In this document: in pieces, positions 1 to 64,000 of the stretch
How the letters are laid out: each line of letters begins with the position of its first letter
How positions within the stretch are numbered: the stretch's first letter is position 1
Origin: an uncultured Schumannella sp.
GTDB taxonomy: Bacteria > Actinomycetota > Actinomycetes > Actinomycetales > Microbacteriaceae
DNA: 64,000 bases
Reading direction: 5' to 3'
NCBI RefSeq assembly: GCF_905479755.1
Contig: NZ_CAJQNT010000023.1
Coordinates: 1 to 64,000 of the forward strand
Made by a program: the position numbers and the translations under genes
Notes under the pieces: model-generated
What the model was told of the DNA's origin: nothing
The model's database searches: none
What the model saw: the letters and a program-made list of their open reading frames with translations, nothing else

Positions 1-1
1 C

Positions 2-91
2 TCGGTGGTCAGCGTGCTCCCGATGCTTGCCCTCTATCTGTTCGCCCAGAAGTACGTCATTCAGGGCGTCGCAAGCTCCGGACTCAAATGA
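2..91 (+). CDS. ABC sugar transporter permease, C-terminal end (partial)
   Basis: Only the last 29 codons lie in the window. The reading frame gives a hydrophobic segment followed by the LFAQKYVIQGV signature and the ending ASSGLK, which is how MalG-type (carbohydrate uptake family 1) permeases terminate. The family forms the membrane channel of sugar ABC importers with a second permease and a binding protein. It lies 55 bases upstream of a sugar-binding lipoprotein gene, the usual neighbour. The N-terminus and the partner permease lie outside the window. Confidence 0.8.
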   Translation, partial: SVVSVLPMLALYLFAQKYVIQGVASSGLK

Positions 92-146
92 GTTCGGTCG
101 CCCACACCCGTCCACATCACATCCCATCGAAGGAGATAGGCAGATC

Positions 147-1385
147 ATGAAGAAGACCCTGATGACCGCCGTCGGCATCGCCGGCGTCGCGGCATTGACA
201 CTGAGCGGATGCAGCGCGGAGCCCGAAAGCGGCCCTGTCACCATCACGTACACCAACTTCATTTCGAACGGCGGAAATGAAGAGAACCTGCAGGCGATCG
301 TCGACGCCTTCGAGGCCGAGAACCCGAACATCACGGTCGAGGTCACGACGCTGCCCTACGGCGACTACGGCACCGCGCTGCAGACCGACCTTGCGGCCGG
401 CACCGAGAGCGACGTCTTCGACATCGAGTACTCGAACTACGCGCAGTACCAGGCGAACGGCGTTCTCGCGCCGATCGAGGTCGCCAACGCGAGCGCCTAC
501 AAGGCGTCGCTGCTGGAGGCATACGCCACCGACGGTGTGCAGTACGCGCTGCCGAGCTCGTTCTCGGACGTCGTGCTCTACTTCAACACGGAGCTCTTCG
601 ACGCTGCCGGCCTCGACTACCCGACGCAGGACTGGACCTGGGCCGATGAGAAGGCCGCCGCCGAGGCGATCACCGACCAGGACGCCGGCATCTGGGGCGA
701 CCACCAGCCGGTGAGCTTCTACGAGTACTACAAGGCGCTTGCCCAGAACGGCGGCGAGTTCTTGAACGCCGACGGCACCGCGGTCGCGTTCAACTCGCCC
801 GAGGGCATCGAGGCGGCCGAGTGGCTCGTGGGCAAGAGCGGCACCGTGATGCCGACGATCGAGCAGGGCCAGGGCACGGCCGATTTCGACACCAACCTCT
901 TCAAGGAGGGCAAGCTCGGCATGCTGCACAGCGGAATCTGGATCTTCGGAGCCCTCGCCGACGTCCCGTTCGAGTGGGACATCGCGGTCGAGCCGGGTAA
1001 CACCCAGCAGGCCAGCGCCGTCTTCTCCAACGCCATTGGCGTGAGCGCGAACTCGGAGAACGTCGAGGCCGCCGGCAAGTGGGTCGAGTTCATGACCTCG
1101 TCCGACACGATGGTCGACATCCGCCTCGAGTCCGGCTGGGAGCTCCCGCCGATCTCGGACGACGCGAAGCTCGCGACCTACCTCGAGCAGGGCGCGCCGG
1201 CGAACCGTCAGGCCGTGTTCGACTCGCTCGACGGCATCGCACTGCCCCCGGTGGTGGCCAACGGCCAGGCTGAGATGCAGGACATCATGGGCGAGGAGCT
1301 CATCGAGGCGCAGGCCGGTCGCAAGACGGTCGAAGAGGCCCTCGCGAGTGCCGAAGAGCGCATCAACGCGGTCATCGGCGGCTAG
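147..1385 (+). CDS. Extracellular sugar-binding lipoprotein of an ABC importer
   Basis: A 412-residue solute-binding protein of family 1. The N-terminus has a Lys-rich start, a hydrophobic core and a lipobox LSGC with Cys22, so it is probably lipid-anchored outside the membrane. The body has features typical of the family, such as an NP.ITVEV stretch, an FDIEYSNYAQY stretch and a GKLGMLHSGIWIFG stretch. The ATG at 147 is chosen because AAGGAG lies at 130–135 with proper spacing and the signal peptide begins there; an upstream in-frame ATG at 27 would overlap the permease gene. It follows the permease and precedes two glycosidase genes, so the ligand is probably an alpha-glucoside such as isomaltose, but that is inference from context. 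Confidence 0.9.
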   Translation: MKKTLMTAVGIAGVAALTLSGCSAEPESGPVTITYTNFISNGGNEENLQAIVDAFEAENPNITVEVTTLPYGDYGTALQTDLAAGTESDVFDIEYSNYAQYQANGVLAPIEVANASAYKASLLEAYATDGVQYALPSSFSDVVLYFNTELFDAAGLDYPTQDWTWADEKAAAEAITDQDAGIWGDHQPVSFYEYYKALAQNGGEFLNADGTAVAFNSPEGIEAAEWLVGKSGTVMPTIEQGQGTADFDTNLFKEGKLGMLHSGIWIFGALADVPFEWDIAVEPGNTQQASAVFSNAIGVSANSENVEAAGKWVEFMTSSDTMVDIRLESGWELPPISDDAKLATYLEQGAPANRQAVFDSLDGIALPPVVANGQAEMQDIMGEELIEAQAGRKTVEEALASAEERINAVIGG

Positions 1386-1391
1386 CACCCC

Positions 1392-1580
1392 GCTGGTCGA
1401 GTAGCCGCACTGCCAGTCCCGCTGGTCGAGTAGCCGCGAAGCCAGTCCCGCTGGTCGAGTAGCCGCGAAGCGGCGTATCGAGACCGAGGCTCCACAGGGT
1501 CTCGATACGCCGCCTGGGGCGGCTACTCGACCGGCACACTCGCTCGTCTCGATACGCCGCCTGGGGCGGCTACTCGACCG
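1392..1580. repeat. Cluster of five dispersed palindromic repeat units
   Basis: Units contain the core GGTCGAGTAGCCGC. Three forward copies begin at 1395, 1424 and 1453, exactly 29 bases apart; only the third (1453–1485) is complete, ending in TATCGAGACC. Two inverted copies follow at 1498–1532 and 1546–1579. The full forward unit at 1453–1485 and the inverted unit at 1498–1532 could form one long hairpin with a 12-base loop. The cluster fills most of the gap between the binding-protein gene and the GH15-like gene and could attenuate transcription there. Related copies occur at 10435, 20868 and 25575. Confidence 0.92.
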
Positions 1581-1640
1581 GCACCCCGCACCACCTGAAA
1601 TGTGTTCGACCGCCCACCTGATCCAAAGGATCTCCCCGTC

Positions 1641-2765
1641 ATGACTCACGCCCCGGCTCTCGCCGACCGCGACCAGTTGGCCGCGATCGCCGAGCAGGGA
1701 CGCGCTCTCATCCTGTCCCTTCAGGACGCGAGCGGCGCCTATCCCGCGAGCCCCACCTTTTCGGCCTATCGCGGGTACTCCTGGTTCCGCGACGGAGCGT
1801 TCATCGCCGACGCGATGTCCGCCGTGGGCGAGCGCGATTCGGCGTCGTCGTTCTTCGACTGGTGCGCGCGCATGCTGACCGATCGCGCCGCCGAGGTGCG
1901 GCGCATCGTCGCGGCCGCGGATGCGGGAACCCCCGTCGGCGACACTGACATGCTGCCGACGCGGTTCACGCTCGACGGCCGCGAGGGCGACGACGACTGG
2001 TGGGACTTCCAGCTCGACGGCTACGGCCTGTGGTTGTGGGCCCTCGCCGAGCACGTCCGGCGCCACGACCTCGACCCGACGCCGTGGCTTCCTGCGGTCG
2101 AACTCACGATCGACTACCTGGCGAGCTCATGGCACCGCCCCTGCTACGACTGGTGGGAAGAACACGTCGACCAGCACCACATCTCGACGCTCGGCTGCAT
2201 CGCCGCGGGGCTACGCGCGGTCGACTCCTGGACCACGCTCGACGCGAGCGCGGCGGCGACGGCCGCGGAGACCGCGGCGACCGTGGACGGGTTCATCCGC
2301 GCCGAAGGCATCCGCGACGGTCATCTCGTCAAATGGGTCGGCAGCGACGCGGTAGATGCGAGCCTCGCCTCGCTCATCGCCCCGCTCAACCTGATCGACG
2401 CGACGACCCCGCTCGGTGCCGCGACGCTCGCCGAGCTGGACCGCCAACTCGTGGTCGACGGAGGCATGCACCGCTTCGTGGCAGACACCTACTACGGCGG
2501 AGGCCAGTGGCCGCTGCTGAGCTGCTTTCAGGGGCTTGCCTGGCTTCGCGCCGGCGAGCGCGACCGTGCTGTCGAGCTCTTGCGCTGGACCGCCGGGACG
2601 GTGCGCGAGAGCGGCACCATGCCCGAGCAGGTCGCCGACCACCTGAACGACCCCACGATGGTCTCCGAATGGATCGACCGGTGGGGAACGAGCGCCGACC
2701 CGCTGCTGTGGTCGTACGCCATGTACCTTCGTCTCGCCCTCGAACTCGGAGTTGTTGACCAGTGA
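1641..2765 (+). CDS. Glycoside hydrolase family 15-like protein (glucoamylase / isomaltose glucohydrolase type)
   Basis: A 374-residue protein, the length of a single alpha/alpha-6 barrel GH15 domain, without a signal peptide, so probably cytoplasmic. The motif RPCYDWWEEH (E173/E174) matches the GH15 region of the general acid. GTMPEQ (E329) near the C-terminus matches the second catalytic glutamate, and ADPLLWSYAMYL is the usual GH15 ending. The ATG at 1641 has AAAGGA at 1625–1630. Its stop overlaps the next start as GTGA, so it is translationally coupled to the GH31 gene. The pair plus the ABC importer suggests intracellular breakdown of imported alpha-1,6- or alpha-1,4-glucosides; the exact linkage cannot be read from the sequence. 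Confidence 0.78.
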   Translation: MTHAPALADRDQLAAIAEQGRALILSLQDASGAYPASPTFSAYRGYSWFRDGAFIADAMSAVGERDSASSFFDWCARMLTDRAAEVRRIVAAADAGTPVGDTDMLPTRFTLDGREGDDDWWDFQLDGYGLWLWALAEHVRRHDLDPTPWLPAVELTIDYLASSWHRPCYDWWEEHVDQHHISTLGCIAAGLRAVDSWTTLDASAAATAAETAATVDGFIRAEGIRDGHLVKWVGSDAVDASLASLIAPLNLIDATTPLGAATLAELDRQLVVDGGMHRFVADTYYGGGQWPLLSCFQGLAWLRAGERDRAVELLRWTAGTVRESGTMPEQVADHLNDPTMVSEWIDRWGTSADPLLWSYAMYLRLALELGVVDQ

Positions 2766-4969
2766 TCCGCCACCGTCCCTTCGGCTCCGGCCACCCGTAC
2801 TCGGTCGACACCGACCAGCGTCACCCCGTCGACCCGGTCGCGGGGGAGGCCCTCCAGCTCGGCGTGCGCTCCTCGCCGGGCGTCACCGAGGTCGCGCTCG
2901 AGTGGGAGCGCGACGGCGTCGCGCAACCGACGATTCGCCTCGAATCGGTCACCCGTCGTGACCGCGGGCAGGTCGTCGATGGCGGTCACCTGGCCTCCGC
3001 CCAGGCGCGTCTGGCGCGCCGCTCCGGCGGCTGGCGAGTCGAGCTCGACGGCCTGCGCGAGGGCGAGACGCTGCGCTACCGTTTCACCGCCCCCGGCGAA
3101 CGCACCCGCTGGTTCGAGGCGCGGGTGAGCGCCTGGAGCGACGGCGCGACCGCACTTCGCGAGGTCGGCACGCCGCGGGTGGTGGCGGGCTCGGCGCGCA
3201 CGCTCGGTGACGGCACGACGGTGCACCGCATCCGATTCGCCCTGCCGCTCGCGCCGGGGGAGCGCGTCGCCGGTTTCGGTGAACGCTACGACGCGCTCGA
3301 CCAGCGCGGCACCGAACTCGATTCGGTGGTCTTCGAGCAGTACAAGTCGCAGGGTGCCGAGCGCAAGACGTACCTGCCGATGCCGTTCGCCCATGTGGTC
3401 GGCGGCGCAGGCTGGGGCTTCCACGTGCGCACCAGCCGCCGCGTCTGGTTCGACGTCGGGGCCTCCGACACGTCGCTGCTCTGGATCGAGGTCGAGACCG
3501 ACGCCACCGGCGAGCTCGAGATCGCGTTCTACGACGGAACCCCGCGCGAGGTTCTCGCGGCGTTCCTGGCCGAGGCGGGCCAGGCCGAGGAGCTTCCCGC
3601 GTGGGTGTTCCGGCTCTGGGCGAGCGGCAACGAGTGGAACACCCAGGCCGAGGTGATGCGCCAGATGGATGCGCACCGCGACCACGACGTGCCGGTCGGC
3701 TCGGTCGTGATCGAGGCCTGGAGCGACGAGAGCACGTTCACAACCTGGCGCGACGCCCGTTCGACGGTCGCCGACGGCGCCGAGCCGAAGCGCTTGGCCG
3801 ACTTCGAGTTCCCCGCCGACGGTGCGTGGCCGGATCCGAAGGGGATGACCGACGAGCTGCATCGCCGCGACATCCGGCTGCACCTGTGGCAGATTCCCTT
3901 GCTCAAGATGCGTCCGCATCCCGCGGAGCAGTTGAAGGCGGACGCCGAGGCGGCGATCCGCGACGGCGTGCTGATTCAGGAGCCCGCACCCGACGGCTCG
4001 CTGCGGCCGTACCGGAACCGCGGCTGGTGGTTCCCGCTCGGGCTGATGCCCGATCTGACGGACGCGCGTGCGGCCGAATGGTGGACCGAGAAGCGCCGCT
4101 ACCTCGTCGAGGAGGTCGGCATCGATGGCTTCAAGACCGACGGTGGCGAGCACGCCTGGGGCCGCGAACTGGTCTACCTCGACGGCCGCCGAGGTGACGA
4201 GAAGAACAACACCTTCCCCGTCCACTACGCGAAGGCCTACGGCGACCTGCTCCGCCGCTCGGGCAAGGCGCCCGTCACCTTCAGTCGCGCCGGCTACACC
4301 GGAAGCCAGGCGCACGGTGCGTTCTGGGCGGGCGACGAGAACTCCACCTGGGAGGCGTTCCGCTGGTCGCTGTTCGCCGGCCTCAACGCCGCCTCAAGCG
4401 GAATCGTCTACTGGGGCTGGGATCTCGCCGGCTTCAGCGGCGACATCCCGACCGCGGAACTGTACTTGCGCTCGGCGGCGGCGGCGACCTTCGTGCCGAT
4501 CATGCAATACCACTCCGAGTTCAACCACCACCGCACGCCGTCGCGCGACCGCACGCCGTGGAACATCGCCGAGCTGACCGGCGACGCGCAGGTCATTCCG
4601 GTGTTCCGGCGCTTCGCGAAGCTGCGCGACAAGCTCGTGCCGTATCTCGCCGAGGAGACCCGTCGCGCCCTGTCGGTGGGCGAACCGCTCATGCGGCCGC
4701 TCTACTTCGATGCGCCGAGCGACCCCGCCGTGCGGGAGCACCCGCTGCAGTGGATGCTGGGCGACGCGATCCTGGTCGCGCCGATCGTCGACGAGGGCTC
4801 CGAACGCGCCGAGGTGTACCTGCCCGCCGGCGAGTGGGTGGATGCCTTCACCGGCATGGACGTCGCGGGCGGTCGCGTCGTTGAGCGTTCGACGCCGATC
4901 GACGAGTTGCCCGTGTACGTGCGGGCGGCGGAGTGGGATCGTCTTCGCGAGGTGTTCGCGGCCGAGTGA
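2762..4969 (+). CDS. Glycoside hydrolase family 31 protein (alpha-glucosidase / alpha-xylosidase type)
   Basis: A 735-residue cytoplasmic protein of GH31 length and order: N-terminal beta-sandwich, catalytic barrel, C-terminal beta domains. The nucleophile motif is GFKTDGGE with D460, like the KTDFGE of YicI-type enzymes. The acid/base is D525 in FWAGDENS, 65 residues later, which is the normal GH31 spacing. A SRAGYTGSQ stretch precedes it and GWDLAGFSGD follows it, also typical. It starts with GTG overlapping the stop of the GH15-like gene by four bases. It hydrolyses, or possibly transfers, alpha-glucosyl or alpha-xylosyl groups; the operon context favours an alpha-glucoside. Confidence 0.88.
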   Translation: MIRHRPFGSGHPYSVDTDQRHPVDPVAGEALQLGVRSSPGVTEVALEWERDGVAQPTIRLESVTRRDRGQVVDGGHLASAQARLARRSGGWRVELDGLREGETLRYRFTAPGERTRWFEARVSAWSDGATALREVGTPRVVAGSARTLGDGTTVHRIRFALPLAPGERVAGFGERYDALDQRGTELDSVVFEQYKSQGAERKTYLPMPFAHVVGGAGWGFHVRTSRRVWFDVGASDTSLLWIEVETDATGELEIAFYDGTPREVLAAFLAEAGQAEELPAWVFRLWASGNEWNTQAEVMRQMDAHRDHDVPVGSVVIEAWSDESTFTTWRDARSTVADGAEPKRLADFEFPADGAWPDPKGMTDELHRRDIRLHLWQIPLLKMRPHPAEQLKADAEAAIRDGVLIQEPAPDGSLRPYRNRGWWFPLGLMPDLTDARAAEWWTEKRRYLVEEVGIDGFKTDGGEHAWGRELVYLDGRRGDEKNNTFPVHYAKAYGDLLRRSGKAPVTFSRAGYTGSQAHGAFWAGDENSTWEAFRWSLFAGLNAASSGIVYWGWDLAGFSGDIPTAELYLRSAAAATFVPIMQYHSEFNHHRTPSRDRTPWNIAELTGDAQVIPVFRRFAKLRDKLVPYLAEETRRALSVGEPLMRPLYFDAPSDPAVREHPLQWMLGDAILVAPIVDEGSERAEVYLPAGEWVDAFTGMDVAGGRVVERSTPIDELPVYVRAAEWDRLREVFAAE

Positions 4970-6988
4970 TTAGCCGAGGCCGCGGCGCTCGAGCAAGGGC
5001 TCGATGACGGCGTCGCGGCCGCGGAACTCACGGTAGGCCTCGAGCGGATCCTTCGAGCCGCCCACGCCGAGCACGAGACGGCGGAAGGTCTCGCCGTTGG
5101 CGCGCGTGAGTCCGCTGTTCTCGTGGAACCACGCGACCGTGTCGGCGTCGAGCACCTCGCTCCAGATATAGGAGTAGTAGCCGGCGTCGTAGCCGCCCGC
5201 GAAGATGTGCGCGAAGTAGGTGCTCGAGTACCGCGGCGGGATCGCCGGATTGTCGAGCCCGGCCGCGGCGAGGGCGGTGGCCTCGAACTCGGCGACGTCG
5301 GTGACGGCGTTCGCCTCCTCGGGGCTCAGCGTGTGCCAGGCCTGGTCGAGCATCGCCGCGGCCAGGTACTCGCTCGTCGAGAAGCCTTCGTTGAACTGCT
5401 CCGAGGCGTGCAAGCGCTCGACGACGCCCGCGTCGATCGGCTCGCCGGTCTCGTAGTGCTTGGCGTAGTTGTCGAGGACCTCGGGCCAGAGCATCCACAT
5501 CTCGTTGACCTGGCTCGGGTACTCGACGAAGTCGCGGTAGACGTTGGTGCCCGCGAGTTTCGGGTACGTGACCCGCGCGAACATCCCGTGCAGGGCGTGA
5601 CCGAATTCGTGGAAGAGCGTGGAAACCTCGTCGAAGGTCAGGAGCGTCGGTTCGCCCTCGGCGGGCTTCGGCACGTTGAGGTTGTTGGTCACGACGACCG
5701 GCTGCCCGAGGAGCGAGTTCTGCGAGACGAGGGAGTTCATCCACGCCCCGCCGCGCTTGCTGTCGCGCGTGTAGAGATCCAGAACGTAGAGCCCGACGGG
5801 GGAGGCGTCCTCGTTTTTGACCTCGAAGATGCGCGCGTCGGGGTGGTAGTTCGCCAGGTCTCGGCGTTCGTGGAAGGTGATTCCGTAGAGCCGGGTGGCG
5901 GCGTAGAACACGCCGTCCTGCAGCACCCGTTCGGCTTCGAACCAGGGGCGGAGGGCGGCCGTGTCGACGTTGTAGCGCTCCTGGCGTTCCTTCTCGGTCC
6001 AGTAGGCCCAATCGGCCGCGCCGACCTCGCCGCCCGCCTGGCGTTCGAGTGCGGCGTGCTCGGCCTGCGCGTTGCGCGCGGCGGCCGGGGCGAGCCGGGT
6101 GAGCATGTCGGCGACGGCCGCGGGGGAGCCGGCGGTCTCGTCCGAGGTGACGGCCGCGGCGTGGTTCTCGAACCCGAGCAGGACGGCGCGTTCGGCGCGC
6201 AATCGCACAATCTGGAGCACCAACTCGCGCGTGTCGTGCTCACCCCCGCGGATGCCGCGCGCGCGTGAGGCCTCCAGGAGCCGCGCGCGGGTCTCGGGGC
6301 TCGTGAGGTCGGAGAGCGCCGGCTGGCCGGTCGGCAGGATGAGGGTGAGGAGGTAGCCCTCGAGCCCGCGCGACTTGGCGGCCTCGGCGGCCGCCGAGAT
6401 CTCGCCCGCCGAGAGGCCGTCGAGGTCGCTCGCGTCCTCGATGTGCACGGCGAGATCGTTGGTGTCGGCAAGGAGCGCCTTCTCGAATCGCGTGGTGAGC
6501 GTCGAGATCTTCTGGTTGAGTTCGCGCAGTCGGGTCTTGGCCGTCTCGTCGAGCCCCGCTCCGGCCTGCGTCATCTCGACGTGCCAGCGCTCGACGAGGT
6601 AGCGCTGTTCGTCGGTCAGAGGTTCGTCGCTTTCGTGCACCGCGGTGATCCGGGCGTAGAGCGCGTGGTCGAGCATGATCGCGTCGTGGTGTTCGGCGAG
6701 CTTCGGCGCGAGCTTCTCTTCGAGTTCGTTGGTGAAGTCGCTGGAGTGCGACGAGCTGAGGTGGAAGAAGACGTGGGAGACGCGCGAGAGCGTCTGACCG
6801 CTGCGCTCCAGCGCTTCGAGCGTGTTGGCGAAGGTGGCGGGCTCGGCCATGTCGGTGATCGCGGCGAGTTCTTCGAGCTGCGCGGCCATTCCGAGTTCGA
6901 AGGCCGGTTCGAAGTGCTCGTCCCGGATGTCCGCGAAGGGCGGGAACGCGTACGGAAGCAGGCTGGGCATCAGGAACGGATTGCTCAC
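4970..6988 (-). CDS. dcp: M3 family oligopeptidase / peptidyl-dipeptidase
   Basis: A 672-residue zinc metallopeptidase of the thimet oligopeptidase (M3) family, which degrades short peptides in the cytoplasm. The zinc motif is FHEFGHALHGMF with catalytic E461. The length, the N-terminus NPFLMPSLLPYAFPPF, the segment YSSTYFAHIFAGGYDAGYYSYIW and the C-terminal FRGRDAVIEPLL are all typical of Dcp/oligopeptidase A. The GTG at 6988 is used because the N-terminus then aligns with family members; AGGAGG lies immediately next to it, and an ATG at 6970 is the alternative. Its 3' end abuts the GH31 gene tail to tail. It is divergent from a regulator whose operator repeats lie in the 79-base gap, so that regulator may control it. 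Confidence 0.9.
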   Translation of the reverse strand: MSNPFLMPSLLPYAFPPFADIRDEHFEPAFELGMAAQLEELAAITDMAEPATFANTLEALERSGQTLSRVSHVFFHLSSSHSSDFTNELEEKLAPKLAEHHDAIMLDHALYARITAVHESDEPLTDEQRYLVERWHVEMTQAGAGLDETAKTRLRELNQKISTLTTRFEKALLADTNDLAVHIEDASDLDGLSAGEISAAAEAAKSRGLEGYLLTLILPTGQPALSDLTSPETRARLLEASRARGIRGGEHDTRELVLQIVRLRAERAVLLGFENHAAAVTSDETAGSPAAVADMLTRLAPAAARNAQAEHAALERQAGGEVGAADWAYWTEKERQERYNVDTAALRPWFEAERVLQDGVFYAATRLYGITFHERRDLANYHPDARIFEVKNEDASPVGLYVLDLYTRDSKRGGAWMNSLVSQNSLLGQPVVVTNNLNVPKPAEGEPTLLTFDEVSTLFHEFGHALHGMFARVTYPKLAGTNVYRDFVEYPSQVNEMWMLWPEVLDNYAKHYETGEPIDAGVVERLHASEQFNEGFSTSEYLAAAMLDQAWHTLSPEEANAVTDVAEFEATALAAAGLDNPAIPPRYSSTYFAHIFAGGYDAGYYSYIWSEVLDADTVAWFHENSGLTRANGETFRRLVLGVGGSKDPLEAYREFRGRDAVIEPLLERRGLG

Positions 6989-7019
6989 CTCCTCAGCCTA
7001 GACGCGGAGGACGAACGGG

Positions 7020-7067
7020 TGCAAAGAAAATCTTGCAAAGAACACTCTGCAAAGGTATCTTTGCAAT
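7020..7067 (+). promoter_or_regulatory. Promoter with three phased TGCAAAG repeats and an inverted copy
   Basis: TGCAAAG occurs at 7020, 7034 and 7048, exactly 14 bases apart. The third copy forms a perfect inverted repeat with CTTTGCA at 7059–7065 across a 4-base spacer. A promoter can be read through it: TTGCAA at 7033–7038, 17 bases, then TATCTT at 7056–7061, which places the transcript start at or next to the ATG at 7068. No Shine–Dalgarno sequence is present, consistent with a leaderless mRNA. The repeats are a probable operator of the downstream winged-helix protein. Confidence 0.75.
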
Positions 7068-7703
7068 ATGACCACCGATCGCACCCCACGCACCCTGGAC
7101 GTGAACGACCTCAAGGCGCTCGCGCATCCGCTGCGGGTGCAGCTGCTCGATGCGCTCTCGACCTATGGTGCGGCGACGGCGAGCGGATTGGCGGATCGCC
7201 TCGGCGAGTCGAGCGGAGCCACCAGCTACCACCTGCGCCAACTGGAGAAGCACGGCTTCGTGCGAGAGGTCGAAGGCAAGGGGAGCGCCCGCGAACGCTG
7301 GTGGGAGCGCGTTCCCGGGGGGATCATGCTCGACGCGACTCGCTTCGAGCGGGAATCCCCCGAGCGCGCGGCAACCGATCTGCTTCTCGGGGAATGGGAA
7401 CGCAACCGACGCCGACTGCTCAGCGACTTCCTGTCGCGCGGGGACTCCCTTGGTCATGACTGGCTCGACGCGAGCACGCTCAACACGACCAATTTGCGCC
7501 TCACCGCGGCGCAGACCGCCGACCTCAACGATGCGCTCGCGACCGTGATCACCGAGTACGCCGATCGCTACCGCAATCAGGATGTGCCGGGCTCGCGTCC
7601 GGTGCAGCTGCAACTCAATCTGTTCCCCGTCGTCGACGGCGCTCCCAGCCCGGAGCTCACCGAGAGCGACAACCTGCGTGCGCCGAAGGAGCCGAGGTCA
7701 TGA
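7068..7703 (+). CDS. Winged helix-turn-helix (ArsR-like) transcriptional regulator
   Basis: A 211-residue DNA-binding protein. The N-terminal 80 residues form an ArsR-type winged helix: ALAHPLRVQLLDALSTYGAATASGLADRLGESSGATSYHLRQLEKHGFV, followed by a wing with KGSARERWW. The remaining residues are an alpha-helical domain with a LNLFPV segment near the end and no recognisable ligand motif. It starts with ATG right after a phased operator/promoter without an RBS, so it is probably leaderless and autoregulated. Its stop overlaps the next small gene by four bases. It may also control the divergent M3 peptidase. The signal it senses is unknown. Confidence 0.85.
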   Translation: MTTDRTPRTLDVNDLKALAHPLRVQLLDALSTYGAATASGLADRLGESSGATSYHLRQLEKHGFVREVEGKGSARERWWERVPGGIMLDATRFERESPERAATDLLLGEWERNRRRLLSDFLSRGDSLGHDWLDASTLNTTNLRLTAAQTADLNDALATVITEYADRYRNQDVPGSRPVQLQLNLFPVVDGAPSPELTESDNLRAPKEPRS

Positions 7704-7936
7704 CCACCCAACCGATCACCGTGTTCGCCCCCGTCGTGCTGCGCACGTCCGGCGTCCGCCGACCGGGACTGCGCCGCCTCGCCGTGCGCCTCGGCGTTGC
7801 GCTCGTCAGCTGGGGGCGACGCGACGTGCGTCCGGCGACGCGCGACCAGATCCTCGCGCGCCGCGCCGCCGAGCTGCAGCTCGAGGCGACGCGCCGGCAG
7901 GGGCTGTTCCTGGCCGCCGACCACGGGCCGCGCTGA
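7700..7936 (+). CDS. Small basic hypothetical protein coupled to the regulator
   Basis: A 78-residue protein not recognised as a known family. It is Arg-rich, with GVRRPGLRRLAVRLGVALVSWGRR in the middle (potentially an amphipathic or weakly membrane-associated helix) and a helical DQILARRAAELQLEATRRQG segment near the C-terminus. The ATG overlaps the stop of the winged-helix gene (ATGA), so the two are translated together and this may be a partner or effector of that regulator. No Cys or other catalytic pattern is visible. Confidence 0.65.
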   Translation: MTTQPITVFAPVVLRTSGVRRPGLRRLAVRLGVALVSWGRRDVRPATRDQILARRAAELQLEATRRQGLFLAADHGPR

Positions 7937-7965
7937 GCGACGCGGGCGGAGGCTACATTGTGGGA

Positions 7966-9210
7966 ATGCAGACTGCTCCGCCCTCCGGCGCGTCGCGGCG
8001 GATGAGCGACCTCGGGCATCCGATCGCCGCGGGCGTCATCGCCGCCGTCACCGGATTTGCCAGTTCGTTCACGCTGGTGATCGCCGGGCTCGTGGCGGTC
8101 GGCGCGACTCCCGCGCAGGCGGCCTCGGGGCTCTTCGCCCTGTCGCTCGGGCAGGGGCTGCTGTGCATCGTGATGAGCGTCGCATTCCGGCTTCCGTTGG
8201 CCTTCGCCTGGTCGACGCCGGGCGCCGCGGTGATGATCGCGGCCGGCGGGCTCACGGGCGACTTCGGAAGCGCCATCGGGGCCTTTCTGGTGTGCGCCGC
8301 CCTGTTGCTGCTCACCGGCGCCTGGCCCGCGCTCGCGCGTGCGATGACGCGCATTCCCCCCGCGATCGGCAGCGCGATGCTCGCCGGGATCCTGGTGCCG
8401 ATCTGTTTGGCACCGGTGCAGGCGGCCGTGGAGATGCCGGTGCTGGCGCTTCCCGCCGTGCTGGTCTGGGCGCTGCTCGCGCGGCTCGCGCCGCGCTGGG
8501 CCGTCGCCGGCGCCGTGATCGCCACGATCACGGCCATCGCGGTCTCGGGGCGGGCGAGCGGATTCGGCGAGTACTCCCTGGCTCCCACCTTGGAGTTCGT
8601 CGCCCCCTCCTTCGATCCGCTCGTGATCGTCAGCCTGGGCGTTCCGCTGTACCTCGTCACGATGGCGGGGCAGAACGTTCCCGGCTTCGCCGTGCTGCGC
8701 ACCTTCGGCTACCACGAGCCGCCCGCACGAGCGATTCTGCTCGGCACCGGTGCCGCCTCGGCCGTCACGGCTCCGTTCGGCGGCTACGTGCTGAACCTCG
8801 CGGCGATCACCGCCGCCATGATGGCGGGGCCCGACGCACATGCGGATGCGCGCCGCCGCTGGATCGCGACCCTCACCTGCGGCGTCGCCTACCTGGTGCT
8901 CGCCTTCGGCGCGAGCGCGGCGAGCGCGCTTGTTGCGGTCGCCCCGCCGATCCTCATCACGGCGGTCGCGGGCCTCGCGTTGTTCGGCGCGTTCGGGTCG
9001 TCGATCTCCGATGCGCTCCGCGAGCCCGCCCGCCGCGTTGTCGCCGTGTTGACGTTTCTCGTGGTCGTCTCCGGCGTCACGATCGTCGGAATCGGCTCCG
9101 CGTTCTGGGGCCTCGTCGTGGGCGCGCTCGCCTACCTGTGGCTGGTGTTGTCGCGTCGCCCGCGTCAGTCGGCGGCCGACACGGTCGCCGCATCCGAGAC
9201 CGGGTCGTAG
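7966..9210 (+). CDS. benE: BenE-type benzoate/H+ symporter family transporter
   Basis: A 414-residue polytopic membrane protein with about twelve hydrophobic segments. Typical BenE features are the N-terminal ITGFASSFTLV-like stretch (here AAVTGFASSFTLVIAG), LAFAWSTPGAAVMIAAGG, and VTAPFGGYVLNLAAITAAMM. The family imports benzoate or related aromatic acids by proton symport; no aromatic catabolism genes are nearby, so the substrate is uncertain. The ATG at 7966 is chosen because upstream codons in this frame overlap the preceding gene and read as low-quality Arg/Pro sequence. Its 3' end overlaps a gene on the other strand by 46 bases. Confidence 0.85.
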   Translation: MQTAPPSGASRRMSDLGHPIAAGVIAAVTGFASSFTLVIAGLVAVGATPAQAASGLFALSLGQGLLCIVMSVAFRLPLAFAWSTPGAAVMIAAGGLTGDFGSAIGAFLVCAALLLLTGAWPALARAMTRIPPAIGSAMLAGILVPICLAPVQAAVEMPVLALPAVLVWALLARLAPRWAVAGAVIATITAIAVSGRASGFGEYSLAPTLEFVAPSFDPLVIVSLGVPLYLVTMAGQNVPGFAVLRTFGYHEPPARAILLGTGAASAVTAPFGGYVLNLAAITAAMMAGPDAHADARRRWIATLTCGVAYLVLAFGASAASALVAVAPPILITAVAGLALFGAFGSSISDALREPARRVVAVLTFLVVVSGVTIVGIGSAFWGLVVGALAYLWLVLSRRPRQSAADTVAASETGS

Positions 9211-9395
9211 CGAATCGTCGTGCCGTCGTCGAGCTCGACGACGGGTCGGCCCTCCAACCAGGTGAGGGTCCAGCGCCACGCACTCGTGTCGAAGGAGGCG
9301 ACCTCGGCCTCGACCTCGGCGATTGCCGCGGTGACGGCGGACGGAAGCGTCGCGGGTGCCGTGGCGCCGACGCTCCAGCGCGTTCCGAGCTGCAT
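9165..9395 (-). CDS. Small conserved-looking hypothetical protein
   Basis: A 76-residue acidic soluble protein (MQLGTRWSVG start, WRWTLTWLEGRPVVELDDGT in the middle). No family is recognised. Its ATG overlaps the stop of the GNAT gene by one base (TGATG), so it is the last gene of a valS–GNAT–small-protein operon. Its last 46 bases overlap antiparallel with the 3' end of the BenE gene. The regular charge pattern and the coupling support a real gene. Confidence 0.65.
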   Translation of the reverse strand: MQLGTRWSVGATAPATLPSAVTAAIAEVEAEVASFDTSAWRWTLTWLEGRPVVELDDGTTIRYDPVSDAATVSAAD

Positions 9396-9841
9396 CAGAA
9401 TCTCTTCTCGTAGGTGACCCAGGTGGTGCGGGTGGCCACCCGGTCGTAGACCCGCTGCGCCGTCTCGTTGTCGGCAGCCGTGATCCAGCGCAGGGTGCCC
9501 GGTTCGCCCGCCTCGTGCGCGAGCGCGGTCAATGCCTCGATGAGTGCCGTGCCGACGCCGGCGCCGCGGGTTGCCGGGTCGACGTAGAGATCGTCGAGAT
9601 ACCAGTCCCAACCGCCGGTGAAGGTGTCCGGATGCCGCCGGTAGTGGGCTAATCCGACGAGCGTGCCGCCGTCCTCGGCGACGATCGCGTCGACGCCCGA
9701 CCCCGGTGTGAGGAGGATCCCGCCGACCCGATCGAGCAGTTCTTGCGAGAACTCGGTCTCGTAGAACACCCCGTAGGCGCGGAACAGTTCGCGCCAGGCG
9801 GGGAGGTCCTGCGCCGCAAGCTCACGGATCTGCACCGACAT
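9395..9841 (-). CDS. GNAT family N-acetyltransferase
   Basis: A 148-residue single-domain acetyltransferase. Motif A is clear: DLYVDPATRGAGVGTALIEALTALA, with the R-G-x-G-x-G/A acetyl-CoA loop, followed by LRWITAADNETAQRVYDRVA, a standard motif B. The C-terminus is WVTYEKRF. It transfers an acetyl group from acetyl-CoA to an unidentified amine. Its ATG overlaps the valS stop codon by one base (TGATG), so it is translationally coupled to valS, and it couples in the same way to the next small gene. Confidence 0.88.
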   Translation of the reverse strand: MSVQIRELAAQDLPAWRELFRAYGVFYETEFSQELLDRVGGILLTPGSGVDAIVAEDGGTLVGLAHYRRHPDTFTGGWDWYLDDLYVDPATRGAGVGTALIEALTALAHEAGEPGTLRWITAADNETAQRVYDRVATRTTWVTYEKRF

Positions 9842-12447
9842 CAGGACTCCGGCTGCTCCGCGAGCACGATCTCGGTCACGGCGACCTCCTCGGCCTCGAC
9901 GAGCGTCAACTCGGCGATGCGGCCGACGGCACGGAGATCGTCGACCGCCTCGGCCAGCATCGCCGGGCCCGCGAGCACGGCCGAGAGGACCTCGGTCTTC
10001 TGCGAGGCCTTGGCGTCGGTCTTGGCGCGCCGGATGCCGATGAGCGCGGCGCTCACCTCCGACAGCAGGCCGCGCGCGGTGCCGAATTCGGCCAGTTCGG
10101 CAGCCTCCGGCCAGGCGGCAGCGTGCACTGAGCTCGCGTGGGTCCAGCGCCACACCTCTTCGGTCGCGAACGGGATCACCGGGGCGAGCAGGCGCAAGAA
10201 CACGTCGATCGCGAGGCGGAGCGCCGCCACCGCGCTCGCCTGGGGTGCCCCGGCGCCGGTGTACGCGCGCTCCTTGACGAGCTCCAGGTAGTCGTCGCAG
10301 AAGGTCCAGAAGAACTGCTCGGTCACCTCGAGGGCCCGCGCGTGGTCGTACTCGCCGTACGCCTTCGTCGCCAGGCGCACCACCTCGGCGAGCCCGGCGA
10401 GCATGTCGCGGTCGAGCGGCTCGGTGATGGCGCTGGTCTCGATACGGCACTCCGGGCCTACTCGACCGGCATCCAGCGGGAACGAGTACACGAACTTAGA
10501 GGCGTTCAGCACCTTGATCGCGAGGCGACGCCCGATCTTCATCTGCTTCGGGTTCTGCGGGTCAAACGCCGCGTCGGTGCCGAGGCGCGAGCTGGCCGCC
10601 CAGTAGCGCACCGCATCCGAGCCGTGCTCCTCGAGCAGACCCGCGGGGGTGACCACGTTGCCCTTCGACTTCGACATCTTCTTGCGGTCGGGGTCGACGA
10701 TGAAGCCGGAGATTCCGGCGTTCTTCCACGGCACCTGGCCGTGCTCGAGCTCGGCGCGCAGCACCGTCGAAAACAACCAGGTGCGGATAATGTCCTGGCC
10801 CTGCGAGCGCAGCGCGTAGGGGAAGACCAGGTCGAACAGCTCGGGATCGCGTTCCCAGCCGCCCGCGATCTGCGGGGTCAGGCTGGAGGTCGCCCAGGTG
10901 TCCATGATGTCGAGCTCGCCCTCGAAGCCGCCCGGCACGCCGCGCTGATCGGCGGTGTAGCCGGCCGGAACATCGCTCGACGGGTCGACGGGAAGCGAGG
11001 CCTCGTCCGGCACGATCACGCCTGCGCGCTCGCCCTCGGCGTCGAGCTCGTACCAGACCGGCAGCGGCACACCGAAGAAGCGCTGACGCGAGATGAGCCA
11101 ATCGCCGGTGAGGCCGCCGACCCAGTTCTCGTAGCGGACGCGCATGAAGTCGGGGTGGAAGTCGATGCTCTTCCCGGCGGCGAGCAGGCGCTCCTTGAGG
11201 GCCTCGTCGCGCGCGCCGTTGGAGATGTACCACTGGCGGGTCGACACGATCTCGAGCGGCTTGTCGCCCTTCTCGAAGAACTTCACCGGGTGGGTGATCT
11301 TGCGCGGTTCGCCGTGCAGGTCACCCGATTCGGCGAGCAGTTCGACCATGCGTGCTTTGGCGCTGAAGACGGTCTTGCCGGCGAGTTCGGCGTAGGCGGC
11401 GCGGCCGGCGTCGCTGAAGAGCTCCTCGGCCGGCGCCTCGGCGATCAGCCGACCGTCGCGCCCGATCACGGTGCGGTTCGGCAGATCCAGTTCGCGCCAC
11501 CAGATGACGTCGGTCACGTCGCCGAAGGTGCAGATCATGGCGATTCCCGAGCCCTTGTCCTGCTGGGCGAGGCGGTGGGCGACCACGGGCACCTCGACGC
11601 CGAAGACCGGCGTCGTCACGGTGGTGCCGAACAGAGCTTGGTAGCGCTCGTCATCGGGATGCGCCACGAGAGCCACGCACGCCGGCAGCAGCTCCGGGCG
11701 AGTGGTCTCGATCTCGACCGTGCCGCCGTCGGGCTTGTGGAACGACACGCGGTGGTAAGCCGCGGGCTGGTCCTTGTCTTCGAGCTCGGCCTGGGCGACC
11801 GCGGTGCGGAAGGTCACGTCCCACAGGGTTGGGGCATCCGCCTGGTACGCCTCGCCGCGGGCGAGGTTTCGCAAGAACGCGCGCTGCGCGGTGGCGCGCG
11901 AGTGCTCGTCGATCGTGCGGTAGGTGAGCGACCAGTCGACGCTCAGCCCGAGCGTGCGCCACAGGTCTTCGAACTGCTTCTCGTCTTCGACGGTGAGCCG
12001 TTCGCAGAGCTCGACGAAGTTGCGGCGGCTGATCGGCTGCTGGTCGGCGGCCTTCGTGCTGGTGCCGTCGCCGCCGTCGTGCGGGGGAGTGAAGTCGGGG
12101 TCGTAGGGCAGCGTCGGGTCGCAGCGCACGCCGTAGTAGTTCTGCACCCGGCGCTCGGTGGGCAGCCCGTTGTCGTCCCACCCCATCGGGTAGAACAGGT
12201 GCTTGCCGTTCATGCGCTGGAAGCGCGCCGCGAGGTCCATGTGCGTGTAGCTGAAGACATGGCCGATGTGCAGGCTGCCGGAGGCGGTCGGCGGGGGCGT
12301 GTCGACGCTGAAGACCGCGTCCTTGCCCGCGGCAAGCGCGGCGGTGCGATCGAACCGGTGAGTGCCGTCGGCCTCCCACGTCTCGCCCCACTTGGCTTCG
12401 AGGCCCTCGAGCGCGGGCTTGTCGGGAATGGGGGCGCTGGCGTTCAC
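9841..12447 (-). CDS. valS: Valine--tRNA ligase
   Basis: An 868-residue class Ia aminoacyl-tRNA synthetase that charges tRNA-Val. The HIGH motif is HIGH at 60–63 in ASGSLHIGHVF and the KMSKS motif is at 590–594 (KKMSKSKGN). An editing domain lies between them and an anticodon-binding alpha domain follows. The GTG at 12447 is preferred: GGAG lies just upstream and the protein then starts MNASAPIPDKPALEGLE as relatives do; an in-frame ATG at 12483 is possible. Residues 661–671 (GRVGPECRIET) are encoded exactly by a 33-base copy of the dispersed palindrome, just before the ITEPLDRDML segment of the anticodon-binding domain. It heads an operon with a GNAT gene and a small protein gene. Confidence 0.95.
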   Translation of the reverse strand: MNASAPIPDKPALEGLEAKWGETWEADGTHRFDRTAALAAGKDAVFSVDTPPPTASGSLHIGHVFSYTHMDLAARFQRMNGKHLFYPMGWDDNGLPTERRVQNYYGVRCDPTLPYDPDFTPPHDGGDGTSTKAADQQPISRRNFVELCERLTVEDEKQFEDLWRTLGLSVDWSLTYRTIDEHSRATAQRAFLRNLARGEAYQADAPTLWDVTFRTAVAQAELEDKDQPAAYHRVSFHKPDGGTVEIETTRPELLPACVALVAHPDDERYQALFGTTVTTPVFGVEVPVVAHRLAQQDKGSGIAMICTFGDVTDVIWWRELDLPNRTVIGRDGRLIAEAPAEELFSDAGRAAYAELAGKTVFSAKARMVELLAESGDLHGEPRKITHPVKFFEKGDKPLEIVSTRQWYISNGARDEALKERLLAAGKSIDFHPDFMRVRYENWVGGLTGDWLISRQRFFGVPLPVWYELDAEGERAGVIVPDEASLPVDPSSDVPAGYTADQRGVPGGFEGELDIMDTWATSSLTPQIAGGWERDPELFDLVFPYALRSQGQDIIRTWLFSTVLRAELEHGQVPWKNAGISGFIVDPDRKKMSKSKGNVVTPAGLLEEHGSDAVRYWAASSRLGTDAAFDPQNPKQMKIGRRLAIKVLNASKFVYSFPLDAGRVGPECRIETSAITEPLDRDMLAGLAEVVRLATKAYGEYDHARALEVTEQFFWTFCDDYLELVKERAYTGAGAPQASAVAALRLAIDVFLRLLAPVIPFATEEVWRWTHASSVHAAAWPEAAELAEFGTARGLLSEVSAALIGIRRAKTDAKASQKTEVLSAVLAGPAMLAEAVDDLRAVGRIAELTLVEAEEVAVTEIVLAEQPES
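10435..10467 (-). repeat. Dispersed palindromic repeat copy inside valS
   Basis: On the minus strand this is GGTCGAGTAG, a diverged centre, then CGTATCGAGACC: 33 bases, the same length and ends as the complete unit at 1453–1485. Being a multiple of three, it adds eleven codons without breaking the valS frame. The centre (GCCCGGAGTGC) has lost the hairpin symmetry seen in other copies, which may reflect selection at the protein level. Confidence 0.88.
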
Positions 12448-12564
12448 GCGGACTCCGGTTCGATATCGGCGGCACCGAGTCAATGCCCCGAATCCGGGGC
12501 GAGGTGCCTGAGTGTGAGGTGTGATCCCAGTCTACCGACTCGTCCTGAGGGGTACGGTCAGCCC

Positions 12565-13290
12565 ATGGCCGCCGTCACGCCTCCCGCTCGGTATGACGAT
12601 CTGCACGCCGTGTTCGTCAACTGCACGCTGAAGCGCAGTCCCGAGATCAGCAACACGCACGCACTGATGAAGCGCAGCATCGCGCTCCTGCAGTCGCAGG
12701 GCGTGTCGGTCGATCAGATCCGGCTCGCCGATCATGACGTCGCCGAGGGCGTCTACCCCGACATGCGCGAGCACGGTTGGGAGTTCGACGAGTGGGTCGA
12801 CCTCTGGCCGCGGATCAAGGAAGCCGACATCCTGGTCCTCGGCACCCCGATCTGGCTGGGCGAACCCTCCTCGGTGTTGCGGAAGTTCATCGAGCGGCTG
12901 TACGGGATGAGCGGGGAACTCGCCGACAACGGGCAGTACGTGTACTACGGCAAGGTGGCGGGCCTGGTGGTGACCGGCAACGAAGACGGCGTCAAGCATT
13001 CGGCGATGTCGACGCTGTACAGCCTGCAGCACATCGGATACACGATTCCGCCGGCGGCCGATGCGGGCTGGATCGGTGAGGTCGGGCCGGGGCCGAGCTA
13101 CCTCGATGAGGGCTCGGGGGGCCCGCAGAACGACTTCACGAACCGCAATACGACGTTCATGACCTGGAACCTGCTGCACCTGGCCCGCATGTTGAAGGAT
13201 GCGGGAGGGATTCCCGCGTTCGGCAATCTGCCGGAACAGTGGACGCGGGGCGAGCGCTGGGGGTTCTCGGCGAATCCCGAATACCGCTGA
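12565..13290 (+). CDS. Flavodoxin family protein / NAD(P)H-dependent FMN reductase
   Basis: A 241-residue flavodoxin-fold protein. The N-terminal strand AVFVNCTLKRSPEISNTHALM gives the FMN phosphate-binding loop (T-L-K-x-S-P-x-x-S-N-T), and EADILVLGTPIWLGEPSSVLRKFIER is the second FMN-contacting region of the NADPH-dependent FMN reductase/WrbA-like group. VAGLVVTGNEDG supplies the third. It probably shuttles electrons or reduces quinones or other small molecules in the cytoplasm. It is divergent from valS and converges on the next gene with a 4-base gap. The start is ATG with TGAGGGG upstream. Confidence 0.85.
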   Translation: MAAVTPPARYDDLHAVFVNCTLKRSPEISNTHALMKRSIALLQSQGVSVDQIRLADHDVAEGVYPDMREHGWEFDEWVDLWPRIKEADILVLGTPIWLGEPSSVLRKFIERLYGMSGELADNGQYVYYGKVAGLVVTGNEDGVKHSAMSTLYSLQHIGYTIPPAADAGWIGEVGPGPSYLDEGSGGPQNDFTNRNTTFMTWNLLHLARMLKDAGGIPAFGNLPEQWTRGERWGFSANPEYR

Positions 13291-13294
13291 GTCG

Positions 13295-13816
13295 TTATTC
13301 GCTGACCACGATCGTGTCGCGGGCGATGACCTCGGAGCCGAGGAAGACGGCAATCGAGTACTCCTGCCACCCGTTGACCTGACCGCACTGGTAGTCGACG
13401 GTGATGGTGCCCACGGCCGACAGGTTCGTTTCGTAGGGTTCGGTGTCCGCCGTCTCGGTACCGATGCCGAATGACACCGTCGTTCCCGCCGTGTCCCAGG
13501 TGAAGGTGAGGGGGACGGATCCCCCGGCGGTGCAGTTCACTTCGGTCGTCGAGCTCTCGAAGCCGCGAATCGGGGACGGCGGCAGCGTCGGCTCGGCGCT
13601 GACCGTCGGGGTCGGGGTCGCGCTCGGGGTGGTGCTCGCCGAGGGCGTGGGAGTGGGGGTGGGCGTGGGGGTCGCGAGCGGCGCGCTCGAGCCTTGGCCG
13701 CCGGAGAGTAGCACCACGATCAGAACGATGACGGCGACGACGAGCAGGCCGGAGAGCGCTAGCAGCGCGACGACGAGCCGCGAAGGCCGTCGCCGTTCCT
13801 CGACATCTGTGGTCAT
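13295..13816 (-). CDS. Membrane-anchored protein with Thr/Pro-rich linker
   Basis: A 173-residue protein with a short basic cytoplasmic tail (TTDVEERRRPSR), one membrane helix at about residues 15–40, and then an external low-complexity linker (APLATPTPTPTPTPSAS...) of about 35 residues. A small C-terminal domain follows, with FESSTTEVNCTAGG and VDYQCGQVNGW; its two cysteines could form a disulfide. The architecture suggests an exported, anchored surface domain. No family was recognised. Confidence 0.75.
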   Translation of the reverse strand: MTTDVEERRRPSRLVVALLALSGLLVVAVIVLIVVLLSGGQGSSAPLATPTPTPTPTPSASTTPSATPTPTVSAEPTLPPSPIRGFESSTTEVNCTAGGSVPLTFTWDTAGTTVSFGIGTETADTEPYETNLSAVGTITVDYQCGQVNGWQEYSIAVFLGSEVIARDTIVVSE

Positions 13817-13845
13817 TGTCGTCCGCCCGTGGTGTCCGCCCGAAC

Positions 13846-13871
13846 GTGGCGGGGCGCACGGGCCCCGCCAC
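13846..13871 (-). terminator. GC-rich hairpin between two minus-strand genes
   Basis: GTGGCGGGGC and GCCCCGCCAC form a perfect 10-bp stem around a 6-base loop, between the MFS gene (ends 13911) and the anchored-protein gene (starts 13816) on the minus strand. There is no T run after it, so it may be a pause or processing site rather than an intrinsic terminator. Confidence 0.4.
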
Positions 13872-13910
13872 GAGTTCTGAGCGTCACTCTAGGCGCCGAT
13901 CTGGCCCGCC

Positions 13911-15275
13911 TCAAGCAGCGGGGGCCTCGTCACGATCGACCCGGATGCGCTGCGCGATGAGGGAGCTCACGAGCGTGATCGCGGCGAGGGCCGCGAGCAC
14001 CACTCCCGGGTGCCACCAGGCCTGTTCCGTCGCCGCGCCGAGCGCCCCGGTGAGGGTCGGAACGAATCCGGCGACGACCGCGGCGAGGGCATAGGCGAAG
14101 CTGAGCGCCGAGTAGCGGTAGCGCTCGTGGAACAGCTCGGTGAAGATGCCGCCGAGGGCCGCCCAGCTCATGGTGGGGAGAATGCCGCCGATGATCATCA
14201 TCGCGACGAGGAACTCGAAACTCGAGAACTGCAGCACGTAGTAGATCGGGAACGCGACGAGCAGTGTGCTGAGGGCACCGATCGCGACGACGCGTGCCGA
14301 GCCGATGCGGGTGGCCCACCAGCCGAACAGCGGGATGGTCACCAGCTGCAGCAGTCCGCCCGCGGTGGTGGCGATCAACAGCTGGTAGTAGTCGTAGCCG
14401 AGGACGCCCGCGCCGTAGTTGAGCGTGTAGGTGTTCATGAGCGAGTACGACCCGATGCCGAGCAGGGCGACGCCGATGGCGACGAGGATCGTCAACGGCT
14501 GCGCGCGCAGGAGCGCGGCGAGCGGGACCTTGGGGCGCAGCCCGCGCTCCTTCACGGCCGCGAAGACGGGGGTCTCGGTGACGGCGAGGCGAAGGTACAG
14601 CGAGACGGCGAGCAGCGGGATCGCCGTCAGGAACGGAACCCGCCACGCCCACGCCACGATCTCGGGGGCGCTCAGGCTGAGCGTCAGCCAGAGGAAGGCG
14701 GTGGCGGCGAGGATCGAACCGATCGGGGAGCCGAGTTGTGGCATCGCGGCGGCAAAGGCGCGCTTCGCGCGGCTTTCGTGCTCGGTCGCGATGAGCACGG
14801 CGCCGCCCCATTCGCCGCCGAGCGAGACGCCCTGGGCGACGCGCAAGGTGACAAGCAGGAGAGCGCCGAGCCAGCCGGCCTGGTCGAAGGTCGGCAGCAC
14901 GCCGATGAGTCCGGTGGCGACGCCCATGACCGTCACGGTGACGATCAGGGTGGTGCGGCGGCCGAGCCGGTCGCCGAGGTGGCCGAAGATGATGGCGCCG
15001 AGTGGGCGCACGACGAACGCGATGCCGATCGTGGCGAGCGCGGTGAGGTTCGCTCCGACGGGGCCGAGCGGTTCGAAGAACAGCGGTCCGGCGAAGAAGG
15101 CCGAGAAGTAGGCGAAGAGGTAGAAGTCGTACGACTCCAGGGAGGTCCCGACGAGCGAGGCCCAGCGGGCTTTCCGCGCGGTGCGGGGGTCGGAGGGAGC
15201 GATCACGGAGGCACGAAGGCTGTCCGTGACCGACGGGGACGTGGTGGGCACTTTGCCACGAGTTTCGTTGGTCAC
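13911..15275 (-). CDS. MFS transporter, metabolite:H+ symporter (MHS) type
   Basis: A 454-residue, twelve-segment transporter. MHS-family signatures are LVGTSLESYDFYLFAYFSAFF at the first helix, RPLGAIIFGHLGDRLGRRTTL between helices 2 and 3, and RVAQGVSLGGEWGGAVLIATEH in helix 4. The family imports small organic acids, betaines or similar solutes with protons; the substrate is not determined. GTG at 15275 is chosen because AGGA precedes it and the protein then begins MTNETRGKV; a GTG at 15251 or an upstream ATG at 15326 is also possible. It is divergent from a GntR gene. Confidence 0.85.
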   Translation of the reverse strand: MTNETRGKVPTTSPSVTDSLRASVIAPSDPRTARKARWASLVGTSLESYDFYLFAYFSAFFAGPLFFEPLGPVGANLTALATIGIAFVVRPLGAIIFGHLGDRLGRRTTLIVTVTVMGVATGLIGVLPTFDQAGWLGALLLVTLRVAQGVSLGGEWGGAVLIATEHESRAKRAFAAAMPQLGSPIGSILAATAFLWLTLSLSAPEIVAWAWRVPFLTAIPLLAVSLYLRLAVTETPVFAAVKERGLRPKVPLAALLRAQPLTILVAIGVALLGIGSYSLMNTYTLNYGAGVLGYDYYQLLIATTAGGLLQLVTIPLFGWWATRIGSARVVAIGALSTLLVAFPIYYVLQFSSFEFLVAMMIIGGILPTMSWAALGGIFTELFHERYRYSALSFAYALAAVVAGFVPTLTGALGAATEQAWWHPGVVLAALAAITLVSSLIAQRIRVDRDEAPAA

Positions 15276-15329
15276 AAGTCCTGAAGCGTAGTGCCGCGCA
15301 CGCCGTCGCGCCGGACGCCGCCCCATTTG

Positions 15330-15346
15330 TTCTATTAGTAATAGAA
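15330..15346. promoter_or_regulatory. Palindromic operator before the GntR gene
   Basis: TTCTATTA and TAATAGAA are perfect 8-bp arms around a single G. The element is strikingly AT-rich against its surroundings and ends 15 bases before the GntR start codon, within the shared region with the divergent MFS gene. It is a likely autoregulatory site of the GntR protein. Confidence 0.7.
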
Positions 15347-15361
15347 ATATATGCTGACGGC

Positions 15362-15715
15362 ATGCTGTTTCGGATCGACCCCTCCTCGGCCGTGCCGCTG
15401 TTCGCGCAGCTCGCCGGGTCGGTGCGCGGGGCGCTTGCGCGCGGCGAACTCTCCGAGGGCGATCGTCTGCCGGCGGCCCGGGAGGTCGCGACCGCGCTGG
15501 ACATCAACATCCACACCGTGCTGCGCGCCTACCAGGAGCTTCGCGACGAGGGTGCCGTCGAGCTTCGGCGCGGACGCGGAGCCGTCATCACGGCGCACGC
15601 CTCCGCGCGCACCGACATCGCCCCCGCCGTTCGCGATCTCGTCGCCGCCGCGCGCGACGCCGGGATCGGGCGCGAAACCCTTGTCTCGCTCATTCGAGAG
15701 GAATACCCGTCATGA
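15362..15715 (+). CDS. GntR family (YtrA-type) transcriptional regulator
   Basis: A 117-residue regulator with an N-terminal GntR winged helix: VPLFAQLAGSVRGALARGELSEGDRLPAAREVATALDINIHTVLRAYQELRDEGAVELRRGRGAVI. Only a short helical C-terminal tail follows, which is the YtrA subfamily layout. Such proteins usually repress transporter or membrane-stress operons. It begins just after an AT-rich palindrome and overlaps the next gene by ATGA, so it probably regulates its own two-gene operon. Confidence 0.9.
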   Translation: MLFRIDPSSAVPLFAQLAGSVRGALARGELSEGDRLPAAREVATALDINIHTVLRAYQELRDEGAVELRRGRGAVITAHASARTDIAPAVRDLVAAARDAGIGRETLVSLIREEYPS

Positions 15716-16698
15716 CCGCTCGTTCCGCGACTTCGTACCGTGTCGTCATCGTCGCGCTGGGGGTGCCCCTCGTGCTGGTCGCGATCGGGCTCGTCCTCGT
15801 CTCGGCGTGGGCTCCGGAGCTTCCCACCACCGTTGCCACGCACTGGGGCTTCGACGGGGTCGACGGTGTCGGACCGCTCTGGACGATCCCGATTCTGCTC
15901 GTCGTGGTCGGCATCGGCGTCCCGGGGCTCCTCTACGGAGTGCTCGCCGCCGCCGGGGGTCGTGGCGAGTTCACCCTCGTCCACAAACTGCTCGCGACCG
16001 TCGCGCTCGCCGTCTCGACGCTCATTGTCACGGTCGGGGTGGGCTCGCTCTGGCTGCAACGCGGCCTGCTCAGCGCCTGGGATGCGGGAGACATCCTTCC
16101 CGTCATGGGGATCGGCGCCGCCGCCGCGCTCGTCGCGGGATCAGCCGGGTGGTTCGTGCTCCCCGCTGCCTCCCCGGTGAACACGCAGTCGGGGCACGTC
16201 GCGACGCCGTTGGTCGTCGGCGAGGGGGAGCGGCTCGCGTGGGTCGGCGGAACCCGCCTCAGCAGACCGCTCGCGTTCGCGATCATCGCGGCGGTGCTGT
16301 TGGCGGCTCTCGCCGTCGGAACGGCTGTCATCGCCAGCGGGGGCGCGCTCGCCGCGCTGTTCGCCATCCCGGTGCTGCTCCTGCTCGCGGTGCTCGCGAC
16401 GCTGCACTTCACGGTGCGGGTGGATCAGCGCGGCCTCACCGCCACGGGGGGCGTCGGCTTTCCGCGGTTCCGGGTTCCGCTCGAGACGATCGAGAGGATC
16501 TCCGTGGTGCAGGTGAATCCGCTCGCCGAGTTCGGCGGCATCGGCATCCGCCTCGGTCTCGACGGCCGATTCGGCATCGTTCTGCGGCGCGGGGCTGCCC
16601 TGCAGATCGAGCGACGCGGAGGCCGCACCTTCGTCGTCACGTGCGAGGACACCGAGACGGCGGCGCGCGTGCTCGCGACCCTGCACACGGCGGCCTGA
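15712..16698 (+). CDS. DUF1648-domain integral membrane protein
   Basis: A 328-residue membrane protein. The N-terminal unit has a membrane helix and then LPTTVATHWGFDGVDGVGP, the P-x-H-x-x-x-x-G signature of DUF1648. Further helices lie at about 58–80, 94–115, 127–150, 190–210 and 215–232. A soluble C-terminal region of about 95 residues follows (FTVRVDQRGLTATGGVGFPRFRVPLETIERI), resembling a PH-like domain. It is coupled to the GntR gene by a 4-base overlap, a pairing common in Actinobacteria and Firmicutes. The molecular function is unknown; a role in envelope stress or immunity to membrane-active compounds has been shown for some relatives with related domains. Confidence 0.8.
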   Translation: MTARSATSYRVVIVALGVPLVLVAIGLVLVSAWAPELPTTVATHWGFDGVDGVGPLWTIPILLVVVGIGVPGLLYGVLAAAGGRGEFTLVHKLLATVALAVSTLIVTVGVGSLWLQRGLLSAWDAGDILPVMGIGAAAALVAGSAGWFVLPAASPVNTQSGHVATPLVVGEGERLAWVGGTRLSRPLAFAIIAAVLLAALAVGTAVIASGGALAALFAIPVLLLLAVLATLHFTVRVDQRGLTATGGVGFPRFRVPLETIERISVVQVNPLAEFGGIGIRLGLDGRFGIVLRRGAALQIERRGGRTFVVTCEDTETAARVLATLHTAA

Positions 16699-16717
16699 CG
16701 GCGAGCCCGACTCACGG

Positions 16718-16731
16718 TGAGAGACCTCTCA
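16718..16731. promoter_or_regulatory. Predicted response-regulator site 1 (TGAGAGACCTCTCA)
   Basis: This site lies inside a perfect 20-base palindrome at 16715–16734 (9-bp arms). It ends 43 bases before the histidine kinase ATG. A CATACT -10-like element at 16761–16766 would start a leaderless transcript at the ATG, placing this site at about -50, an activator position. Two further copies of TGAGAGNCNTCTCA occur at 19462 and 20701. Confidence 0.65.
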
Positions 16732-16773
16732 CCGTCCCGGCTCGAGCGGCGTCTACTCGTCATACTGAGGGGC

Positions 16774-18270
16774 ATGGTCACGCGCGCACGGAGAAGTCGG
16801 CCGTGGTCAGTGCGAGTCCGCATCCTCACCGCGATCCTGGCCGTCGCGGCCGTGGGACTGACCTTCGCCGGAGGCAGCGCGTACCTCTTCGAGCGGACGC
16901 AGGCCCTGGGCGAAATCGATCAGAGACTGCTTGATCGTGTGAGCGCGGTGCGCCTCATCGTCGCCGAGATCGATGACGTGGCCGTCGGCGTCGCGGACGA
17001 GCCCGATGAGTTCCGGACTGCGGCGCCCGAGACGACGGAGTCCCCCTCGGTGACGATGCGCTCGGTGCTCGATGCGGTCTTCCGGACGGTGATTCCCGGG
17101 AGCAACGAGAGCGCCGTCGGCCTGATCGATGACTCCGCCGCGGTGATCCCCGGGATCGCACTCGACTTCCGTCTCGATGATCGGGCGGGGTTCATCGAGC
17201 TCGCGGCCGCGGAAGCCGCCTCGCGCGAGGTGCGAACGGGGGACGCCGAGTTCTCCGATCGCACGATCCGCTACGTGGTCGTCCCGATCTCGATCGCCGA
17301 GAGTTCGACGATCGGCGCATTCGTGGCGGCGATCGATGTCAGCGCGGAGCTCGCCGTCGTCGACTCCACCTTCCGGATCTACGCCGTCGTCGCGGCCGCG
17401 ACTCTGGCCGCGATCGCCCTCGTCGGTTGGTTCGTGGCGGGGCGTCTGCTTCGACCGCTGCGTGGTCTACGTGACGCGGCGTCGCGCATGACGGCGACGG
17501 AGTCGGCGGAGCGGATTCCGGTGACCGGCGACGACGATGTCTCCGAGCTCGCGCGAACCATCAACGACATGCTCGATCGCCTGGCCGAGGCGACGCGCAC
17601 GCAGCGCCGTCTCCTCGATGACGTGCGGCATGAGCTGAAGACACCGCTCACGATCGTGCGCGGGCACCTCGAACTGCTCGATTCGAGAAACCGTGAGGAA
17701 GTCGACACCGTGCGCGCTCTCGCGATCGACGAATTCGACCGGATGAGCGAACTCCTCGATGCGCTCGCGGTTCTCGCCGACATCGAGCGTGACGCGCGCG
17801 TGCTCGAACCCATCGACATCGACACTCTCACCCTCGACGTCTTCGCCAAGGTGTCGGTGATCTCTGGACACGAGTGGGTGCTCACCGCCGTCGCCTCGGC
17901 GACGGCTCGAATCGATCGCGCACGCATCACGCAGGCATGGCTTCAGCTCGCGGACAACGCGGCGAAGCACTCGCCGCAGGGGACCAGGATCGAGCTCGGG
18001 AGTCGGATCGTCGGCGACACCGTCGAGATGTGGGTGCGCGATTTCGGTGCCGGCGTCCCCCGCGGATTCGAGGAGCGCATCTTCGAGCGGTTCGGCCGCG
18101 CCGATGCCGGACGAGGCGTCGAGGGTTCCGGCCTCGGCCTTCCGATCGTCCGAGCGATCGTTGACGCGCACGGAGGGCGGGTCGCACTCGACTCCTCGCC
18201 GCGCGGCGCCAGATTCGCACTGGTGGTGCCGTTGATCCTTCAGCCCGACGTCACGGAGGTGACTTTGTGA
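16774..18270 (+). CDS. Sensor histidine kinase
   Basis: A 498-residue membrane sensor. The first membrane helix is at about 15–37, an extracytoplasmic sensor region of about 165 residues follows, the second helix is at about 203–225, and then HAMP (LRPLRGLRDAASRMTA). The dimerisation/phosphoacceptor domain has H286 in DDVRHELKTPLT, and the ATPase domain has the N box N395 in LADNAAKHS, DFGAGVP and GSGLGLPIVRAIVDAHGG. The sensor region is acidic with no recognised domain. The ATG at 16774 is preferred over a GTG at 16717, which falls within the palindrome. It overlaps the response regulator gene as GTGA. Confidence 0.93.
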   Translation: MVTRARRSRPWSVRVRILTAILAVAAVGLTFAGGSAYLFERTQALGEIDQRLLDRVSAVRLIVAEIDDVAVGVADEPDEFRTAAPETTESPSVTMRSVLDAVFRTVIPGSNESAVGLIDDSAAVIPGIALDFRLDDRAGFIELAAAEAASREVRTGDAEFSDRTIRYVVVPISIAESSTIGAFVAAIDVSAELAVVDSTFRIYAVVAAATLAAIALVGWFVAGRLLRPLRGLRDAASRMTATESAERIPVTGDDDVSELARTINDMLDRLAEATRTQRRLLDDVRHELKTPLTIVRGHLELLDSRNREEVDTVRALAIDEFDRMSELLDALAVLADIERDARVLEPIDIDTLTLDVFAKVSVISGHEWVLTAVASATARIDRARITQAWLQLADNAAKHSPQGTRIELGSRIVGDTVEMWVRDFGAGVPRGFEERIFERFGRADAGRGVEGSGLGLPIVRAIVDAHGGRVALDSSPRGARFALVVPLILQPDVTEVTL

Positions 18271-18923
18271 GCAGGATACTGATCGCCGAAGACGAGGTGC
18301 GGATCGCGACCTTCGTCGACAAGGGCCTCGCCGCAGCCGGGTACACGACGACCGTCGTCGTGAACGGGCGCGCGGCGCTCGACGCGGGCCGGTCGAATGA
18401 GTTCGATCTCATCCTTTTGGACATCGGCCTTCCCGAGTTGGACGGGCTCGAAGTCCTTCGAGCGCTCCGCGCCGACGACGTGCGCACGCCGATCATCATG
18501 CTGACCGCGCGAACAGGTGTCGCTGACACGGTCGCTGGGCTTGATCTGGGCGCAAACGACTACGTCGCGAAGCCCTTCCGATTCGACGAATTGCTGGCGC
18601 GAATCCGCTCCCGGTTACGCGACACGGGGGCTCGCGAGGCAACCGTCCTCAGACGCGGCGACCTGGAGCTCGATCTGCGGTCGCGACGTGCGACGCGTGC
18701 CGGAGTGCGCGTGGAGTTGTCGGCGCGCGAGTTCGCGCTTGCCGAAGAGTTCTTCCGGAATCCGGATCAGGTGCTGAGCCGGGAGCAGCTGCTCAGTCGC
18801 GTTTGGGGCTTCGACTTCGATCCCGGAAGCAACGTCGTCGATGTGTACGTCCGCTACCTGCGCAACAAACTCGGCGCCGACGTCATCGAAACCGTACGGG
18901 GCATGGGATACCGGCTCCCGTGA
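18267..18923 (+). CDS. OmpR/PhoB-family response regulator
   Basis: A 218-residue regulator. The receiver domain has acidic pocket E8/D9, phosphoacceptor D52 in LILLDIGLPELDG, the conserved Thr in MLTARTG and Lys in DYVAKPF. The C-terminal winged helix has LSAREFALAEEFFRNPDQVLSREQLLSRVWG and VDVYVRYLRNKLG. It is phosphorylated by the kinase encoded just upstream (4-base overlap). The palindromic TGAGAGNCNTCTCA upstream of three neighbouring transcription units is its most likely binding site, although that is inference. Confidence 0.95.
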   Translation: MSRILIAEDEVRIATFVDKGLAAAGYTTTVVVNGRAALDAGRSNEFDLILLDIGLPELDGLEVLRALRADDVRTPIIMLTARTGVADTVAGLDLGANDYVAKPFRFDELLARIRSRLRDTGAREATVLRRGDLELDLRSRRATRAGVRVELSAREFALAEEFFRNPDQVLSREQLLSRVWGFDFDPGSNVVDVYVRYLRNKLGADVIETVRGMGYRLP

Positions 18924-18981
18924 GGGCGCTCGGGAGGAACGACTCGGCTGCCGGCGTTCCTCACGAGCTCCCGGGGCGGAC

Positions 18982-19371
18982 TCAGTCGCTCGACTCTGCG
19001 CTCTGCGGAGACTCCGGGCTTTGCGGCGACTCGACGCTGATCGGCGAGGCGGGGCTGACCGGCGAGGCGGTGCTCAGCGCAGAGACCGCGCTCACCGGCG
19101 ACTCAGGCGAGGCGGTTGAGACCGGGGACTCCGACGGTTCCGGGTCCGGCGTGGACGTCTCGGTCGGGGTCGGAACGGAGACGGCGGACAAGGTACTGGG
19201 AATGTCAGACGTCGGCCGCACGTCGTCGGCGCTGATGCCGATGAGGCTCGACGCGACTCCGGTGGTGACGAAGTTCACGGCATTGGCTGCGCTGACGGCG
19301 TTGAGGGCCGCGACGCCGAGACCGAGAACTGACGCGGCGCCGACGACTGTCCACTTGCGTGTGCTGTTCAT
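18982..19371 (-). CDS. Secreted Ser/Pro-rich protein
   Basis: A 129-residue exported protein. A signal peptide covers about residues 1–31 (MNSTRKWTVVGAASVLGLGV..., likely cleaved after AANA). A short hydrophobic stretch VNFVTTGVASSLIGISADDV follows, and then about 75 residues of low complexity made of S, P, V, A and E in repeated SPVS, SPES and SPQS units, ending SAESSD. There are no cysteines. The ATG at 19371 has AGGGGG eight bases upstream. Putative response-regulator sites lie about 90–105 bases upstream. The composition resembles extended cell-wall or glycosylated stalk sequences. The function is unknown. Confidence 0.75.
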   Translation of the reverse strand: MNSTRKWTVVGAASVLGLGVAALNAVSAANAVNFVTTGVASSLIGISADDVRPTSDIPSTLSAVSVPTPTETSTPDPEPSESPVSTASPESPVSAVSALSTASPVSPASPISVESPQSPESPQSAESSD

Positions 19372-19426
19372 GAGATTTCCCCCTGTGATGTGACGGACGC
19401 GACCGGTGCCGCGACATCTCTGACTC

Positions 19427-20638
19427 TCACGCCTCGAGGTGAGAAGACGAAGAGAGGGGGATGAGAGGCATCTCATCTGGTGCGTCAAGCAGGTGTTCGG
19501 CGATGTCCACGGCGTCGCTGATCGGGATCGCACCGGACAGCGCGTGACCGAGGAGATGCGTCGCGGCGACGGCCACGGCGCGCTGCGCTCGTGGACCGCC
19601 CACTCGGCGGGGATGCAGCATGGGCAGAAGCGCCAGCGCGGCGTCGCGCCGGGGGGCGTCGTCCGACGATGCGCCGCGATATGCGGTCGACACCAGGTGA
19701 GCCCAGATCCCGCCGTCATCGTCGGCCGGATCGCCGACACCTCCGGTATCCAGGTCGAGCACACCGAGGGCAGCCCCGTCGGGATCCATGACGACTTGGC
19801 CGAGGTGGAGGTCGCCGTGGATGGTCGTCAGCTGCGGTGGGGTGTCGGCGATCGTCGTGGCGATCGAGGCACTGAGACGGGCGAGCCGTCCCGCAAGCGC
19901 GGCGTGACGGCTGCTCAGACGATCGCGGTACCACCCCGAGCGCGAAGCGAGGGAGCGGCGAGCCGGCGCCTGCTCCGGAGCGCTCGCGATGCGAGACCGC
20001 AGGTCGTCGAGCAGCGAGACGAGGTGGTCCAGATCCGTGAGCCGCGGAAGCAGATCCGCCACGGGCGCTCCGACGAGTGGTGCCAGGGCGATCAGTCCCT
20101 CGGCGGACCAGCCGAGCGACGCGGGAACTCGGATGCCGTGGCCGAGCCAGCGGTCGTGGCGTGCGGCGATCGCCTCGGCCGCCCCGGGCGGAACCACTTT
20201 GAGGTAGACCGTGACCTCTCCCGAGCGCACGCGGACAGCCGCCCGGCGGTGCGGTCGGTACGACAGTGTTCGCACCTCGGTTCTGGGTCCCGGGTCGAGG
20301 CCCATTCTCGCGAGCAGTACCCGAGCCCCGTCGGGGTGGCCGGCCGCGGCGAGCGTTGGCAGCGACGCATCGTGGGGAAACTCCCACACGTCGAGCGTCT
20401 CGCCGCCGTCATCCGCAACGCGCACCACCCCGGGCGGAGCGGCGGCGGCGGGATCGGCGGGTTCGACGTACACGAAGTGGGTTGAGCCGGTGCCGTCGGA
20501 GCTCTGAGCGAGGACGCGGTATCCGCGCAGGTCACCGCGCGTCCCGGTGTCAAGGGAGAGCAGCTCGACCTTCGACACCGTCGAGCCGAGGTGGTCGAAG
20601 ACGGCGATGAGAGCGTCGGCATCGGGCGCGGTGCTCAC
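19427..20638 (-). CDS. Aminoglycoside phosphotransferase-like (APH) kinase
   Basis: A 403-residue protein with the APH/choline-kinase catalytic core. The motif TTIHGDLHLGQVV (catalytic Asp in HGDLH) is followed by GVLDLDTGGVGDPADD, the magnesium-binding DxD region. The N-terminal 200 residues hold a degenerate kinase lobe with VTVYLKV as the probable nucleotide-binding Lys strand. GTG at 20638 is preferred (GGAG five bases upstream); an in-frame ATG at 20677 is possible. The substrate is unknown: these kinases phosphorylate antibiotics, sugars or amines. A predicted two-component site lies 63–76 bases upstream. Confidence 0.75.
   Translation of the reverse strand: MSTAPDADALIAVFDHLGSTVSKVELLSLDTGTRGDLRGYRVLAQSSDGTGSTHFVYVEPADPAAAAPPGVVRVADDGGETLDVWEFPHDASLPTLAAAGHPDGARVLLARMGLDPGPRTEVRTLSYRPHRRAAVRVRSGEVTVYLKVVPPGAAEAIAARHDRWLGHGIRVPASLGWSAEGLIALAPLVGAPVADLLPRLTDLDHLVSLLDDLRSRIASAPEQAPARRSLASRSGWYRDRLSSRHAALAGRLARLSASIATTIADTPPQLTTIHGDLHLGQVVMDPDGAALGVLDLDTGGVGDPADDDGGIWAHLVSTAYRGASSDDAPRRDAALALLPMLHPRRVGGPRAQRAVAVAATHLLGHALSGAIPISDAVDIAEHLLDAPDEMPLIPLSSSSHLEA
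19462..19475. promoter_or_regulatory. Predicted response-regulator site 2 (TGAGAGGCATCTCA)
   Basis: This copy of TGAGAGNCNTCTCA is extended to an 18-base inverted repeat, GATGAGA–TCTCATC, at 19460–19477. It lies inside the 3' end of the phosphotransferase gene, 91–104 bases upstream of the secreted-protein ATG on the minus strand. An outward-facing TCTCAC–N8–GTGAGA pair at 19425–19444 has its centre 34 bases away, about three helical turns. Confidence 0.6.
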
Positions 20639-20700
20639 TGAATCTCCGTGCCCTCCCATCGCCCCATTCTGCGGCACCCGCGGCGTCGCGCGCGTGCAGA

Positions 20701-20714
20701 TGAGAGGCGTCTCA
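20701..20714. promoter_or_regulatory. Predicted response-regulator site 3 (TGAGAGGCGTCTCA)
   Basis: This third copy of TGAGAGNCNTCTCA lies 63–76 bases upstream of the GTG of the phosphotransferase gene (minus strand). It is also just ahead of the ileS leader on the plus strand, but position and sharing favour the phosphotransferase as target. Confidence 0.6.
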
Positions 20715-20734
20715 CGGAGCGCTGAGGTCGGTCG

Positions 20735-21000
20735 AACCAGTACGATGGTGGGAGCGACTTTGATCCGGCCATCACCGGGGAGTTCCGGGAAGAACGCGTT
20801 TCGGCGTCAGTAGAACCCGGCGGGTCAGCCCGTCACAGCGAGCAAAGAGCGGCGGAGGCGTTTCGCCGGTCGAGTCGCGGCGAAGCCGCGTATCGAGACC
20901 ACGACGCGCCCCCGCAAGCGAGGTGGTACCGCGGTTCCTGTTCGTCTCGAATGGGCGCCGTCCTCGTGGAGAGATCGACCCGCCACGAGTTGAGGACCAG
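20735..21000 (+). promoter_or_regulatory. ileS T-box leader, translational type
   Basis: The leader senses uncharged tRNA-Ile. Stem I contains GATCCGGCCATCACCGGGG with ATC (Ile) at 20771–20773 as the specifier, the classic actinobacterial ileS sequence, and then GGAAGAACG. The T-box core GGTGGTACCGCGG lies at 20922–20934. The Shine–Dalgarno GAGGAC (20992–20997) can pair with GTCCTC (20960–20965), extended by CGTGG/CCACG, and there is no T-run terminator. Control is therefore probably by sequestering the ribosome-binding site. A 33-base dispersed palindrome interrupts the linker between stem I and the T-box. Confidence 0.9.
20868..20900 (+). repeat. Dispersed palindromic repeat copy inside the ileS T-box
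   Basis: GGTCGAGT, a GCGGC-GAA-GCCGC hairpin, then GTATCGAGACC: 33 bases, matching the complete copy at 1453–1485 in length and ends. It lies between the stem I region and the antisequestrator of the T-box, so it would add one extra helix to the leader RNA. Confidence 0.9.
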
Positions 21001-24000
21001 ATGCCGTACCCCGCGATCCCCGCCTCCCCGGACTTTCCGGCCATCGAGCAGGGCATCCTCGCCTTCTGGAAGGGTGACGACACCTTCCGCGCCTCCGTCG
21101 ACCAGCGTGAGGGCTGCGACGAGTGGGTCTTCTACGACGGCCCGCCGTTCGCCAACGGCCTGCCGCACTACGGACACCTGCTGACCGGCTACGCGAAGGA
21201 CCTGTTCCCGCGCTATCAGACGATGCGCGGCAAGCAGGTGCACCGCCGCTTCGGCTGGGACACGCACGGCCTGCCCGCCGAGCTTGAGGCGATGCGGCAG
21301 CTCGGCATCACCACCAAGGACGAGATCGACGCGATGGGCGTCGAGGCCTTCAACGCGAAGGCGCGCGAGTCGGTGCTGCGCTACACGGGGGAGTGGGAAG
21401 AGTACGTCACCCGCCAGGCGCGCTGGGTCGACTTCGAGAACGACTACAAGACGCTCGACGTGAGCTTCATGGAGAGCGTGATCTGTGCCTTCAAACAGCT
21501 TCACGAGAAGGGCCTCGCCTACGAGGGTTTCCGTGTGCTGCCGTACTGCTGGAACGACGAGACCCCGCTGTCGAACCACGAACTGCGGATGGATGACGAC
21601 GTCTACCAGATGCGTCAAGACCAGTCCGTGACCGTGACCTTCCCGCTCGTGGGGGAGAAGGCGGAGGTGCTGGGTCTCACCGGCGTCAACGCGCTCGCCT
21701 GGACGACCACCCCGTGGACCCTGCCCACGAACTCGGCGCTCGCCGTCGGTCCGGAGATCGAGTACGCGCTCGTGCGCAGCGCTGACGGCGCGCACGAGTA
21801 CCTGCTCGCCGCCGACACGGTCTCGGCCTACGCGAAAGAGCTCGGTTATGACTCCACCGCCGAGATCGAGGTCGAGCGCACCGTGCGCGGCGCCGAGCTC
21901 GACGGCGTGCAGTACGACCGGCTCTGGGACTTCTACGTCGACGTTCCCGGCATGGAGAACGCCTGGCAGATTCTGGTGGCGGACTATGTCGCCACGGGCG
22001 AGGGAACCGGCATCGTGCACCAGGCGCCCGCCTACGGTGAAGACGACCAGATCGTCTGTGCCGCCGCGGGCATCCCCGTCGTGCTCTCGCTGACCGACAG
22101 TGGCCGATTCCTGCCCGAGGTCGCGCCGGTCGCGGGCCAATTGTGGTCCGACGCGAACAAGCCGCTCGTGCAGCTGCTGCGCGCCGAGGGGCGCCTGTTC
22201 CAGCTGAAGAGCTACGAGCACAGTTACCCGCACTGCTGGCGTTGCCGCAATCCGCTCATCTACAAGGCGGTGTCGAGCTGGTTCGTGCGTGTGCCCGAGT
22301 TCAAAGGCCGGATGGGCGAGCTCAACCAGCAGATCAACTGGGTGCCCGAGAATGTCAAGGACGGCCAGTTCGGCAAGTGGGTCGCGGGAGCGCGCGACTG
22401 GTCGATCAGCCGTAACCGGTATTGGGGCAGCCCGATTCCGGTCTGGAAGAGCGACAACCCCGAGTTCCCCCGCGTCGATGTCTACGGCTCGCTCGCCGAG
22501 CTCGAGGCCGACTTCGGCACGCTGCCGCGGAACGCCGCCGGCGAGCCCGACCTGCACCGCCCGTTCATCGACGAGCTGACCCGCCCGAACCCCGACGACC
22601 CGAGCGGACAGTCCACGATGCGGCGCATCGAGGACGTGCTCGATGTCTGGTTCGACTCCGGTTCGATGCCGTTCGCCCAGGTGCATTACCCGTTCGAGAA
22701 CGCCGAATGGTTCGACTCGCACAACCCGGCCGACTTCATCGTCGAGTACATCGGGCAGACCCGCGGCTGGTTCTACACGATGCACACGCTCGCCACGGCG
22801 CTGTTCGACCGTCCCGCGTTCAAGAATGTGATCAGCCACGGCATCGTGCTCGGCAACGACGGGCAGAAGATGTCCAAGAGCCTGCGCAACTACCCGAACG
22901 TCTCGGAGGTCTTCGACCGAGACGGGGCCGACGCCATGCGCTGGTTCCTGATGTCGAGTTCGGTGATCCGTGGCGGCAACCTGATCGTGACGGAGGAGGG
23001 CATCCGCGCGGGGGTGCGCGAGCTGCTGCTGCCGCTCTGGAGCACCTACTACTTCTTCACCCTCTACGCCAACTCTGCGGGCGATGACGGGTATACCGCG
23101 GCCTGGCGCACCGACTCGACGAACGTCCTCGATCGCTACCTGCTCGCGAAGACCCGCCAGCTCATCGTCGACACCACGAACGACCTCGACGCGCTCGACA
23201 GCCCCTTCGCGGCCGCGCGCCTGCGCGACTTCGCCGACGTGCTGACCAACTGGTATGTGCGGCGCAGCCGCGACCGGTTCTGGGACGGCACCGACACCGC
23301 CGCGTTCGACACCCTCTTCACGGTGCTCGAGACGGTCACGCGCGTGGCGGCCCCGCTCATCCCGCTGGTCTCGGAGGAGATCTGGCGCGGGCTCACCGGC
23401 GGCCGCAGCGTGCACCTGGAGGACTGGCCCGACGCGAGCGCGTTCCCCGAGGACGCGGCGCTTGTCGAGACCATGGACCGCGTGCGCGAGATCGCCTCCG
23501 CCGGTCTGGCGCTGCGCAAGGCGCGCCAGTTGCGCGTGCGCTTGCCGTTGGCCCGGCTCACGGTCGTCAGCGACGCCGCGGCGGGGCTGGCCGACTTCAC
23601 GGAGATCCTCGCGGACGAGCTGAACGTCAAGGAGGTGACGCTCGAGCCGCTTGTCGAGTCGAGCCTCGCCGACTTCGGGATCACCCGGCGCCTGAGCGTC
23701 AACGCCCGCGCCGCCGGTCCGCGACTCGGCAAGCAGGTGCAGCAGATCATCCGCGCCGCCAAGGCGGGCGTCTGGACGACCGACAGCGAGACGGTCGTTG
23801 TCGACGGAATCCCGCTCATCGAGGGGGAGTTCGAACTCGAACTCGAGGTCGCCGATGCCTCCAACGCGATCGCGTTTCTTCCCTCGGGCGGCTTCGCCCT
23901 GCTCGACACGACCGTCACCGCCGAACTCGCGGCGGAAGGCCTGGCGCGTGACGTCGTGCGGGCGGTGCAGCAGGCCCGCAAGGACGCCGGACTCGAGGTC

Positions 24001-24180
24001 AGCGACCGCATCACCTTGACCCTCGGCGCCGACGCGGCCGCGTTCGAGGCGATCACGGCGCATCGAGAGCTGATCGCCGCCGAGACGCTTGCCACCACCG
24101 TCCGGACCAACCAGGCTGGAGACGGAACCATTGCCGTCGGCGACGGGTCCACGATCTCGATCGGAGTGGAGCGCGCGTGA
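21001..24180 (+). CDS. ileS: Isoleucine--tRNA ligase
   Basis: A 1059-residue class Ia synthetase that charges tRNA-Ile. The HIGH motif is HYGH at 56–59 in [11 protein letters not shown], the editing domain contains [17 protein letters not shown], and KMSKS is at 623–627 ([10 protein letters not shown]). Its length and the HYGH variant fit the eukaryote-like IleS2 type common in Actinobacteria, some members of which resist mupirocin. ATG 21001 follows TGAGGA. It is controlled by the upstream T-box and its last codon overlaps folC as GTGA. Confidence 0.97.
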
Positions 24181-25568
24181 GCGACGACACCAGCAACGAA
24201 GCCGCCGCGGCCGACGAGTTCGACGACGAGTTCGCCGACGATGCCGCGGAGGTCTACCGCGAGCTGCTCGGTCGCATCGGCGAGGCGAACCCGCAGCCGC
24301 GGCTCGAGCCGACGCGTCGCGCGGTCGAACTGCTCGGTGATCCGCATCGCGCGGCCCCGGTCATTCATGTCACCGGCACGAACGGCAAGACCTCGACGGT
24401 GCGTATGATCGAGTCGATTCTGCGCGCGACGGGCCTGCGCACGGGGCTGCTGACGAGCCCGCACCTGGTCCGGGTCAACGAGCGCATCGTGATCGACGGC
24501 CGTCCGGTGTCGAACGAGGCCTTGGTGCGCAACTGGGCCGACATCGCCCCCTACCTGGTGATGGTGGATGCGGAACTGGTCACCGCGGGCGAAGAACCGC
24601 TCACCTACTTCGAGGCGCTCACCGCGCTCGCCTTCGCGATCTTCGCCGACGCCCCCGTCGACGTGATGGTGCTCGAGGTCGGAATGGGCGGCGAGTGGGA
24701 CTCCACGAACGTCGCCGACGGTCAGGTCGCGGTGTTCACCCCGATCGCGTTGGACCACCAGAACCGCCTGGGTGACACCATCGCCGAGATCGCGCGTACC
24801 AAGGCCGGCATCATCAAGCCGTCGGCCTCGGTCGTGAGCGCGATGCAACCGATCGAGGCGTTGGACGAGTTGCTCGAGGCGAGCGAGCGATTCGAGGCGA
24901 CGCTCGCGGTCGAGCGCCGCGACTTCGCGGTGACCTCCACGACGGTCGCCGTCGGCGGTCAGCTGGTGAGCGTGCGCGGACGCGCCGCCGAGTACGCCGA
25001 CCTCTTTCTCCCGCTCTACGGGGACCACCAGGCGCAGAACGCGGCACTCGCGATCGCGGCGGTCGAGTCGTTCCTGGGGGATGCGACGGTCGCGCTGGAT
25101 GCTGACGTGCTCGCCGAGGGGCTTGGCACGGTGACGTCGCCGGGTCGGCTGCAGCTGGTCGGCGTCGAACCCACCGTCCTCGTCGATGCGGCGCACAATC
25201 CGCACGGTGCCGCCGCGCTGGCGGCGGCGCTGCGGGAGTATTTCGATTTTGACGAGTTCGGCATCGTGCTCGGCGTGCTCGGCGACAAGGACGTGCACGG
25301 CATCGTCGAGGAGCTCTCCCCGGCTTCGATGCGCTTCTTCGTGACGCGCTCGCACTCCGATCGCGCGATCTCGGTAGAGGACCTCGCCTCGCGTGTCGTC
25401 GCCGTCGTGGGTCGCGACGGGGTCACGACGCATGCGGAACTCGGCGGAGCGCTGGATGCGGCCCGCGGCTGGGCGAGCGAGTCGCCGCGTCGCGCGGTCG
25501 TCGTCGCGGGCTCGATCACGCTCGTCGGCGAAGCGATCGAGCTCGCCGAGACGGGAGCCTGGAAATGA
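24177..25568 (+). CDS. folC: Bifunctional folylpolyglutamate synthase / dihydrofolate synthase
   Basis: A 463-residue Mur-ligase-family enzyme that adds glutamate to dihydropteroate or folate using ATP. The P-loop is GTNGKTST at 67–74, the folate-binding [11 protein letters not shown] follows, then the omega-type [14 protein letters not shown], and [12 protein letters not shown] is the Mur-ligase C-terminal domain signature. It starts with GTG overlapping the ileS stop, and its stop overlaps the DUF4233 gene (ATGA), so translation is coupled through the operon. An acidic N-terminal extension of about 25 residues precedes the core. Confidence 0.95.
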
Positions 25569-26047
25569 GCGCGCCGAGTAGCGCGCAGCCGGACAACAGC
25601 CGGTCGAGTAGCGCGCCGCCGGCTAACAGCCGGTCGAGTAGCGCGCAGCGCGTATCGAGACCCCGCCGCTCCCGCGGCGTGACCGAGGCCCTCCTCACGA
25701 TCGTCCTCAGCCTCGAAGCGTTCTTGATGTTCTTCGTGACGCTCGTCGCCTTCGGCCTGCGCTGGCTCGAACCCGTCGTGGCCTTCGCCGGCGGCGGTGC
25801 GTTCCTCGTCGTCCTCGTCGTCGTGGCAGGCCTCCAGCGCTTCCGCGCGGGCGTCGTCGCGGGCGCCGTCCTGCAGGTCGCCCTGATCGCCACCGGATTC
25901 GTTTCCCCCGTGCTGTTCGCGCTCGGCGCGGTCTTTGCGGGCATCTGGCTGTGGGCCTTCCTGCGGGCGCGCGCGATCGAAAAGGCGCGCGCCGACTACC
26001 TGGCCACCCATCCCGAGATCCCCACCTCTGAAGGAGAAGCAACGTGA
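25565..26047 (+). CDS. DUF4233 membrane protein with repeat-derived N-terminus
   Basis: A 160-residue protein placed between folC and ndk, the position of DUF4233 proteins in Actinobacteria. Three or four membrane helices lie at about 40–60, 66–85, 90–110 and 112–130, with TIVLSLEAFLMFFVTLVAFGLRWL opening the domain. The first 34 residues are not part of the domain. They are three near-copies of a 10-residue unit (SSAQPDNSRS, SSAPPANSRS, SSAQRVSRPR) encoded by a tandem dispersed repeat. The start overlaps folC as ATGA and the stop overlaps ndk as GTGA, so the repeats must be translated. The function is unknown. Confidence 0.85.
   Translation: MSAPSSAQPDNSRSSSAPPANSRSSSAQRVSRPRRSRGVTEALLTIVLSLEAFLMFFVTLVAFGLRWLEPVVAFAGGGAFLVVLVVVAGLQRFRAGVVAGAVLQVALIATGFVSPVLFALGAVFAGIWLWAFLRARAIEKARADYLATHPEIPTSEGEAT
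25575..25662 (+). repeat. Translated tandem array of the dispersed repeat (30-base period)
   Basis: CGAGTAGCGCGC begins at 25575, 25605 and 25635, exactly 30 bases apart, and the last copy completes the full unit ending GTATCGAGACC at 25662. The intergenic array at 1395–1485 has the same architecture but a 29-base period. Here the period is ten codons, so every unit encodes the same frame. Confidence 0.9.
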
Positions 26048-26469
26048 GCAGTGAAACCGTGCAAGAGACCCTCGTCCTCGTCAAGCCCGATGGCGTCGCG
26101 CGGAACCTGACCGGCGAGATCTTGCGCCGCATCGAGGCGAAGGGCTACCAGGTGGTCGACCTTCGCATGCTGACGCCCGACCGCGAGCTGCTCGCCGCGC
26201 ACTACGCCGAGCACGAGGGCAAGCCGTTCTACGAGCCGCTCATCGAGTTCATGCAGTCGGGCCCGGTCGTGGCGATCCGGGTGGCAGGCAACCGCGTCAT
26301 CGAGGGTTTCCGTTCGCTCGCCGGCACGACCGACCCGACCCTGGCGGCGCCCGGCACGATCCGCGGCGACCTCGGTCGCGACTGGGGCCTCAAGGTTCAG
26401 CAGAACCTCGTGCACGGCAGTGACGCTCCCGAGACGGCGGCGCGCGAACTGGCGCTCTGGTTCAGCTGA
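26044..26469 (+). CDS. ndk: Nucleoside diphosphate kinase
   Basis: A 141-residue enzyme that equalises nucleoside triphosphate pools by transferring the gamma phosphate through a phosphohistidine. The start is TLVLVKPDGVARNLTG, and the catalytic His is H124 in NLVHGSDAPETA, preceded by TIRGDLGRDWG. The GTG overlaps the DUF4233 stop by four bases. It ends the ileS–folC–DUF4233–ndk operon. Confidence 0.97.
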   Translation: MSSETVQETLVLVKPDGVARNLTGEILRRIEAKGYQVVDLRMLTPDRELLAAHYAEHEGKPFYEPLIEFMQSGPVVAIRVAGNRVIEGFRSLAGTTDPTLAAPGTIRGDLGRDWGLKVQQNLVHGSDAPETAARELALWFS

Positions 26470-26488
26470 GCCGCGCGCTGCTCGGCGC

Positions 26489-27256
26489 TCAGCGTGCGTC
26501 GAGCAGCGCCAGCAGGTCGCCGTCGGTCGCGGGATTCCAGCGCATCCCGTCGATGACCACGGTCGGGGTTCCGAAGCCGCCGTCGTCGTTCGCGAGGTCG
26601 GCACGAGCCACCGTGCTGACGGTGATCGCGGCGACCCACTCGCGGAAGTCGCCGTTCTCGACGCAGCTGACGACCGCAGCGTCGGTCACTCCGACAATTT
26701 CGAGCAACTCGATGAGCTGCGCGTCGTTGTAGCCGACGGTTCCTTCGTCAGGCTGCGCGGCGAAGAAGCCGTACTGAACGTCGAGGAACGCGTCCGGCGT
26801 GTGCTCGGCGACGCACGCGGCGGCGTTGGCGGCGCGACTCGAATACTCGCTGTCGAGGAAGGCGCGGTCAAGAATCGCGATGGGGTGCACCTCGAGCTCG
26901 AGGTCACCCGTGGCGACGCGGCTCGTGAGCTCCTCGGAGTAGGCGCCCTCGAAGTCGCGACACACCGGGCACGACCAGTCGACGTAGAGCTCAACCACGG
27001 TCGCCGACGCTTCGTCGGCCGGGTCGGCCACGGCGATCGCGCCATCGACCCCCTCGAAGCGGATGCCGCCGTCGGCGGTCATGCTCGTCGGGGCCTCGAT
27101 GTCGAGGGTTTCGATCGCCGCCGGCCCCTCGCGCAGGGCGAAGATCACGGCGACGATCACGAGGATCGCGAGCGCGAGCAGGGTGCCGACGACGGTCGGC
27201 ACCACCCACGGCGGCGTCGGGCGCGGGCCCGGGGTGGTGTCGACCGGCTCGGTCAT
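26489..27256 (-). CDS. DsbA-family thioredoxin-fold protein, membrane-anchored
   Basis: A 255-residue protein with a Pro-rich cytoplasmic tail, one membrane anchor at about 18–41 and an external DsbA-like domain. The redox motif is CPVC at 96–99 (VDWSCPVCRDFE), and GFGTPTVVIDGMRW near the end contains the cis-Pro loop (TPTV). Additional cysteines at ACVAEH and SCVEN probably form the second actinobacterial disulfide. It introduces or shuffles disulfides in exported proteins. Its ATG overlaps the stop of the upstream paralogue (TAATG). Confidence 0.88.
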   Translation of the reverse strand: MTEPVDTTPGPRPTPPWVVPTVVGTLLALAILVIVAVIFALREGPAAIETLDIEAPTSMTADGGIRFEGVDGAIAVADPADEASATVVELYVDWSCPVCRDFEGAYSEELTSRVATGDLELEVHPIAILDRAFLDSEYSSRAANAAACVAEHTPDAFLDVQYGFFAAQPDEGTVGYNDAQLIELLEIVGVTDAAVVSCVENGDFREWVAAITVSTVARADLANDDGGFGTPTVVIDGMRWNPATDGDLLALLDAR

Positions 27257-28125
27257 TACTCGGTGGTTTCCGTCTCGACCGGGAGGAGGCTCGCGAGGAA
27301 GGTCGCGAACGCGGCCGAGTCGCTTACGCTGCCCGTGTAGCGCTCACCATTGACGAAGACGGTCGGCGTCCCGAAGAAGCCGCTCGCGGGGTTCACGAGC
27401 TCCGGGTCGTTGATGGCACGATCGGTGGCGGTGGTCACCCACGACTTGAAGGTCTCTTCGTTGATGCAGCTCGCCACCGCTTCCGAGGTGATCCCGGCGC
27501 CCTCGAAGAGGCCGATGATCTCGGAGTTGTTGAGACCGGACGTGCCTTCCGCGGGCTGGTTCGCGAAGAGGGTCGCGTGCGCGTCCCAGAACGAGTCGGG
27601 CTCGTTCTCGGCGACGCAGGCGACCGCGTTGGCGGCGCGCGAGGAGTAGCGGGTGCCCGAGGATGCGCGGTCGAGGATCGAGACCGGGTGTACCTCGATG
27701 GAGGCCTGGCCGGTCGTGACGAGGCTCTCGATCAGCTCGGCATTGGCATCCTCGAAGGCGCCGCACACCGGGCAGAGGTAGTCGACGTGCATGACGATGT
27801 TCAAGTCGACATCGAGCTCCGAGGTGTCGGTGGCGGTCGGCTCACCGTCGGCCGGGATCGCGGCCGTGGGGACGGCCTCCATCTCGGCGCCGGCCAGGAC
27901 GATGCCGTCGCTGGCCATGTTGAGCGGGCCGGGCCCCGCGGGCTTCACCGAGTTGAAGATGACAAGTCCGACGATCGCGACAACCGCGACGATGCCGAGT
28001 GTCACGCCGCCGCGCACCAGCACCGAGTTGATTGAGTCGCGTCGCTTCTGCTTGGCGCGGGCAAGCCGCGCGGCTTCGCGCGCCGCTTCGCGGCGCTGGT
28101 CCTTGCTGAGTCGCTCTTGGGGCAC
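27256..28125 (-). CDS. DsbA-family thioredoxin-fold protein, membrane-anchored (paralogue)
   Basis: A 289-residue protein. A long Arg/Lys-rich cytoplasmic segment (SKDQRREAAREAARLARAKQKRR) precedes one helix at about 38–60. The external domain has CPVC at 118–121 (VDYLCPVCGAFED), ACVAENEPDSFWD, SCINEETF, and the cis-Pro loop GTPTVFVNGERY. It shares the layout of the downstream protein, so the two look like an old tandem duplication. With the VKOR gene 86 bases further upstream they form a disulfide-forming pathway. Confidence 0.88.
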   Translation of the reverse strand: MPQERLSKDQRREAAREAARLARAKQKRRDSINSVLVRGGVTLGIVAVVAIVGLVIFNSVKPAGPGPLNMASDGIVLAGAEMEAVPTAAIPADGEPTATDTSELDVDLNIVMHVDYLCPVCGAFEDANAELIESLVTTGQASIEVHPVSILDRASSGTRYSSRAANAVACVAENEPDSFWDAHATLFANQPAEGTSGLNNSEIIGLFEGAGITSEAVASCINEETFKSWVTTATDRAINDPELVNPASGFFGTPTVFVNGERYTGSVSDSAAFATFLASLLPVETETTE

Positions 28126-28211
28126 GGGAAAACCTCGAAGTGTAGGGGCGGAAAGGTCGGAGTGAGTCTAGTCGGCGGGCGCGCGCGGATGCCTGAACGT
28201 GCGGGGCACTC

Positions 28212-28808
28212 CTACAGGTACGCGATGACGTCGAGGCGCACCTGGGCGATGATCGCCACGATGGCGTAGCTCGCGATCGTGATCGGCACTACCCAGGAGC
28301 GCATCGCCGTGCCGAAGCGGCGCGGGGCCGAACCGTAGACCCCCTCGGCGAGGTTGCGGAAGGTGAGCGACCACCACAGCGGAATCGTGACGCTCCAGAC
28401 GACCATGCACCACGGGCACAGGGTGAACAGCGCAAAGATCGACTGCGAGATCAGCCAGATGACGAAGGCCAAGGCGCCGGTGACGCCGACGTGGAAGGCG
28501 ATCCAGAACCAGCGATCGAAGCGGGCCCCGGCAAGAAGGGCGACGCCGACCGCGATCGGTGCGGCGAATCCGCCCAAGCCCAGAAGCGGGTTCGGGAAGC
28601 CGAAGACCGAGCCTTGCCACGAGGACAGGTTCGCCCCGCACTGCACGAGAATCGAGAAATCGCAGCCGAGCTCGGCCGCCGGGTTCTCGAGCAGGTGGAT
28701 CTTTTCGACCGTGAGCTGGAACGCGGCCCACCATCCGATCAGTCCGGCGAGAATGAAAAATGCGGCGAGAATCCAGGGGCGGCGCGTGGGCGCATCGATG
28801 TCAGTCAC
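28212..28808 (-). CDS. Vitamin K epoxide reductase (VKOR) family protein
   Basis: A 198-residue protein with four or five membrane helices. The active-site motif is CPWC at 131–134 (LFTLCPWCMVVW). The shuttle cysteines are C49 and C57 (GCDFSILVQCGANLSSWQGSVFGFPNPLLG), an arrangement diagnostic of bacterial VKOR. It reoxidises DsbA-type proteins and passes electrons to menaquinone. GTG at 28808 gives MTDIDAPTRR; there is no strong RBS, so initiation could be leaderless. It lies next to two DsbA-like genes. Confidence 0.92.
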   Translation of the reverse strand: MTDIDAPTRRPWILAAFFILAGLIGWWAAFQLTVEKIHLLENPAAELGCDFSILVQCGANLSSWQGSVFGFPNPLLGLGGFAAPIAVGVALLAGARFDRWFWIAFHVGVTGALAFVIWLISQSIFALFTLCPWCMVVWSVTIPLWWSLTFRNLAEGVYGSAPRRFGTAMRSWVVPITIASYAIVAIIAQVRLDVIAYL

Positions 28809-29152
28809 CCGGTGATTATTGCAAGCCCAAACTCTCAAATGCGGGGCTTTCGTCCCAACGTGCGATAATTTGAGCGAGTTGAGGCGGGCCGCGCTCGCAT
28901 TCAACGCCACAGAAGGCTTACCGGGCATACCGGGCATACCGGGCCACGAGGTGCCGACGACCGTCGTCAGGCATCGTGTCGGATCGCCAGTTCCGAATAT
29001 GCGTCGTGAGAGGACGCGCGAGCAGCCGGGCCCGCGGATCGCGGACGCTGCTCCCAACAGAAAAGGATTCGCGAGACACGCGATTTCGCGTCTCGCTCGA
29101 GAGTACCCGGCAGGTGGCGCGGCCACTTCGCCGGATGAGGAGCACACCAGCG
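28809..29152. other. Intergenic region and probable long 5' leader of the RNase E gene
   Basis: These 344 bases separate the divergent VKOR and RNase E/G genes. A GATAAT hexamer lies at 28864–28869. Three 9-base repeats (ATACCGGGC type) run through 28919–28946. No open frame here has convincing protein character. A long leader would fit the autoregulation known for RNase E mRNAs in other bacteria. Confidence 0.5.
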
Positions 29153-31519
29153 ATGGTGGATGACAACCCGAATAACGAAGCCGGTTCAGAAAAAGCCTCC
29201 AAGGCGCGTCGTTGGCGACCTTTGAAGTCGAAGAAGGCGGAGCTGCCCGCGGCGGACGCGCCTGCAACCGAGGCGCCCGCGACGGACGACGCCCCGGCAG
29301 CGCAGGCTTCCACCAAGCAGCCCGCGAAGCAGCCCGCGAAGAAGTCGGCCGCAGCCAAGACCGAGACCGCGACGGCGGACTCGTCGGCGACGAGCGCGCC
29401 AGCACCTGCGGCCGCGCCGACCACGGCGCTGCTGTTCCAGGCTCCCGATCTGCCGCCGATGCCCGAGCGCCCCGCCGCCGAGGAGGCGAGCAGCGAGACG
29501 CCCCGTCGTCGTTCGCGTCGTCGTTCCAGCGACGCGCCGCGCGAAGGTGATGACGCTCCCGGCACCACGGTGCGCGTGCGCCAGCCGCGCCCGAAGGAGG
29601 AGATCACCGAACCGCAGCGCGTCAAGGGCTCCACGCGTCTCGAGGCGAAAAAGCAGCGTCGCCGTGACGGGCGCGACGCCGGTCGCCGCCGGCCCGTGGT
29701 CACCGAGGCCGAGTTCCTCGCGCGTCGCGAAAGCGTCGACCGCGTCATGGTGGTGCGCAGCAAGTACGGACGCATCCAGATCGGTGTTCTCGAGGATGGC
29801 GTGCTCGTCGAGCACTACGTGGCGCGCGCTCAAGACGCGAGCCTGATCGGCAACGTGTACCTCGGTCGCGTGCAGAACGTGCTCCCGAGCATGGAGGCCG
29901 CCTTCGTCGACATCGGCCGCGGTCGCAACGCCGTGCTCTACTCCGGCGAGGTCGACTGGGAGGCCGCCGCGGCCGCCTCGGCCGCCGAGGGCGAACCCGC
30001 GCCGAAGAACCAGGCACGCCGCATCGAGCTCGCGCTCAAGCCCGGCGATCGCGTGCTCGTGCAGGTCACCAAGGACCCGGTCGGCCACAAGGGTGCCCGA
30101 CTGACGAGCCAGGTGAGCCTTCCGGGCCGCTTCCTCGTCTACGTCCCCGGTGGGTCGATGAATGGGATCTCCCGCAAGCTCCCCGACACCGAGCGCGCGC
30201 GTCTGAAGAAGATCCTCAAGGAGGTTCTCCCGGACGACGCGGGCGTCATCGTGCGCACCGCGGCCGAGGGGGCAACCGAGGAGCAGCTGACCCTCGACGT
30301 GCAGCGGCTCACCGCGCAGTGGGCGCACATCGCCAAGGCCGTTGAATCGGGCAATGCCCCGCAACTGCTGCACAGCGAGCCCGACCTGTTGATCAAGATC
30401 GTCCGCGACGTCTTCAATGAGGACTTCCACAAGCTCGTCGTCGAGGGCGACGACGCCATGGAGACGCTCTCGACGTACCTCGGTGCGGTCGCCCCTGACC
30501 TGGTCGGGCGTCTCGAGCGCTACGTCGGCGAGGTTGATTCCTTCGATCACTACCGCGTTGCCGAGCAGATCGAGAAGGCTCTCGAGCGCAAGGTGTGGCT
30601 GCCCTCGGGCGGATCTCTCGTGATGGACCGCACCGAAGCGATGACGGTCATCGACGTCAACACCGGCAAGTTCGTCGGCTCCGGCGGAAACCTTGAAGAG
30701 ACGGTCACCAAGAACAACCTGGAGGCGGCCGAAGAGATCGTGCGCCAACTCCGCTTGCGCGACATCGGCGGCATCATCGTCGTCGACTTCATCGACATGG
30801 TGCTCGAGTCGAACCGCGATCTGGTGCTGCGCCGCATGATCGAGTGCTTGAGCCGGGACCGGACCAAGCACCAGGTCGCCGAGGTCACCTCGCTCGGTCT
30901 GGTCCAGATGACCCGCAAGAAGCTGGGTCTGGGTCTTGTCGAATCCTTCAGCGAGGCGTGCGAGACCTGTGCCGGTCGCGGCATTGTCGTGCACCACGAG
31001 CCGGTCTTCAAGCACCGCGGTGGCTCCGATTCGTCGTCGCAGGGCGGTTCGAACTCGGGCGGGTCGTCGCGGCGTCGCGGCGGTCGCGGTGGATCGGGCA
31101 GTTCCGGCAATTCGGGTGGCAACAACAACGCCCCCAAGCAGAGCAGCGGATCGAACGGCACTCACGCCCTGACGGAAGACGTTCGCAATGCGATCGCGCA
31201 GGTCGCCAAGAGCACCGTCGCGCACGAGCACGAGCCGAAGGCCGCCAACGGGGAGACTCCCGCGGCGCCCACGATCACGAAGATCGAGCAGGCCGCCGAG
31301 GCCGCCGCGAACGCCGCCGTGAAGGTCCTGGATCTTCCGGTCGAGAAGTCGCCGCGCTCGGGGCGTCGGATGGATCCGCACGCCGCGGAGCAGATCCTCG
31401 GTTCGGTGCTCGAGGCCTTGCCGGAGCCTCCGGCCCCGGGCTCGGGTCGCGCTCGCCGTTCGCGTCGCGCCTCGTCGAAGGGTGAGGTCGTCACCCCGCA
31501 GGACGGCCCCGCGAACTAG
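29153..31519 (+). CDS. rne: Ribonuclease E/G family endoribonuclease
   Basis: A 788-residue enzyme of mRNA decay and rRNA processing. An Ala/Lys/Arg-rich, probably disordered N-terminal extension of about 200 residues comes first (typical of actinobacterial RNase E), then the S1 domain (GNVYLGRVQNVLPSMEAAFVDIG). The DNase I-like catalytic site has D501 (VIDVNTGKF) and D545 (VVDFIDM), 44 apart as in E. coli. The Zn-link is C603/C606 (CETCAGRG), and a Gly/Ser/Arg- and Ala-rich tail follows. ATG 29153 is preferred (AGGAG about ten bases upstream); ATG 29135 is an alternative. A strong terminator follows. Confidence 0.92.
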   Translation: MVDDNPNNEAGSEKASKARRWRPLKSKKAELPAADAPATEAPATDDAPAAQASTKQPAKQPAKKSAAAKTETATADSSATSAPAPAAAPTTALLFQAPDLPPMPERPAAEEASSETPRRRSRRRSSDAPREGDDAPGTTVRVRQPRPKEEITEPQRVKGSTRLEAKKQRRRDGRDAGRRRPVVTEAEFLARRESVDRVMVVRSKYGRIQIGVLEDGVLVEHYVARAQDASLIGNVYLGRVQNVLPSMEAAFVDIGRGRNAVLYSGEVDWEAAAAASAAEGEPAPKNQARRIELALKPGDRVLVQVTKDPVGHKGARLTSQVSLPGRFLVYVPGGSMNGISRKLPDTERARLKKILKEVLPDDAGVIVRTAAEGATEEQLTLDVQRLTAQWAHIAKAVESGNAPQLLHSEPDLLIKIVRDVFNEDFHKLVVEGDDAMETLSTYLGAVAPDLVGRLERYVGEVDSFDHYRVAEQIEKALERKVWLPSGGSLVMDRTEAMTVIDVNTGKFVGSGGNLEETVTKNNLEAAEEIVRQLRLRDIGGIIVVDFIDMVLESNRDLVLRRMIECLSRDRTKHQVAEVTSLGLVQMTRKKLGLGLVESFSEACETCAGRGIVVHHEPVFKHRGGSDSSSQGGSNSGGSSRRRGGRGGSGSSGNSGGNNNAPKQSSGSNGTHALTEDVRNAIAQVAKSTVAHEHEPKAANGETPAAPTITKIEQAAEAAANAAVKVLDLPVEKSPRSGRRMDPHAAEQILGSVLEALPEPPAPGSGRARRSRRASSKGEVVTPQDGPAN

Positions 31520-31526
31520 TTCCGCA

Positions 31527-31561
31527 AACGGGTGGGCTCACACGGCGTGAGTCCACCCGTT
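31527..31561 (+). terminator. Rho-independent terminator of the RNase E gene
   Basis: AACGGGTGGGCTCAC and GTGAGTCCACCCGTT form a 15-bp stem with one mismatch around a 5-base loop, followed by TTCG. It begins seven bases after the stop codon. Confidence 0.85.
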
Positions 31562-31672
31562 TTCGCGTTGCGGGGTCGTTCAGGCGGCGCCGGTTCCGAG
31601 TCCGAGGGCGGATCGCGCGAGCGACTCGCTGGCCTCTGCGAACTCCCGGCCGGGTCCTGACAGAATGTGCGA

Positions 31673-32707
31673 ATGCCGTCCCGTCTCCGCGTCGACTCGC
31701 GACCCCTTCCGGAGGCTCGCCCGCGGAACCGACGCGGGGTCGTCGTCATGGTGGCGCTCGCGCTCGTCGTCGCGCTCGTGACCGCCCGCATCGTCACCTC
31801 CGAGTGGGTTCCGCGGGGCGTGCTGCCCGATCGGGTGCAGGACTTGATCACCCTGGCCACCAGCCTGCTCGTCGAGTCGCTGCCGTTCGTAGTGCTCGGC
31901 ATCGCCCTGTCGGTCGTCGTGCGGGTCTGGCTGCCCGAAGGGCTGATCGTGCGCGTGCTGCCGCGCACCCCCGTGCTCCGGCGTGCGGCGCTGTCGCTGG
32001 TGGGCATGTTTCTGCCGGTCTGCGAGTGCGGCAACGTGCCGCTCGCTCGCGGCTTCGTCGTCCGCGGTCTCACCGTCGGCGAGTCGATGACGTTCCTGTT
32101 CGCCGCTCCGATCATCAACCCGATCACGATCGTGACGACGCACCAGGCATTTGGCTTCGACGACGGCATCCTGGTCGCGCGGCTGCTCGGCGGGTTCGTG
32201 ATCGCGAACCTCCTCGGCTGGTTGTTCAGCCGGCATCCGGATCCGTCGTCGCTTCTGACGGCGCGATTCAACGCCGAGTGCGCGACGGATGCGGGACCGG
32301 CGAGTTCGCGCTGGTCGCAGAGCGTTGACCTGTTCGTTCGCGAGTCGGCGACGCTGCTGCCGGCGTTGACGGTCGGCGCGATCGTCGCCGGCGCGGTTCA
32401 GACGGTGGTGCCGCGGTCGGTGCTCATCGCGCTCGGCTCCGACCCGCTCTGGTCGGTGCTCGCGCTCATGGCGCTCGCCCTGGTGATCTCGGTCTGCTCC
32501 AACGTGGATGCGTTCTTCATCCTGCCGTTCGCCAGCACGTTCATGCCGGGATCGATCGTCGCGTTCTTGATCTTCGGAGCGCTCGTCGACATCAAGATGC
32601 TCGCGCTGCTTCGCACGACGTTCACGGTGCGCACCCTCCTGATCGTGACCGGCATCGTGGCGTTGTCGAGCGCGGCGATCGGATGGGGGGTCGACCTTGT
32701 GGTCTGA
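31673..32707 (+). CDS. Permease of the UPF0718/DUF318 family (metal-efflux type)
   Basis: A 344-residue integral membrane protein. LVESLPFVVLGIALSVVV, the Cys-containing LPVCECGNVPLARGFVVRG and MTFLFAAPIINPITIVTT are family signatures; the symmetrical second half has SNVDAFFILPFASTF. Relatives include ArsP and the SO_0444-type copper/zinc efflux permease; the CECGN motif supports metal or metalloid binding. It overlaps the next gene, a TIGR03943-type partner, by 11 bases. ATG 31673 lacks a clear RBS and has CAGAAT seven bases upstream, so it may be leaderless. Confidence 0.82.
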   Translation: MPSRLRVDSRPLPEARPRNRRGVVVMVALALVVALVTARIVTSEWVPRGVLPDRVQDLITLATSLLVESLPFVVLGIALSVVVRVWLPEGLIVRVLPRTPVLRRAALSLVGMFLPVCECGNVPLARGFVVRGLTVGESMTFLFAAPIINPITIVTTHQAFGFDDGILVARLLGGFVIANLLGWLFSRHPDPSSLLTARFNAECATDAGPASSRWSQSVDLFVRESATLLPALTVGAIVAGAVQTVVPRSVLIALGSDPLWSVLALMALALVISVCSNVDAFFILPFASTFMPGSIVAFLIFGALVDIKMLALLRTTFTVRTLLIVTGIVALSSAAIGWGVDLVV

Positions 32708-33545
32708 GTTGACGCGACTGCGCGGCGTGCTCCTCGTCCTGGTCGTTTCGGTGCTGACGGTGTGGCTCGCGAGCACGGGACAACTCGCGCTCTACATCCA
32801 CCCCCGCTACGACCTGTTCACGATCGCGATGGCCTCGATCGCGATCGTCGCGTGTGTGGCGGCCCTGGCGAGCGCGCTGATGCGTCGGCGGGCGGAGGCG
32901 GCGCGGGCGGCGCGGGACGAGCACGAGCGGCTGCGACTGCCGCTGCTGGCGGCCGAGCACGAGCACGATCACGCGCACGACGGCGCGGCCGCGCTCGACT
33001 CGCGATTCGCCCGCATCGCGGGCGTGCTGGCGATCCTGGTGAGCGCGAGTCTCGCGATCGCGATGATCGTGCTGCCGCCCGCGACGCTGTCGAGTGCGAC
33101 GGCGATCCAGCGCGACATCACGTCGCAGTCCGGCTCGCTCGACCCGGAGGCCGACGCGGCGGCGGTGGCGGAGGCCGCCTCCGCTCCCGACGAACTGTTT
33201 GCCGGGTTCACGGTGCGCGACTGGGCGACGCTGCTGCGCCAGACGTCCGACCCGGCCTTCTACGAGGGCAAGCCGGTCGACGTGATCGGCTTTATCACGG
33301 CGATTCCGGACGAACCGGATGCCTTCTACGTCTCTCGGTTCTCGATCACGTGCTGCGCGGTGGATGCACAGCCGTTCGGCGTGCCGGTGCTGCTTCCCGG
33401 CTGGCAGAACCAGTTCGCGGCGGACGACTGGGTGCACGTGACGGGGGAGTTCACGACGAGTGGAACCCTCGATGTCGGCACGATCGTTCTCGAGCCTTCG
33501 GGGGTGACCGGCGTCGATGAGCCTGACCAGCCGTATCTCTTCTGA
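32697..33545 (+). CDS. TIGR03943-type putative permease partner
   Basis: A 282-residue protein. Two N-terminal helices (RGVLLVLVVSVLTVWL and FTIAMASIAIVACVAALASAL) enclose the signature YIHPRYDLFT. A His-rich loop, AEHEHDHAHDG (about 82–92), suggests metal contact, then a third helix and an external domain of about 150 residues with FYVSRFSITCCAVDAQPFGVPV. Proteins of this family are encoded beside DUF318 permeases. A TTG codon at 32697 is the only start giving the family N-terminus. The gene overlaps the permease by 11 bases and the next gene by 29, indicating coupled translation. Confidence 0.85.
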   Translation: MWSELTRLRGVLLVLVVSVLTVWLASTGQLALYIHPRYDLFTIAMASIAIVACVAALASALMRRRAEAARAARDEHERLRLPLLAAEHEHDHAHDGAAALDSRFARIAGVLAILVSASLAIAMIVLPPATLSSATAIQRDITSQSGSLDPEADAAAVAEAASAPDELFAGFTVRDWATLLRQTSDPAFYEGKPVDVIGFITAIPDEPDAFYVSRFSITCCAVDAQPFGVPVLLPGWQNQFAADDWVHVTGEFTTSGTLDVGTIVLEPSGVTGVDEPDQPYLF

Positions 33546-34884
33546 CTGGCGTCGTCGTCACGAACTCCGCCGTTTTCGGCTGCGCGTCGCTGTCGTCTTC
33601 GCGGTGCTGCTGCTCGCGGCGGGCGCTCTCGCCGCACTCTCGAGCACGCAGGGCCCGCGCATCCAGTCGGTCACCGCGAACGCCGAGGCGCTCGTCACGC
33701 AGCCGGGCGGCGTCGCCGAACTCGCGTTCTCGCGACCGATCGCGGAGGTTGCCGCGTCCGACATCACGCTCGAGCCGGTCGCGGAGTTCACCGTCGAGTC
33801 GTCTGGGTCGCGCGTCGTGCTCCGCTTTGCGACCGCGCTTCGGGCGGCCACCGAGTACCGCGTCACCATCGAAGGCGTCCGCGGCGTCGCCGGGGGTGCC
33901 AGCGGGTCCGTCGAGGCGACCTTCGAGACCGGTGCGCTGACCGTCGAAACCGTCACGACTTCGCCGACGGGGGAGGCCGTCTCGGTGTTCAGCACCGGGG
34001 TCGGCTCCGGAGCGCCGCAGCAGCTGATCGAGGCGACCGGGGTGCGCGAGTTCGTGCGCATTGATGACGTGGTGGCGCTGGTTCGTGATCTCGACGACGA
34101 GCGCAGCGCACTCAGCGTCAACGCGATCGACGGAACCGGAGTCCAGGACTTCGTGCTGCCCGAGGAGGGGCGCATTGCGCAACTCGGCCAGGTCGGCACG
34201 GCGCTGTTGTTCACCTTGACGAGTGCGGTGGCGGATCCGCTGCCGGCGTTCGACCTGACCCTCATGCGGACGGATCTGGCCGCCGACCCGACCCCGACCG
34301 CGGTGCTCGGACTCGACGGCGAGCCGATTGCGACGCGCGCCTGGTTTCCGATCCCCGGCACGGCCGACATCCTGATCGCGGCGCGCGACGGGTCGGTGCT
34401 GCGCGGCGATCCCTCGGGGCTCACCCCGTTGGTCCCGGTGGGCCAGTACCTCGATGTCTACGGGATGACGCCGGACGGCTCCGGTTTCGTTGCCGCGGAT
34501 GCGTTTGGCCCGGTGCTCGTGGATCTCGCCACCGGCGCGTCCACGCGGATCACCTCGTCGCTGATCGACGGCGTGGAACCGTATCTGGGCGCGGTTGCCA
34601 TGGTCGACGCGGAGCGCTGGGTCGCGAAGGTCGCGGTGCCCGACGTCTCCGGCGGGTTCACGACCGGCATCGCGCTCGACGATGGCATGACCTCGACGTT
34701 GATCGATCTGGGCGGCTCGGGCGAGGCGATCGCCGACTTCCGCGTGTCTCCGGGGGGTCAGTATCTCTTCGTCGTGCTCAACCAGGGTTCGCCGGGCCAA
34801 CCCACGACGGGGCCGACGCTCGTGGTCGATCTCGACACGCTGACCGTGCAGGAAACGCTTGCCGGAGTCGACCCGCAGTGGTGA
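33517..34884 (+). CDS. Membrane-anchored exported protein with beta-rich repeats
   Basis: A 455-residue protein. A basic N-terminus and one helix at about 22–44 anchor it. An Ig-like domain follows at about 50–145 (ELAFSRPIAEVAASDITLEP, YRVTIEGVRGVAGG) resembling bacterial big-domain folds. The last 300 residues are beta-rich with repeated GxxTPLVPVGQYLDVYGMTPDGSGF-like blades, suggesting a propeller. No catalytic motif is visible. It overlaps the TIGR03943-type gene by 29 bases, so it may be a surface component of the same metal-transport operon. The function is unknown. Confidence 0.7.
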   Translation: MSLTSRISSDWRRRHELRRFRLRVAVVFAVLLLAAGALAALSSTQGPRIQSVTANAEALVTQPGGVAELAFSRPIAEVAASDITLEPVAEFTVESSGSRVVLRFATALRAATEYRVTIEGVRGVAGGASGSVEATFETGALTVETVTTSPTGEAVSVFSTGVGSGAPQQLIEATGVREFVRIDDVVALVRDLDDERSALSVNAIDGTGVQDFVLPEEGRIAQLGQVGTALLFTLTSAVADPLPAFDLTLMRTDLAADPTPTAVLGLDGEPIATRAWFPIPGTADILIAARDGSVLRGDPSGLTPLVPVGQYLDVYGMTPDGSGFVAADAFGPVLVDLATGASTRITSSLIDGVEPYLGAVAMVDAERWVAKVAVPDVSGGFTTGIALDDGMTSTLIDLGGSGEAIADFRVSPGGQYLFVVLNQGSPGQPTTGPTLVVDLDTLTVQETLAGVDPQW

Positions 34885-34905
34885 CGGCCCGCGGACGCCG
34901 TCGCG

Positions 34906-35190
34906 TCAGCGGCGTTGCGCCCGCTCGGCCTTCTCGCGCTGCGTGACCCGGAGTCCGGCCTTCTGAAGTCGTCGCAACAGCTCACGCCCGGTCACCGGCT
35001 CGGCGCCGCGCGCAACCAGCTCGTCCCACCGTTCGCGGGGCACGTCGTAGTGATCATGATCGAAGCCGCGGGCGGGAATCCCGGCGTCGGCGGCGAAGGC
35101 GTGCAATTCCTCCAGGCTTGAGTCGCTCACGAGATGCGCCCAGACCGTGCCGTGGGCAGGCCAGATAGGCTCGTCAATCAGCACGGTCAT
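34906..35190 (-). CDS. DUF4031 domain-containing protein
   Basis: A 94-residue soluble protein. MTVLIDEPIWPAHGTVWAHLVSD, ELHAFAADAGIPARGFDHDHYDVP and RELLRRLQKAGLRV are the conserved blocks of DUF4031, a small family of unknown function common in Actinobacteria. The conserved His and Asp residues (WPAHG, HLVSD, DHDHYD) suggest a metal or phosphate site. It converges on the exported-protein gene and is divergent from the next gene with a 30-base gap. Confidence 0.85.
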   Translation of the reverse strand: MTVLIDEPIWPAHGTVWAHLVSDSSLEELHAFAADAGIPARGFDHDHYDVPRERWDELVARGAEPVTGRELLRRLQKAGLRVTQREKAERAQRR

Positions 35191-35220
35191 CTGGAGATCA
35201 TAGGCGCGAGGGCGGACGCG

Positions 35221-35814
35221 ATGTCGGGAAACGGGATGTCAGAGTCGATGCGGCGGGCGCTGCAACGCCGCGGCGCTCTGCAGGCCCTCCTCGTCGCGGC
35301 CGGGGTGTTCGCCGCGCTCCTGGCACAGGGTCTCGCCCTGGGGTTCATCGGCTCCGTTTCGCTCGTCGGGGTCCCGGGGCAGACCGGCGATTCGCTCGTC
35401 TACCTCTGGACGGGCCAGCTTCAGGGCTCCGTGTTGGGGGCGCTTCCGCTGTCGATCGGCGTCTTCTTCTCGCTGTGGCAGCTTGCGCCGATCGTGCCCG
35501 AGCTGCGCCTCGCGCACGTGCTCACGCGTGGCGCGCTGGCAACCGCGATCGGCATGCTGCTGATCATCGCGGTCGTCGTCGTCGGGCAGGTGGCGGGGGC
35601 ACTGGCCGGGGCGACCTTCTTCGGCAACTCGTTCCCCGATCTCGGGGGGCCGTTCCGCGCCGCGTGGTTCTCGATCTTGCAGGGGGTGACGGGCGCGTTC
35701 CGCAGCTTCGTCCTCGACGTGCCGATCGTCCTTCTGGCGACCGTCCTGCTGTGGGGATGGCAGCAGCGACACCCACCGAAGAATGAACTCGCTGGCGCCC
35801 TGGATGACGTCTAG
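35221..35814 (+). CDS. Hypothetical four-helix membrane protein
   Basis: A 197-residue protein with helices at about 20–42, 66–88, 105–128 and 158–180. Residues between helices 3 and 4 are Gly/Phe-rich (GATFFGNSFPDLGGPFRAAWFSILQG). No family is recognised. ATG 35221 has GAGGGCGG nearby; ATG 35236 is the alternative start. The gene stands alone between DUF4031 and the rplU promoter. Confidence 0.7.
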   Translation: MSGNGMSESMRRALQRRGALQALLVAAGVFAALLAQGLALGFIGSVSLVGVPGQTGDSLVYLWTGQLQGSVLGALPLSIGVFFSLWQLAPIVPELRLAHVLTRGALATAIGMLLIIAVVVVGQVAGALAGATFFGNSFPDLGGPFRAAWFSILQGVTGAFRSFVLDVPIVLLATVLLWGWQQRHPPKNELAGALDDV

Positions 35815-35844
35815 AATCGACGTGAGCGACACGGCCGACCGCGT

Positions 35845-35874
35845 TTGACCGGACGGCCCACTCTCGGGTATCGT
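35845..35874 (+). promoter_or_regulatory. Promoter of rplU–rpmA
   Basis: TTGACC (35845–35850), an 18-base spacer, then TATCGT (35869–35874), close to the housekeeping consensus. The predicted start near 35881 leaves a leader of about 65 bases before the rplU GTG. Confidence 0.7.
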
Positions 35875-35945
35875 TGCTCCTTGGTGTCCGCCGCCGTCGG
35901 CGTCGCGTTCGACACCGAGACTTCCCTCATACGTAAGGATTTTCC

Positions 35946-38930
<2,985 letters not shown>

Positions 38931-38977
38931 GCCCGCATCCCCGGCGGCGTCCGTCGTCGGCGCAGTATTCTTGCGAC

Positions 38978-40246
38978 ATGCCCGACACGCTCACCACCGC
39001 CCGTTCGCTCGAAGAAAAGCTGGTGGCCGCGCGGACCGCGTCACGTGTGCTCGCGACCGCGTCGACCGCCGAGAAGGATGCCGGGCTCCTCGCGATCGCG
39101 CGGGCGGTCGAAGACGGCGCCGCGCGCATCCTCCCGGCGAACGAGCTCGATCTCGCCAACGGGCGCGACAACGGTCTGAGCGCCGGGCTGCAGGATCGGC
39201 TGCGCCTCGACGACTCACGTCTCGCGGCGCTCGCGACGGCGGTGCGGGATATCGTCGCGCTCCCGGATCCGGTGGGGGGCGTGGTGCGCGGATCGAGTCT
39301 TGCGAACGGGCTCAAACTCAGCCAGGTGCGGGTGCCCTTCGGCGTGATCGGCGCGATCTACGAGGCGCGCCCGAACGTCACGATCGACATCGCCGCGCTG
39401 GCCCTCAAGAGCGGTAACGCGGTCGTGCTGCGCGGCGGGAGCGCCGCCGAGAATACGAACCGCGTGCTCGTGGAGCTGCTGCAGGAGGCCCTCGCCGACG
39501 CGGGCCTGCCCGCCGACGCCGTTCAGACGATCGACGAATTCGGTCGCGACGGCGCCACCGAGCTGATGCAGGCGCGCGGCTTCGTCGACGTGCTGATTCC
39601 GCGCGGCAGCGCGCAGCTGATCGACACCGTGGTTCGAGAGTCAACGGTTCCCGTGATCGAGACCGGCGCCGGAATCGTCCACATGTTCCTCGATCACGGT
39701 GCCGATGAGCGGATGGCGCTCGAGCTCGCGGTCAACGCCAAGGTGCACCGCCCGAGCGTGTGCAACGCGCTGGAGACCCTCCTGGTCGACGCGCGCGACG
39801 CCGAGCGGCTGCTCCCTCCGGTCCTGGCGGCGATGCGCGAGCACGGTGTCACGATCCATGCCGACGAACGGGCGCGGGCGATCTTCGCTGACGCGCTGCC
39901 GGCGACCGAGGAGGATTTCGCGACCGAGCACATGAGTCTCGATCTCTCGGTTGCGGTGGTCGACGGCCTCGACCAGGCGCTGGAGCACATCCGCCGTTTT
40001 TCGACGCACCACACCGAGTCGATCGTGACCAACGACATCGCCCGCGCCGAGCGCTTCCTCGCCGAAGTGGATTCGGCGGTCGTGATGGTCAACGCCTCGA
40101 CGCGGTTCACCGACGGCGGCGAGTTCGGCTTCGGCGCCGAGGTGGGCATCTCCACGCAGAAGCTGCACGCGCGCGGACCGATGGGACTGCCGGAGCTCAC
40201 GAGCACCAAATGGATCGTTCGGGGCGCGGGCCAGGTGCGCGGCTGA
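38978..40246 (+). CDS. proA: Glutamate-5-semialdehyde dehydrogenase (gamma-glutamyl phosphate reductase)
   Basis: A 422-residue aldehyde dehydrogenase-fold enzyme that reduces gamma-glutamyl phosphate with NADPH, the second proline step. RVPFGVIGAIYEARPNVTID, VLRGGSAAENTN, and the catalytic Cys in HRPSVCNALETLL are diagnostic; FGFGAEVGISTQKLHARGPMGL is the standard C-terminal block. ATG 38978 lacks an RBS, and TATTCT ends seven bases upstream, compatible with a leaderless transcript in addition to read-through from proB. Confidence 0.97.
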   Translation: MPDTLTTARSLEEKLVAARTASRVLATASTAEKDAGLLAIARAVEDGAARILPANELDLANGRDNGLSAGLQDRLRLDDSRLAALATAVRDIVALPDPVGGVVRGSSLANGLKLSQVRVPFGVIGAIYEARPNVTIDIAALALKSGNAVVLRGGSAAENTNRVLVELLQEALADAGLPADAVQTIDEFGRDGATELMQARGFVDVLIPRGSAQLIDTVVRESTVPVIETGAGIVHMFLDHGADERMALELAVNAKVHRPSVCNALETLLVDARDAERLLPPVLAAMREHGVTIHADERARAIFADALPATEEDFATEHMSLDLSVAVVDGLDQALEHIRRFSTHHTESIVTNDIARAERFLAEVDSAVVMVNASTRFTDGGEFGFGAEVGISTQKLHARGPMGLPELTSTKWIVRGAGQVRG

Positions 40247-40293
40247 TTGCCGCAGATCGATAGACTGGCGCCACGCCGTCGGGAGAGGACCCC

Positions 40294-40482
40294 ATGCTGT
40301 ACACCCTGTTGACCGAGACCGAGCACGAGCTTGCGCCGATCATCATGCACCCTCTCGCCTTCGCGGGAGTCGCGGCGGCGATCTTCGTCGTTCTGGGCCT
40401 CGTGACCTGGAGCTACCGAGACGTGGCGAACCGCCACAGCCACAAGGTCGGATCGGCGCCCGCCGACCACGGTCACCACTAG
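40294..40482 (+). CDS. Small single-helix membrane protein between proA and nadD
   Basis: A 62-residue protein with an acidic N-terminus (TLLTETEHELAP), one hydrophobic helix at about 17–41 and a His-rich basic tail (NRHSHKVGSAPADHGHH). ATG 40294 follows GGGAGAGG. Small proteins of this kind occur at this position in related Actinobacteria. The function is unknown. Confidence 0.8.
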   Translation: MLYTLLTETEHELAPIIMHPLAFAGVAAAIFVVLGLVTWSYRDVANRHSHKVGSAPADHGHH

Positions 40483-40500
40483 GCGCACCGCCTGTCGATC

Positions 40501-41115
40501 GTGACGCCCCCGACTCCGGACCGCGCCGAATCGCGGGTGCGGCTGGGGGTCATGGGCGGCACCTTCGATCCGATCCACCACGGTCACCTGGTGGCCGCGA
40601 GCGAGGTCGCCTCGCGCTTCGATCTCGATGAGGTCGTCTTCGTGCCCACGGGACAGCCGTGGATGAAGGCGGATGTCTCGCCCGCCGAGCACCGCTACCT
40701 CATGACGGTCATTGCGACCGCCTCCAACCCGCGCTTCACGGTCAGCCGTGTCGATGTCGATCGCGCCGGCCCGACCTACACGATCGACACCTTGCGTGAC
40801 CTCCGAGCGGCCCGTCCGGATGCCGAGCTCTTCTTCATTTCGGGCGCCGACGCGGTGGCGCAGATCCTCGAATGGAAGGACGAGGCCGAACTCTGGGAGC
40901 TTGCCCATTTTGTGGCGGTATCTCGCCCAGGACACCGCCTGAACGTTCGCGGATTGCCAGAACAGGGCGTAAGCTCCCTTGAAGTGCCCGCGCTGGCGAT
41001 CTCATCGACCGACTGCCGGGCTCGAGTAGGCCGGGGGGACCCGGTCTGGTACTTGGTCCCAGACGGTGTCGTGCAGTACATCTCCAAGTACCAGCTCTAC
41101 CGGAGTACGACATGA
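40501..41115 (+). CDS. nadD: Nicotinate-nucleotide adenylyltransferase
   Basis: A 204-residue enzyme that joins nicotinate mononucleotide to AMP in NAD synthesis. The nucleotidyltransferase motif [18 protein letters not shown] lies at about 19–36 and the second signature [13 protein letters not shown] near the C-terminus. [17 protein letters not shown] is also typical. The start is GTG. Its stop overlaps the next gene as ATGA. Confidence 0.96.
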
Positions 41116-42599
41116 CGACCTATCACGAGCCACCGCTGCAGTCGCGGCGAGCGGCGCGAGAGAGCGAGCGGGCGGAACGCCCCCCTCTCCCGGTTGTCGA
41201 CCCCGCGATTTCGGTGTCCTCGTTCGTGACGCCGCCGTCGCCCCGCAGCGAAGCACCGGCTCAGCCCGTGCCCCAGTCGCGCGCCGCGGCGCGCGCTCAG
41301 CAGGCGGAACAGAAACAGGCCGAGCAGGATGCCGCGCAGCGCCAGGCCGAGCAGCGATACGCGGCGCAGCGCCAGGCCGAACAGCGTCACACGGAGCAGC
41401 GTCCGGCCGAGCAGCGTTACTCGGAGCGTCGGCAGGCGGCCGCCCCGCAACCCACCGAGCCGGCCGAGCCCTGGGCTCCTGCCGCGCGAACGCACGACCC
41501 CTTGGCACCGGCGGCATTCGCGGCGCAGCCGCCGCGTCCGGCCGCCTTCGCTCCGGTCGAGCGGCCGAGTGTCGAGGCGCCGCGTGCCAGCGATGTCGAC
41601 CCGATCGAGCACACGCTCACGCGTCGCGAACTCCGCGCCTTGCGGGAACAGCAGGGTGCCGAGGCGCCGTCGCAGCAGCCGCAACTGGGCGACCGGACGG
41701 CGAGCTACGCCGAACTGGACGCTCTCGTCGCCGACCGCCGCTCGGCCGCCGCGCCGCCACCGGTCGCGGCACCGCCTCCGCTCATCGAGCCGCCGACCCC
41801 GCACGGTCGCCGTGCCGCTCATGACGCGCCTGCCGTCGAGCCTCCGCGCGCGCCGGTGACGCCGGCCGCCGCTCCGTCCTTCGAACCGGCCGCTTCTGCG
41901 GCGCCGCCCGCTGCTCCCGCCCCGTGGATCCCGGCGGCCCCCGCCGCATCCGCTGCTCCCGTCCGCGCCGCGGAGTCGGTGCAGCCCGCCGCCCCCGCTC
42001 AGCCTGCTGCGGTTCCCGAGCCGGCGGCCCACGAGGTGATCGAGCCGACGATCGAGCGCACGCTCCCCGCGCCGACGCCGCTGGCCGACCCCACGAACTC
42101 GCGTGACGTCGCGACCGCCTCACCGCAGGTCGGTCATTGGAGCACGCAGGCCGAACGCGACGACAGCGAGCAATCAGCCGCGGCCGGAGGAGGCCGTGGC
42201 GTCGGCGGGTACAGCCCGTTGACGACGAGTGCTCTGATTCTTCCGCCCGCCATGGACTCCGGACTCGGCGGCGCTCTCTCCGAGACCGGCGAGATCTTCA
42301 TCACCGGTTCGGTGCAGTTGCCGCGGAGCTACGCATCCCATGGGGCGTATCCCGACCAGCTCGAATCTGCCGACCTCGATCACCTGCTGGATCCCAGCGA
42401 CTACCAGGTCACCATGACCGACTCGCAGCCGGTTCGCGCGATGCGCGCAGTCAGCACCCACACGGCGACCGGCACGGTCATGGCGACCCAGCGTCCGCCG
42501 AGCAATCGTGGGCTCACCATTTTGATCATCGCCGCAGCCTCCATGGCTGCGCTCGTCGGGACGATCTTCGTCGTCGCGGTTGCGTCTGGGCAACTGTGA
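41112..42599 (+). CDS. Large low-complexity protein with C-terminal membrane anchor
   Basis: A 495-residue protein without a signal peptide. Residues about 55–115 are Gln/Glu/Arg-rich with repeated AEQR units (probable helix or coiled coil), and about 120–335 is Pro/Ala-rich and probably disordered. A short conserved-looking stretch, [14 protein letters not shown], sits near 170. A region around 375–430 reads like a folded segment ([30 protein letters not shown]), and one membrane helix occupies the last 30 residues. The topology is therefore probably cytoplasmic with a tail anchor. It is coupled to nadD by ATGA and followed by rsfS. The function is unknown. Confidence 0.75.
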
Positions 42600-42635
42600 C
42601 GCGCCGTCACCCCGCACCACTCTCCGAAGGAACTT

Positions 42636-43022
42636 GTGACCGCCACTGACCGCGCCCGTGAACTGCTCGACATCGCCGCGACGGCGGCCGACTCGAAACA
42701 GGCGGTCGACCTGGTGGCGCTCGACGTCTCGGGTCCGCTGCCGCTGACCGACATCTTCCTGATCGCGAGCGGACGCAACGAGCGCAACGTCATCGCGATC
42801 GCGGGCGAGATCGAAGACAAGCTCATCGAGAACGGCGTCAAGCCGTTGCGTCGCGAGGGTCGGGCCGAGGGCCGCTGGGTGCTCCTCGACTTCGGTGACA
42901 TCGTCGTGCACGTCTTCCATGAGGAAGACCGGATGTACTACTCGCTCGAGCGGCTCTGGAAAGACTGCCCGGTCATCCCGCTCACCGACCGCGAAGAAGC
43001 CACGGGCGCAGCGCCCGCGTGA
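42636..43022 (+). CDS. rsfS: Ribosome silencing factor RsfS
   Basis: A 128-residue protein that binds L14 and blocks subunit joining under starvation. IASGRNERNVIAIAGEIEDKL, REGRAEGRWVLLDFGDIVVHVFHEEDRMYYSLERLWKDCP are the family blocks, the latter diagnostic. GTG 42636 has GAAGGA six bases upstream. Its last 41 bases overlap antiparallel with the next gene. Confidence 0.96.
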   Translation: MTATDRARELLDIAATAADSKQAVDLVALDVSGPLPLTDIFLIASGRNERNVIAIAGEIEDKLIENGVKPLRREGRAEGRWVLLDFGDIVVHVFHEEDRMYYSLERLWKDCPVIPLTDREEATGAAPA

Positions 43023-43539
43023 CGAACGGCAGGGCCAGGTAAGTCATCACCGGCGTCACGAGCACGACCGCGATGAGCACCCGAGCCCACAGGTCCCAGT
43101 CCGGGATGAGCCAGCCGAGCAGCGCGTTCGAGCCGAGGCTCAGCGGGTAGAACACCAGGAAGATCGAGATCATCTGCTTCCAGCGCGGCGGCGCCGTCGG
43201 GGGAGTGGTGAGCACTTCGACGCTCGCGGGTTCGTCGAACCATCCTTCGATGCCGGTTCGCCGTTCCTCGCGCGCGTCGGCGACGAGCCCCTGGGCGGAG
43301 GCCACCCACCAGGCGCGCTCGGGCGAGCGTTCCCAGGCGGCGAGGCTCTCCGCATCCGCGAACCGGAACAGCATGTGCCAGTCGTGGCTGGTCGGATCGG
43401 GGCGGATCCACCCCGATCCGAGATAGCCCGGGCTTGCCGCAATGAGGTCTTGGCCGGCCCGCGCCCAGGCGGCGACCTCCTTGGCTCGCGCCGGATCGAC
43501 GTTCCGGGTGATCGAGATGGTGATCGGCTCGCTCGTCAT
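42982..43539 (-). CDS. Antibiotic biosynthesis monooxygenase (ABM)-like protein with membrane helices
   Basis: A 185-residue protein. The N-terminal 100 residues resemble an ABM/dimeric alpha-beta barrel: ITISITRNVDPARAKEVAAWARAGQDLIAASPGYLGSGWIRPD, followed by WHMLFRFADAESLAAWERS. The C-terminal third has two helices (ISIFLVFYPLSLGSNALLGWLI and ARVLIAVVLVTPVMTYLALPFV). The combination is known in bacterial membrane-linked ABM proteins of undefined role. Its 3' end overlaps rsfS by 41 bases on the opposite strand. Confidence 0.78.
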   Translation of the reverse strand: MTSEPITISITRNVDPARAKEVAAWARAGQDLIAASPGYLGSGWIRPDPTSHDWHMLFRFADAESLAAWERSPERAWWVASAQGLVADAREERRTGIEGWFDEPASVEVLTTPPTAPPRWKQMISIFLVFYPLSLGSNALLGWLIPDWDLWARVLIAVVLVTPVMTYLALPFVTRALRPWLLRGR

Positions 43540-43633
43540 CCCCCCAGTCTGCCGGTTGCGTGCGCGGCGGGCGCTGGTTCGGCACGCGGCGCAGGATGTA
43601 GTAATCTAAACGGGTTGCCCTCCGGGGCAGTCA

Positions 43634-43706
43634 GGGTCTGTGGCGCAGCTGGTAGCGCACCTGCATGGCATGCAGGGGGTCAGGGGTTCGAGTCCCCTCA
43701 GATCCA
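43634..43706 (+). tRNA. tRNA-Ala, anticodon GGC
   Basis: A complete cloverleaf of 73 bases. The acceptor stem is GGGTCTG/CAGATCC (one G-U pair), the D arm GCGC-AGCTGGTA-GCGC, and the anticodon stem CCTGC/GCAGG with loop ATGGCAT, giving anticodon GGC. The T arm is AGGGG-TTCGAGT-CCCCT, and the discriminator is A. The CCA end is not encoded. TAATCT at 43602–43607 may be its -10 element. An accessory segment begins immediately downstream. Confidence 0.97.
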
Positions 43707-43744
43707 CCCAAAGTGCCTTACGGGACACGTGACATCGCCGTTTC

Positions 43745-43776
43745 CGCTCGCTGAGCGAGCGAAGCGGGTCGAAGCG
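43745..43776. repeat. Second dispersed repeat type next to the tRNA
   Basis: CGCTCGCTGAGCGAGCG (self-complementary CGCTCGCTGAGCGAGCG) followed by AAGCGGGTCGAAGCG. This resembles the GAGCGAGCGAAGCGAGTCGAA element that is common between genes in many actinobacteria. It lies 39 bases after the tRNA and differs from the GGTCGAGTAG family. Confidence 0.6.
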
Positions 43777-43808
43777 TCCCGTTGGGCTTCCTTGCCCCGC
43801 GCGGCCGT

Positions 43809-43979
43809 GCTCGCGAGGTTGGCGAACAGTTCGGCGAGACCTGGGCGAAGTTGCTCGTCGTCGGCGACTTCCAGTTGCGTGTGGAATGCCTGATTTGCGA
43901 GCCTCCGGTTCGCGACGTCGGAGTGCGCGTAGGCGTGGTGGGCGTCGGTGCGCAGCCGCAGGGAGTCGTGGAGGAACGC
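43809..43979 (-). pseudogene. Probable C-terminal remnant of a large serine recombinase
   Basis: The minus frame reads LHDSLRLRTDAHHAYAHSDV, ANRRLANQAFHTQLEVADDE and LRPGLAELFANLAS. This pattern (helical segment ending HxAY, then RRxxNQAFFxxLxVDDD, then aEpFxxL) resembles the end of large serine integrases of actinobacterial elements. The rest of such a protein (catalytic Ser domain, zinc ribbon) is absent, and the open frame runs on into the tRNA, so this is a fragment. The match is from memory of the family and not from an alignment. Other short frames in 43707–44228, including a plus-strand one at 44014–44166, are not convincing. Confidence 0.4.
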
Positions 43980-44228
43980 CCGCGCCCCTGCGTGGTGTTC
44001 ATCTGAGGACGCAATGATCCGGACGATCTCGACATTCGCTGCCCTTGCGCAAGACCACAGCCGCAAGGAGTACGATTCGGGCCAGCAGAAGTTCGAGAGG
44101 CTATGCCAACAATCCACCAGTCTGTATGAGGCGCTCGAACACCGCATGGTCAGCGATCAATCGTAGGACTGCTCGCGTGGTCTGCGTGTTCTCCGTGGCG
44201 CGTCAGTGGCCCCAGATACGATGGGGCG

Positions 44229-45710
44229 ATGTTGATGGCGGACCTGCTGAGTGTCGCCGAGAGTGAGCGGGTCGCCGCCCTCGGCGGGCTTGATGCGCGC
44301 ACCCAGAGCGAACTCGGGCAGTTCTTCACGCCCGCCGTCGCTGCCCAGCTGATCGCTTCAATTCCCCGTCTTCCCGAAGGCGGGACGTTGCGTGTGCTCG
44401 ACCCGGGTGCAGGCTCAGGTGTTCTTACCGCCGCGCTCGTCAGCCGTGCCCTCGCAGAACAGCCGGAGCTGTCGATTGAGGTCGTCGCGGTCGAGCGCGA
44501 CCCTCTCGTCCTACCGAGCCTCCGGGCGACGCTGATGGCGTGTGAGCAAGCGGGTCGTGGCCGAGTCCACGCCAAGGCAGTCGAAGCGGATTTCATTCTC
44601 GACTCCGTCGGCTTGGATGCTTCGCTTCACCTCGACGGCCAGTTCGATCTCGTGATCGAGAACCCTCCGTACGGGAAGCTTGCGGTACCGAGTGTGCATC
44701 GGACGGCCATGCGTGCCGCCGGGGTCGATGCGCCGAACCTGTACGCGGCGTTCCTCTCCTTGTCTGTCGCCGCGCTCAGGATCGGCGGGCAAGTTGTGGC
44801 GATCACTCCCCGCTCGTTCTTCAACGGCCCGTATTTTGGCGCGTTTCGTGCTCACTTGCTCGACTCCATCGCGCTCGACCGAGTACACGTCTTCGACTCC
44901 CGTTCCACGGTATTCGCCGAAACCGGCGTCCTCCAGGAGAACGTGATCTTCGCTGGAACGCGCGGCGCGACCCCGGGCGTTGTGGAGCTCTCCGTCAGCC
45001 GTGACCACACCGACGATGTCTCAACCCGTCCCGTCGCATACGAGCAGGTCGTCTTCCCCAACGATCCGAACCGATTCATCCGCCTTGCAACCGACGCCGA
45101 AGACACGGCCATCGCCGAGGTTGTGCTTTCCCAGCCTTGTTCCCTGAACGATCTCGGCGTGCAGGTCTCAACCGGCCGCGTGGTCGACTTCCGGTCACGC
45201 CATGCGCTCAGTTCTGTCGAGCAGCCCGACGCTGTGCCGTTGATCTACCCAGGCAACCTCCGAGACGGCAGTGTCGTCTGGCCGCGAGAAATTCGCAAGC
45301 CACAATGGTTTCATCCGGTCGACGACAAGGATCGTGGGATGCTCCTGCCCGAGGGCTGGTACGCAGTCGTCAAGCGGTTCAGCGCGAAGGAAGAACGCCG
45401 ACGAATCGTTGCATCGGTCTGGTCGCCATTGGACATCCCGGGCAAGGTAGCGTTCGAAAATCACCTAAATGTCTTCCACATCAGCAGTCACGGCATGGAC
45501 GAGGACCTTGCCAGAGGAATCGCCGTATGGCTCAACTCGTCAGTCATCGACAAATTCTTCCGCACCTTCTCCGGTCACACCCAAGTCAATGCCACTGACC
45601 TGCGAACCCTTCGGTTTCCAGCCGTCGCAGTATTGCGCGAGCTCGGACGCAACCCGGTCGTCTCCCAGATCGAGGTCGACTCGTTGGTCAAGGAATTGAC
45701 CGCCGCATGA
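44229..45710 (+). CDS. Type II DNA adenine-N6 methyltransferase (BsuBI/PstI-like)
   Basis: A 493-residue methyltransferase. LGQFFTP at 29–35 is the N-terminal motif X-like element, DPGAGSG at 58–64 is the S-adenosylmethionine site, and NPPY at 145–148 (IENPPYGK) is the catalytic adenine-N6 motif, in the gamma-type order. The C-terminal 200 residues form the target-recognition part. It protects DNA against the endonuclease encoded by the next gene, with which it overlaps as ATGA. By homology of the partner, the predicted target is CTGCAG. ATG 44229 is chosen; ATG 44235 is also possible. Confidence 0.88.
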   Translation: MLMADLLSVAESERVAALGGLDARTQSELGQFFTPAVAAQLIASIPRLPEGGTLRVLDPGAGSGVLTAALVSRALAEQPELSIEVVAVERDPLVLPSLRATLMACEQAGRGRVHAKAVEADFILDSVGLDASLHLDGQFDLVIENPPYGKLAVPSVHRTAMRAAGVDAPNLYAAFLSLSVAALRIGGQVVAITPRSFFNGPYFGAFRAHLLDSIALDRVHVFDSRSTVFAETGVLQENVIFAGTRGATPGVVELSVSRDHTDDVSTRPVAYEQVVFPNDPNRFIRLATDAEDTAIAEVVLSQPCSLNDLGVQVSTGRVVDFRSRHALSSVEQPDAVPLIYPGNLRDGSVVWPREIRKPQWFHPVDDKDRGMLLPEGWYAVVKRFSAKEERRRIVASVWSPLDIPGKVAFENHLNVFHISSHGMDEDLARGIAVWLNSSVIDKFFRTFSGHTQVNATDLRTLRFPAVAVLRELGRNPVVSQIEVDSLVKELTAA

Positions 45711-46666
45711 GCGAGTTGAACCGCGCGGCACATGAGCGCGTCGAGGATTCTCGGATAATTCTTGAGTCACTCGGCATGGACGCCGAGCGTAGCAACGAGC
45801 GATCCGCGCTCGTGCTGTTGGCGCTCGTCGGGCTTACGCCGTCCGAGTCCTGGACCGAAGTCGCCAACCCGATGCTAGGCACGCGCGCGGTCATGGACTT
45901 TATCCGCGACGAGTACGGCAAGGACTACGCGCCGAACACGCGTGAGACGGTTCGGCGATTCACGTTGCATCAGTTCGTGGAAGCACAGCTCGTCGTTCAG
46001 AACCCAGACCAGCCGCAGCGCCCCGTCAATTCACCGAAGTGGAACTACCAGGTCACGGCTGAAGCGCTGGATGTGCTGCGCGCCTACGACACCGACGAGT
46101 GGCCGTCCGCGGTCGATCGGTATCTCGCTGAGTTGCCGGGGCTCAAGGCCCGGTACGCGGCGGCGCGCGAGATGAACCGTGTCCCGCTTACCCTCCCTGA
46201 TGGGTCGGTGTTCACGCTGACGCCGGGCGGCCAGAACGTCCTGCTGAAGGCGATGGTTGAGGATTTCTGCCCTCGCTTCACCCCAGGTGGACACGTGCTG
46301 TACATCGGCGATGCAGGCGACAAGTGGGCACTCTTCGAACGTGACACCCTCGCATTGCTCAACGTGACGGTCGACCAGCACGGCAAGATGCCCGATCTCG
46401 TCATCTACCTGCCAGACCGCAACTGGCTTGTGCTCCTCGAAGCCGCCAGTTCCCACGGCCCCGTCGACTCCAAACGGCAAGCCGAACTTGCTGAGCTGTT
46501 CGCGGAGACAACGGCCGGACTCGTCTACGTCTCCTGCTTCCCCGATCGTGCGGAGTTCCGCAAGTACGTCGACAAGATCGCTTGGGAGTCCGAAGTCTGG
46601 TGTGCCGATCACCCGACCCACATGATCCATTACAACGGCGAACGCTTCCTCGGACCATACGACTGA
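45707..46666 (+). CDS. BsuBI/PstI-type restriction endonuclease
   Basis: A 319-residue protein, the length of PstI and BsuBI (about 316–326). An N-terminal winged-helix-like region (ALVLLALVGLTPSESW...FTLHQFVEAQ) is followed by the conserved C-terminal domain: GGHVLYIGDAGDKWALFERDTLALL, HGKMPDLVIYLPDRNWLVLLEAASSHGPVDSKRQAEL and YVSCFPDRAEFRKYVDKIAWESEVW, ending MIHYNGERFLGPYD. The PD...LLEAASSHGPVD segment is a likely PD-(D/E)xK-type active site. It presumably cuts CTGCAG; this specificity is inferred from the family. It is coupled to the methyltransferase gene by a 4-base overlap. Confidence 0.85.
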   Translation: MSELNRAAHERVEDSRIILESLGMDAERSNERSALVLLALVGLTPSESWTEVANPMLGTRAVMDFIRDEYGKDYAPNTRETVRRFTLHQFVEAQLVVQNPDQPQRPVNSPKWNYQVTAEALDVLRAYDTDEWPSAVDRYLAELPGLKARYAAAREMNRVPLTLPDGSVFTLTPGGQNVLLKAMVEDFCPRFTPGGHVLYIGDAGDKWALFERDTLALLNVTVDQHGKMPDLVIYLPDRNWLVLLEAASSHGPVDSKRQAELAELFAETTAGLVYVSCFPDRAEFRKYVDKIAWESEVWCADHPTHMIHYNGERFLGPYD

Positions 46667-46719
46667 CATGTCGATTGCAGGGGCACCGATTCTACTCAGC
46701 TACCCAGGCCGGGGATGAG

Positions 46720-47622
46720 ATGTTCCTGCACTCTCCTTACCCACAACGACTAGAGAACCTGTCAGAAGGGCATCCCCTCTACGGACTCGACCTGCGAACG
46801 CTGAGTGACGAGCGGCTTGCGGCCGCGGCCGCGCGCGCGATCATCCCGGATTGGACGAGTCTGTGGCACCGACTTGACCACCACAACACTGCACAGAGTG
46901 AGATTGCGAATCTGGCGAGTTCGATCTTGCGACGAGTTGCCCGAGTTATTGTGTGGAGCACTCGGCTTGCGCGGCTAACTGAGGACAGCGACTTCTCGCT
47001 TGAGCGATTGGACGAACTCCTCGACGCAACGACCCTCACGTACATCCAGATGGTCGGAGCGTTCGACGCCATTGCGATCGTCAACGGGCTTCTCAACGGC
47101 CAGACCAGCTATCCGGCAATGGCGTGGCAGCGCAGGGACTTCCGTGATTCAGTCCGTCTCATCGCACCCCGTGCAGTGGAGCTCATGGACGACGGGACAC
47201 CTGGCGATCTTTACTTCCAGGCAATTCGGGCTTTCCGGAACACCATTCATAGGCGCATGCCAGACGTCGGTACTTCAGCGCCCCGCCAAGGAGACCCAGT
47301 TCACACCAAGGTGATCCTGGGGCTCGAGTCGAATGGGCACCGAGAGATCATCGACACATTCACCGCTGCGGGCTGGACGAAGTTCGTTGGCATTGATCTT
47401 GCAGGACCGGACTGGCTCTTCTTACGACCTGGAACTGCCGTGAGTCTTTTGAAGGCCGAGGGCATGCCTCTCCTCAATGAGCTTCTTGCTGCGACGCCAG
47501 CGGACCGCCTCGGCCATGCACGAATCGCGCCGGATCACGATGCGACGCTGTACCCGCGGCAGATGCAAGACTACGCGCTTGGATATCTTCATCTCAGACA
47601 CCTCGTCCCGAAACCCCATTAG
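46720..47622 (+). CDS. Unrecognised protein in the restriction-modification operon
   Basis: A 300-residue soluble protein with no family recognised. The first 130 residues are mostly helical (LDLRTLSDERLAAAAARAIIPDWTSLWHRL, LDELLDATTLTYIQMVGAFDAIAIVNGLL). The segment AIRAFRNTIHRRMP (R170, R173, N174, H177) resembles the R-x4-6-H signature of HEPN ribonucleases, an unproven idea. A C-terminal alpha/beta-looking region includes WTKFVGIDLAGPDWLFL. ATG 46720 is chosen because it gives a sensible N-terminus 53 bases after the endonuclease stop. GC content is visibly lower than in neighbouring core genes, suggesting transfer. Confidence 0.75.
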   Translation: MFLHSPYPQRLENLSEGHPLYGLDLRTLSDERLAAAAARAIIPDWTSLWHRLDHHNTAQSEIANLASSILRRVARVIVWSTRLARLTEDSDFSLERLDELLDATTLTYIQMVGAFDAIAIVNGLLNGQTSYPAMAWQRRDFRDSVRLIAPRAVELMDDGTPGDLYFQAIRAFRNTIHRRMPDVGTSAPRQGDPVHTKVILGLESNGHREIIDTFTAAGWTKFVGIDLAGPDWLFLRPGTAVSLLKAEGMPLLNELLAATPADRLGHARIAPDHDATLYPRQMQDYALGYLHLRHLVPKPH

Positions 47623-47936
47623 TTGGATCGCGTCGTCGCTCAGATCGTGCCGCGGTGAACGCCGACGCGGCGCGCCGGTGCGGTCACGCTCATACCGGCG
47701 GCTCCGGCTGTGCGCATATCGTCCACCTCCTCACTCGCCAGCGCTGTTCGAGTGCGTCTCCTTGGCTCTACCGACGCTGCGATGAGCGGGTCGTCCGGCT
47801 TACCCGCAGGCTCCACGGCCCCGCCGGACCCTTGATCCCACGCGTGAACCAGCCGCTCGACCCGCAGCCGCCTCTTCGCATAACGTTCGATGGAGTGCCC
47901 CCAGTTCAGTTTTTCTCCCCGTCGCCGGGCCGCTGT
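47623..47936. other. Stretch without a convincing gene after the accessory segment
   Basis: These 314 bases separate the restriction-modification operon from a minus-strand glycosyltransferase gene. Open frames here have Arg/Cys/His-rich sequence without domain character. No copy of the tRNA 3' end was found by eye, so the right edge of the transferred segment is not defined. Confidence 0.5.
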
Positions 47937-49019
47937 TCATGTGGCGCGCCGCGGCGAGATCAGAGCCGCGGCGACAATCGGCGCGCCGTTGTCGTACGGG
48001 GCGCTCCCGCGCCGGGCGAACACGATCGAGCGCTGCACGGCGAAGCTCACGATGTAGAGCGACACCTCCGTGATGATCTTCGAGACCAGCAGCGGCAGTC
48101 CCGCGCCGACGAGTGTGGCCAACCAGACGTAGTTCGCGGCGAGCAGCACGAGCGCGAGCGCGACGTACCGGGGCACCGCATGGCGCAGCGGCACCTGGTG
48201 GGCGCTGAACGCGCGGCGGTTGAGCGCGAAATTGACGGTCCCGCTGACCAGCCGCGCCACGATCACCGCGGCGATCAACGAGTCCGAGAGCCAGAACACG
48301 AGGGCGAGAAGGGCCGTGTCGATCGCGAACGCGACGAGCGACGAGGCGCCGAACCGCAGCACCGGCCGCAGTACGCGGGCCGAGTCCCGGATCGGACGGA
48401 AGTGCGATGACGCGTTGTGTTCGAGGTAGATCGTGGCGATCGGTTCCTCGACGACCCGGACGCCGGCCTCGCGGGCACCGAGCAGCACCTCGAGCTCGTA
48501 CTCGAAACGGTCACCGGGCACCCGGGCAAGCCACTCGAGCGCGCTCGCGGGGAGTCCGCGCAGGCCGGTCTGGGTGTCGGTGACGGCATAGCCGGCCGCC
48601 ACCTTGAATGCCGCGGCCGAGACCGCATTGCCGAACCGACTGCGGGCCGGAACCTCGCCGTGGAAGTCGCGCGCGCCGAGCACCAGCGCGTCGCTCTCCG
48701 CGCGGAGCCGGAAGGCCACGCGCAGGATGTCCTCGACCGTGTGCTGGCCGTCGGAATCCGCCGTGACCACGTCGTGGCCGCGGTGGAAGGCCAGCACGTG
48801 CCGCAGCCCCGCCTTGAGGGTGACGCCCTTCCCCCGGTTCTGCGGGAAGGCGAGCAGCTCCGCGCCTAGGTCGAGCACCGACTCGAACACCGCGGTGTAC
48901 GCAGGACCGCTGCCGTCGTCGACGACCACGACCCGGACGTCGGGAGCGGTGGTGCCGAGTTCCCGCACGAGCTCGGTCAGTCGCGCGTCTGGTTCGAGGG
49001 CCGGAATGAGGACGATCAT
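47937..49019 (-). CDS. Family 2 glycosyltransferase fused to a GtrA-like membrane domain
   Basis: A 360-residue protein. The N-terminal GT-A domain (1–215) has MIVLIPALEPD, VVVDDGS at 31–37 and the metal-binding DSD at 88–90 (VVTADSDGQHT), resembling polyprenyl-phosphate mannose or glucose synthases. The C-terminal 130 residues hold four helices with FGASSLVAFAIDTALLALVF, NFALNRRAFS and SKIITEVSLYIVSFAVQRSIVF, the GtrA/DPMS-type flippase domain. It probably makes and flips polyprenyl-linked sugar for wall or surface glycans. The start overlaps the stop of the upstream glycosidase gene (TGATG). Confidence 0.9.
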   Translation of the reverse strand: MIVLIPALEPDARLTELVRELGTTAPDVRVVVVDDGSGPAYTAVFESVLDLGAELLAFPQNRGKGVTLKAGLRHVLAFHRGHDVVTADSDGQHTVEDILRVAFRLRAESDALVLGARDFHGEVPARSRFGNAVSAAAFKVAAGYAVTDTQTGLRGLPASALEWLARVPGDRFEYELEVLLGAREAGVRVVEEPIATIYLEHNASSHFRPIRDSARVLRPVLRFGASSLVAFAIDTALLALVFWLSDSLIAAVIVARLVSGTVNFALNRRAFSAHQVPLRHAVPRYVALALVLLAANYVWLATLVGAGLPLLVSKIITEVSLYIVSFAVQRSIVFARRGSAPYDNGAPIVAAALISPRRAT

Positions 49020-49978
49020 CAGTTCACCGATCCTTCGATGTAGAGGATGTCGGAGGTGCCGCGTTCGCCGCCGTTCGACGGCGAGTTCACGACCTCTCCG
49101 TTGAAGTACAGGGTCGACGACCCGCCGCCGTCGAGGTTGTAGGCCGTCTCCGCACCGAGCTCGAGCATGATCTCGGCGAGCTCGATCATGTCGACGCCGG
49201 CGCTGTAGCCGGTCTGACGGCCGTCGACCACGACGAAGACGAGGTGGTTGTCGTCGATCACACCGATCGCGGTGCGCGGCTGATCGCCCTGGATCGAGTG
49301 GTTGCCGAAGTTGGTGTCGACCTCGACGTCGTCGATGCCGTCGAGGATCGCGCCGTCCTGCACGAGCGCCGGGCCGAAGCTCAGCGTGTTCCAGACGCCG
49401 TCGGCGAGCAGCTCCTCGGCGGAGATGGTCGTTTCGTCGTAGACCTCGACGCTGCCGTCGAGGGAGAACGCGAGGCCATCGCGGGCCCCCTCATCGCGGT
49501 AGGCGACCTCGTTGCGGATCACGATCCCGGTGTCGCGGAAGCCGTAGTAGTCGCCGTTGATGGCGAAGATGGCGTCGTTGGCCTCCGCGATTCCCGAGGT
49601 GGTTTCGGTGATGTTCTCCCCGAAGGTGTCCTCGGCGAACGCGGACCGCAGCACCGTCGCGTCGCTCAGCACCACATCCGCGACGTAGTAGGTCACGGTC
49701 TCATCGCCGCTCCCGGTGGTCACCGCGCTGATCTCGATGTCGGCGTAGTCGGAGGTGAACGTCGTCGCGGTGGTGACGGCGTCGGAGTCGTCGGTCGACG
49801 CGGTGGCGACGGTGGAATTCTCGGCCTCGTACACCGAGACGCTCGCGATCTCGACGTGGGGAATCACGAAACGGTCGAGTGCCCACCAGGAGCCACCGCC
49901 GATGACGAGCGCCACAGCGCTTGTGGAGGCGATGACCGCCGTGCGGACGCGGCGTCGGGGGGTTCGCGTTCGGTTCAT
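49019..49978 (-). CDS. Phosphodiester glycosidase (NAGPA-domain) exported protein
   Basis: A 319-residue protein with a twin-Arg-like basic start (MNRTRTPRRRVRTAVIAS) and one N-terminal helix, so exported or anchored. The NAGPA domain (PF09992 type) is shown by AIFAINGDYYGFRDTGIVIRN, LSFGPALVQDG, RTAIGVIDDNHLVFVVVDGR and ETAYNLDGGGSSTLYFNGEVVNSPSNGGERGTSDILYI. Family members split phosphodiester-linked sugars, for example in wall glycopolymers. It is coupled to the GT2–GtrA gene, implying that both act on the same surface glycan. Confidence 0.9.
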   Translation of the reverse strand: MNRTRTPRRRVRTAVIASTSAVALVIGGGSWWALDRFVIPHVEIASVSVYEAENSTVATASTDDSDAVTTATTFTSDYADIEISAVTTGSGDETVTYYVADVVLSDATVLRSAFAEDTFGENITETTSGIAEANDAIFAINGDYYGFRDTGIVIRNEVAYRDEGARDGLAFSLDGSVEVYDETTISAEELLADGVWNTLSFGPALVQDGAILDGIDDVEVDTNFGNHSIQGDQPRTAIGVIDDNHLVFVVVDGRQTGYSAGVDMIELAEIMLELGAETAYNLDGGGSSTLYFNGEVVNSPSNGGERGTSDILYIEGSVN

Positions 49979-50131
49979 GACGCCACCGTGGGCGCCGACC
50001 CTATGAGCGCCGAATGCGAGGCCTGGGCAACTCCCGAGGCGTGGATGCCTGTGAGCGAGCGCGTAGCCAAGGCATAGGAATCGCATAGCAGGAGAGGGCT
50101 GGATGGGCGTACTCGATCGAAAGGATTGACG

Positions 50132-51610
50132 ATGCGCACACGACGCTTCCTTCTCCCCGCCGCAGCATCCACGCTTCTTTTGAGCGCGGTCGTGCTGACC
50201 GGCTGCACCGTCGCCGACACGGCGACCTCAACCACGGTCGAGATCGAGGAGACGAACTCCGAGACCGTCCTGACGGCCGCAGTGGCGGCGGCCGAGGAGA
50301 TCCTCGCCGCCAACGAGAACGCCACGACGGTGAACCCGGATGAGTGGGATCCCGAGGCGGGGACCACGATCACGCTGCAGGGCGACTCCGCCGCGGTGGA
50401 CGGCTCCGGGGCGACGGCCGACGGCGACACAGTGACGATCACGACCGCGGGCACTTACCTGGTCACCGGCGCGTTGGACGGCCAGCTCGTCGTCGCCGCA
50501 CCCGACGACGCGGTCGTCGCGATCATCCTCGACGACGCCACGATCTCATCGACCACGAGCGCGGCGATCACCGTCGCGAGCGCGGACGATGTGGTCATTT
50601 CGCTCCTCGGCGACAACTACCTCAGCGATACCGACTCCTACGCCAGCGACGCCGACGTGAACGCGGCCCTCTTCAGCGAGGCAGACCTCACGATCACCGG
50701 CGAAGGCTCGTTGACCGTCGCCGGCAACGGCAACGACGGCATCACGAGCGAGGACGACCTGGTCATCCTCAGCGGCAACCTGACGATCGACGCCGTGGAG
50801 GACGGGGTGCGCGGAAAGGACGCTCTCGTGATCGAGGGCGGCACCCTCTCCGTCGCGGCGGGCGGCGACGCACTGACAAGCGACAACGAGGACGAGGAGT
50901 TGCGCGGGTACATCCAGCTCGCCGGCGGCACACTCGAGCTCGTGGCGGGAGATGACGGCGTCGACGCGACGACCGACATCGTCGTGACGGGTGGCGAGAT
51001 TACGATCGACGCCGCCGGTGACGGTCTGAACGCCGAGACGATCCTGTTCGTCGCCGAGGGGGTCATCGATGTGGTCGATTCTTACGAGGGACTCGAGAGC
51101 GCCGCGCTCACGATCGCGGGCGGCACCGTCGACGTCGTCTCATCCGATGACGGACTCAACGGTTCGGTGAGCGACTCGGCCGGCGCGCGTGAGGGCGACG
51201 GCTCGGCGATCCTGATCTCCGGAGGAGTCGTCACGGTGTTCGCGGGCGGGGACGGGATCGACTCCAACGGCGATGCCGCGGTGACCGGTGGCACCGTCAT
51301 CGCAACCTCGCCCTTCACCGGGCCCGAGGCGGCCATGGACACCTCCGGCGACTTCTCGGGCAGCAGCTTCGTCTGGACGAACGTTGCCGCGCAGGTGGGA
51401 GACATCGTGCAGGTGGTCGCCGACGACGGCACCGTGGTCGTCGAGTACACGACCGTGCAGGAGACGGCCTCGATCTTCGTCGCCTCACCGCACATCGAGG
51501 CCGGCGTCAGTTACACGGTCACGGTGGCGGGCTCAGTGGCGGTCACCGTCGTCGGCGATGAGATTCTCGAGTTCGACGACAGCCGCGGCGGGGGCGGGCA
51601 GCGCCCGTGA
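50132..51610 (+). CDS. Carbohydrate-binding domain-containing lipoprotein (DUF4353-like)
   Basis: A 492-residue acidic exported protein. The lipobox LTGC has Cys near residue 25. After a helical segment, a DAWDPEAGTTITLQGDSAAVDGSG-like entry leads into a right-handed beta-helix of repeated GGTxxVxAxxDGx units (EGGTLSVAAGGDAL, AGGTLELVAGDDGVDAT, TGGEITIDAAGDGLNAE, AGGTVDVVSSDDGLNGS, SGGVVTVFAGGDGIDSN). These rungs are typical of the carbohydrate-binding DUF4353 family often found with CotH-like proteins. ATG 50132 has AAAGGA six bases upstream. It is divergent from the phosphodiester glycosidase. The Asp-rich loops suggest calcium binding. Confidence 0.82.
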   Translation: MRTRRFLLPAAASTLLLSAVVLTGCTVADTATSTTVEIEETNSETVLTAAVAAAEEILAANENATTVNPDEWDPEAGTTITLQGDSAAVDGSGATADGDTVTITTAGTYLVTGALDGQLVVAAPDDAVVAIILDDATISSTTSAAITVASADDVVISLLGDNYLSDTDSYASDADVNAALFSEADLTITGEGSLTVAGNGNDGITSEDDLVILSGNLTIDAVEDGVRGKDALVIEGGTLSVAAGGDALTSDNEDEELRGYIQLAGGTLELVAGDDGVDATTDIVVTGGEITIDAAGDGLNAETILFVAEGVIDVVDSYEGLESAALTIAGGTVDVVSSDDGLNGSVSDSAGAREGDGSAILISGGVVTVFAGGDGIDSNGDAAVTGGTVIATSPFTGPEAAMDTSGDFSGSSFVWTNVAAQVGDIVQVVADDGTVVVEYTTVQETASIFVASPHIEAGVSYTVTVAGSVAVTVVGDEILEFDDSRGGGGQRP

Positions 51611-51628
51611 CTTGACGTCTCGCGATAC

Positions 51629-51659
51629 CTCAGTCATCATTGAGTCAATGAAAACTGAG
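51629..51659. promoter_or_regulatory. 31-base palindromic operator over the arsR-type start
   Basis: The arms 51629–51643 and 51645–51659 match at 13 of 15 positions around the G at 51644; the inner part is ATTGAGTCAAT and the outer arms are CTCAGT/ACTGAG. TTGACG at 51612–51617 and CATCAT at 51635–51640 (17-base spacer) would start transcription at about the ATG at 51648. Repressor binding would therefore cover both the -10 element and the start codon of a leaderless mRNA. Confidence 0.75.
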
Positions 51660-52319
51660 CGAAATGACCTCCAGCGCCGCGCGGCCCGCCACGCGGCACT
51701 GTCGGACGTCAACCGGCTCCACATTGTCGACCTGCTCACCCTTGGTGATCAGTCACCGACCGAACTCCAGTCGGCCCTCGGGCTGTCATCGAGCCTCCTC
51801 GCGCACCACCTGAACCTGCTCGAGCAGGAGGGGATCGTGCGCCGCTCCAAGTCGGAGGCGGACGGGCGGCGCAGCTACGTGCGACTCGTCCCGGGTGCGC
51901 TCGAGAACCTCGGGCCGACCGAATACCGCTCGGTGCGGCGTGTGGTGTTCGTCTGCCGCGGAAACTCGGCCCGCTCGCAGTTGGCGGCTGCATTGTGGCA
52001 CTCGGCGAGCGAGATTCCGGTCGCGTCGGCGGGCACACACCCGGCCGACCGGGTCGCCCCGCGCGCGGTGTCGGCGGGAGAGCGCCGCGGGCTCGCCATC
52101 GGCGCAACCCCGCCGCGATCAGTGGACGACGTGCTCGCACCCGACGACTTCGTCATCGCTGTCTGCGACGACGCGCATGAAGAACTCAGCGGAATCCCGG
52201 CCCTGCATTGGTCGGTGCCGGACCCCGTGCGGGTGGGAACTGACCAAGCCTTCGACAACGCCTTCGACGATCTTGCGAGCCGCATCCGCGACCTCGCGCC
52301 CCGGCTTACTGCCGCCTGA
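51648..52319 (+). CDS. ArsR-type repressor fused to a low-molecular-weight phosphatase/arsenate reductase domain
   Basis: A 223-residue fusion. Residues 1–90 form a winged helix (LSDVNRLHIVDLLTLGDQSPTELQSALGLSSSLLAHHLNLLEQEGIV). Residues 95–223 form a low-molecular-weight phosphatase fold with the P-loop CRGNSARS (C103, R109) and the later Asp in HWSVPDPVRV, the general-acid loop. Such fusions occur in actinobacterial ars operons and may couple sensing to arsenate or phosphotyrosine chemistry. There is no RBS, and a 31-base palindrome covers the promoter and start. It is followed 13 bases later by an arsC-like gene. Confidence 0.88.
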   Translation: MKTERNDLQRRAARHAALSDVNRLHIVDLLTLGDQSPTELQSALGLSSSLLAHHLNLLEQEGIVRRSKSEADGRRSYVRLVPGALENLGPTEYRSVRRVVFVCRGNSARSQLAAALWHSASEIPVASAGTHPADRVAPRAVSAGERRGLAIGATPPRSVDDVLAPDDFVIAVCDDAHEELSGIPALHWSVPDPVRVGTDQAFDNAFDDLASRIRDLAPRLTAA

Positions 52320-52332
52320 AGAAAGAGCTACC

Positions 52333-52989
52333 ATGACCATCCAGCACCCGCGGGCGACCGTCACCATCGACCAGCATGCCGCGCTCACGAGCTCGGCCAC
52401 GCGTCTGGCGCGCGAGTTTGAGGGCACATTCGGCCTCGAGACGATCGATCGGTTCCTGCACAGTTCGCACGAGCGGCTCGCCGAAACGGCGACGGTACCC
52501 AACTACCTGCCCGTGCTGGCTGAGAAGTTCGCCCGCCAACGGCTACGGGCCCTCGCCCGCGCCGACGGTCTCGTCGTCGACGGCACGCCGACGGTGCTGT
52601 TCCTCTGCGTGCACAACGCGGGACGCTCCCAGATGGCGCTCGGGTTCTTCGAGCACTACGCGGGTGCGGGCGGCATCGGCTGGTCGGGTGGTTCGGAGCC
52701 TGGCGAGAACGTGAACCCGGTCGCCATCGAGGTGATGGCTGAGAAGGGCATCGACATCTCCGGGGAGTACCCGAAGCCGTGGACCGACGAGGTCGTGCGT
52801 GCCGCCGACGTCGTGATCACGATGGGATGCGGGGACGCCTGTCCGATCTTCCCGGGCAAGCGTTACGAGGAGTGGGTGCTGTCGGACCCGGCCGGCTGGT
52901 CCACCGAGGAGGTGCGTCCGGTGCGCGACGAGATCGAGCGTCGCGTCCTCAACCTGCTTTCCGAGCTTTCCATCACGCTCGTGCGCTGA
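52333..52989 (+). CDS. arsC: Arsenate reductase ArsC-like protein with N-terminal helical domain
   Basis: A 218-residue protein. Residues about 15–78 match the three-helix bundle domain found before actinobacterial ArsC (LETIDRFLHSSHERLAE...VPNYLPVLAEKFARQRLRAL). The phosphatase domain has P-loop CVHNAGRSQ (C92–R98), ITMGCGDACPIFPGKRYEEW with the resolving cysteines, and LSDPAGW as the acid loop. It reduces arsenate to arsenite, probably using mycothiol or thioredoxin. It follows the ArsR–phosphatase fusion; no arsenite efflux gene (ArsB/Acr3) lies next to it. Confidence 0.9.
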   Translation: MTIQHPRATVTIDQHAALTSSATRLAREFEGTFGLETIDRFLHSSHERLAETATVPNYLPVLAEKFARQRLRALARADGLVVDGTPTVLFLCVHNAGRSQMALGFFEHYAGAGGIGWSGGSEPGENVNPVAIEVMAEKGIDISGEYPKPWTDEVVRAADVVITMGCGDACPIFPGKRYEEWVLSDPAGWSTEEVRPVRDEIERRVLNLLSELSITLVR

Positions 52990-53007
52990 GTGGTCGACGC
53001 GAGCGTC

Positions 53008-54033
53008 TCAGCGCCAGCCGAGTCCCGGCGCCACGTCGGTGAGGATTGACTCGAGTACGTGGGCGTTGTAGTCGACGCCCAACTGGTTCGGCACCGTGAG
53101 CAGGAGCGTGTCCGCGGCGGCGATCGCTTCGTCGGCGCGGAGCTGCTCGACGAGCTTGTCCGGTTCGTCGGCGTAGCTGCGCCCGAACACCGCTTTGAAC
53201 CCGTCGAGATTCGCGAAGGTGTCGCCGGCGTCGCGGTCGCCGCCGACGAAGTACCGGCGGTCTTCGTCGGTGGTAAGCGCGAAGATCGAGCGGCTCACTG
53301 AGACACGCGGCTCGCGATCGTGGCCGGCATCCGCCCACGCCGCGCGGTAGGCCTCGATCTGCTTGCGCTGCTGCACGTGCAGCGGCTCGCCCGATTCGTC
53401 CTCCTTGAGAGTGGAGCTCATCAGGTTCATGCCGAGCTTCGCCGCCCAGATCGCGGTGGAATCCGAGGCGGCGCCCCACCAGATCCGATCCCGGAGGCCG
53501 GGGGACTGGGGTTCGAGGCCGAGCGGGCCGGGGTGAGGGTTGGGGAACATCGGCCGCGGATTCGGTTCGGCGAAGCGGGCCCCGTCGATCACCTTGAGGA
53601 ACACCTCGGTGTTGTCGCGTGCCACATCCGCCATGGTCGACCCCTCGGGGGCGGCGTAGCCGAAGTAGCGCGAGCCGTCGATCACCTGCTCGGGGGAGCC
53701 TCGGCTCACCCCGAGCTGCAGGCGGCCGTTCGAGATCAGGTCGGCGGCGCCCGCATCCTCGGCCATGTACGACGGGTTCTCGTACCGCATATCGATGACC
53801 CCGGTGCCGATCTCGATCCGGGAGGTGCGTGCCCCGATCGCGGCGAGCAACGGAAACGGGGAGGCGAGTTGCTGCGCGAAGTGGTGCACCCGGAAGTAGG
53901 CGCCATCGGCGCCCAGCTCCTCGGCCGCGACCGCCAGGTCGATCGACTGATGCAGCACGTCCGCGGCGCTGCGCGCGAACGATCCGGCGGAGGCCGACCA
54001 GTGCCCGAACGAGAGGAATCCGATGCTCTTCAC
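53008..54033 (-). CDS. LLM-class flavin-dependent oxidoreductase
   Basis: A 341-residue luciferase-like monooxygenase. SIGFLSFGHWSASAG at the start, AEELGADGAYFRVHHFAQQLASPFPLLAAIGARTSRIEIGTGVIDMRYENP, and GRLQLGVSRGSPEQV are the TIM-barrel and flavin-binding blocks of the family. It uses FMNH2 or F420; the substrate is unknown. GTG 54033 gives MKSIGFLSFGHW as in relatives; GTG 54042 is an alternative, and neither has a strong RBS. It converges on arsC and is divergent from the small membrane protein gene. Confidence 0.88.
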   Translation of the reverse strand: MKSIGFLSFGHWSASAGSFARSAADVLHQSIDLAVAAEELGADGAYFRVHHFAQQLASPFPLLAAIGARTSRIEIGTGVIDMRYENPSYMAEDAGAADLISNGRLQLGVSRGSPEQVIDGSRYFGYAAPEGSTMADVARDNTEVFLKVIDGARFAEPNPRPMFPNPHPGPLGLEPQSPGLRDRIWWGAASDSTAIWAAKLGMNLMSSTLKEDESGEPLHVQQRKQIEAYRAAWADAGHDREPRVSVSRSIFALTTDEDRRYFVGGDRDAGDTFANLDGFKAVFGRSYADEPDKLVEQLRADEAIAAADTLLLTVPNQLGVDYNAHVLESILTDVAPGLGWR

Positions 54034-54136
54034 GTCAGACACAACCCGCGCGGGGCGCACTCGCATTCCCGATCGTGCTCCCCACCGTCCGACGTTCGGG
54101 CCTACCCTGGGAGCACCAACTCCGAAGGAGGGCAGT

Positions 54137-54334
54137 GTGGCCAGCAATCGAGGCCGAGTGGTCGAGCAGGCGGGTCCCTGGGGCTTCGTCTTCTTCCTGG
54201 CCTACATCGGCGCCGCGATCTACTTCGTCTCCGAGTCGAACGGCAGCTTCTGGGGTGTGATCTTGGGCCTGCTCCAGGCGATCGTCTGGCCGGTGTACGT
54301 GATCTTCTGGGTGCTCACCGAGATCGGTGCCTGA
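54137..54334 (+). CDS. Small two-helix membrane protein
   Basis: A 65-residue protein: a short polar N-terminus (ASNRGRVVEQAGPW), then GFVFFLAYIGAAIYFV and FWGVILGLLQAIVWPVYVIFWVL helices. GTG 54137 has AAGGAGG immediately upstream with good spacing. The pattern is common among small actinobacterial membrane proteins of unknown function. It lies between two LLM oxidoreductase genes. Confidence 0.8.
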   Translation: MASNRGRVVEQAGPWGFVFFLAYIGAAIYFVSESNGSFWGVILGLLQAIVWPVYVIFWVLTEIGA

Positions 54335-54438
54335 CTGGGGCGGATGCGGCGATCGCTCGGGAATGTTCCGAGCCTGGTCACCGTTGGGCATAACGATGCA
54401 TGTGCATCGACGTGGGCGACTCGGGCGGGATCAGAGAC

Positions 54439-55473
54439 ATGAACGACGTGGAATTCGGACTCGACACCTTCGGTGACGTGACGGTCGACCTCGACGGCGC
54501 GCGGGTGCACGACGCCGTCGCCGTCCGCAACGTCGTCGAGCAGGGTGTGCTCGCCGACCAGGTCGGCGTCGACTTCTTCGGGGTGGGGGAGCACCACCGC
54601 GACGATTTCGCGATCTCGGCCCCCGAGCTCGTGCTCGCCGCCATCGCGGCGCGCACCGAACGCATCCGGCTCGGCACCGCGGTCACCGTGCTGAGCTCCG
54701 ACGACCCGGTGCGCGTGTTCGAGAAGTTCGCCACCCTCGACGCGATCTCGAACGGCCGCGCCGAAATCATCGCCGGTCGCGGTTCGTTCACCGAGTCGTT
54801 CCCGCTGTTCGGATTCGATCTCGCGCAGTACGAGGTGCTCTTCGAAGAGAAGCTCGAGCTGCTGGTCAAGCTGCTCGACGAGGGAGAGGTGTCGTGGAAC
54901 GGCACGACGCGCGCGCCGCTCATCCACCAGCAGGTCTACCCGAAGACCGAGTCGGGGCGCATCCGCACCTCGGTCGGGGTGGGGGGAAGTCCCGAGTCGG
55001 TGGTGCGAGCCGCACGCCACGGCCTCCCGCTGACCCTGGCGATCATCGGCGGGGCACCCGAGCGTTTCGCCCCCTACGTGGATCTCTTCCATCGCGCGGT
55101 CGCCCAGTTCGGGCACGAGACGCTTCCCGTCGCCGTGCACTCGCCCGGATTCATCGCCGCCACCGATCAGGAGGCCGCCGACCTGTACTACGACCACCAC
55201 AAGGTGATGGTCGACCGCATCGGGGCCGAACGCGGCTGGCCGCCCACCACGCGTGACCGCTTCGACGCCGAGATCGTCGACGGCGCCCTGCACCTCGGCT
55301 CGCCCGAGACGGTGGCGCAAAAGATCGCGCGCACCGTGCGCACGCTCGGCGTCCAGCGTTTCGACCTCAAGTACTCGGCGGGCACACTGCCGCACGAGCA
55401 CATGATGACCGCCATCGAGTTGTATGGGCGCGAGGTCATCCCGCGCGTGCGCGCGCTGCTGGCCGATGACTGA
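54439..55473 (+). CDS. LLM-class flavin-dependent oxidoreductase
   Basis: A 344-residue luciferase-like protein. FGLDTFGDV at the start, VDFFGVGEHHRDDFAISAPELVLAAIAARTERIRLGTAVTVLSSDDPVRVFEKFATLDAISNGRAEIIAGRGSFTESFPLFG, and GTLPHEHMMTAIELYGREVIP at the end are typical of the family. ATG 54439 is preferred because relatives begin MEFGLDTFG; ATG 54400 would add a cysteine-containing leader of 13 residues. It shares the family with the 53008–54033 product but belongs to a different subgroup. Confidence 0.9.
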   Translation: MNDVEFGLDTFGDVTVDLDGARVHDAVAVRNVVEQGVLADQVGVDFFGVGEHHRDDFAISAPELVLAAIAARTERIRLGTAVTVLSSDDPVRVFEKFATLDAISNGRAEIIAGRGSFTESFPLFGFDLAQYEVLFEEKLELLVKLLDEGEVSWNGTTRAPLIHQQVYPKTESGRIRTSVGVGGSPESVVRAARHGLPLTLAIIGGAPERFAPYVDLFHRAVAQFGHETLPVAVHSPGFIAATDQEAADLYYDHHKVMVDRIGAERGWPPTTRDRFDAEIVDGALHLGSPETVAQKIARTVRTLGVQRFDLKYSAGTLPHEHMMTAIELYGREVIPRVRALLADD

Positions 55474-55511
55474 GCCCGGCATCGCACTCGAGCACGGGCT
55501 AGCCTGAGCGC

Positions 55512-56906
55512 GTGACCGCCATGACCCGCGAGCAGCGCCTGGTGCTCACGATCGCCGTCCTGGCCAGTTTCGTCGCGTTCCTCGACGGCACGATCGTGAA
55601 CGTCGCGCTCCCCGCGATCGTGCGCGAACTCGGCGGCGGGATCGCGACGCAGCAGTGGGTCGTGGATGCCTACCTGATCACGCTCGGCGCCCTCATCCTG
55701 GTCGCCGGCTCGATCAGCGATCTCTACGGGCGGCTGCACGTCATCCGCATCGGCCTGATCGGATTCGGGGTCACCTCGGTCGCGATCGCGGCGGCGCCCA
55801 CGGCGGAACTGCTGATCGTGGCCCGCGCCCTTCAGGGGGTCGCCGGCGCGCTGCTCGTGCCGAGTTCACTCGCGCTCATCACCTCGAATTTCCGGGGTGC
55901 GGCGCAAGGTCGGGCGATCGGGGTCTGGACGGCGATGACGAGCGGCGCCATGATCGCTGGGCCCGTCCTGGGGGGCGTGTTCGTCGACCTGCTCTCGTGG
56001 CGGTTCGCGTTCCTGATCAATGTGCTCCCCATCGCGGTCACGCTCGTCCTGCTCACGATGCTCGAACAGCGTGACGTGCGGCGCCCGGGGGTGCGCATCG
56101 ACTACCTCGGCGCCGTGTTGTGCACACTGGGGCTCGGGGGCCCGGTCTTCGCGCTCATCGAACAGGTCAACCTCGGGTGGCAGCATCCGGCGATCTGGCT
56201 CTCGATGTCACTCGGCCTGATTGCCTTCGTCGGCTTTCTGTGGCGCCAACGCGTCGCGGCCAACCCGATCATGCCGCTTGGCCTCTACCGCGTGCGCAAC
56301 TTCTGGACGGGCAACGTCGCGACCGCGCTCGTCTACGGTGCGCTGTCGCTCAACGGATTCGTGGTGAGCGTCTACCTGCAGCAGGGCGCGGGGCTCTCGG
56401 CGACGCTGGCCGGACTCGCGAGTTTGCCGATCACCCTCATCATGATTCTCGGCAGTTCCCGAGTGGGGGCACTCGCGGGGCGATTCGGGCCGCGGGTGTT
56501 TATGACGCTGGGGCCGCTCGTCATGGCCATCGGGGCGCTGCTGCTGCTCTCGGTGAGCGCCGAGTTCGACTACTGGCGGCAGGTGCTCCCCGGCATTATC
56601 GTCTTCGGGCTCGGGATCACCCTCACCGTGTCGCCGCTCACCTCGGCGATCCTCGGCGCGATCGAACCGGAGCGCTCGGGCATCGCCTCGGCGGTCAACA
56701 ACGCCGTCGCGCGTGTCGCAGGTCTTGTCGTGATCGCGCTACTCGCCGTCATCATCGGCGGAGAACTCGACCTCGACGGCTTCCATCGCGCGGCGATCGC
56801 AACCGCCGGGATGATGGCGGCGGGGGCGCTCGTGAGCTGGCTCGGCATCCGCAACCCCCACCCCGACCCCGCGACGGCCGGCGGGCCCGGGCGGCGGGCG
56901 GGCTAG
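55512..56906 (+). CDS. MFS exporter of the DHA2 (EmrB/QacA) family
   Basis: A 464-residue transporter with about fourteen helices. FVAFLDGTIVNVALPAIVREL in helix 1, QWVVDAYLITLGALILVAGSISDLYGR before helix 3, and ARALQGVAGALLVPSSLALI (motif C region) identify the DHA2 drug:H+ antiporter group. The substrate is unknown. The start is GTG, 38 bases after the LLM gene. Its stop TAG overlaps the UbiA stop on the other strand within one CTAG. Confidence 0.88.
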   Translation: MTAMTREQRLVLTIAVLASFVAFLDGTIVNVALPAIVRELGGGIATQQWVVDAYLITLGALILVAGSISDLYGRLHVIRIGLIGFGVTSVAIAAAPTAELLIVARALQGVAGALLVPSSLALITSNFRGAAQGRAIGVWTAMTSGAMIAGPVLGGVFVDLLSWRFAFLINVLPIAVTLVLLTMLEQRDVRRPGVRIDYLGAVLCTLGLGGPVFALIEQVNLGWQHPAIWLSMSLGLIAFVGFLWRQRVAANPIMPLGLYRVRNFWTGNVATALVYGALSLNGFVVSVYLQQGAGLSATLAGLASLPITLIMILGSSRVGALAGRFGPRVFMTLGPLVMAIGALLLLSVSAEFDYWRQVLPGIIVFGLGITLTVSPLTSAILGAIEPERSGIASAVNNAVARVAGLVVIALLAVIIGGELDLDGFHRAAIATAGMMAAGALVSWLGIRNPHPDPATAGGPGRRAG

Positions 56907-57733
56907 GGGGCGAGGAGGGCTTCGCCGGCGGTGACCAGCGCGACGACGATCACGAGGGCGGCGAGCATGATCAGGCGGAACGGCGCGCGCGTGTCGCCTC
57001 GTCCGAGCGGGGTGGTGAGGCCGATCACGCCGAGCGCGAGCGTCGTGACCGCCGCCGCGACGCTCGCCGGGGTGACGCCCCACCCGAGCAGGAGCACGAT
57101 CGCCGCCGCGGCGAGCCCCAGCCAGGTCAACGCGATCGAGACGCGGCGTCCGAGCAGCTGCGGCAGCCCGCGGATGCCTTCGCGCGCATCCTCGTCGAGG
57201 TCCGGCGCGGCGTTCGCGAAATGCGCGGCCGCACCGAGCAGTGCTCCGACGGCGACCGCCCACCATGCGGGCCACGCGGGCTCGGCTCGGGCCGCCGTCG
57301 CGAGGGCGGGCAGGCTGCCGAACCCGACGAGGTAGGCCGCGACCGAGAACGCCGTGAACTTCAGTCGGAGGTTGTATGCCCAGCCGGCCGCAAGATTGAG
57401 CGCGTTCATCGCGAGCGCCAGGATGCCGAGCGGCACCACCGCGACGAGGCTGACGACCAACGAGACCAGGGCGGCGGTTCGGACGACCGCGACGGAGACC
57501 TCTCCGCGCGCGATCGGCTTGTCGCCGCGGTTCGCGCGGCGGTCCCGGTCGGCGTCGAGCCAGTCGTTCGACAGGCCGACCGAGAACTGGTTGAAAAGCA
57601 TCGCGACGCCGAGAAGGGCGACGCGCGCCGCATCGAGGCCGGCGGCGACGCCGAGCGCAACCGCGACGGTCGTGACGACCAGGCTCGGCCCGGGGTGCGT
57701 CGAGCCGAGCAGGGCACGTGCGCGGCGCAGCAT
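56903..57733 (-). CDS. UbiA family prenyltransferase
   Basis: A 276-residue membrane enzyme with eight or nine helices. The first Asp-rich motif is NDWLDADRDRR (N56–D64). The second is weaker (NAAPDLDEDAREGIRGLPQ), with the expected D-x-x-x-D spacing. The family attaches prenyl chains to aromatic or sugar acceptors, as in menaquinone, heme or arabinan precursor synthesis; the specific acceptor cannot be assigned. ATG 57733 is divergent from the GH3 gene with a 35-base gap. Confidence 0.9.
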   Translation of the reverse strand: MLRRARALLGSTHPGPSLVVTTVAVALGVAAGLDAARVALLGVAMLFNQFSVGLSNDWLDADRDRRANRGDKPIARGEVSVAVVRTAALVSLVVSLVAVVPLGILALAMNALNLAAGWAYNLRLKFTAFSVAAYLVGFGSLPALATAARAEPAWPAWWAVAVGALLGAAAHFANAAPDLDEDAREGIRGLPQLLGRRVSIALTWLGLAAAAIVLLLGWGVTPASVAAAVTTLALGVIGLTTPLGRGDTRAPFRLIMLAALVIVVALVTAGEALLAP

Positions 57734-57768
57734 GGCACCACAGTACGGGAGGCGGGTACGATCGCGAG

Positions 57769-58959
57769 GTGGCAACGACGCGCATCGCCGGAGTCGCGCT
57801 GGCCGCGAGCCTGGCGACGGCGCTCTCGCTGAGCGCCTGCACGGCGCCAACCGTCACGCCGCCCGAGTCGTGGGAGCCGCCCCCCGTGGCGCCGGTCATC
57901 GATCCGCTCGAGAGCTACGCCGAGGCCCGGCTGGCGAGCATGACGCTGCGCGAGAAGGTCGCGAGCATGATCATGATCCATGTGGCAGGTCTCGACGCGA
58001 GTGTCCTGCGCGCGCAGTTGGAGCGCACCGGAGCCGCGGGCCTCATCTACATGGGCGATAACGTCCCCGGCTCGGTCGGGCAACTCGCGACGACGACGGC
58101 GTCGCTCAGCAGCGATCCGGGGTACCCCGTGCTGGTGTCGATCGACCAGGAGGGCGGCATCGTGCGTCGTCTCCCGGGGGACGACGCGGCCTCGCCGTCC
58201 CAGCTACGGGAGCTGCCTCCCTCCGCGGCCGAGGATGCGTTCGCCGATCGGGCGCGACTCGTCGCGTCGGCGGGGGTCGCCATTAATTTTGGGATCGTGG
58301 CCGACGTGACCGCCGATCGTTCGGCGTTCATCCACCCGCGCGTCTTGGGTGCCACTGCGGCGGACGCCGCTCCGCGTGTGGCGGCGGCGGTGGCGGGCGA
58401 GAACGGTGTCGTGTTGTCGACTCTCAAGCATTTCCCCGGTCACGGGGCGGTTGCCGGCGATTCGCACTCGAGCCTGCCCGCCACCGCGATGAGCGAATCG
58501 GAGTGGCTCACGACGCAGGCCCCGCCCTTCATCGCGGGGATCGAGGCCGGGGCCGAGCTCGTGATGTTCGGGCATGTTCGCTACACGTCCGTTGACTCGG
58601 AACCGGCGACCCTCTCCGCCGAGTGGCACCGTGTGCTGCGTGAGGAGCTCGGGTTCGAGGGGGTCATTGTGACCGACGACATGGCGATGCTCCAGAATTC
58701 GGGAGTCCCGGAGTACGCGGACCCGATCCGGAACGCGGTGGCCGCGGTGGCCGCGGGCAACGATCTGTTGCTCTACGTCGCCGCGGTCGATGTCGCCGCG
58801 GTCGCCGCCGCGGTCGTCGATGCCGTCGAACGCGGAGAGATCGCGGAGTCCAGCATCGACGCGTCCGCCCTCAGGCTGATCGTGCTCCGTCGCGAGCTCT
58901 CCGGCCGAACGGGGCCGTACATCACGTGCGACAGCGACTGCCGCGCGGTGGTCGGCTGA
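57769..58959 (+). CDS. nagZ: Beta-N-acetylhexosaminidase-like GH3 lipoprotein (NagZ type)
   Basis: A 396-residue glycoside hydrolase family 3 protein. The lipobox LSAC sits at about residues 20–23, so it is exported and lipid-anchored. The sugar-binding SIDQEGGIVRRL, the KHFPGHGAVAGDSH motif (K220, H221), and the nucleophile region VTDDMAM at 301–307 are diagnostic of NagZ-type enzymes without the C-terminal GH3 domain. It releases N-acetylglucosamine from wall muropeptides. GTG 57769 is used because it starts the signal peptide. Confidence 0.9.
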   Translation: MATTRIAGVALAASLATALSLSACTAPTVTPPESWEPPPVAPVIDPLESYAEARLASMTLREKVASMIMIHVAGLDASVLRAQLERTGAAGLIYMGDNVPGSVGQLATTTASLSSDPGYPVLVSIDQEGGIVRRLPGDDAASPSQLRELPPSAAEDAFADRARLVASAGVAINFGIVADVTADRSAFIHPRVLGATAADAAPRVAAAVAGENGVVLSTLKHFPGHGAVAGDSHSSLPATAMSESEWLTTQAPPFIAGIEAGAELVMFGHVRYTSVDSEPATLSAEWHRVLREELGFEGVIVTDDMAMLQNSGVPEYADPIRNAVAAVAAGNDLLLYVAAVDVAAVAAAVVDAVERGEIAESSIDASALRLIVLRRELSGRTGPYITCDSDCRAVVG

Positions 58960-58963
58960 GGGG

Positions 58964-59284
58964 TTAGCTGTCGGTGCTGAGCGTCGGGAGCTGAACGTCC
59001 CATTCGTCGCCGGAGTCCACCACGACGTAGGTATTGCCCGTCTCGGGCGTGGCCTGGGCCGAGCCGGGCGAGAGCGCCACGACACCTCCCGCGGCGACAC
59101 CGACGACGCCGAGCGCCAGGGTTCCCGTCAGTAGCCCGCGGCCGATCGTCAGTCGTGAACTGCGGTGCAGCGCCGCGAGCATCATGCCGAGCGCGACGAG
59201 CGCGGTGACTCCCACGGCCACCACGAGGGCAGCCGGGAACCCGGTAGCAGCGACCTGGGGGGCGGCCGCGAGAACAGCGGACAT
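58964..59284 (-). CDS. Small membrane protein with external acidic tail
   Basis: A 106-residue protein. Two helices (about 12–36 AALVVAVGVTALVALGMMLAAL and 48–70 LLTGTLALGVVGVAAGGVVAL) are followed by an acidic tail (ATPETGNTYVVVDSGDEWDVQLPTLSTDS). ATG 59284 has AGAGGA six bases upstream. It converges on the NagZ gene. No family is recognised. Confidence 0.75.
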   Translation of the reverse strand: MSAVLAAAPQVAATGFPAALVVAVGVTALVALGMMLAALHRSSRLTIGRGLLTGTLALGVVGVAAGGVVALSPGSAQATPETGNTYVVVDSGDEWDVQLPTLSTDS

Positions 59285-59469
59285 CGACTGTTCCTCTCGG
59301 GGGGGAGGGAACCACGTGTGGGGAACACAGGAACCAATAACGGGGGACAAGGCGTCCGCTATATGGGGGACCTAGCGAACGCTCTCCCGAGAGTATCGCC
59401 CGACCGCGACAGCGGCAAGCATTTCGCGCACATTTCTACCCCACATTCGGGGGTGAAGGCAAGTAAAAC

Positions 59470-60255
59470 TCAGCTGGGCCGTGCGATGACGAGCCGCATC
59501 CCGACGTCGAACTCGTCGAGCGTGCGGAAGTGCCCCCACGCGGCGTCCCACGCGCCCGACTCGAGATCCGCTCCGAGTTCGCGCACATAGCGATCGACCA
59601 CCGACTGCTCCAGGAAGCTCCACGCCGACATCGCGCGGCGGACCTCCGGCTCGAGCGTGCGCTCCGGGCGTGCAAAGAACGCTTGACCGAAGCCGTCGAT
59701 GCAGTCCGCGGGCACGGACACCGTCTGCACCTCGACCGTCCCACCCAGCGCCGCCGCAATGCGCTCCATGCTCGGCATCCGACGCGCCTCGACCTCGAAC
59801 AGTTCGGGCACGTACACCGGCTGCCACCACGGTTCGGGAACGACGGGATCAAAGGTCAGAATCACGACCGGGCCGCGCGCCACCCGGCGCATCTCGCCGA
59901 GCCCCGTCTCGAGGTCGGGCCACTGGTGAATCGTCACGCTCGCCATCGCGGCATCGAAACTATTGTCCGCGAACGGCAGAGCGTCGGCCGTCGCGTCGAT
60001 CGCGCGCGAGCGGTGCGGCGGACGTTCGGCACGCATCGACGCCGACGGTTCCACCGCCGTGACCTCGAGATCGTCCGGTTCGTAGCTCCCGGCTCCCGCG
60101 CCGACGTTGATCACGGTTCGCGCATCACTGAGCGCCGCGCGCACGCGCGCCTCGATGCGCGGATCCGGCTGCCGAATACTCGCGTAGCCGCGGCCGATCT
60201 GGCCGTAGTTCGCGTCTCCCGCGGAGCCGTCGTCGAATCGAGACACGCTGCTCAC
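59470..60255 (-). CDS. Class I SAM-dependent methyltransferase
   Basis: A 261-residue methyltransferase. Motif I is VINVGAGAGSYEP, the acidic end of strand 2 is TAVEPSASM, motif II/III is ATADALPFADNSFDAAMASVTIHQWPDLETGLGEMRRVARGPVVILTFDP. This is the UbiE/methyltransferase-11 pattern used for small-molecule acceptors. GTG 60255 is chosen; GTG 60246 is also possible. It is divergent from nothing nearby: the next gene upstream on the same strand ends 23 bases away. Confidence 0.88.
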   Translation of the reverse strand: MSSVSRFDDGSAGDANYGQIGRGYASIRQPDPRIEARVRAALSDARTVINVGAGAGSYEPDDLEVTAVEPSASMRAERPPHRSRAIDATADALPFADNSFDAAMASVTIHQWPDLETGLGEMRRVARGPVVILTFDPVVPEPWWQPVYVPELFEVEARRMPSMERIAAALGGTVEVQTVSVPADCIDGFGQAFFARPERTLEPEVRRAMSAWSFLEQSVVDRYVRELGADLESGAWDAAWGHFRTLDEFDVGMRLVIARPS

Positions 60256-60277
60256 GCTACCGGAGACGCGGCCCGTG

Positions 60278-61330
60278 TTACGGCCGCGGACCCAGCAGCC
60301 CGAGCACGCGCAGTTGCGTGCTGAGCCCCGCCCCATCGGGGGCGAATACCCACGGTGTGCTCTCGGTGTCTTGGTCGGGTCGACGACTGCGGCCACCGGC
60401 GAGCACCGCCTCACTCGCGGTCAGCTGCCGGATCGCGATGGCCGCCACATTGTCGGCGTGCTCGGCGGCGAAGGCGGCGTAGAGGTCCTCGTCATGTTGG
60501 CCGTCGTCGCCGACCAGCAGCCACCTGATCTGCGGGAACTCCTGCGCGAGTCGCGCCAGACTCTCGCGCTTGTGCTGCTGTCCGCTTCGAAACCACCGAT
60601 CATGCGTCGGACCCCAGTCGGTGAGCAGCAACGGCCCCCGAGGGTAGAGGTTGCGATGCAAGAACCGGCTCAGCGTCGGGGCGACGTTCCACGCGCCCGT
60701 CGAAAGGTAGAACACCGGACAGCCGGGATGCCGTTGCGCCAACCGTTCATACAGCACGGCCATGCCGGGAACCGGGCGGCGCGCGTGTTCGTCGAGCACG
60801 AAAGTATTCCACGCCGCGAGAAACGGGCGCGGCAGCGCGGTCACCATCACGGTGTCGTCGATATCGGACAGGATTCCGAAACGGTGTTCGCCGCTGACCA
60901 CGAAGATGGGCGCCTCGACCTCGTCACCCCCGTTGACGCGGAGCCGAACGGTGTTCCAGCCGGCGGGAAGCGACAACTCCACCCGCGCATCGAGGACGCC
61001 GCCCCGGTCGGCGACAAGCTCCTCCGACTCCGCGCCGCGTGTCGCCGTCACCTCGGCATAGGCGGCGTGGACGCTCGTGAAGCTCCGCCAGCCGCGGACG
61101 GTCCGTGTCGGGTCGCTCGATCGGGCCGGGTCCTGGTAGACCACGCGTCCGAGAATGCGGACCCAGCCATCCCCGCCGTACCCCGTGAACGGGATGACGG
61201 TCGCGACCCGCCCGCGACGCCGTGCGCGCCGTGCGCGGCGCTCGTGGATCCAGTCCTCGATGCGCGCCGCGATGTGAAGAGTTGTCGATTCCGCGGGGCC
61301 GTCAGCGGGCTCAGAACGGCTCGACATCAT
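60278..61330 (-). CDS. App1-like phosphatase (DUF2183) protein
   Basis: A 350-residue protein. The N-terminal 140 residues are beta-rich with a basic linker (ERRARRARRRGR). The catalytic domain has FGILSDIDDTVMVT (DIDDT at 156–160), the HAD-type phosphatase signature, YLSTGAWNVAPTLSRFLHRN, and LLVGDDGQHDEDLYAAFAAEH. The App1 family dephosphorylates phosphatidate in yeast; the bacterial substrate is unknown. ATG 61330 or 61327 may be used. It shares its upstream region with the TetR gene. Confidence 0.87.
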   Translation of the reverse strand: MMSSRSEPADGPAESTTLHIAARIEDWIHERRARRARRRGRVATVIPFTGYGGDGWVRILGRVVYQDPARSSDPTRTVRGWRSFTSVHAAYAEVTATRGAESEELVADRGGVLDARVELSLPAGWNTVRLRVNGGDEVEAPIFVVSGEHRFGILSDIDDTVMVTALPRPFLAAWNTFVLDEHARRPVPGMAVLYERLAQRHPGCPVFYLSTGAWNVAPTLSRFLHRNLYPRGPLLLTDWGPTHDRWFRSGQQHKRESLARLAQEFPQIRWLLVGDDGQHDEDLYAAFAAEHADNVAAIAIRQLTASEAVLAGGRSRRPDQDTESTPWVFAPDGAGLSTQLRVLGLLGPRP

Positions 61331-61411
61331 GGCCCCAGTGTGTCACGGCGAACATCCGGCCCGACCACAGGAACGGAAGGTATGCTCACCCAATCGAGAA
61401 GGAGAACCCCT

Positions 61412-62074
61412 GTGTCCTACATCAAACTCTCCGATCACCAGGTTGATCCCGCTGCGCTGATCCGCAACGAGCCCGTTCAGGCGCGAAGTACCGCGCGCCT
61501 CGCGGCTCTGCTGGATGCGGCGGCCGAAGTGATCGATGAAATCGGCTACGAGCGCCTGACCACGGCGATGGTGGCTGAGCGCGCTGGCGCCTCCATTGGC
61601 ACCGTCTACCGCTACTTCCCCGACCGCATCGCGGTCCTTCAGAGTCTGGCGGCGCGCAACGCCGAGCGGATGAATGAACGCGTCATGGAAGCGGTGCGCG
61701 ACGAGCAGCACCAAGACTGGGTCACCGCGCTGGCCGCGAGTGTCGCCGTTCTGGTCGACGCCTATCGCACCGAACCGGGTTTCGCGTCTTTGCGACTCGG
61801 CGACGTGCTCGATCTGCGCCCGACGACGGGAGTGTCGGCGAACGCCGCGCTCGCCCAGCGGATTTACGAATCCCTCGTTCAGCGCTTCGAGTTGCCGGGG
61901 ACGGATGCGGCACGCGTGGCCTTTGAAGCGGCGTGCCAGGCGGGCGACGCGATCGTGGCTCGGGCGTTCGCGCGCGAGGCCGACGGCGACGAGCAGTTCA
62001 TCGCGCACTCGCAGGACATCTTCCTCGCGCTGATGTCGCCGCACTTCGACATCCCCGCGCACCTCGCCAACTGA
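61412..62074 (+). CDS. TetR family transcriptional regulator
   Basis: A 220-residue repressor. The N-terminal helix-turn-helix is RLAALLDAAAEVIDEIGYERLTTAMVAERAGASIGTVYRYFPDRIAVLQSLAARN. The remaining 145 residues form the ligand-binding helical domain. GTG 61412 has AAGGAG seven bases upstream. It may control the divergent App1-like gene or the downstream ABC importer operon, but a hairpin separates it from the latter. Confidence 0.92.
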   Translation: MSYIKLSDHQVDPAALIRNEPVQARSTARLAALLDAAAEVIDEIGYERLTTAMVAERAGASIGTVYRYFPDRIAVLQSLAARNAERMNERVMEAVRDEQHQDWVTALAASVAVLVDAYRTEPGFASLRLGDVLDLRPTTGVSANAALAQRIYESLVQRFELPGTDAARVAFEAACQAGDAIVARAFAREADGDEQFIAHSQDIFLALMSPHFDIPAHLAN

Positions 62075-62079
62075 CGCGT

Positions 62080-62105
62080 CCGGGGATTGCCCGTGCAATC
62101 CCCGG
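62080..62105 (+). terminator. Hairpin after the TetR gene
   Basis: CCGGGGATTGC and GCAATCCCCGG form a perfect 11-bp stem around CCGT, six bases after the TetR stop. Only a weak T tract (GGTTTGC) follows, so termination strength is uncertain. Confidence 0.65.
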
Positions 62106-62215
62106 CGCGGTTTGCTCCGAATGTGTTGAGATGGTGAGGAGCTTTCGCGACTGCGCGGAGGCTCGTCACCGGCAACGACCCCGTCACGGGGCGACCGAGG
62201 GAGAGCGGACCGCGC

Positions 62216-63037
62216 ATGATCGAGTTCAGAGCCGTCTCTAAGCAGTTTCCCGACGGCACGCTCGCGGTCGACGACTTCAGTGTCGTCATGCCGTCCCACC
62301 AGGTGACCGTGCTGGTGGGGTCGAGCGGCTCCGGCAAGACGACGCTTCTCCGGATGATCAATCGCATGGTCGATCCGAGCGCGGGCGCGGTGCTCATCGA
62401 CGACGAGGACGTGGCGACGACCGAGCCGGTGCAGCTTCGACGCCGCATCGGCTACGTCATGCAGAACTCGGGCCTTCTTCCGCATCGTCGGGTCATCGAC
62501 AACATCGCGACCGTTCCGCGTCTGGTCGGCGTCTCGAAGGCGGAAGCCCACGCCCGGGCGCGGGAACTCATGGATGTCGTCGGGCTCGACCGCGAGTTCG
62601 CGACCCGCTACCCCGCACAGCTCTCGGGCGGCCAACAGCAGCGCGTGGGTGTCGCCCGGGGTCTCGCGGTCGACCCGAACATCCTGCTGATGGATGAGCC
62701 CTTCGGCGCCGTCGACCCCATTGTCCGAGCCGAACTGCAGCAGGAGGTTCTCCGCCTGCAGCAAGAGCTCGGCAAGACGATCGTTTTCGTCACGCACGAC
62801 ATCGATGAGGCGTTCCTGCTGGGCGACCAGATCGTCCTGCTCGAGACCGGCGGACGCATCGCCCAGAAGGGCACTCCAGAGGAGCTTCTCGCGCACCCCG
62901 CCAACGACTTCGTCGCCAGCTTCGTCGGCGCCGACCGCGGCAAGCGGGCGCTCACCGAGAAGGTTGTCAACGGTCGCACCATCCTGGTCGACTCCGATGG
63001 CCGCGCGGCGGGTGTGCTCAGCGAGGCGCGACGCTGA
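62216..63037 (+). CDS. ATP-binding protein of an OpuC-type compatible-solute importer
   Basis: A 273-residue ABC ATPase. Walker A GSSGSGKTTLLRMINRM, signature LSGGQQQRVGVARGLAVDP, Walker B ILLMDEPFGAVDP and switch His VFVTHDIDEAF are all present; MINRMVDPSAG and the D-loop AVDPIVR are typical of the glycine-betaine/carnitine/choline (OpuCA, ProV) branch. It drives uptake of betaine-type osmoprotectants through the two permeases that follow immediately. Confidence 0.93.
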   Translation: MIEFRAVSKQFPDGTLAVDDFSVVMPSHQVTVLVGSSGSGKTTLLRMINRMVDPSAGAVLIDDEDVATTEPVQLRRRIGYVMQNSGLLPHRRVIDNIATVPRLVGVSKAEAHARARELMDVVGLDREFATRYPAQLSGGQQQRVGVARGLAVDPNILLMDEPFGAVDPIVRAELQQEVLRLQQELGKTIVFVTHDIDEAFLLGDQIVLLETGGRIAQKGTPEELLAHPANDFVASFVGADRGKRALTEKVVNGRTILVDSDGRAAGVLSEARR

Positions 63038-63038
63038 G

Positions 63039-63701
63039 ATGAACTGGATCGTCAATAACCTCGGGTTGATCGGGGAGTTGACACTCGAGCATCTCCGCTT
63101 GAGTGTCGTTCCGATCGTGCTCGGCTTTGTCATCGCCATCCCGCTCGGCTGGGTGGCGTGGCGGTACCGCGTCACGCGCGGGCTCGTGCTGACCGTGGCG
63201 GGTCTGCTGTACACGATTCCGTCACTCGCGCTGTTCGTCGTGCTGCCGCCGCTTCTCGGGATCCCTTTCCTCAGCGAACTCAACGTCACGATCGCGCTGA
63301 CGCTGTATGCGATCGCGCTCATGGCCCGCGCGGCCGCGGACGCCTTCGGCTCGGTCGATCCCGGTGTTCGGCAGTCCGCGACGGCCGTCGGGTATTCCGC
63401 GTGGCGGCGCTTCTGGGAGGTCGAGTTCCCGCTCGCCGGCCCGGTGCTACTCGCCGGCCTCCGGGTGGTTGCGGTGGGCACGATCGCCCTGGTGACGGTG
63501 GGCATCCTGATCGGTGTCGAGAGCCTCGGATACCTGTTCACGAACGGGCTGCAGCGCCGCATCGTCGAAGAGGTCTTCGCGGGCGTGCTGGCGACGGCGG
63601 CGCTCGCGCTCGTCGTCGATGGCGCGCTGCAACTTGTCGGCCGCGCCGTCATGCCGTGGGCCCGAAGGGCCCCCTCGCGCACGCGGGCGGTGTCGTCATG
63701 A
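63039..63701 (+). CDS. Permease of an OpuC-type compatible-solute importer
   Basis: A 220-residue inner-membrane protein with five or six helices. LRLSVVPIVLGFVIAIPLGW at the start, YTIPSLALFVVLPPLLG, and the EAA loop DPGVRQSATAVGYSAWRRFWEVEFPLAGPVLLAGLRV are standard for OpuCB-type permeases. ATG 63039 lies one base after the ATPase stop. It overlaps the second permease gene as ATGA. Confidence 0.93.
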   Translation: MNWIVNNLGLIGELTLEHLRLSVVPIVLGFVIAIPLGWVAWRYRVTRGLVLTVAGLLYTIPSLALFVVLPPLLGIPFLSELNVTIALTLYAIALMARAAADAFGSVDPGVRQSATAVGYSAWRRFWEVEFPLAGPVLLAGLRVVAVGTIALVTVGILIGVESLGYLFTNGLQRRIVEEVFAGVLATAALALVVDGALQLVGRAVMPWARRAPSRTRAVSS

Positions 63702-64000
63702 CGCTCTTTTTCGACGCCTTCGCGTGGATCCTCGCGAACCTCGGCCCCGCGGGCGAGGGGGAGTTGTGGACCCGCATCGGCGAGCACGTCCTCTACTCAC
63801 TCGTCTCGGTGGCGATCGCGGCCGCCATCGCCATTCCCGCCGGCTATCTGATCGGGCACACCGGTCGCGGACGCGAGATCGCGGTGGCGATCTCGGGAGC
63901 GGCGCGCGCCCTGCCCTCGTTCGGACTCATCCTCTTCTTCGTCCTGCTGCTCGGCACCTTCGGCGTCGGGCTGGGCGTTCGGGTCGCGGCGGGTTCCTAC
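63698..64000 (+). CDS. Second OpuC-type permease (cut by the window edge)
   Basis: 101 codons are present, up to the window end without a stop. An N-terminal periplasmic-like segment (LGPAGEGELWTRIGEHVLYSLVSVAIAAAIAIPAGYLIGHTGRGREIAVAISGAARALPSFGLILF) matches OpuCD-type permeases. ATG overlaps the preceding stop by four bases. A substrate-binding lipoprotein gene is expected beyond the window. Confidence 0.9.
   Translation, partial: MTLFFDAFAWILANLGPAGEGELWTRIGEHVLYSLVSVAIAAAIAIPAGYLIGHTGRGREIAVAISGAARALPSFGLILFFVLLLGTFGVGLGVRVAAGSY

Follow-up and report, generated by a model that had tools for sequence, protein, structure and literature searches.

The ileS leader in the window (the whole 64,000-nt stretch of DNA that was analysed) contains a T-box whose stem III is capped by a copy of a genome-wide palindromic repeat. 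It is probable that a REP/MITE-like palindrome of the Microbacteriaceae entered this ileS T-box at the stem III apical loop and was tolerated there. Stem III would be a peripheral helix, the tip of which has no apparent sequence conservation, and the repeat's own hairpin would lengthen it and leave the specifier, the S-turn, stem IIA/B, the RRRxG and AA purines and the T-box bulge unchanged. A switch altered only in this way should remain able to bind uncharged tRNA-Ile and to make the ileS start region accessible. In other lineages the same repeat family, and apparently a second one, would have landed independently at the tips of stems II and III, presumably because insertion there does no harm. 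From the patterns described below, we infer transposition-like mobility of the repeat, neutrality of the insertion and retained function of the switch.

The ileS leader and its repeat

The T-box leader lies on the + strand, from about 20750 to the ATG of ileS at 21001. The gene (21001..24180, + strand) was assigned to isoleucyl-tRNA synthetase from its ORF, its translation and a homology search. Every one of the 32 genomes searched matched its first 200 amino acids at E<=0.001; the weakest match was that in G298 (2.6e-6), and the other 31 reached 2.4e-118 or better. The Rfam T-box model (RF00230) matched the leader at 20751-20951 with 23.8 bits (E 0.0025 on 501 bases), the gathering score being 93, and at Rfam gathering thresholds the window yields a tRNA alone and no T-box. 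The two other actinobacterial ileS leaders compared with this model also fall below its gathering score: L134 scored 38.0 bits and L135 gave no match at E<=0.01. The specifier ATC in the stem I loop agrees with the isoleucine gene downstream. The T-box core sequence GGTGGTACCGCGG is present and its pairing with the 3' end of the tRNA is predicted from sequence; the TGGT of the core presumably suits the 3' end of a tRNA-Ile with discriminator A. A covariance model, R1, was built from 30 repeat-free leaders out of 44 that met the length limits, and it matched 10 of the 10 sources given. It scored the window leader at 119.1 bits, compared with 118.6 for the repeat-free leader of G001, a genome of the same genus that is itself in the model; the lowest score was that of G110 (52.9).

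The elements of the leader, all on the + strand, follow in the order expected of a T-box. Stem I is an ultrashort hairpin, CCGG-CCATCA-CCGG (20765..20778), recognized from the sequence, the Rfam alignment and R1; its CCATCA terminal loop holds the specifier ATC (Ile) at 20771-20773, read from the sequence. The same three sources define stem II (20785..20820), in which CCGGG at 20785-89 faces CCCGG at 20816-20. Stem II has AAGAA and AGTAGAA as S-turn sequences, and its apical hairpin is variable; in relatives this hairpin is the second site at which the palindromic repeat has landed. The stem IIA/B element, CGGG/CCCG and then TCA (20821..20835), comes from the Rfam alignment and R1; its pseudoknot is an expectation at the sequence level. 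RNA folding and R1 agree on stem III, with a 5' arm GCGG-A-GGCGT-T-TCG at 20852..20865 and a 3' arm CGA-C-GCGCC-C-CCGC at 20902..20915. The stem is preceded by the purine string GAGCG (RRRxG; 20847..20851) and followed by an AA dinucleotide (20916..20917), both found in the sequence by motifs taken from passages of PMC7583486, in which RRRxG-stem III-AA is described as part of the discriminator and stem III as formerly mistaken for linker. The T-box core, or antisequestrator, occupies 20922..20934 (sequence, Rfam alignment and R1). A possible sequestrator hairpin, GTCCTCGTGG...CCACGAG..GAGGAC (20960..20997), was picked out by eye and is absent from the whole-leader MFE fold; it would hide the Shine-Dalgarno-like GAGGAC. 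In the RNAalifold structure of the 30-leader model the specifier loop AUCACC (20771-20776) is paired with the T-box GGUGGU (20922-20927), possibly an alternative fold; these complementary sequences are both nearly invariant in the 30 leaders, and the pairing was not taken as real.

The repeat copy at 20868-20900 (33 nt, palindromic, + strand) reads GGTCGAGT-CGCGGC-GAA-GCCGCG-TATCGAGACC, and its assignment draws on the sequence, the pattern matches in the genome and shuffles of the stem. A sequence-only reading had reported this copy of a genomic repeat, with the specifier at 20771 and the core at 20922, and the sequence agrees with it on each point. The helix of its own that it had foreseen for the repeat, GCGGC-GAA-GCCGC, is also borne out, as the CGCGGC-GAA-GCCGCG hairpin (20876-81/20885-90) has pair probabilities of 0.985-1.0 in the whole-leader fold. 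Its placing of the repeat in the linker has been abandoned, since stem II, stem IIA/B and stem III intervene, and the folds and the covariance model put the repeat at the tip of stem III in the discriminator that senses aminoacylation, between the arms at 20852-20865 and 20902-20915. The covariance comparison with relatives that it had proposed gave 48 residues in the stem III loop of the window versus 5 model positions. It had also named the finding that would speak against an insertion, a helix of this sequence conserved in all relatives; among the 112 other leaders a recognizable stem III copy was seen only in G299.

With the 33 nt removed, the MFE structure of the leader changes only by the loss of the added hairpin, and the sequence motifs of the T-box core are intact. 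The base pair probability of stem III falls from 0.81 without the insert to 0.55 with it, so that an effect on folding is possible. Outside stems I and III the leader MFE differs from the canonical T-box fold and therefore tells little about switching.

The strict pattern for the repeat, GGTCGAGTN{10,40}TATCGAGACC, matches this genome 23 times, at 22 places because two matches overlap, and the looser GGTYGAGTN{8,38}TATCGARACC matches 61 times; neither pattern matched when reversed. Strict matches are 31-35 nt long, with fixed, imperfectly inverted ends of 8 and 10 nt around a stem that varies in sequence. For the 19 distinct sequences among the 23 matches the inner stem averages 5.2 bp (range 2-6), compared with a mean of 2.1 bp in 500 shuffles, the highest mean of which was 3.05. 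GAGTAG stands beside the stem in 19 of the 23; the ileS copy has GAGTCG instead. The looser pattern was found in 19 of 42 family genomes (about 13 picked for T-box hits or high counts, the others at even steps), at 1 to 640 copies and with no control matches. By crude ORF calls, the copies outside predicted long ORFs number 30 of 64 in G277, 19 of 43 in G045 and 1 of 5 in the window. No target duplication was recognized by eye in the flanks of the copies. The Y1_Tnp (PF01797) transposase profile, positive in 5 of 14 control genomes, had no match in 30 genomes, this one and 16 other carriers by the looser pattern among them, and for this absence a RAYT was rejected as the mobilizer of the repeat.

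Other copies in the window are arranged in several ways. Those at 1395-1579 form a cluster in which both orientations occur and the left half, together with its flank, is partly duplicated in tandem. A full copy and a half copy stand in tandem at 25602-25662, near the start of ORF 25565-26047, and encode part of the N-terminal stretch of this membrane-protein-like ORF, the true start of which may be further down. The copy at 10435-10467 (- strand) is in frame in the valS ORF 9841-12483 and encodes GRVGPECRIET; of the relatives compared, G304 has a shorter ValS loop at this place, and in G126 and G001 the loop differs.

Insertions in other leaders

The repeat was sought beside T-boxes in 398 genomes of the family, including this one (G000). 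The strict two-way pattern was found near a T-box in G000 alone (1 of 398), with no control matches. The looser forward pattern gave 3 of 398 and one control match (G205); G000 and G299 are real, and the match in G327 does not resemble the repeat. In G299, a Glaciihabitans MAG, the same repeat family caps stem III, and L134 has an identical leader; it was through this match that the genomes were assigned to Microbacteriaceae. A forward pattern for stem II matched in 8 genomes, of which G110, G126 and G390 have the match in an ileS T-box; no T-box is present at the G277 match near GTAGAACC (L139), and no T-box leader at those of G079, G290, G263 and G013. The reversed stem II pattern matched at 18 places in 15 of the 398 genomes, with two control matches (G014 and G156), and the 15 places inspected contained no T-box. 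Reading of genus relatives added a stem II insertion in G385. Thus G110, G126, G385 and G390 all have a member of the same repeat family in the loop at the tip of stem II, and in the R1 alignment the surplus residues of G126 fall in this loop (44 versus 4 positions). G126 and G385 belong to one genus and may share a single insertion event. In total there are at least five captures of the same repeat family, in five genera. Stem II of G113, read in the same way as that of G385, likely contains a remnant of the repeat. Left-end-like CGCTGGTCGAG in stem III of G030 and G023 was not counted as a capture. The length-variable regions of the 30-leader alignment are the tips of stems II and III; in G001, of the same genus as the window, there is no repeat, and stem III is short with a tip that cannot be aligned to that of the window.

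A different palindrome, CTGAGCCTGTCGAAG, is found in stem III of G167, with a near match to it in stem II of G218. Six copies of CTGAGCYTGTCGAAG, counting that of the leader itself, were found in 1.26 Mb of loci, compared with none for each of two controls. A second palindromic family has apparently also landed in stem tips of ileS T-boxes. A regular expression for both families matched 10 of 113 leaders, compared with a mean of 0.54 after mononucleotide shuffling; it missed G299, which was added by hand, and its weak matches in G044 and G311 were not counted as captures. The 113 leaders examined are not an unbiased sample: 89 were found by similarity to the window leader (126 genomes matched among 150 searched), and 24 were reached by way of IleS in genera that had given hits, except that G390 came from L143. 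Of the 89, three resisted division into segments and another (L121) was segmented incorrectly. A single partial match, in Tsukamurella, came from BLAST of the leader against plasmids. The ileS T-boxes L152 (G110), L161 (G218) and L172 (G311) appear to be without the stem IIA/B sequence that the others printed have.

In an IleRS tree of 30 rows, G299 and G261 are sisters (100/94), as are G390 and G367 (98/93), and only one member of each pair carries the insertion (G299 and G390, respectively). Within Microbacteriaceae, insertion has recurred and is confined to particular lineages. The G390 assembly (81% complete) has two ileS copies on different contigs (L174 and L143); the one that bears the repeat is open over no more than 397 aa, which may mean contamination or a gene in two pieces.

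A forward pattern was also run over the genome collection and matched eight stretches, Glaciihabitans and MAGs from beyond the family among them. L131, from an Anaerolineae MAG, has a T-box of 95.2 bits, above the Rfam gathering score, before pheS-like and pheT-like ORFs. At 5222-5264 (- strand) its stem III tip holds GGTTGAGTAG...CGTATCGAAACC, with both ends complete. There is no second copy in the 8 kb of L131, and the look-alike may therefore reflect either convergence or distant kinship. L135, from an Actinomycetota MAG, has an ileS T-box with a degenerate form of the repeat, and close to it an intact copy. L132, from a Mollicutes MAG, has a T-box, but the match overlies the S-turn sequence and was taken as chance. 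By eye, L128, L129, L130 and L133 are not T-box-like.

Tolerance and its alternatives

The sequence-only reading had left a choice between a leader that tolerates the added helix and a repeat that changes switching. The sequence evidence leans to the former, and there may be a quantitative effect on switching. An added helix might tune the switch, a longer stem III altering co-transcriptional folding or the ON/OFF balance and being kept for that. We regard this as unlikely, although several observations are in its favor: insertions in five genera fall repeatedly in the same two helices, the insert reduces predicted stem III pairing, and passages of PMC7583486 suggest that extra helices of the discriminator may help refolding. 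All verified ileS T-box insertions of the repeat family are also on the same strand, with 3 verified forward cases in stem II versus none at the 15 inspected of 18 reversed places, and 2 forward cases in stem III versus none reversed under the strict two-way pattern. However, ordinary copies between co-directional genes are biased as well (18 sense versus 5 antisense in G277 and G045, by crude ORF calls), and this bias could alone account for the constant strand in T-boxes. Furthermore, insertions have been gained or lost between sister species, the helices and repeat families used differ, and captures are not clearly more numerous than the background density of repeats would give. The last point comes from a rough estimate. 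In 29 genomes, every fifth from G005 to G145, the looser pattern found 903 copies, of which G045 alone contributed 640. With genomes of about 3.1 Mb that are 10% non-coding, this is 1 copy per 10 kb of non-coding DNA, or 1 per 33 kb excluding G045, if all copies are non-coding, and half these densities if about half of the copies lie in ORFs. If each of the 398 leaders offers 50 nt of free loop, which is a guess, the target is 20 kb, and some 0.3-2 captures are expected by chance. With the same strict ends 3 were observed (G000, G110 and G390), or 2 if the window, chosen for having the repeat, is excluded; G299 and G126 enter only with looser ends. Like for like, there is no clear excess, though the five taken together would amount to an excess.

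Two further explanations fared worse. Stem III tips are highly variable across the family, and a naturally variable stem could have converged by chance on the repeat sequence with no insertion at all. This is extremely improbable, as the 33 nt match a genome-wide family at both fixed ends, the strict pattern beside a T-box was found in 1 of 398 genomes with no control matches, and 10 of 113 leaders have motif hits, compared with 0.54 in shuffles. Alternatively, the mobilizing machinery might prefer hairpin loops, the T-box stems being targets and not tolerated sites. Every verified T-box case is at a helix tip, and pairing between the flanks of the ileS copy is strong (-24.0 kcal/mol). Nevertheless, copy flanks in general pair no better than swapped flanks (-13.95 v -13.72 for 33 copies of G000, the ileS copy included; -12.12 v -12.17 for 64 of G277; -13.13 v -13.19 for 43 of G045), and selection against hits elsewhere in the leader accounts for the pattern. 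Hairpin-loop targeting was rejected on the flank comparison and has in our view very little chance of being correct. Since the flanks show no special pairing, the strand bias could be an ordinary one and the density is without clear excess, tolerance is favored, as it is for the in-frame valS copy of the same window. A broader proposition is that palindromic mobile DNA repeatedly docks at the tips of T-box stems II and III, in phyla ranging from Actinomycetota to Chloroflexota, and that the captured helices become new regulatory parts which retune the switch of each lineage. We hold it to be doubtful, with some small chance of being right; if true, nature would have supplied a set of insertion mutants of a single riboswitch.

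Comparison with known systems

These leaders constitute a natural experiment on the burden that a tRNA-sensing riboswitch can bear, in the form of a helix extended at a defined place. Pairs with and without the insertion are available in sister species (G299/G261 and G390/G367) and within one genus (G000/G001), and repeat insertion may account for part of the stem II and III length variation in these leaders. The window leader resembles the translational T-box with ultrashort stem I (the actinobacterial ileS type; RF00230) in its specifier loop, stem II S-turns, stem IIA/B, RRRxG-stem III-AA and core before ileS. It differs from the usual T-box in that stem III is extended by a genomic repeat, and its 23.8 bits are under the gathering score of 93. 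According to passages of PMC7583486, translational T-boxes often have additional stem III insertions; no origin is given for them there.

The repeat itself is similar to REP elements of the GTAG super-family, as portrayed in parts of PMC3733652, in being a short multi-copy palindrome, within the 20-40 nt expected of a REP element, with some copies inside genes and in having GTAG adjoin the stem in 19 of 23 matches. Unlike those elements, the ileS copy has GAGTCG, no RAYT/Y1 transposase was found in 30 genomes, and the repeat consists of fixed 8- and 10-nt ends around a changing stem. Of six actinobacterial terms sought in the main text of PMC3733652, none occurs there. Compared with a MITE, the ends are imperfectly inverted and the flanks contain no target duplication recognizable by eye. 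A literature search on the letters of the repeat returned one unrelated paper, and the papers listed for REP and palindromes in Actinobacteria and Microbacteriaceae include no report of T-box insertion. Nor do the papers listed for riboswitches, T-boxes and mobile elements, mostly from openly available literature, include a report of a palindromic repeat or mobile element inside a riboswitch or T-box. What is already known are the Rickettsia palindromic elements (RPE) in RNAs (cited passages of PMC2229807) and the extra stem III insertions (PMC7583486, in part); we found no paper that joins the two. RPE occur inside tmRNA and M1 RNA (Ogata 2002, as related in PMC2229807). The present repeat shares with them its place in a structured RNA gene, its in-frame occurrence in proteins and its presumed neutrality, as far as the relevant passages of PMC2229807 describe them. 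It differs in size (about 33 bp, compared with 105-146 bp for RPE), in lying within a riboswitch and in recurring at two defined helices. Mobile-type palindromes would enter the regulatory RNA of an essential gene, as they are known to have entered tmRNA and M1 RNA in Rickettsia.
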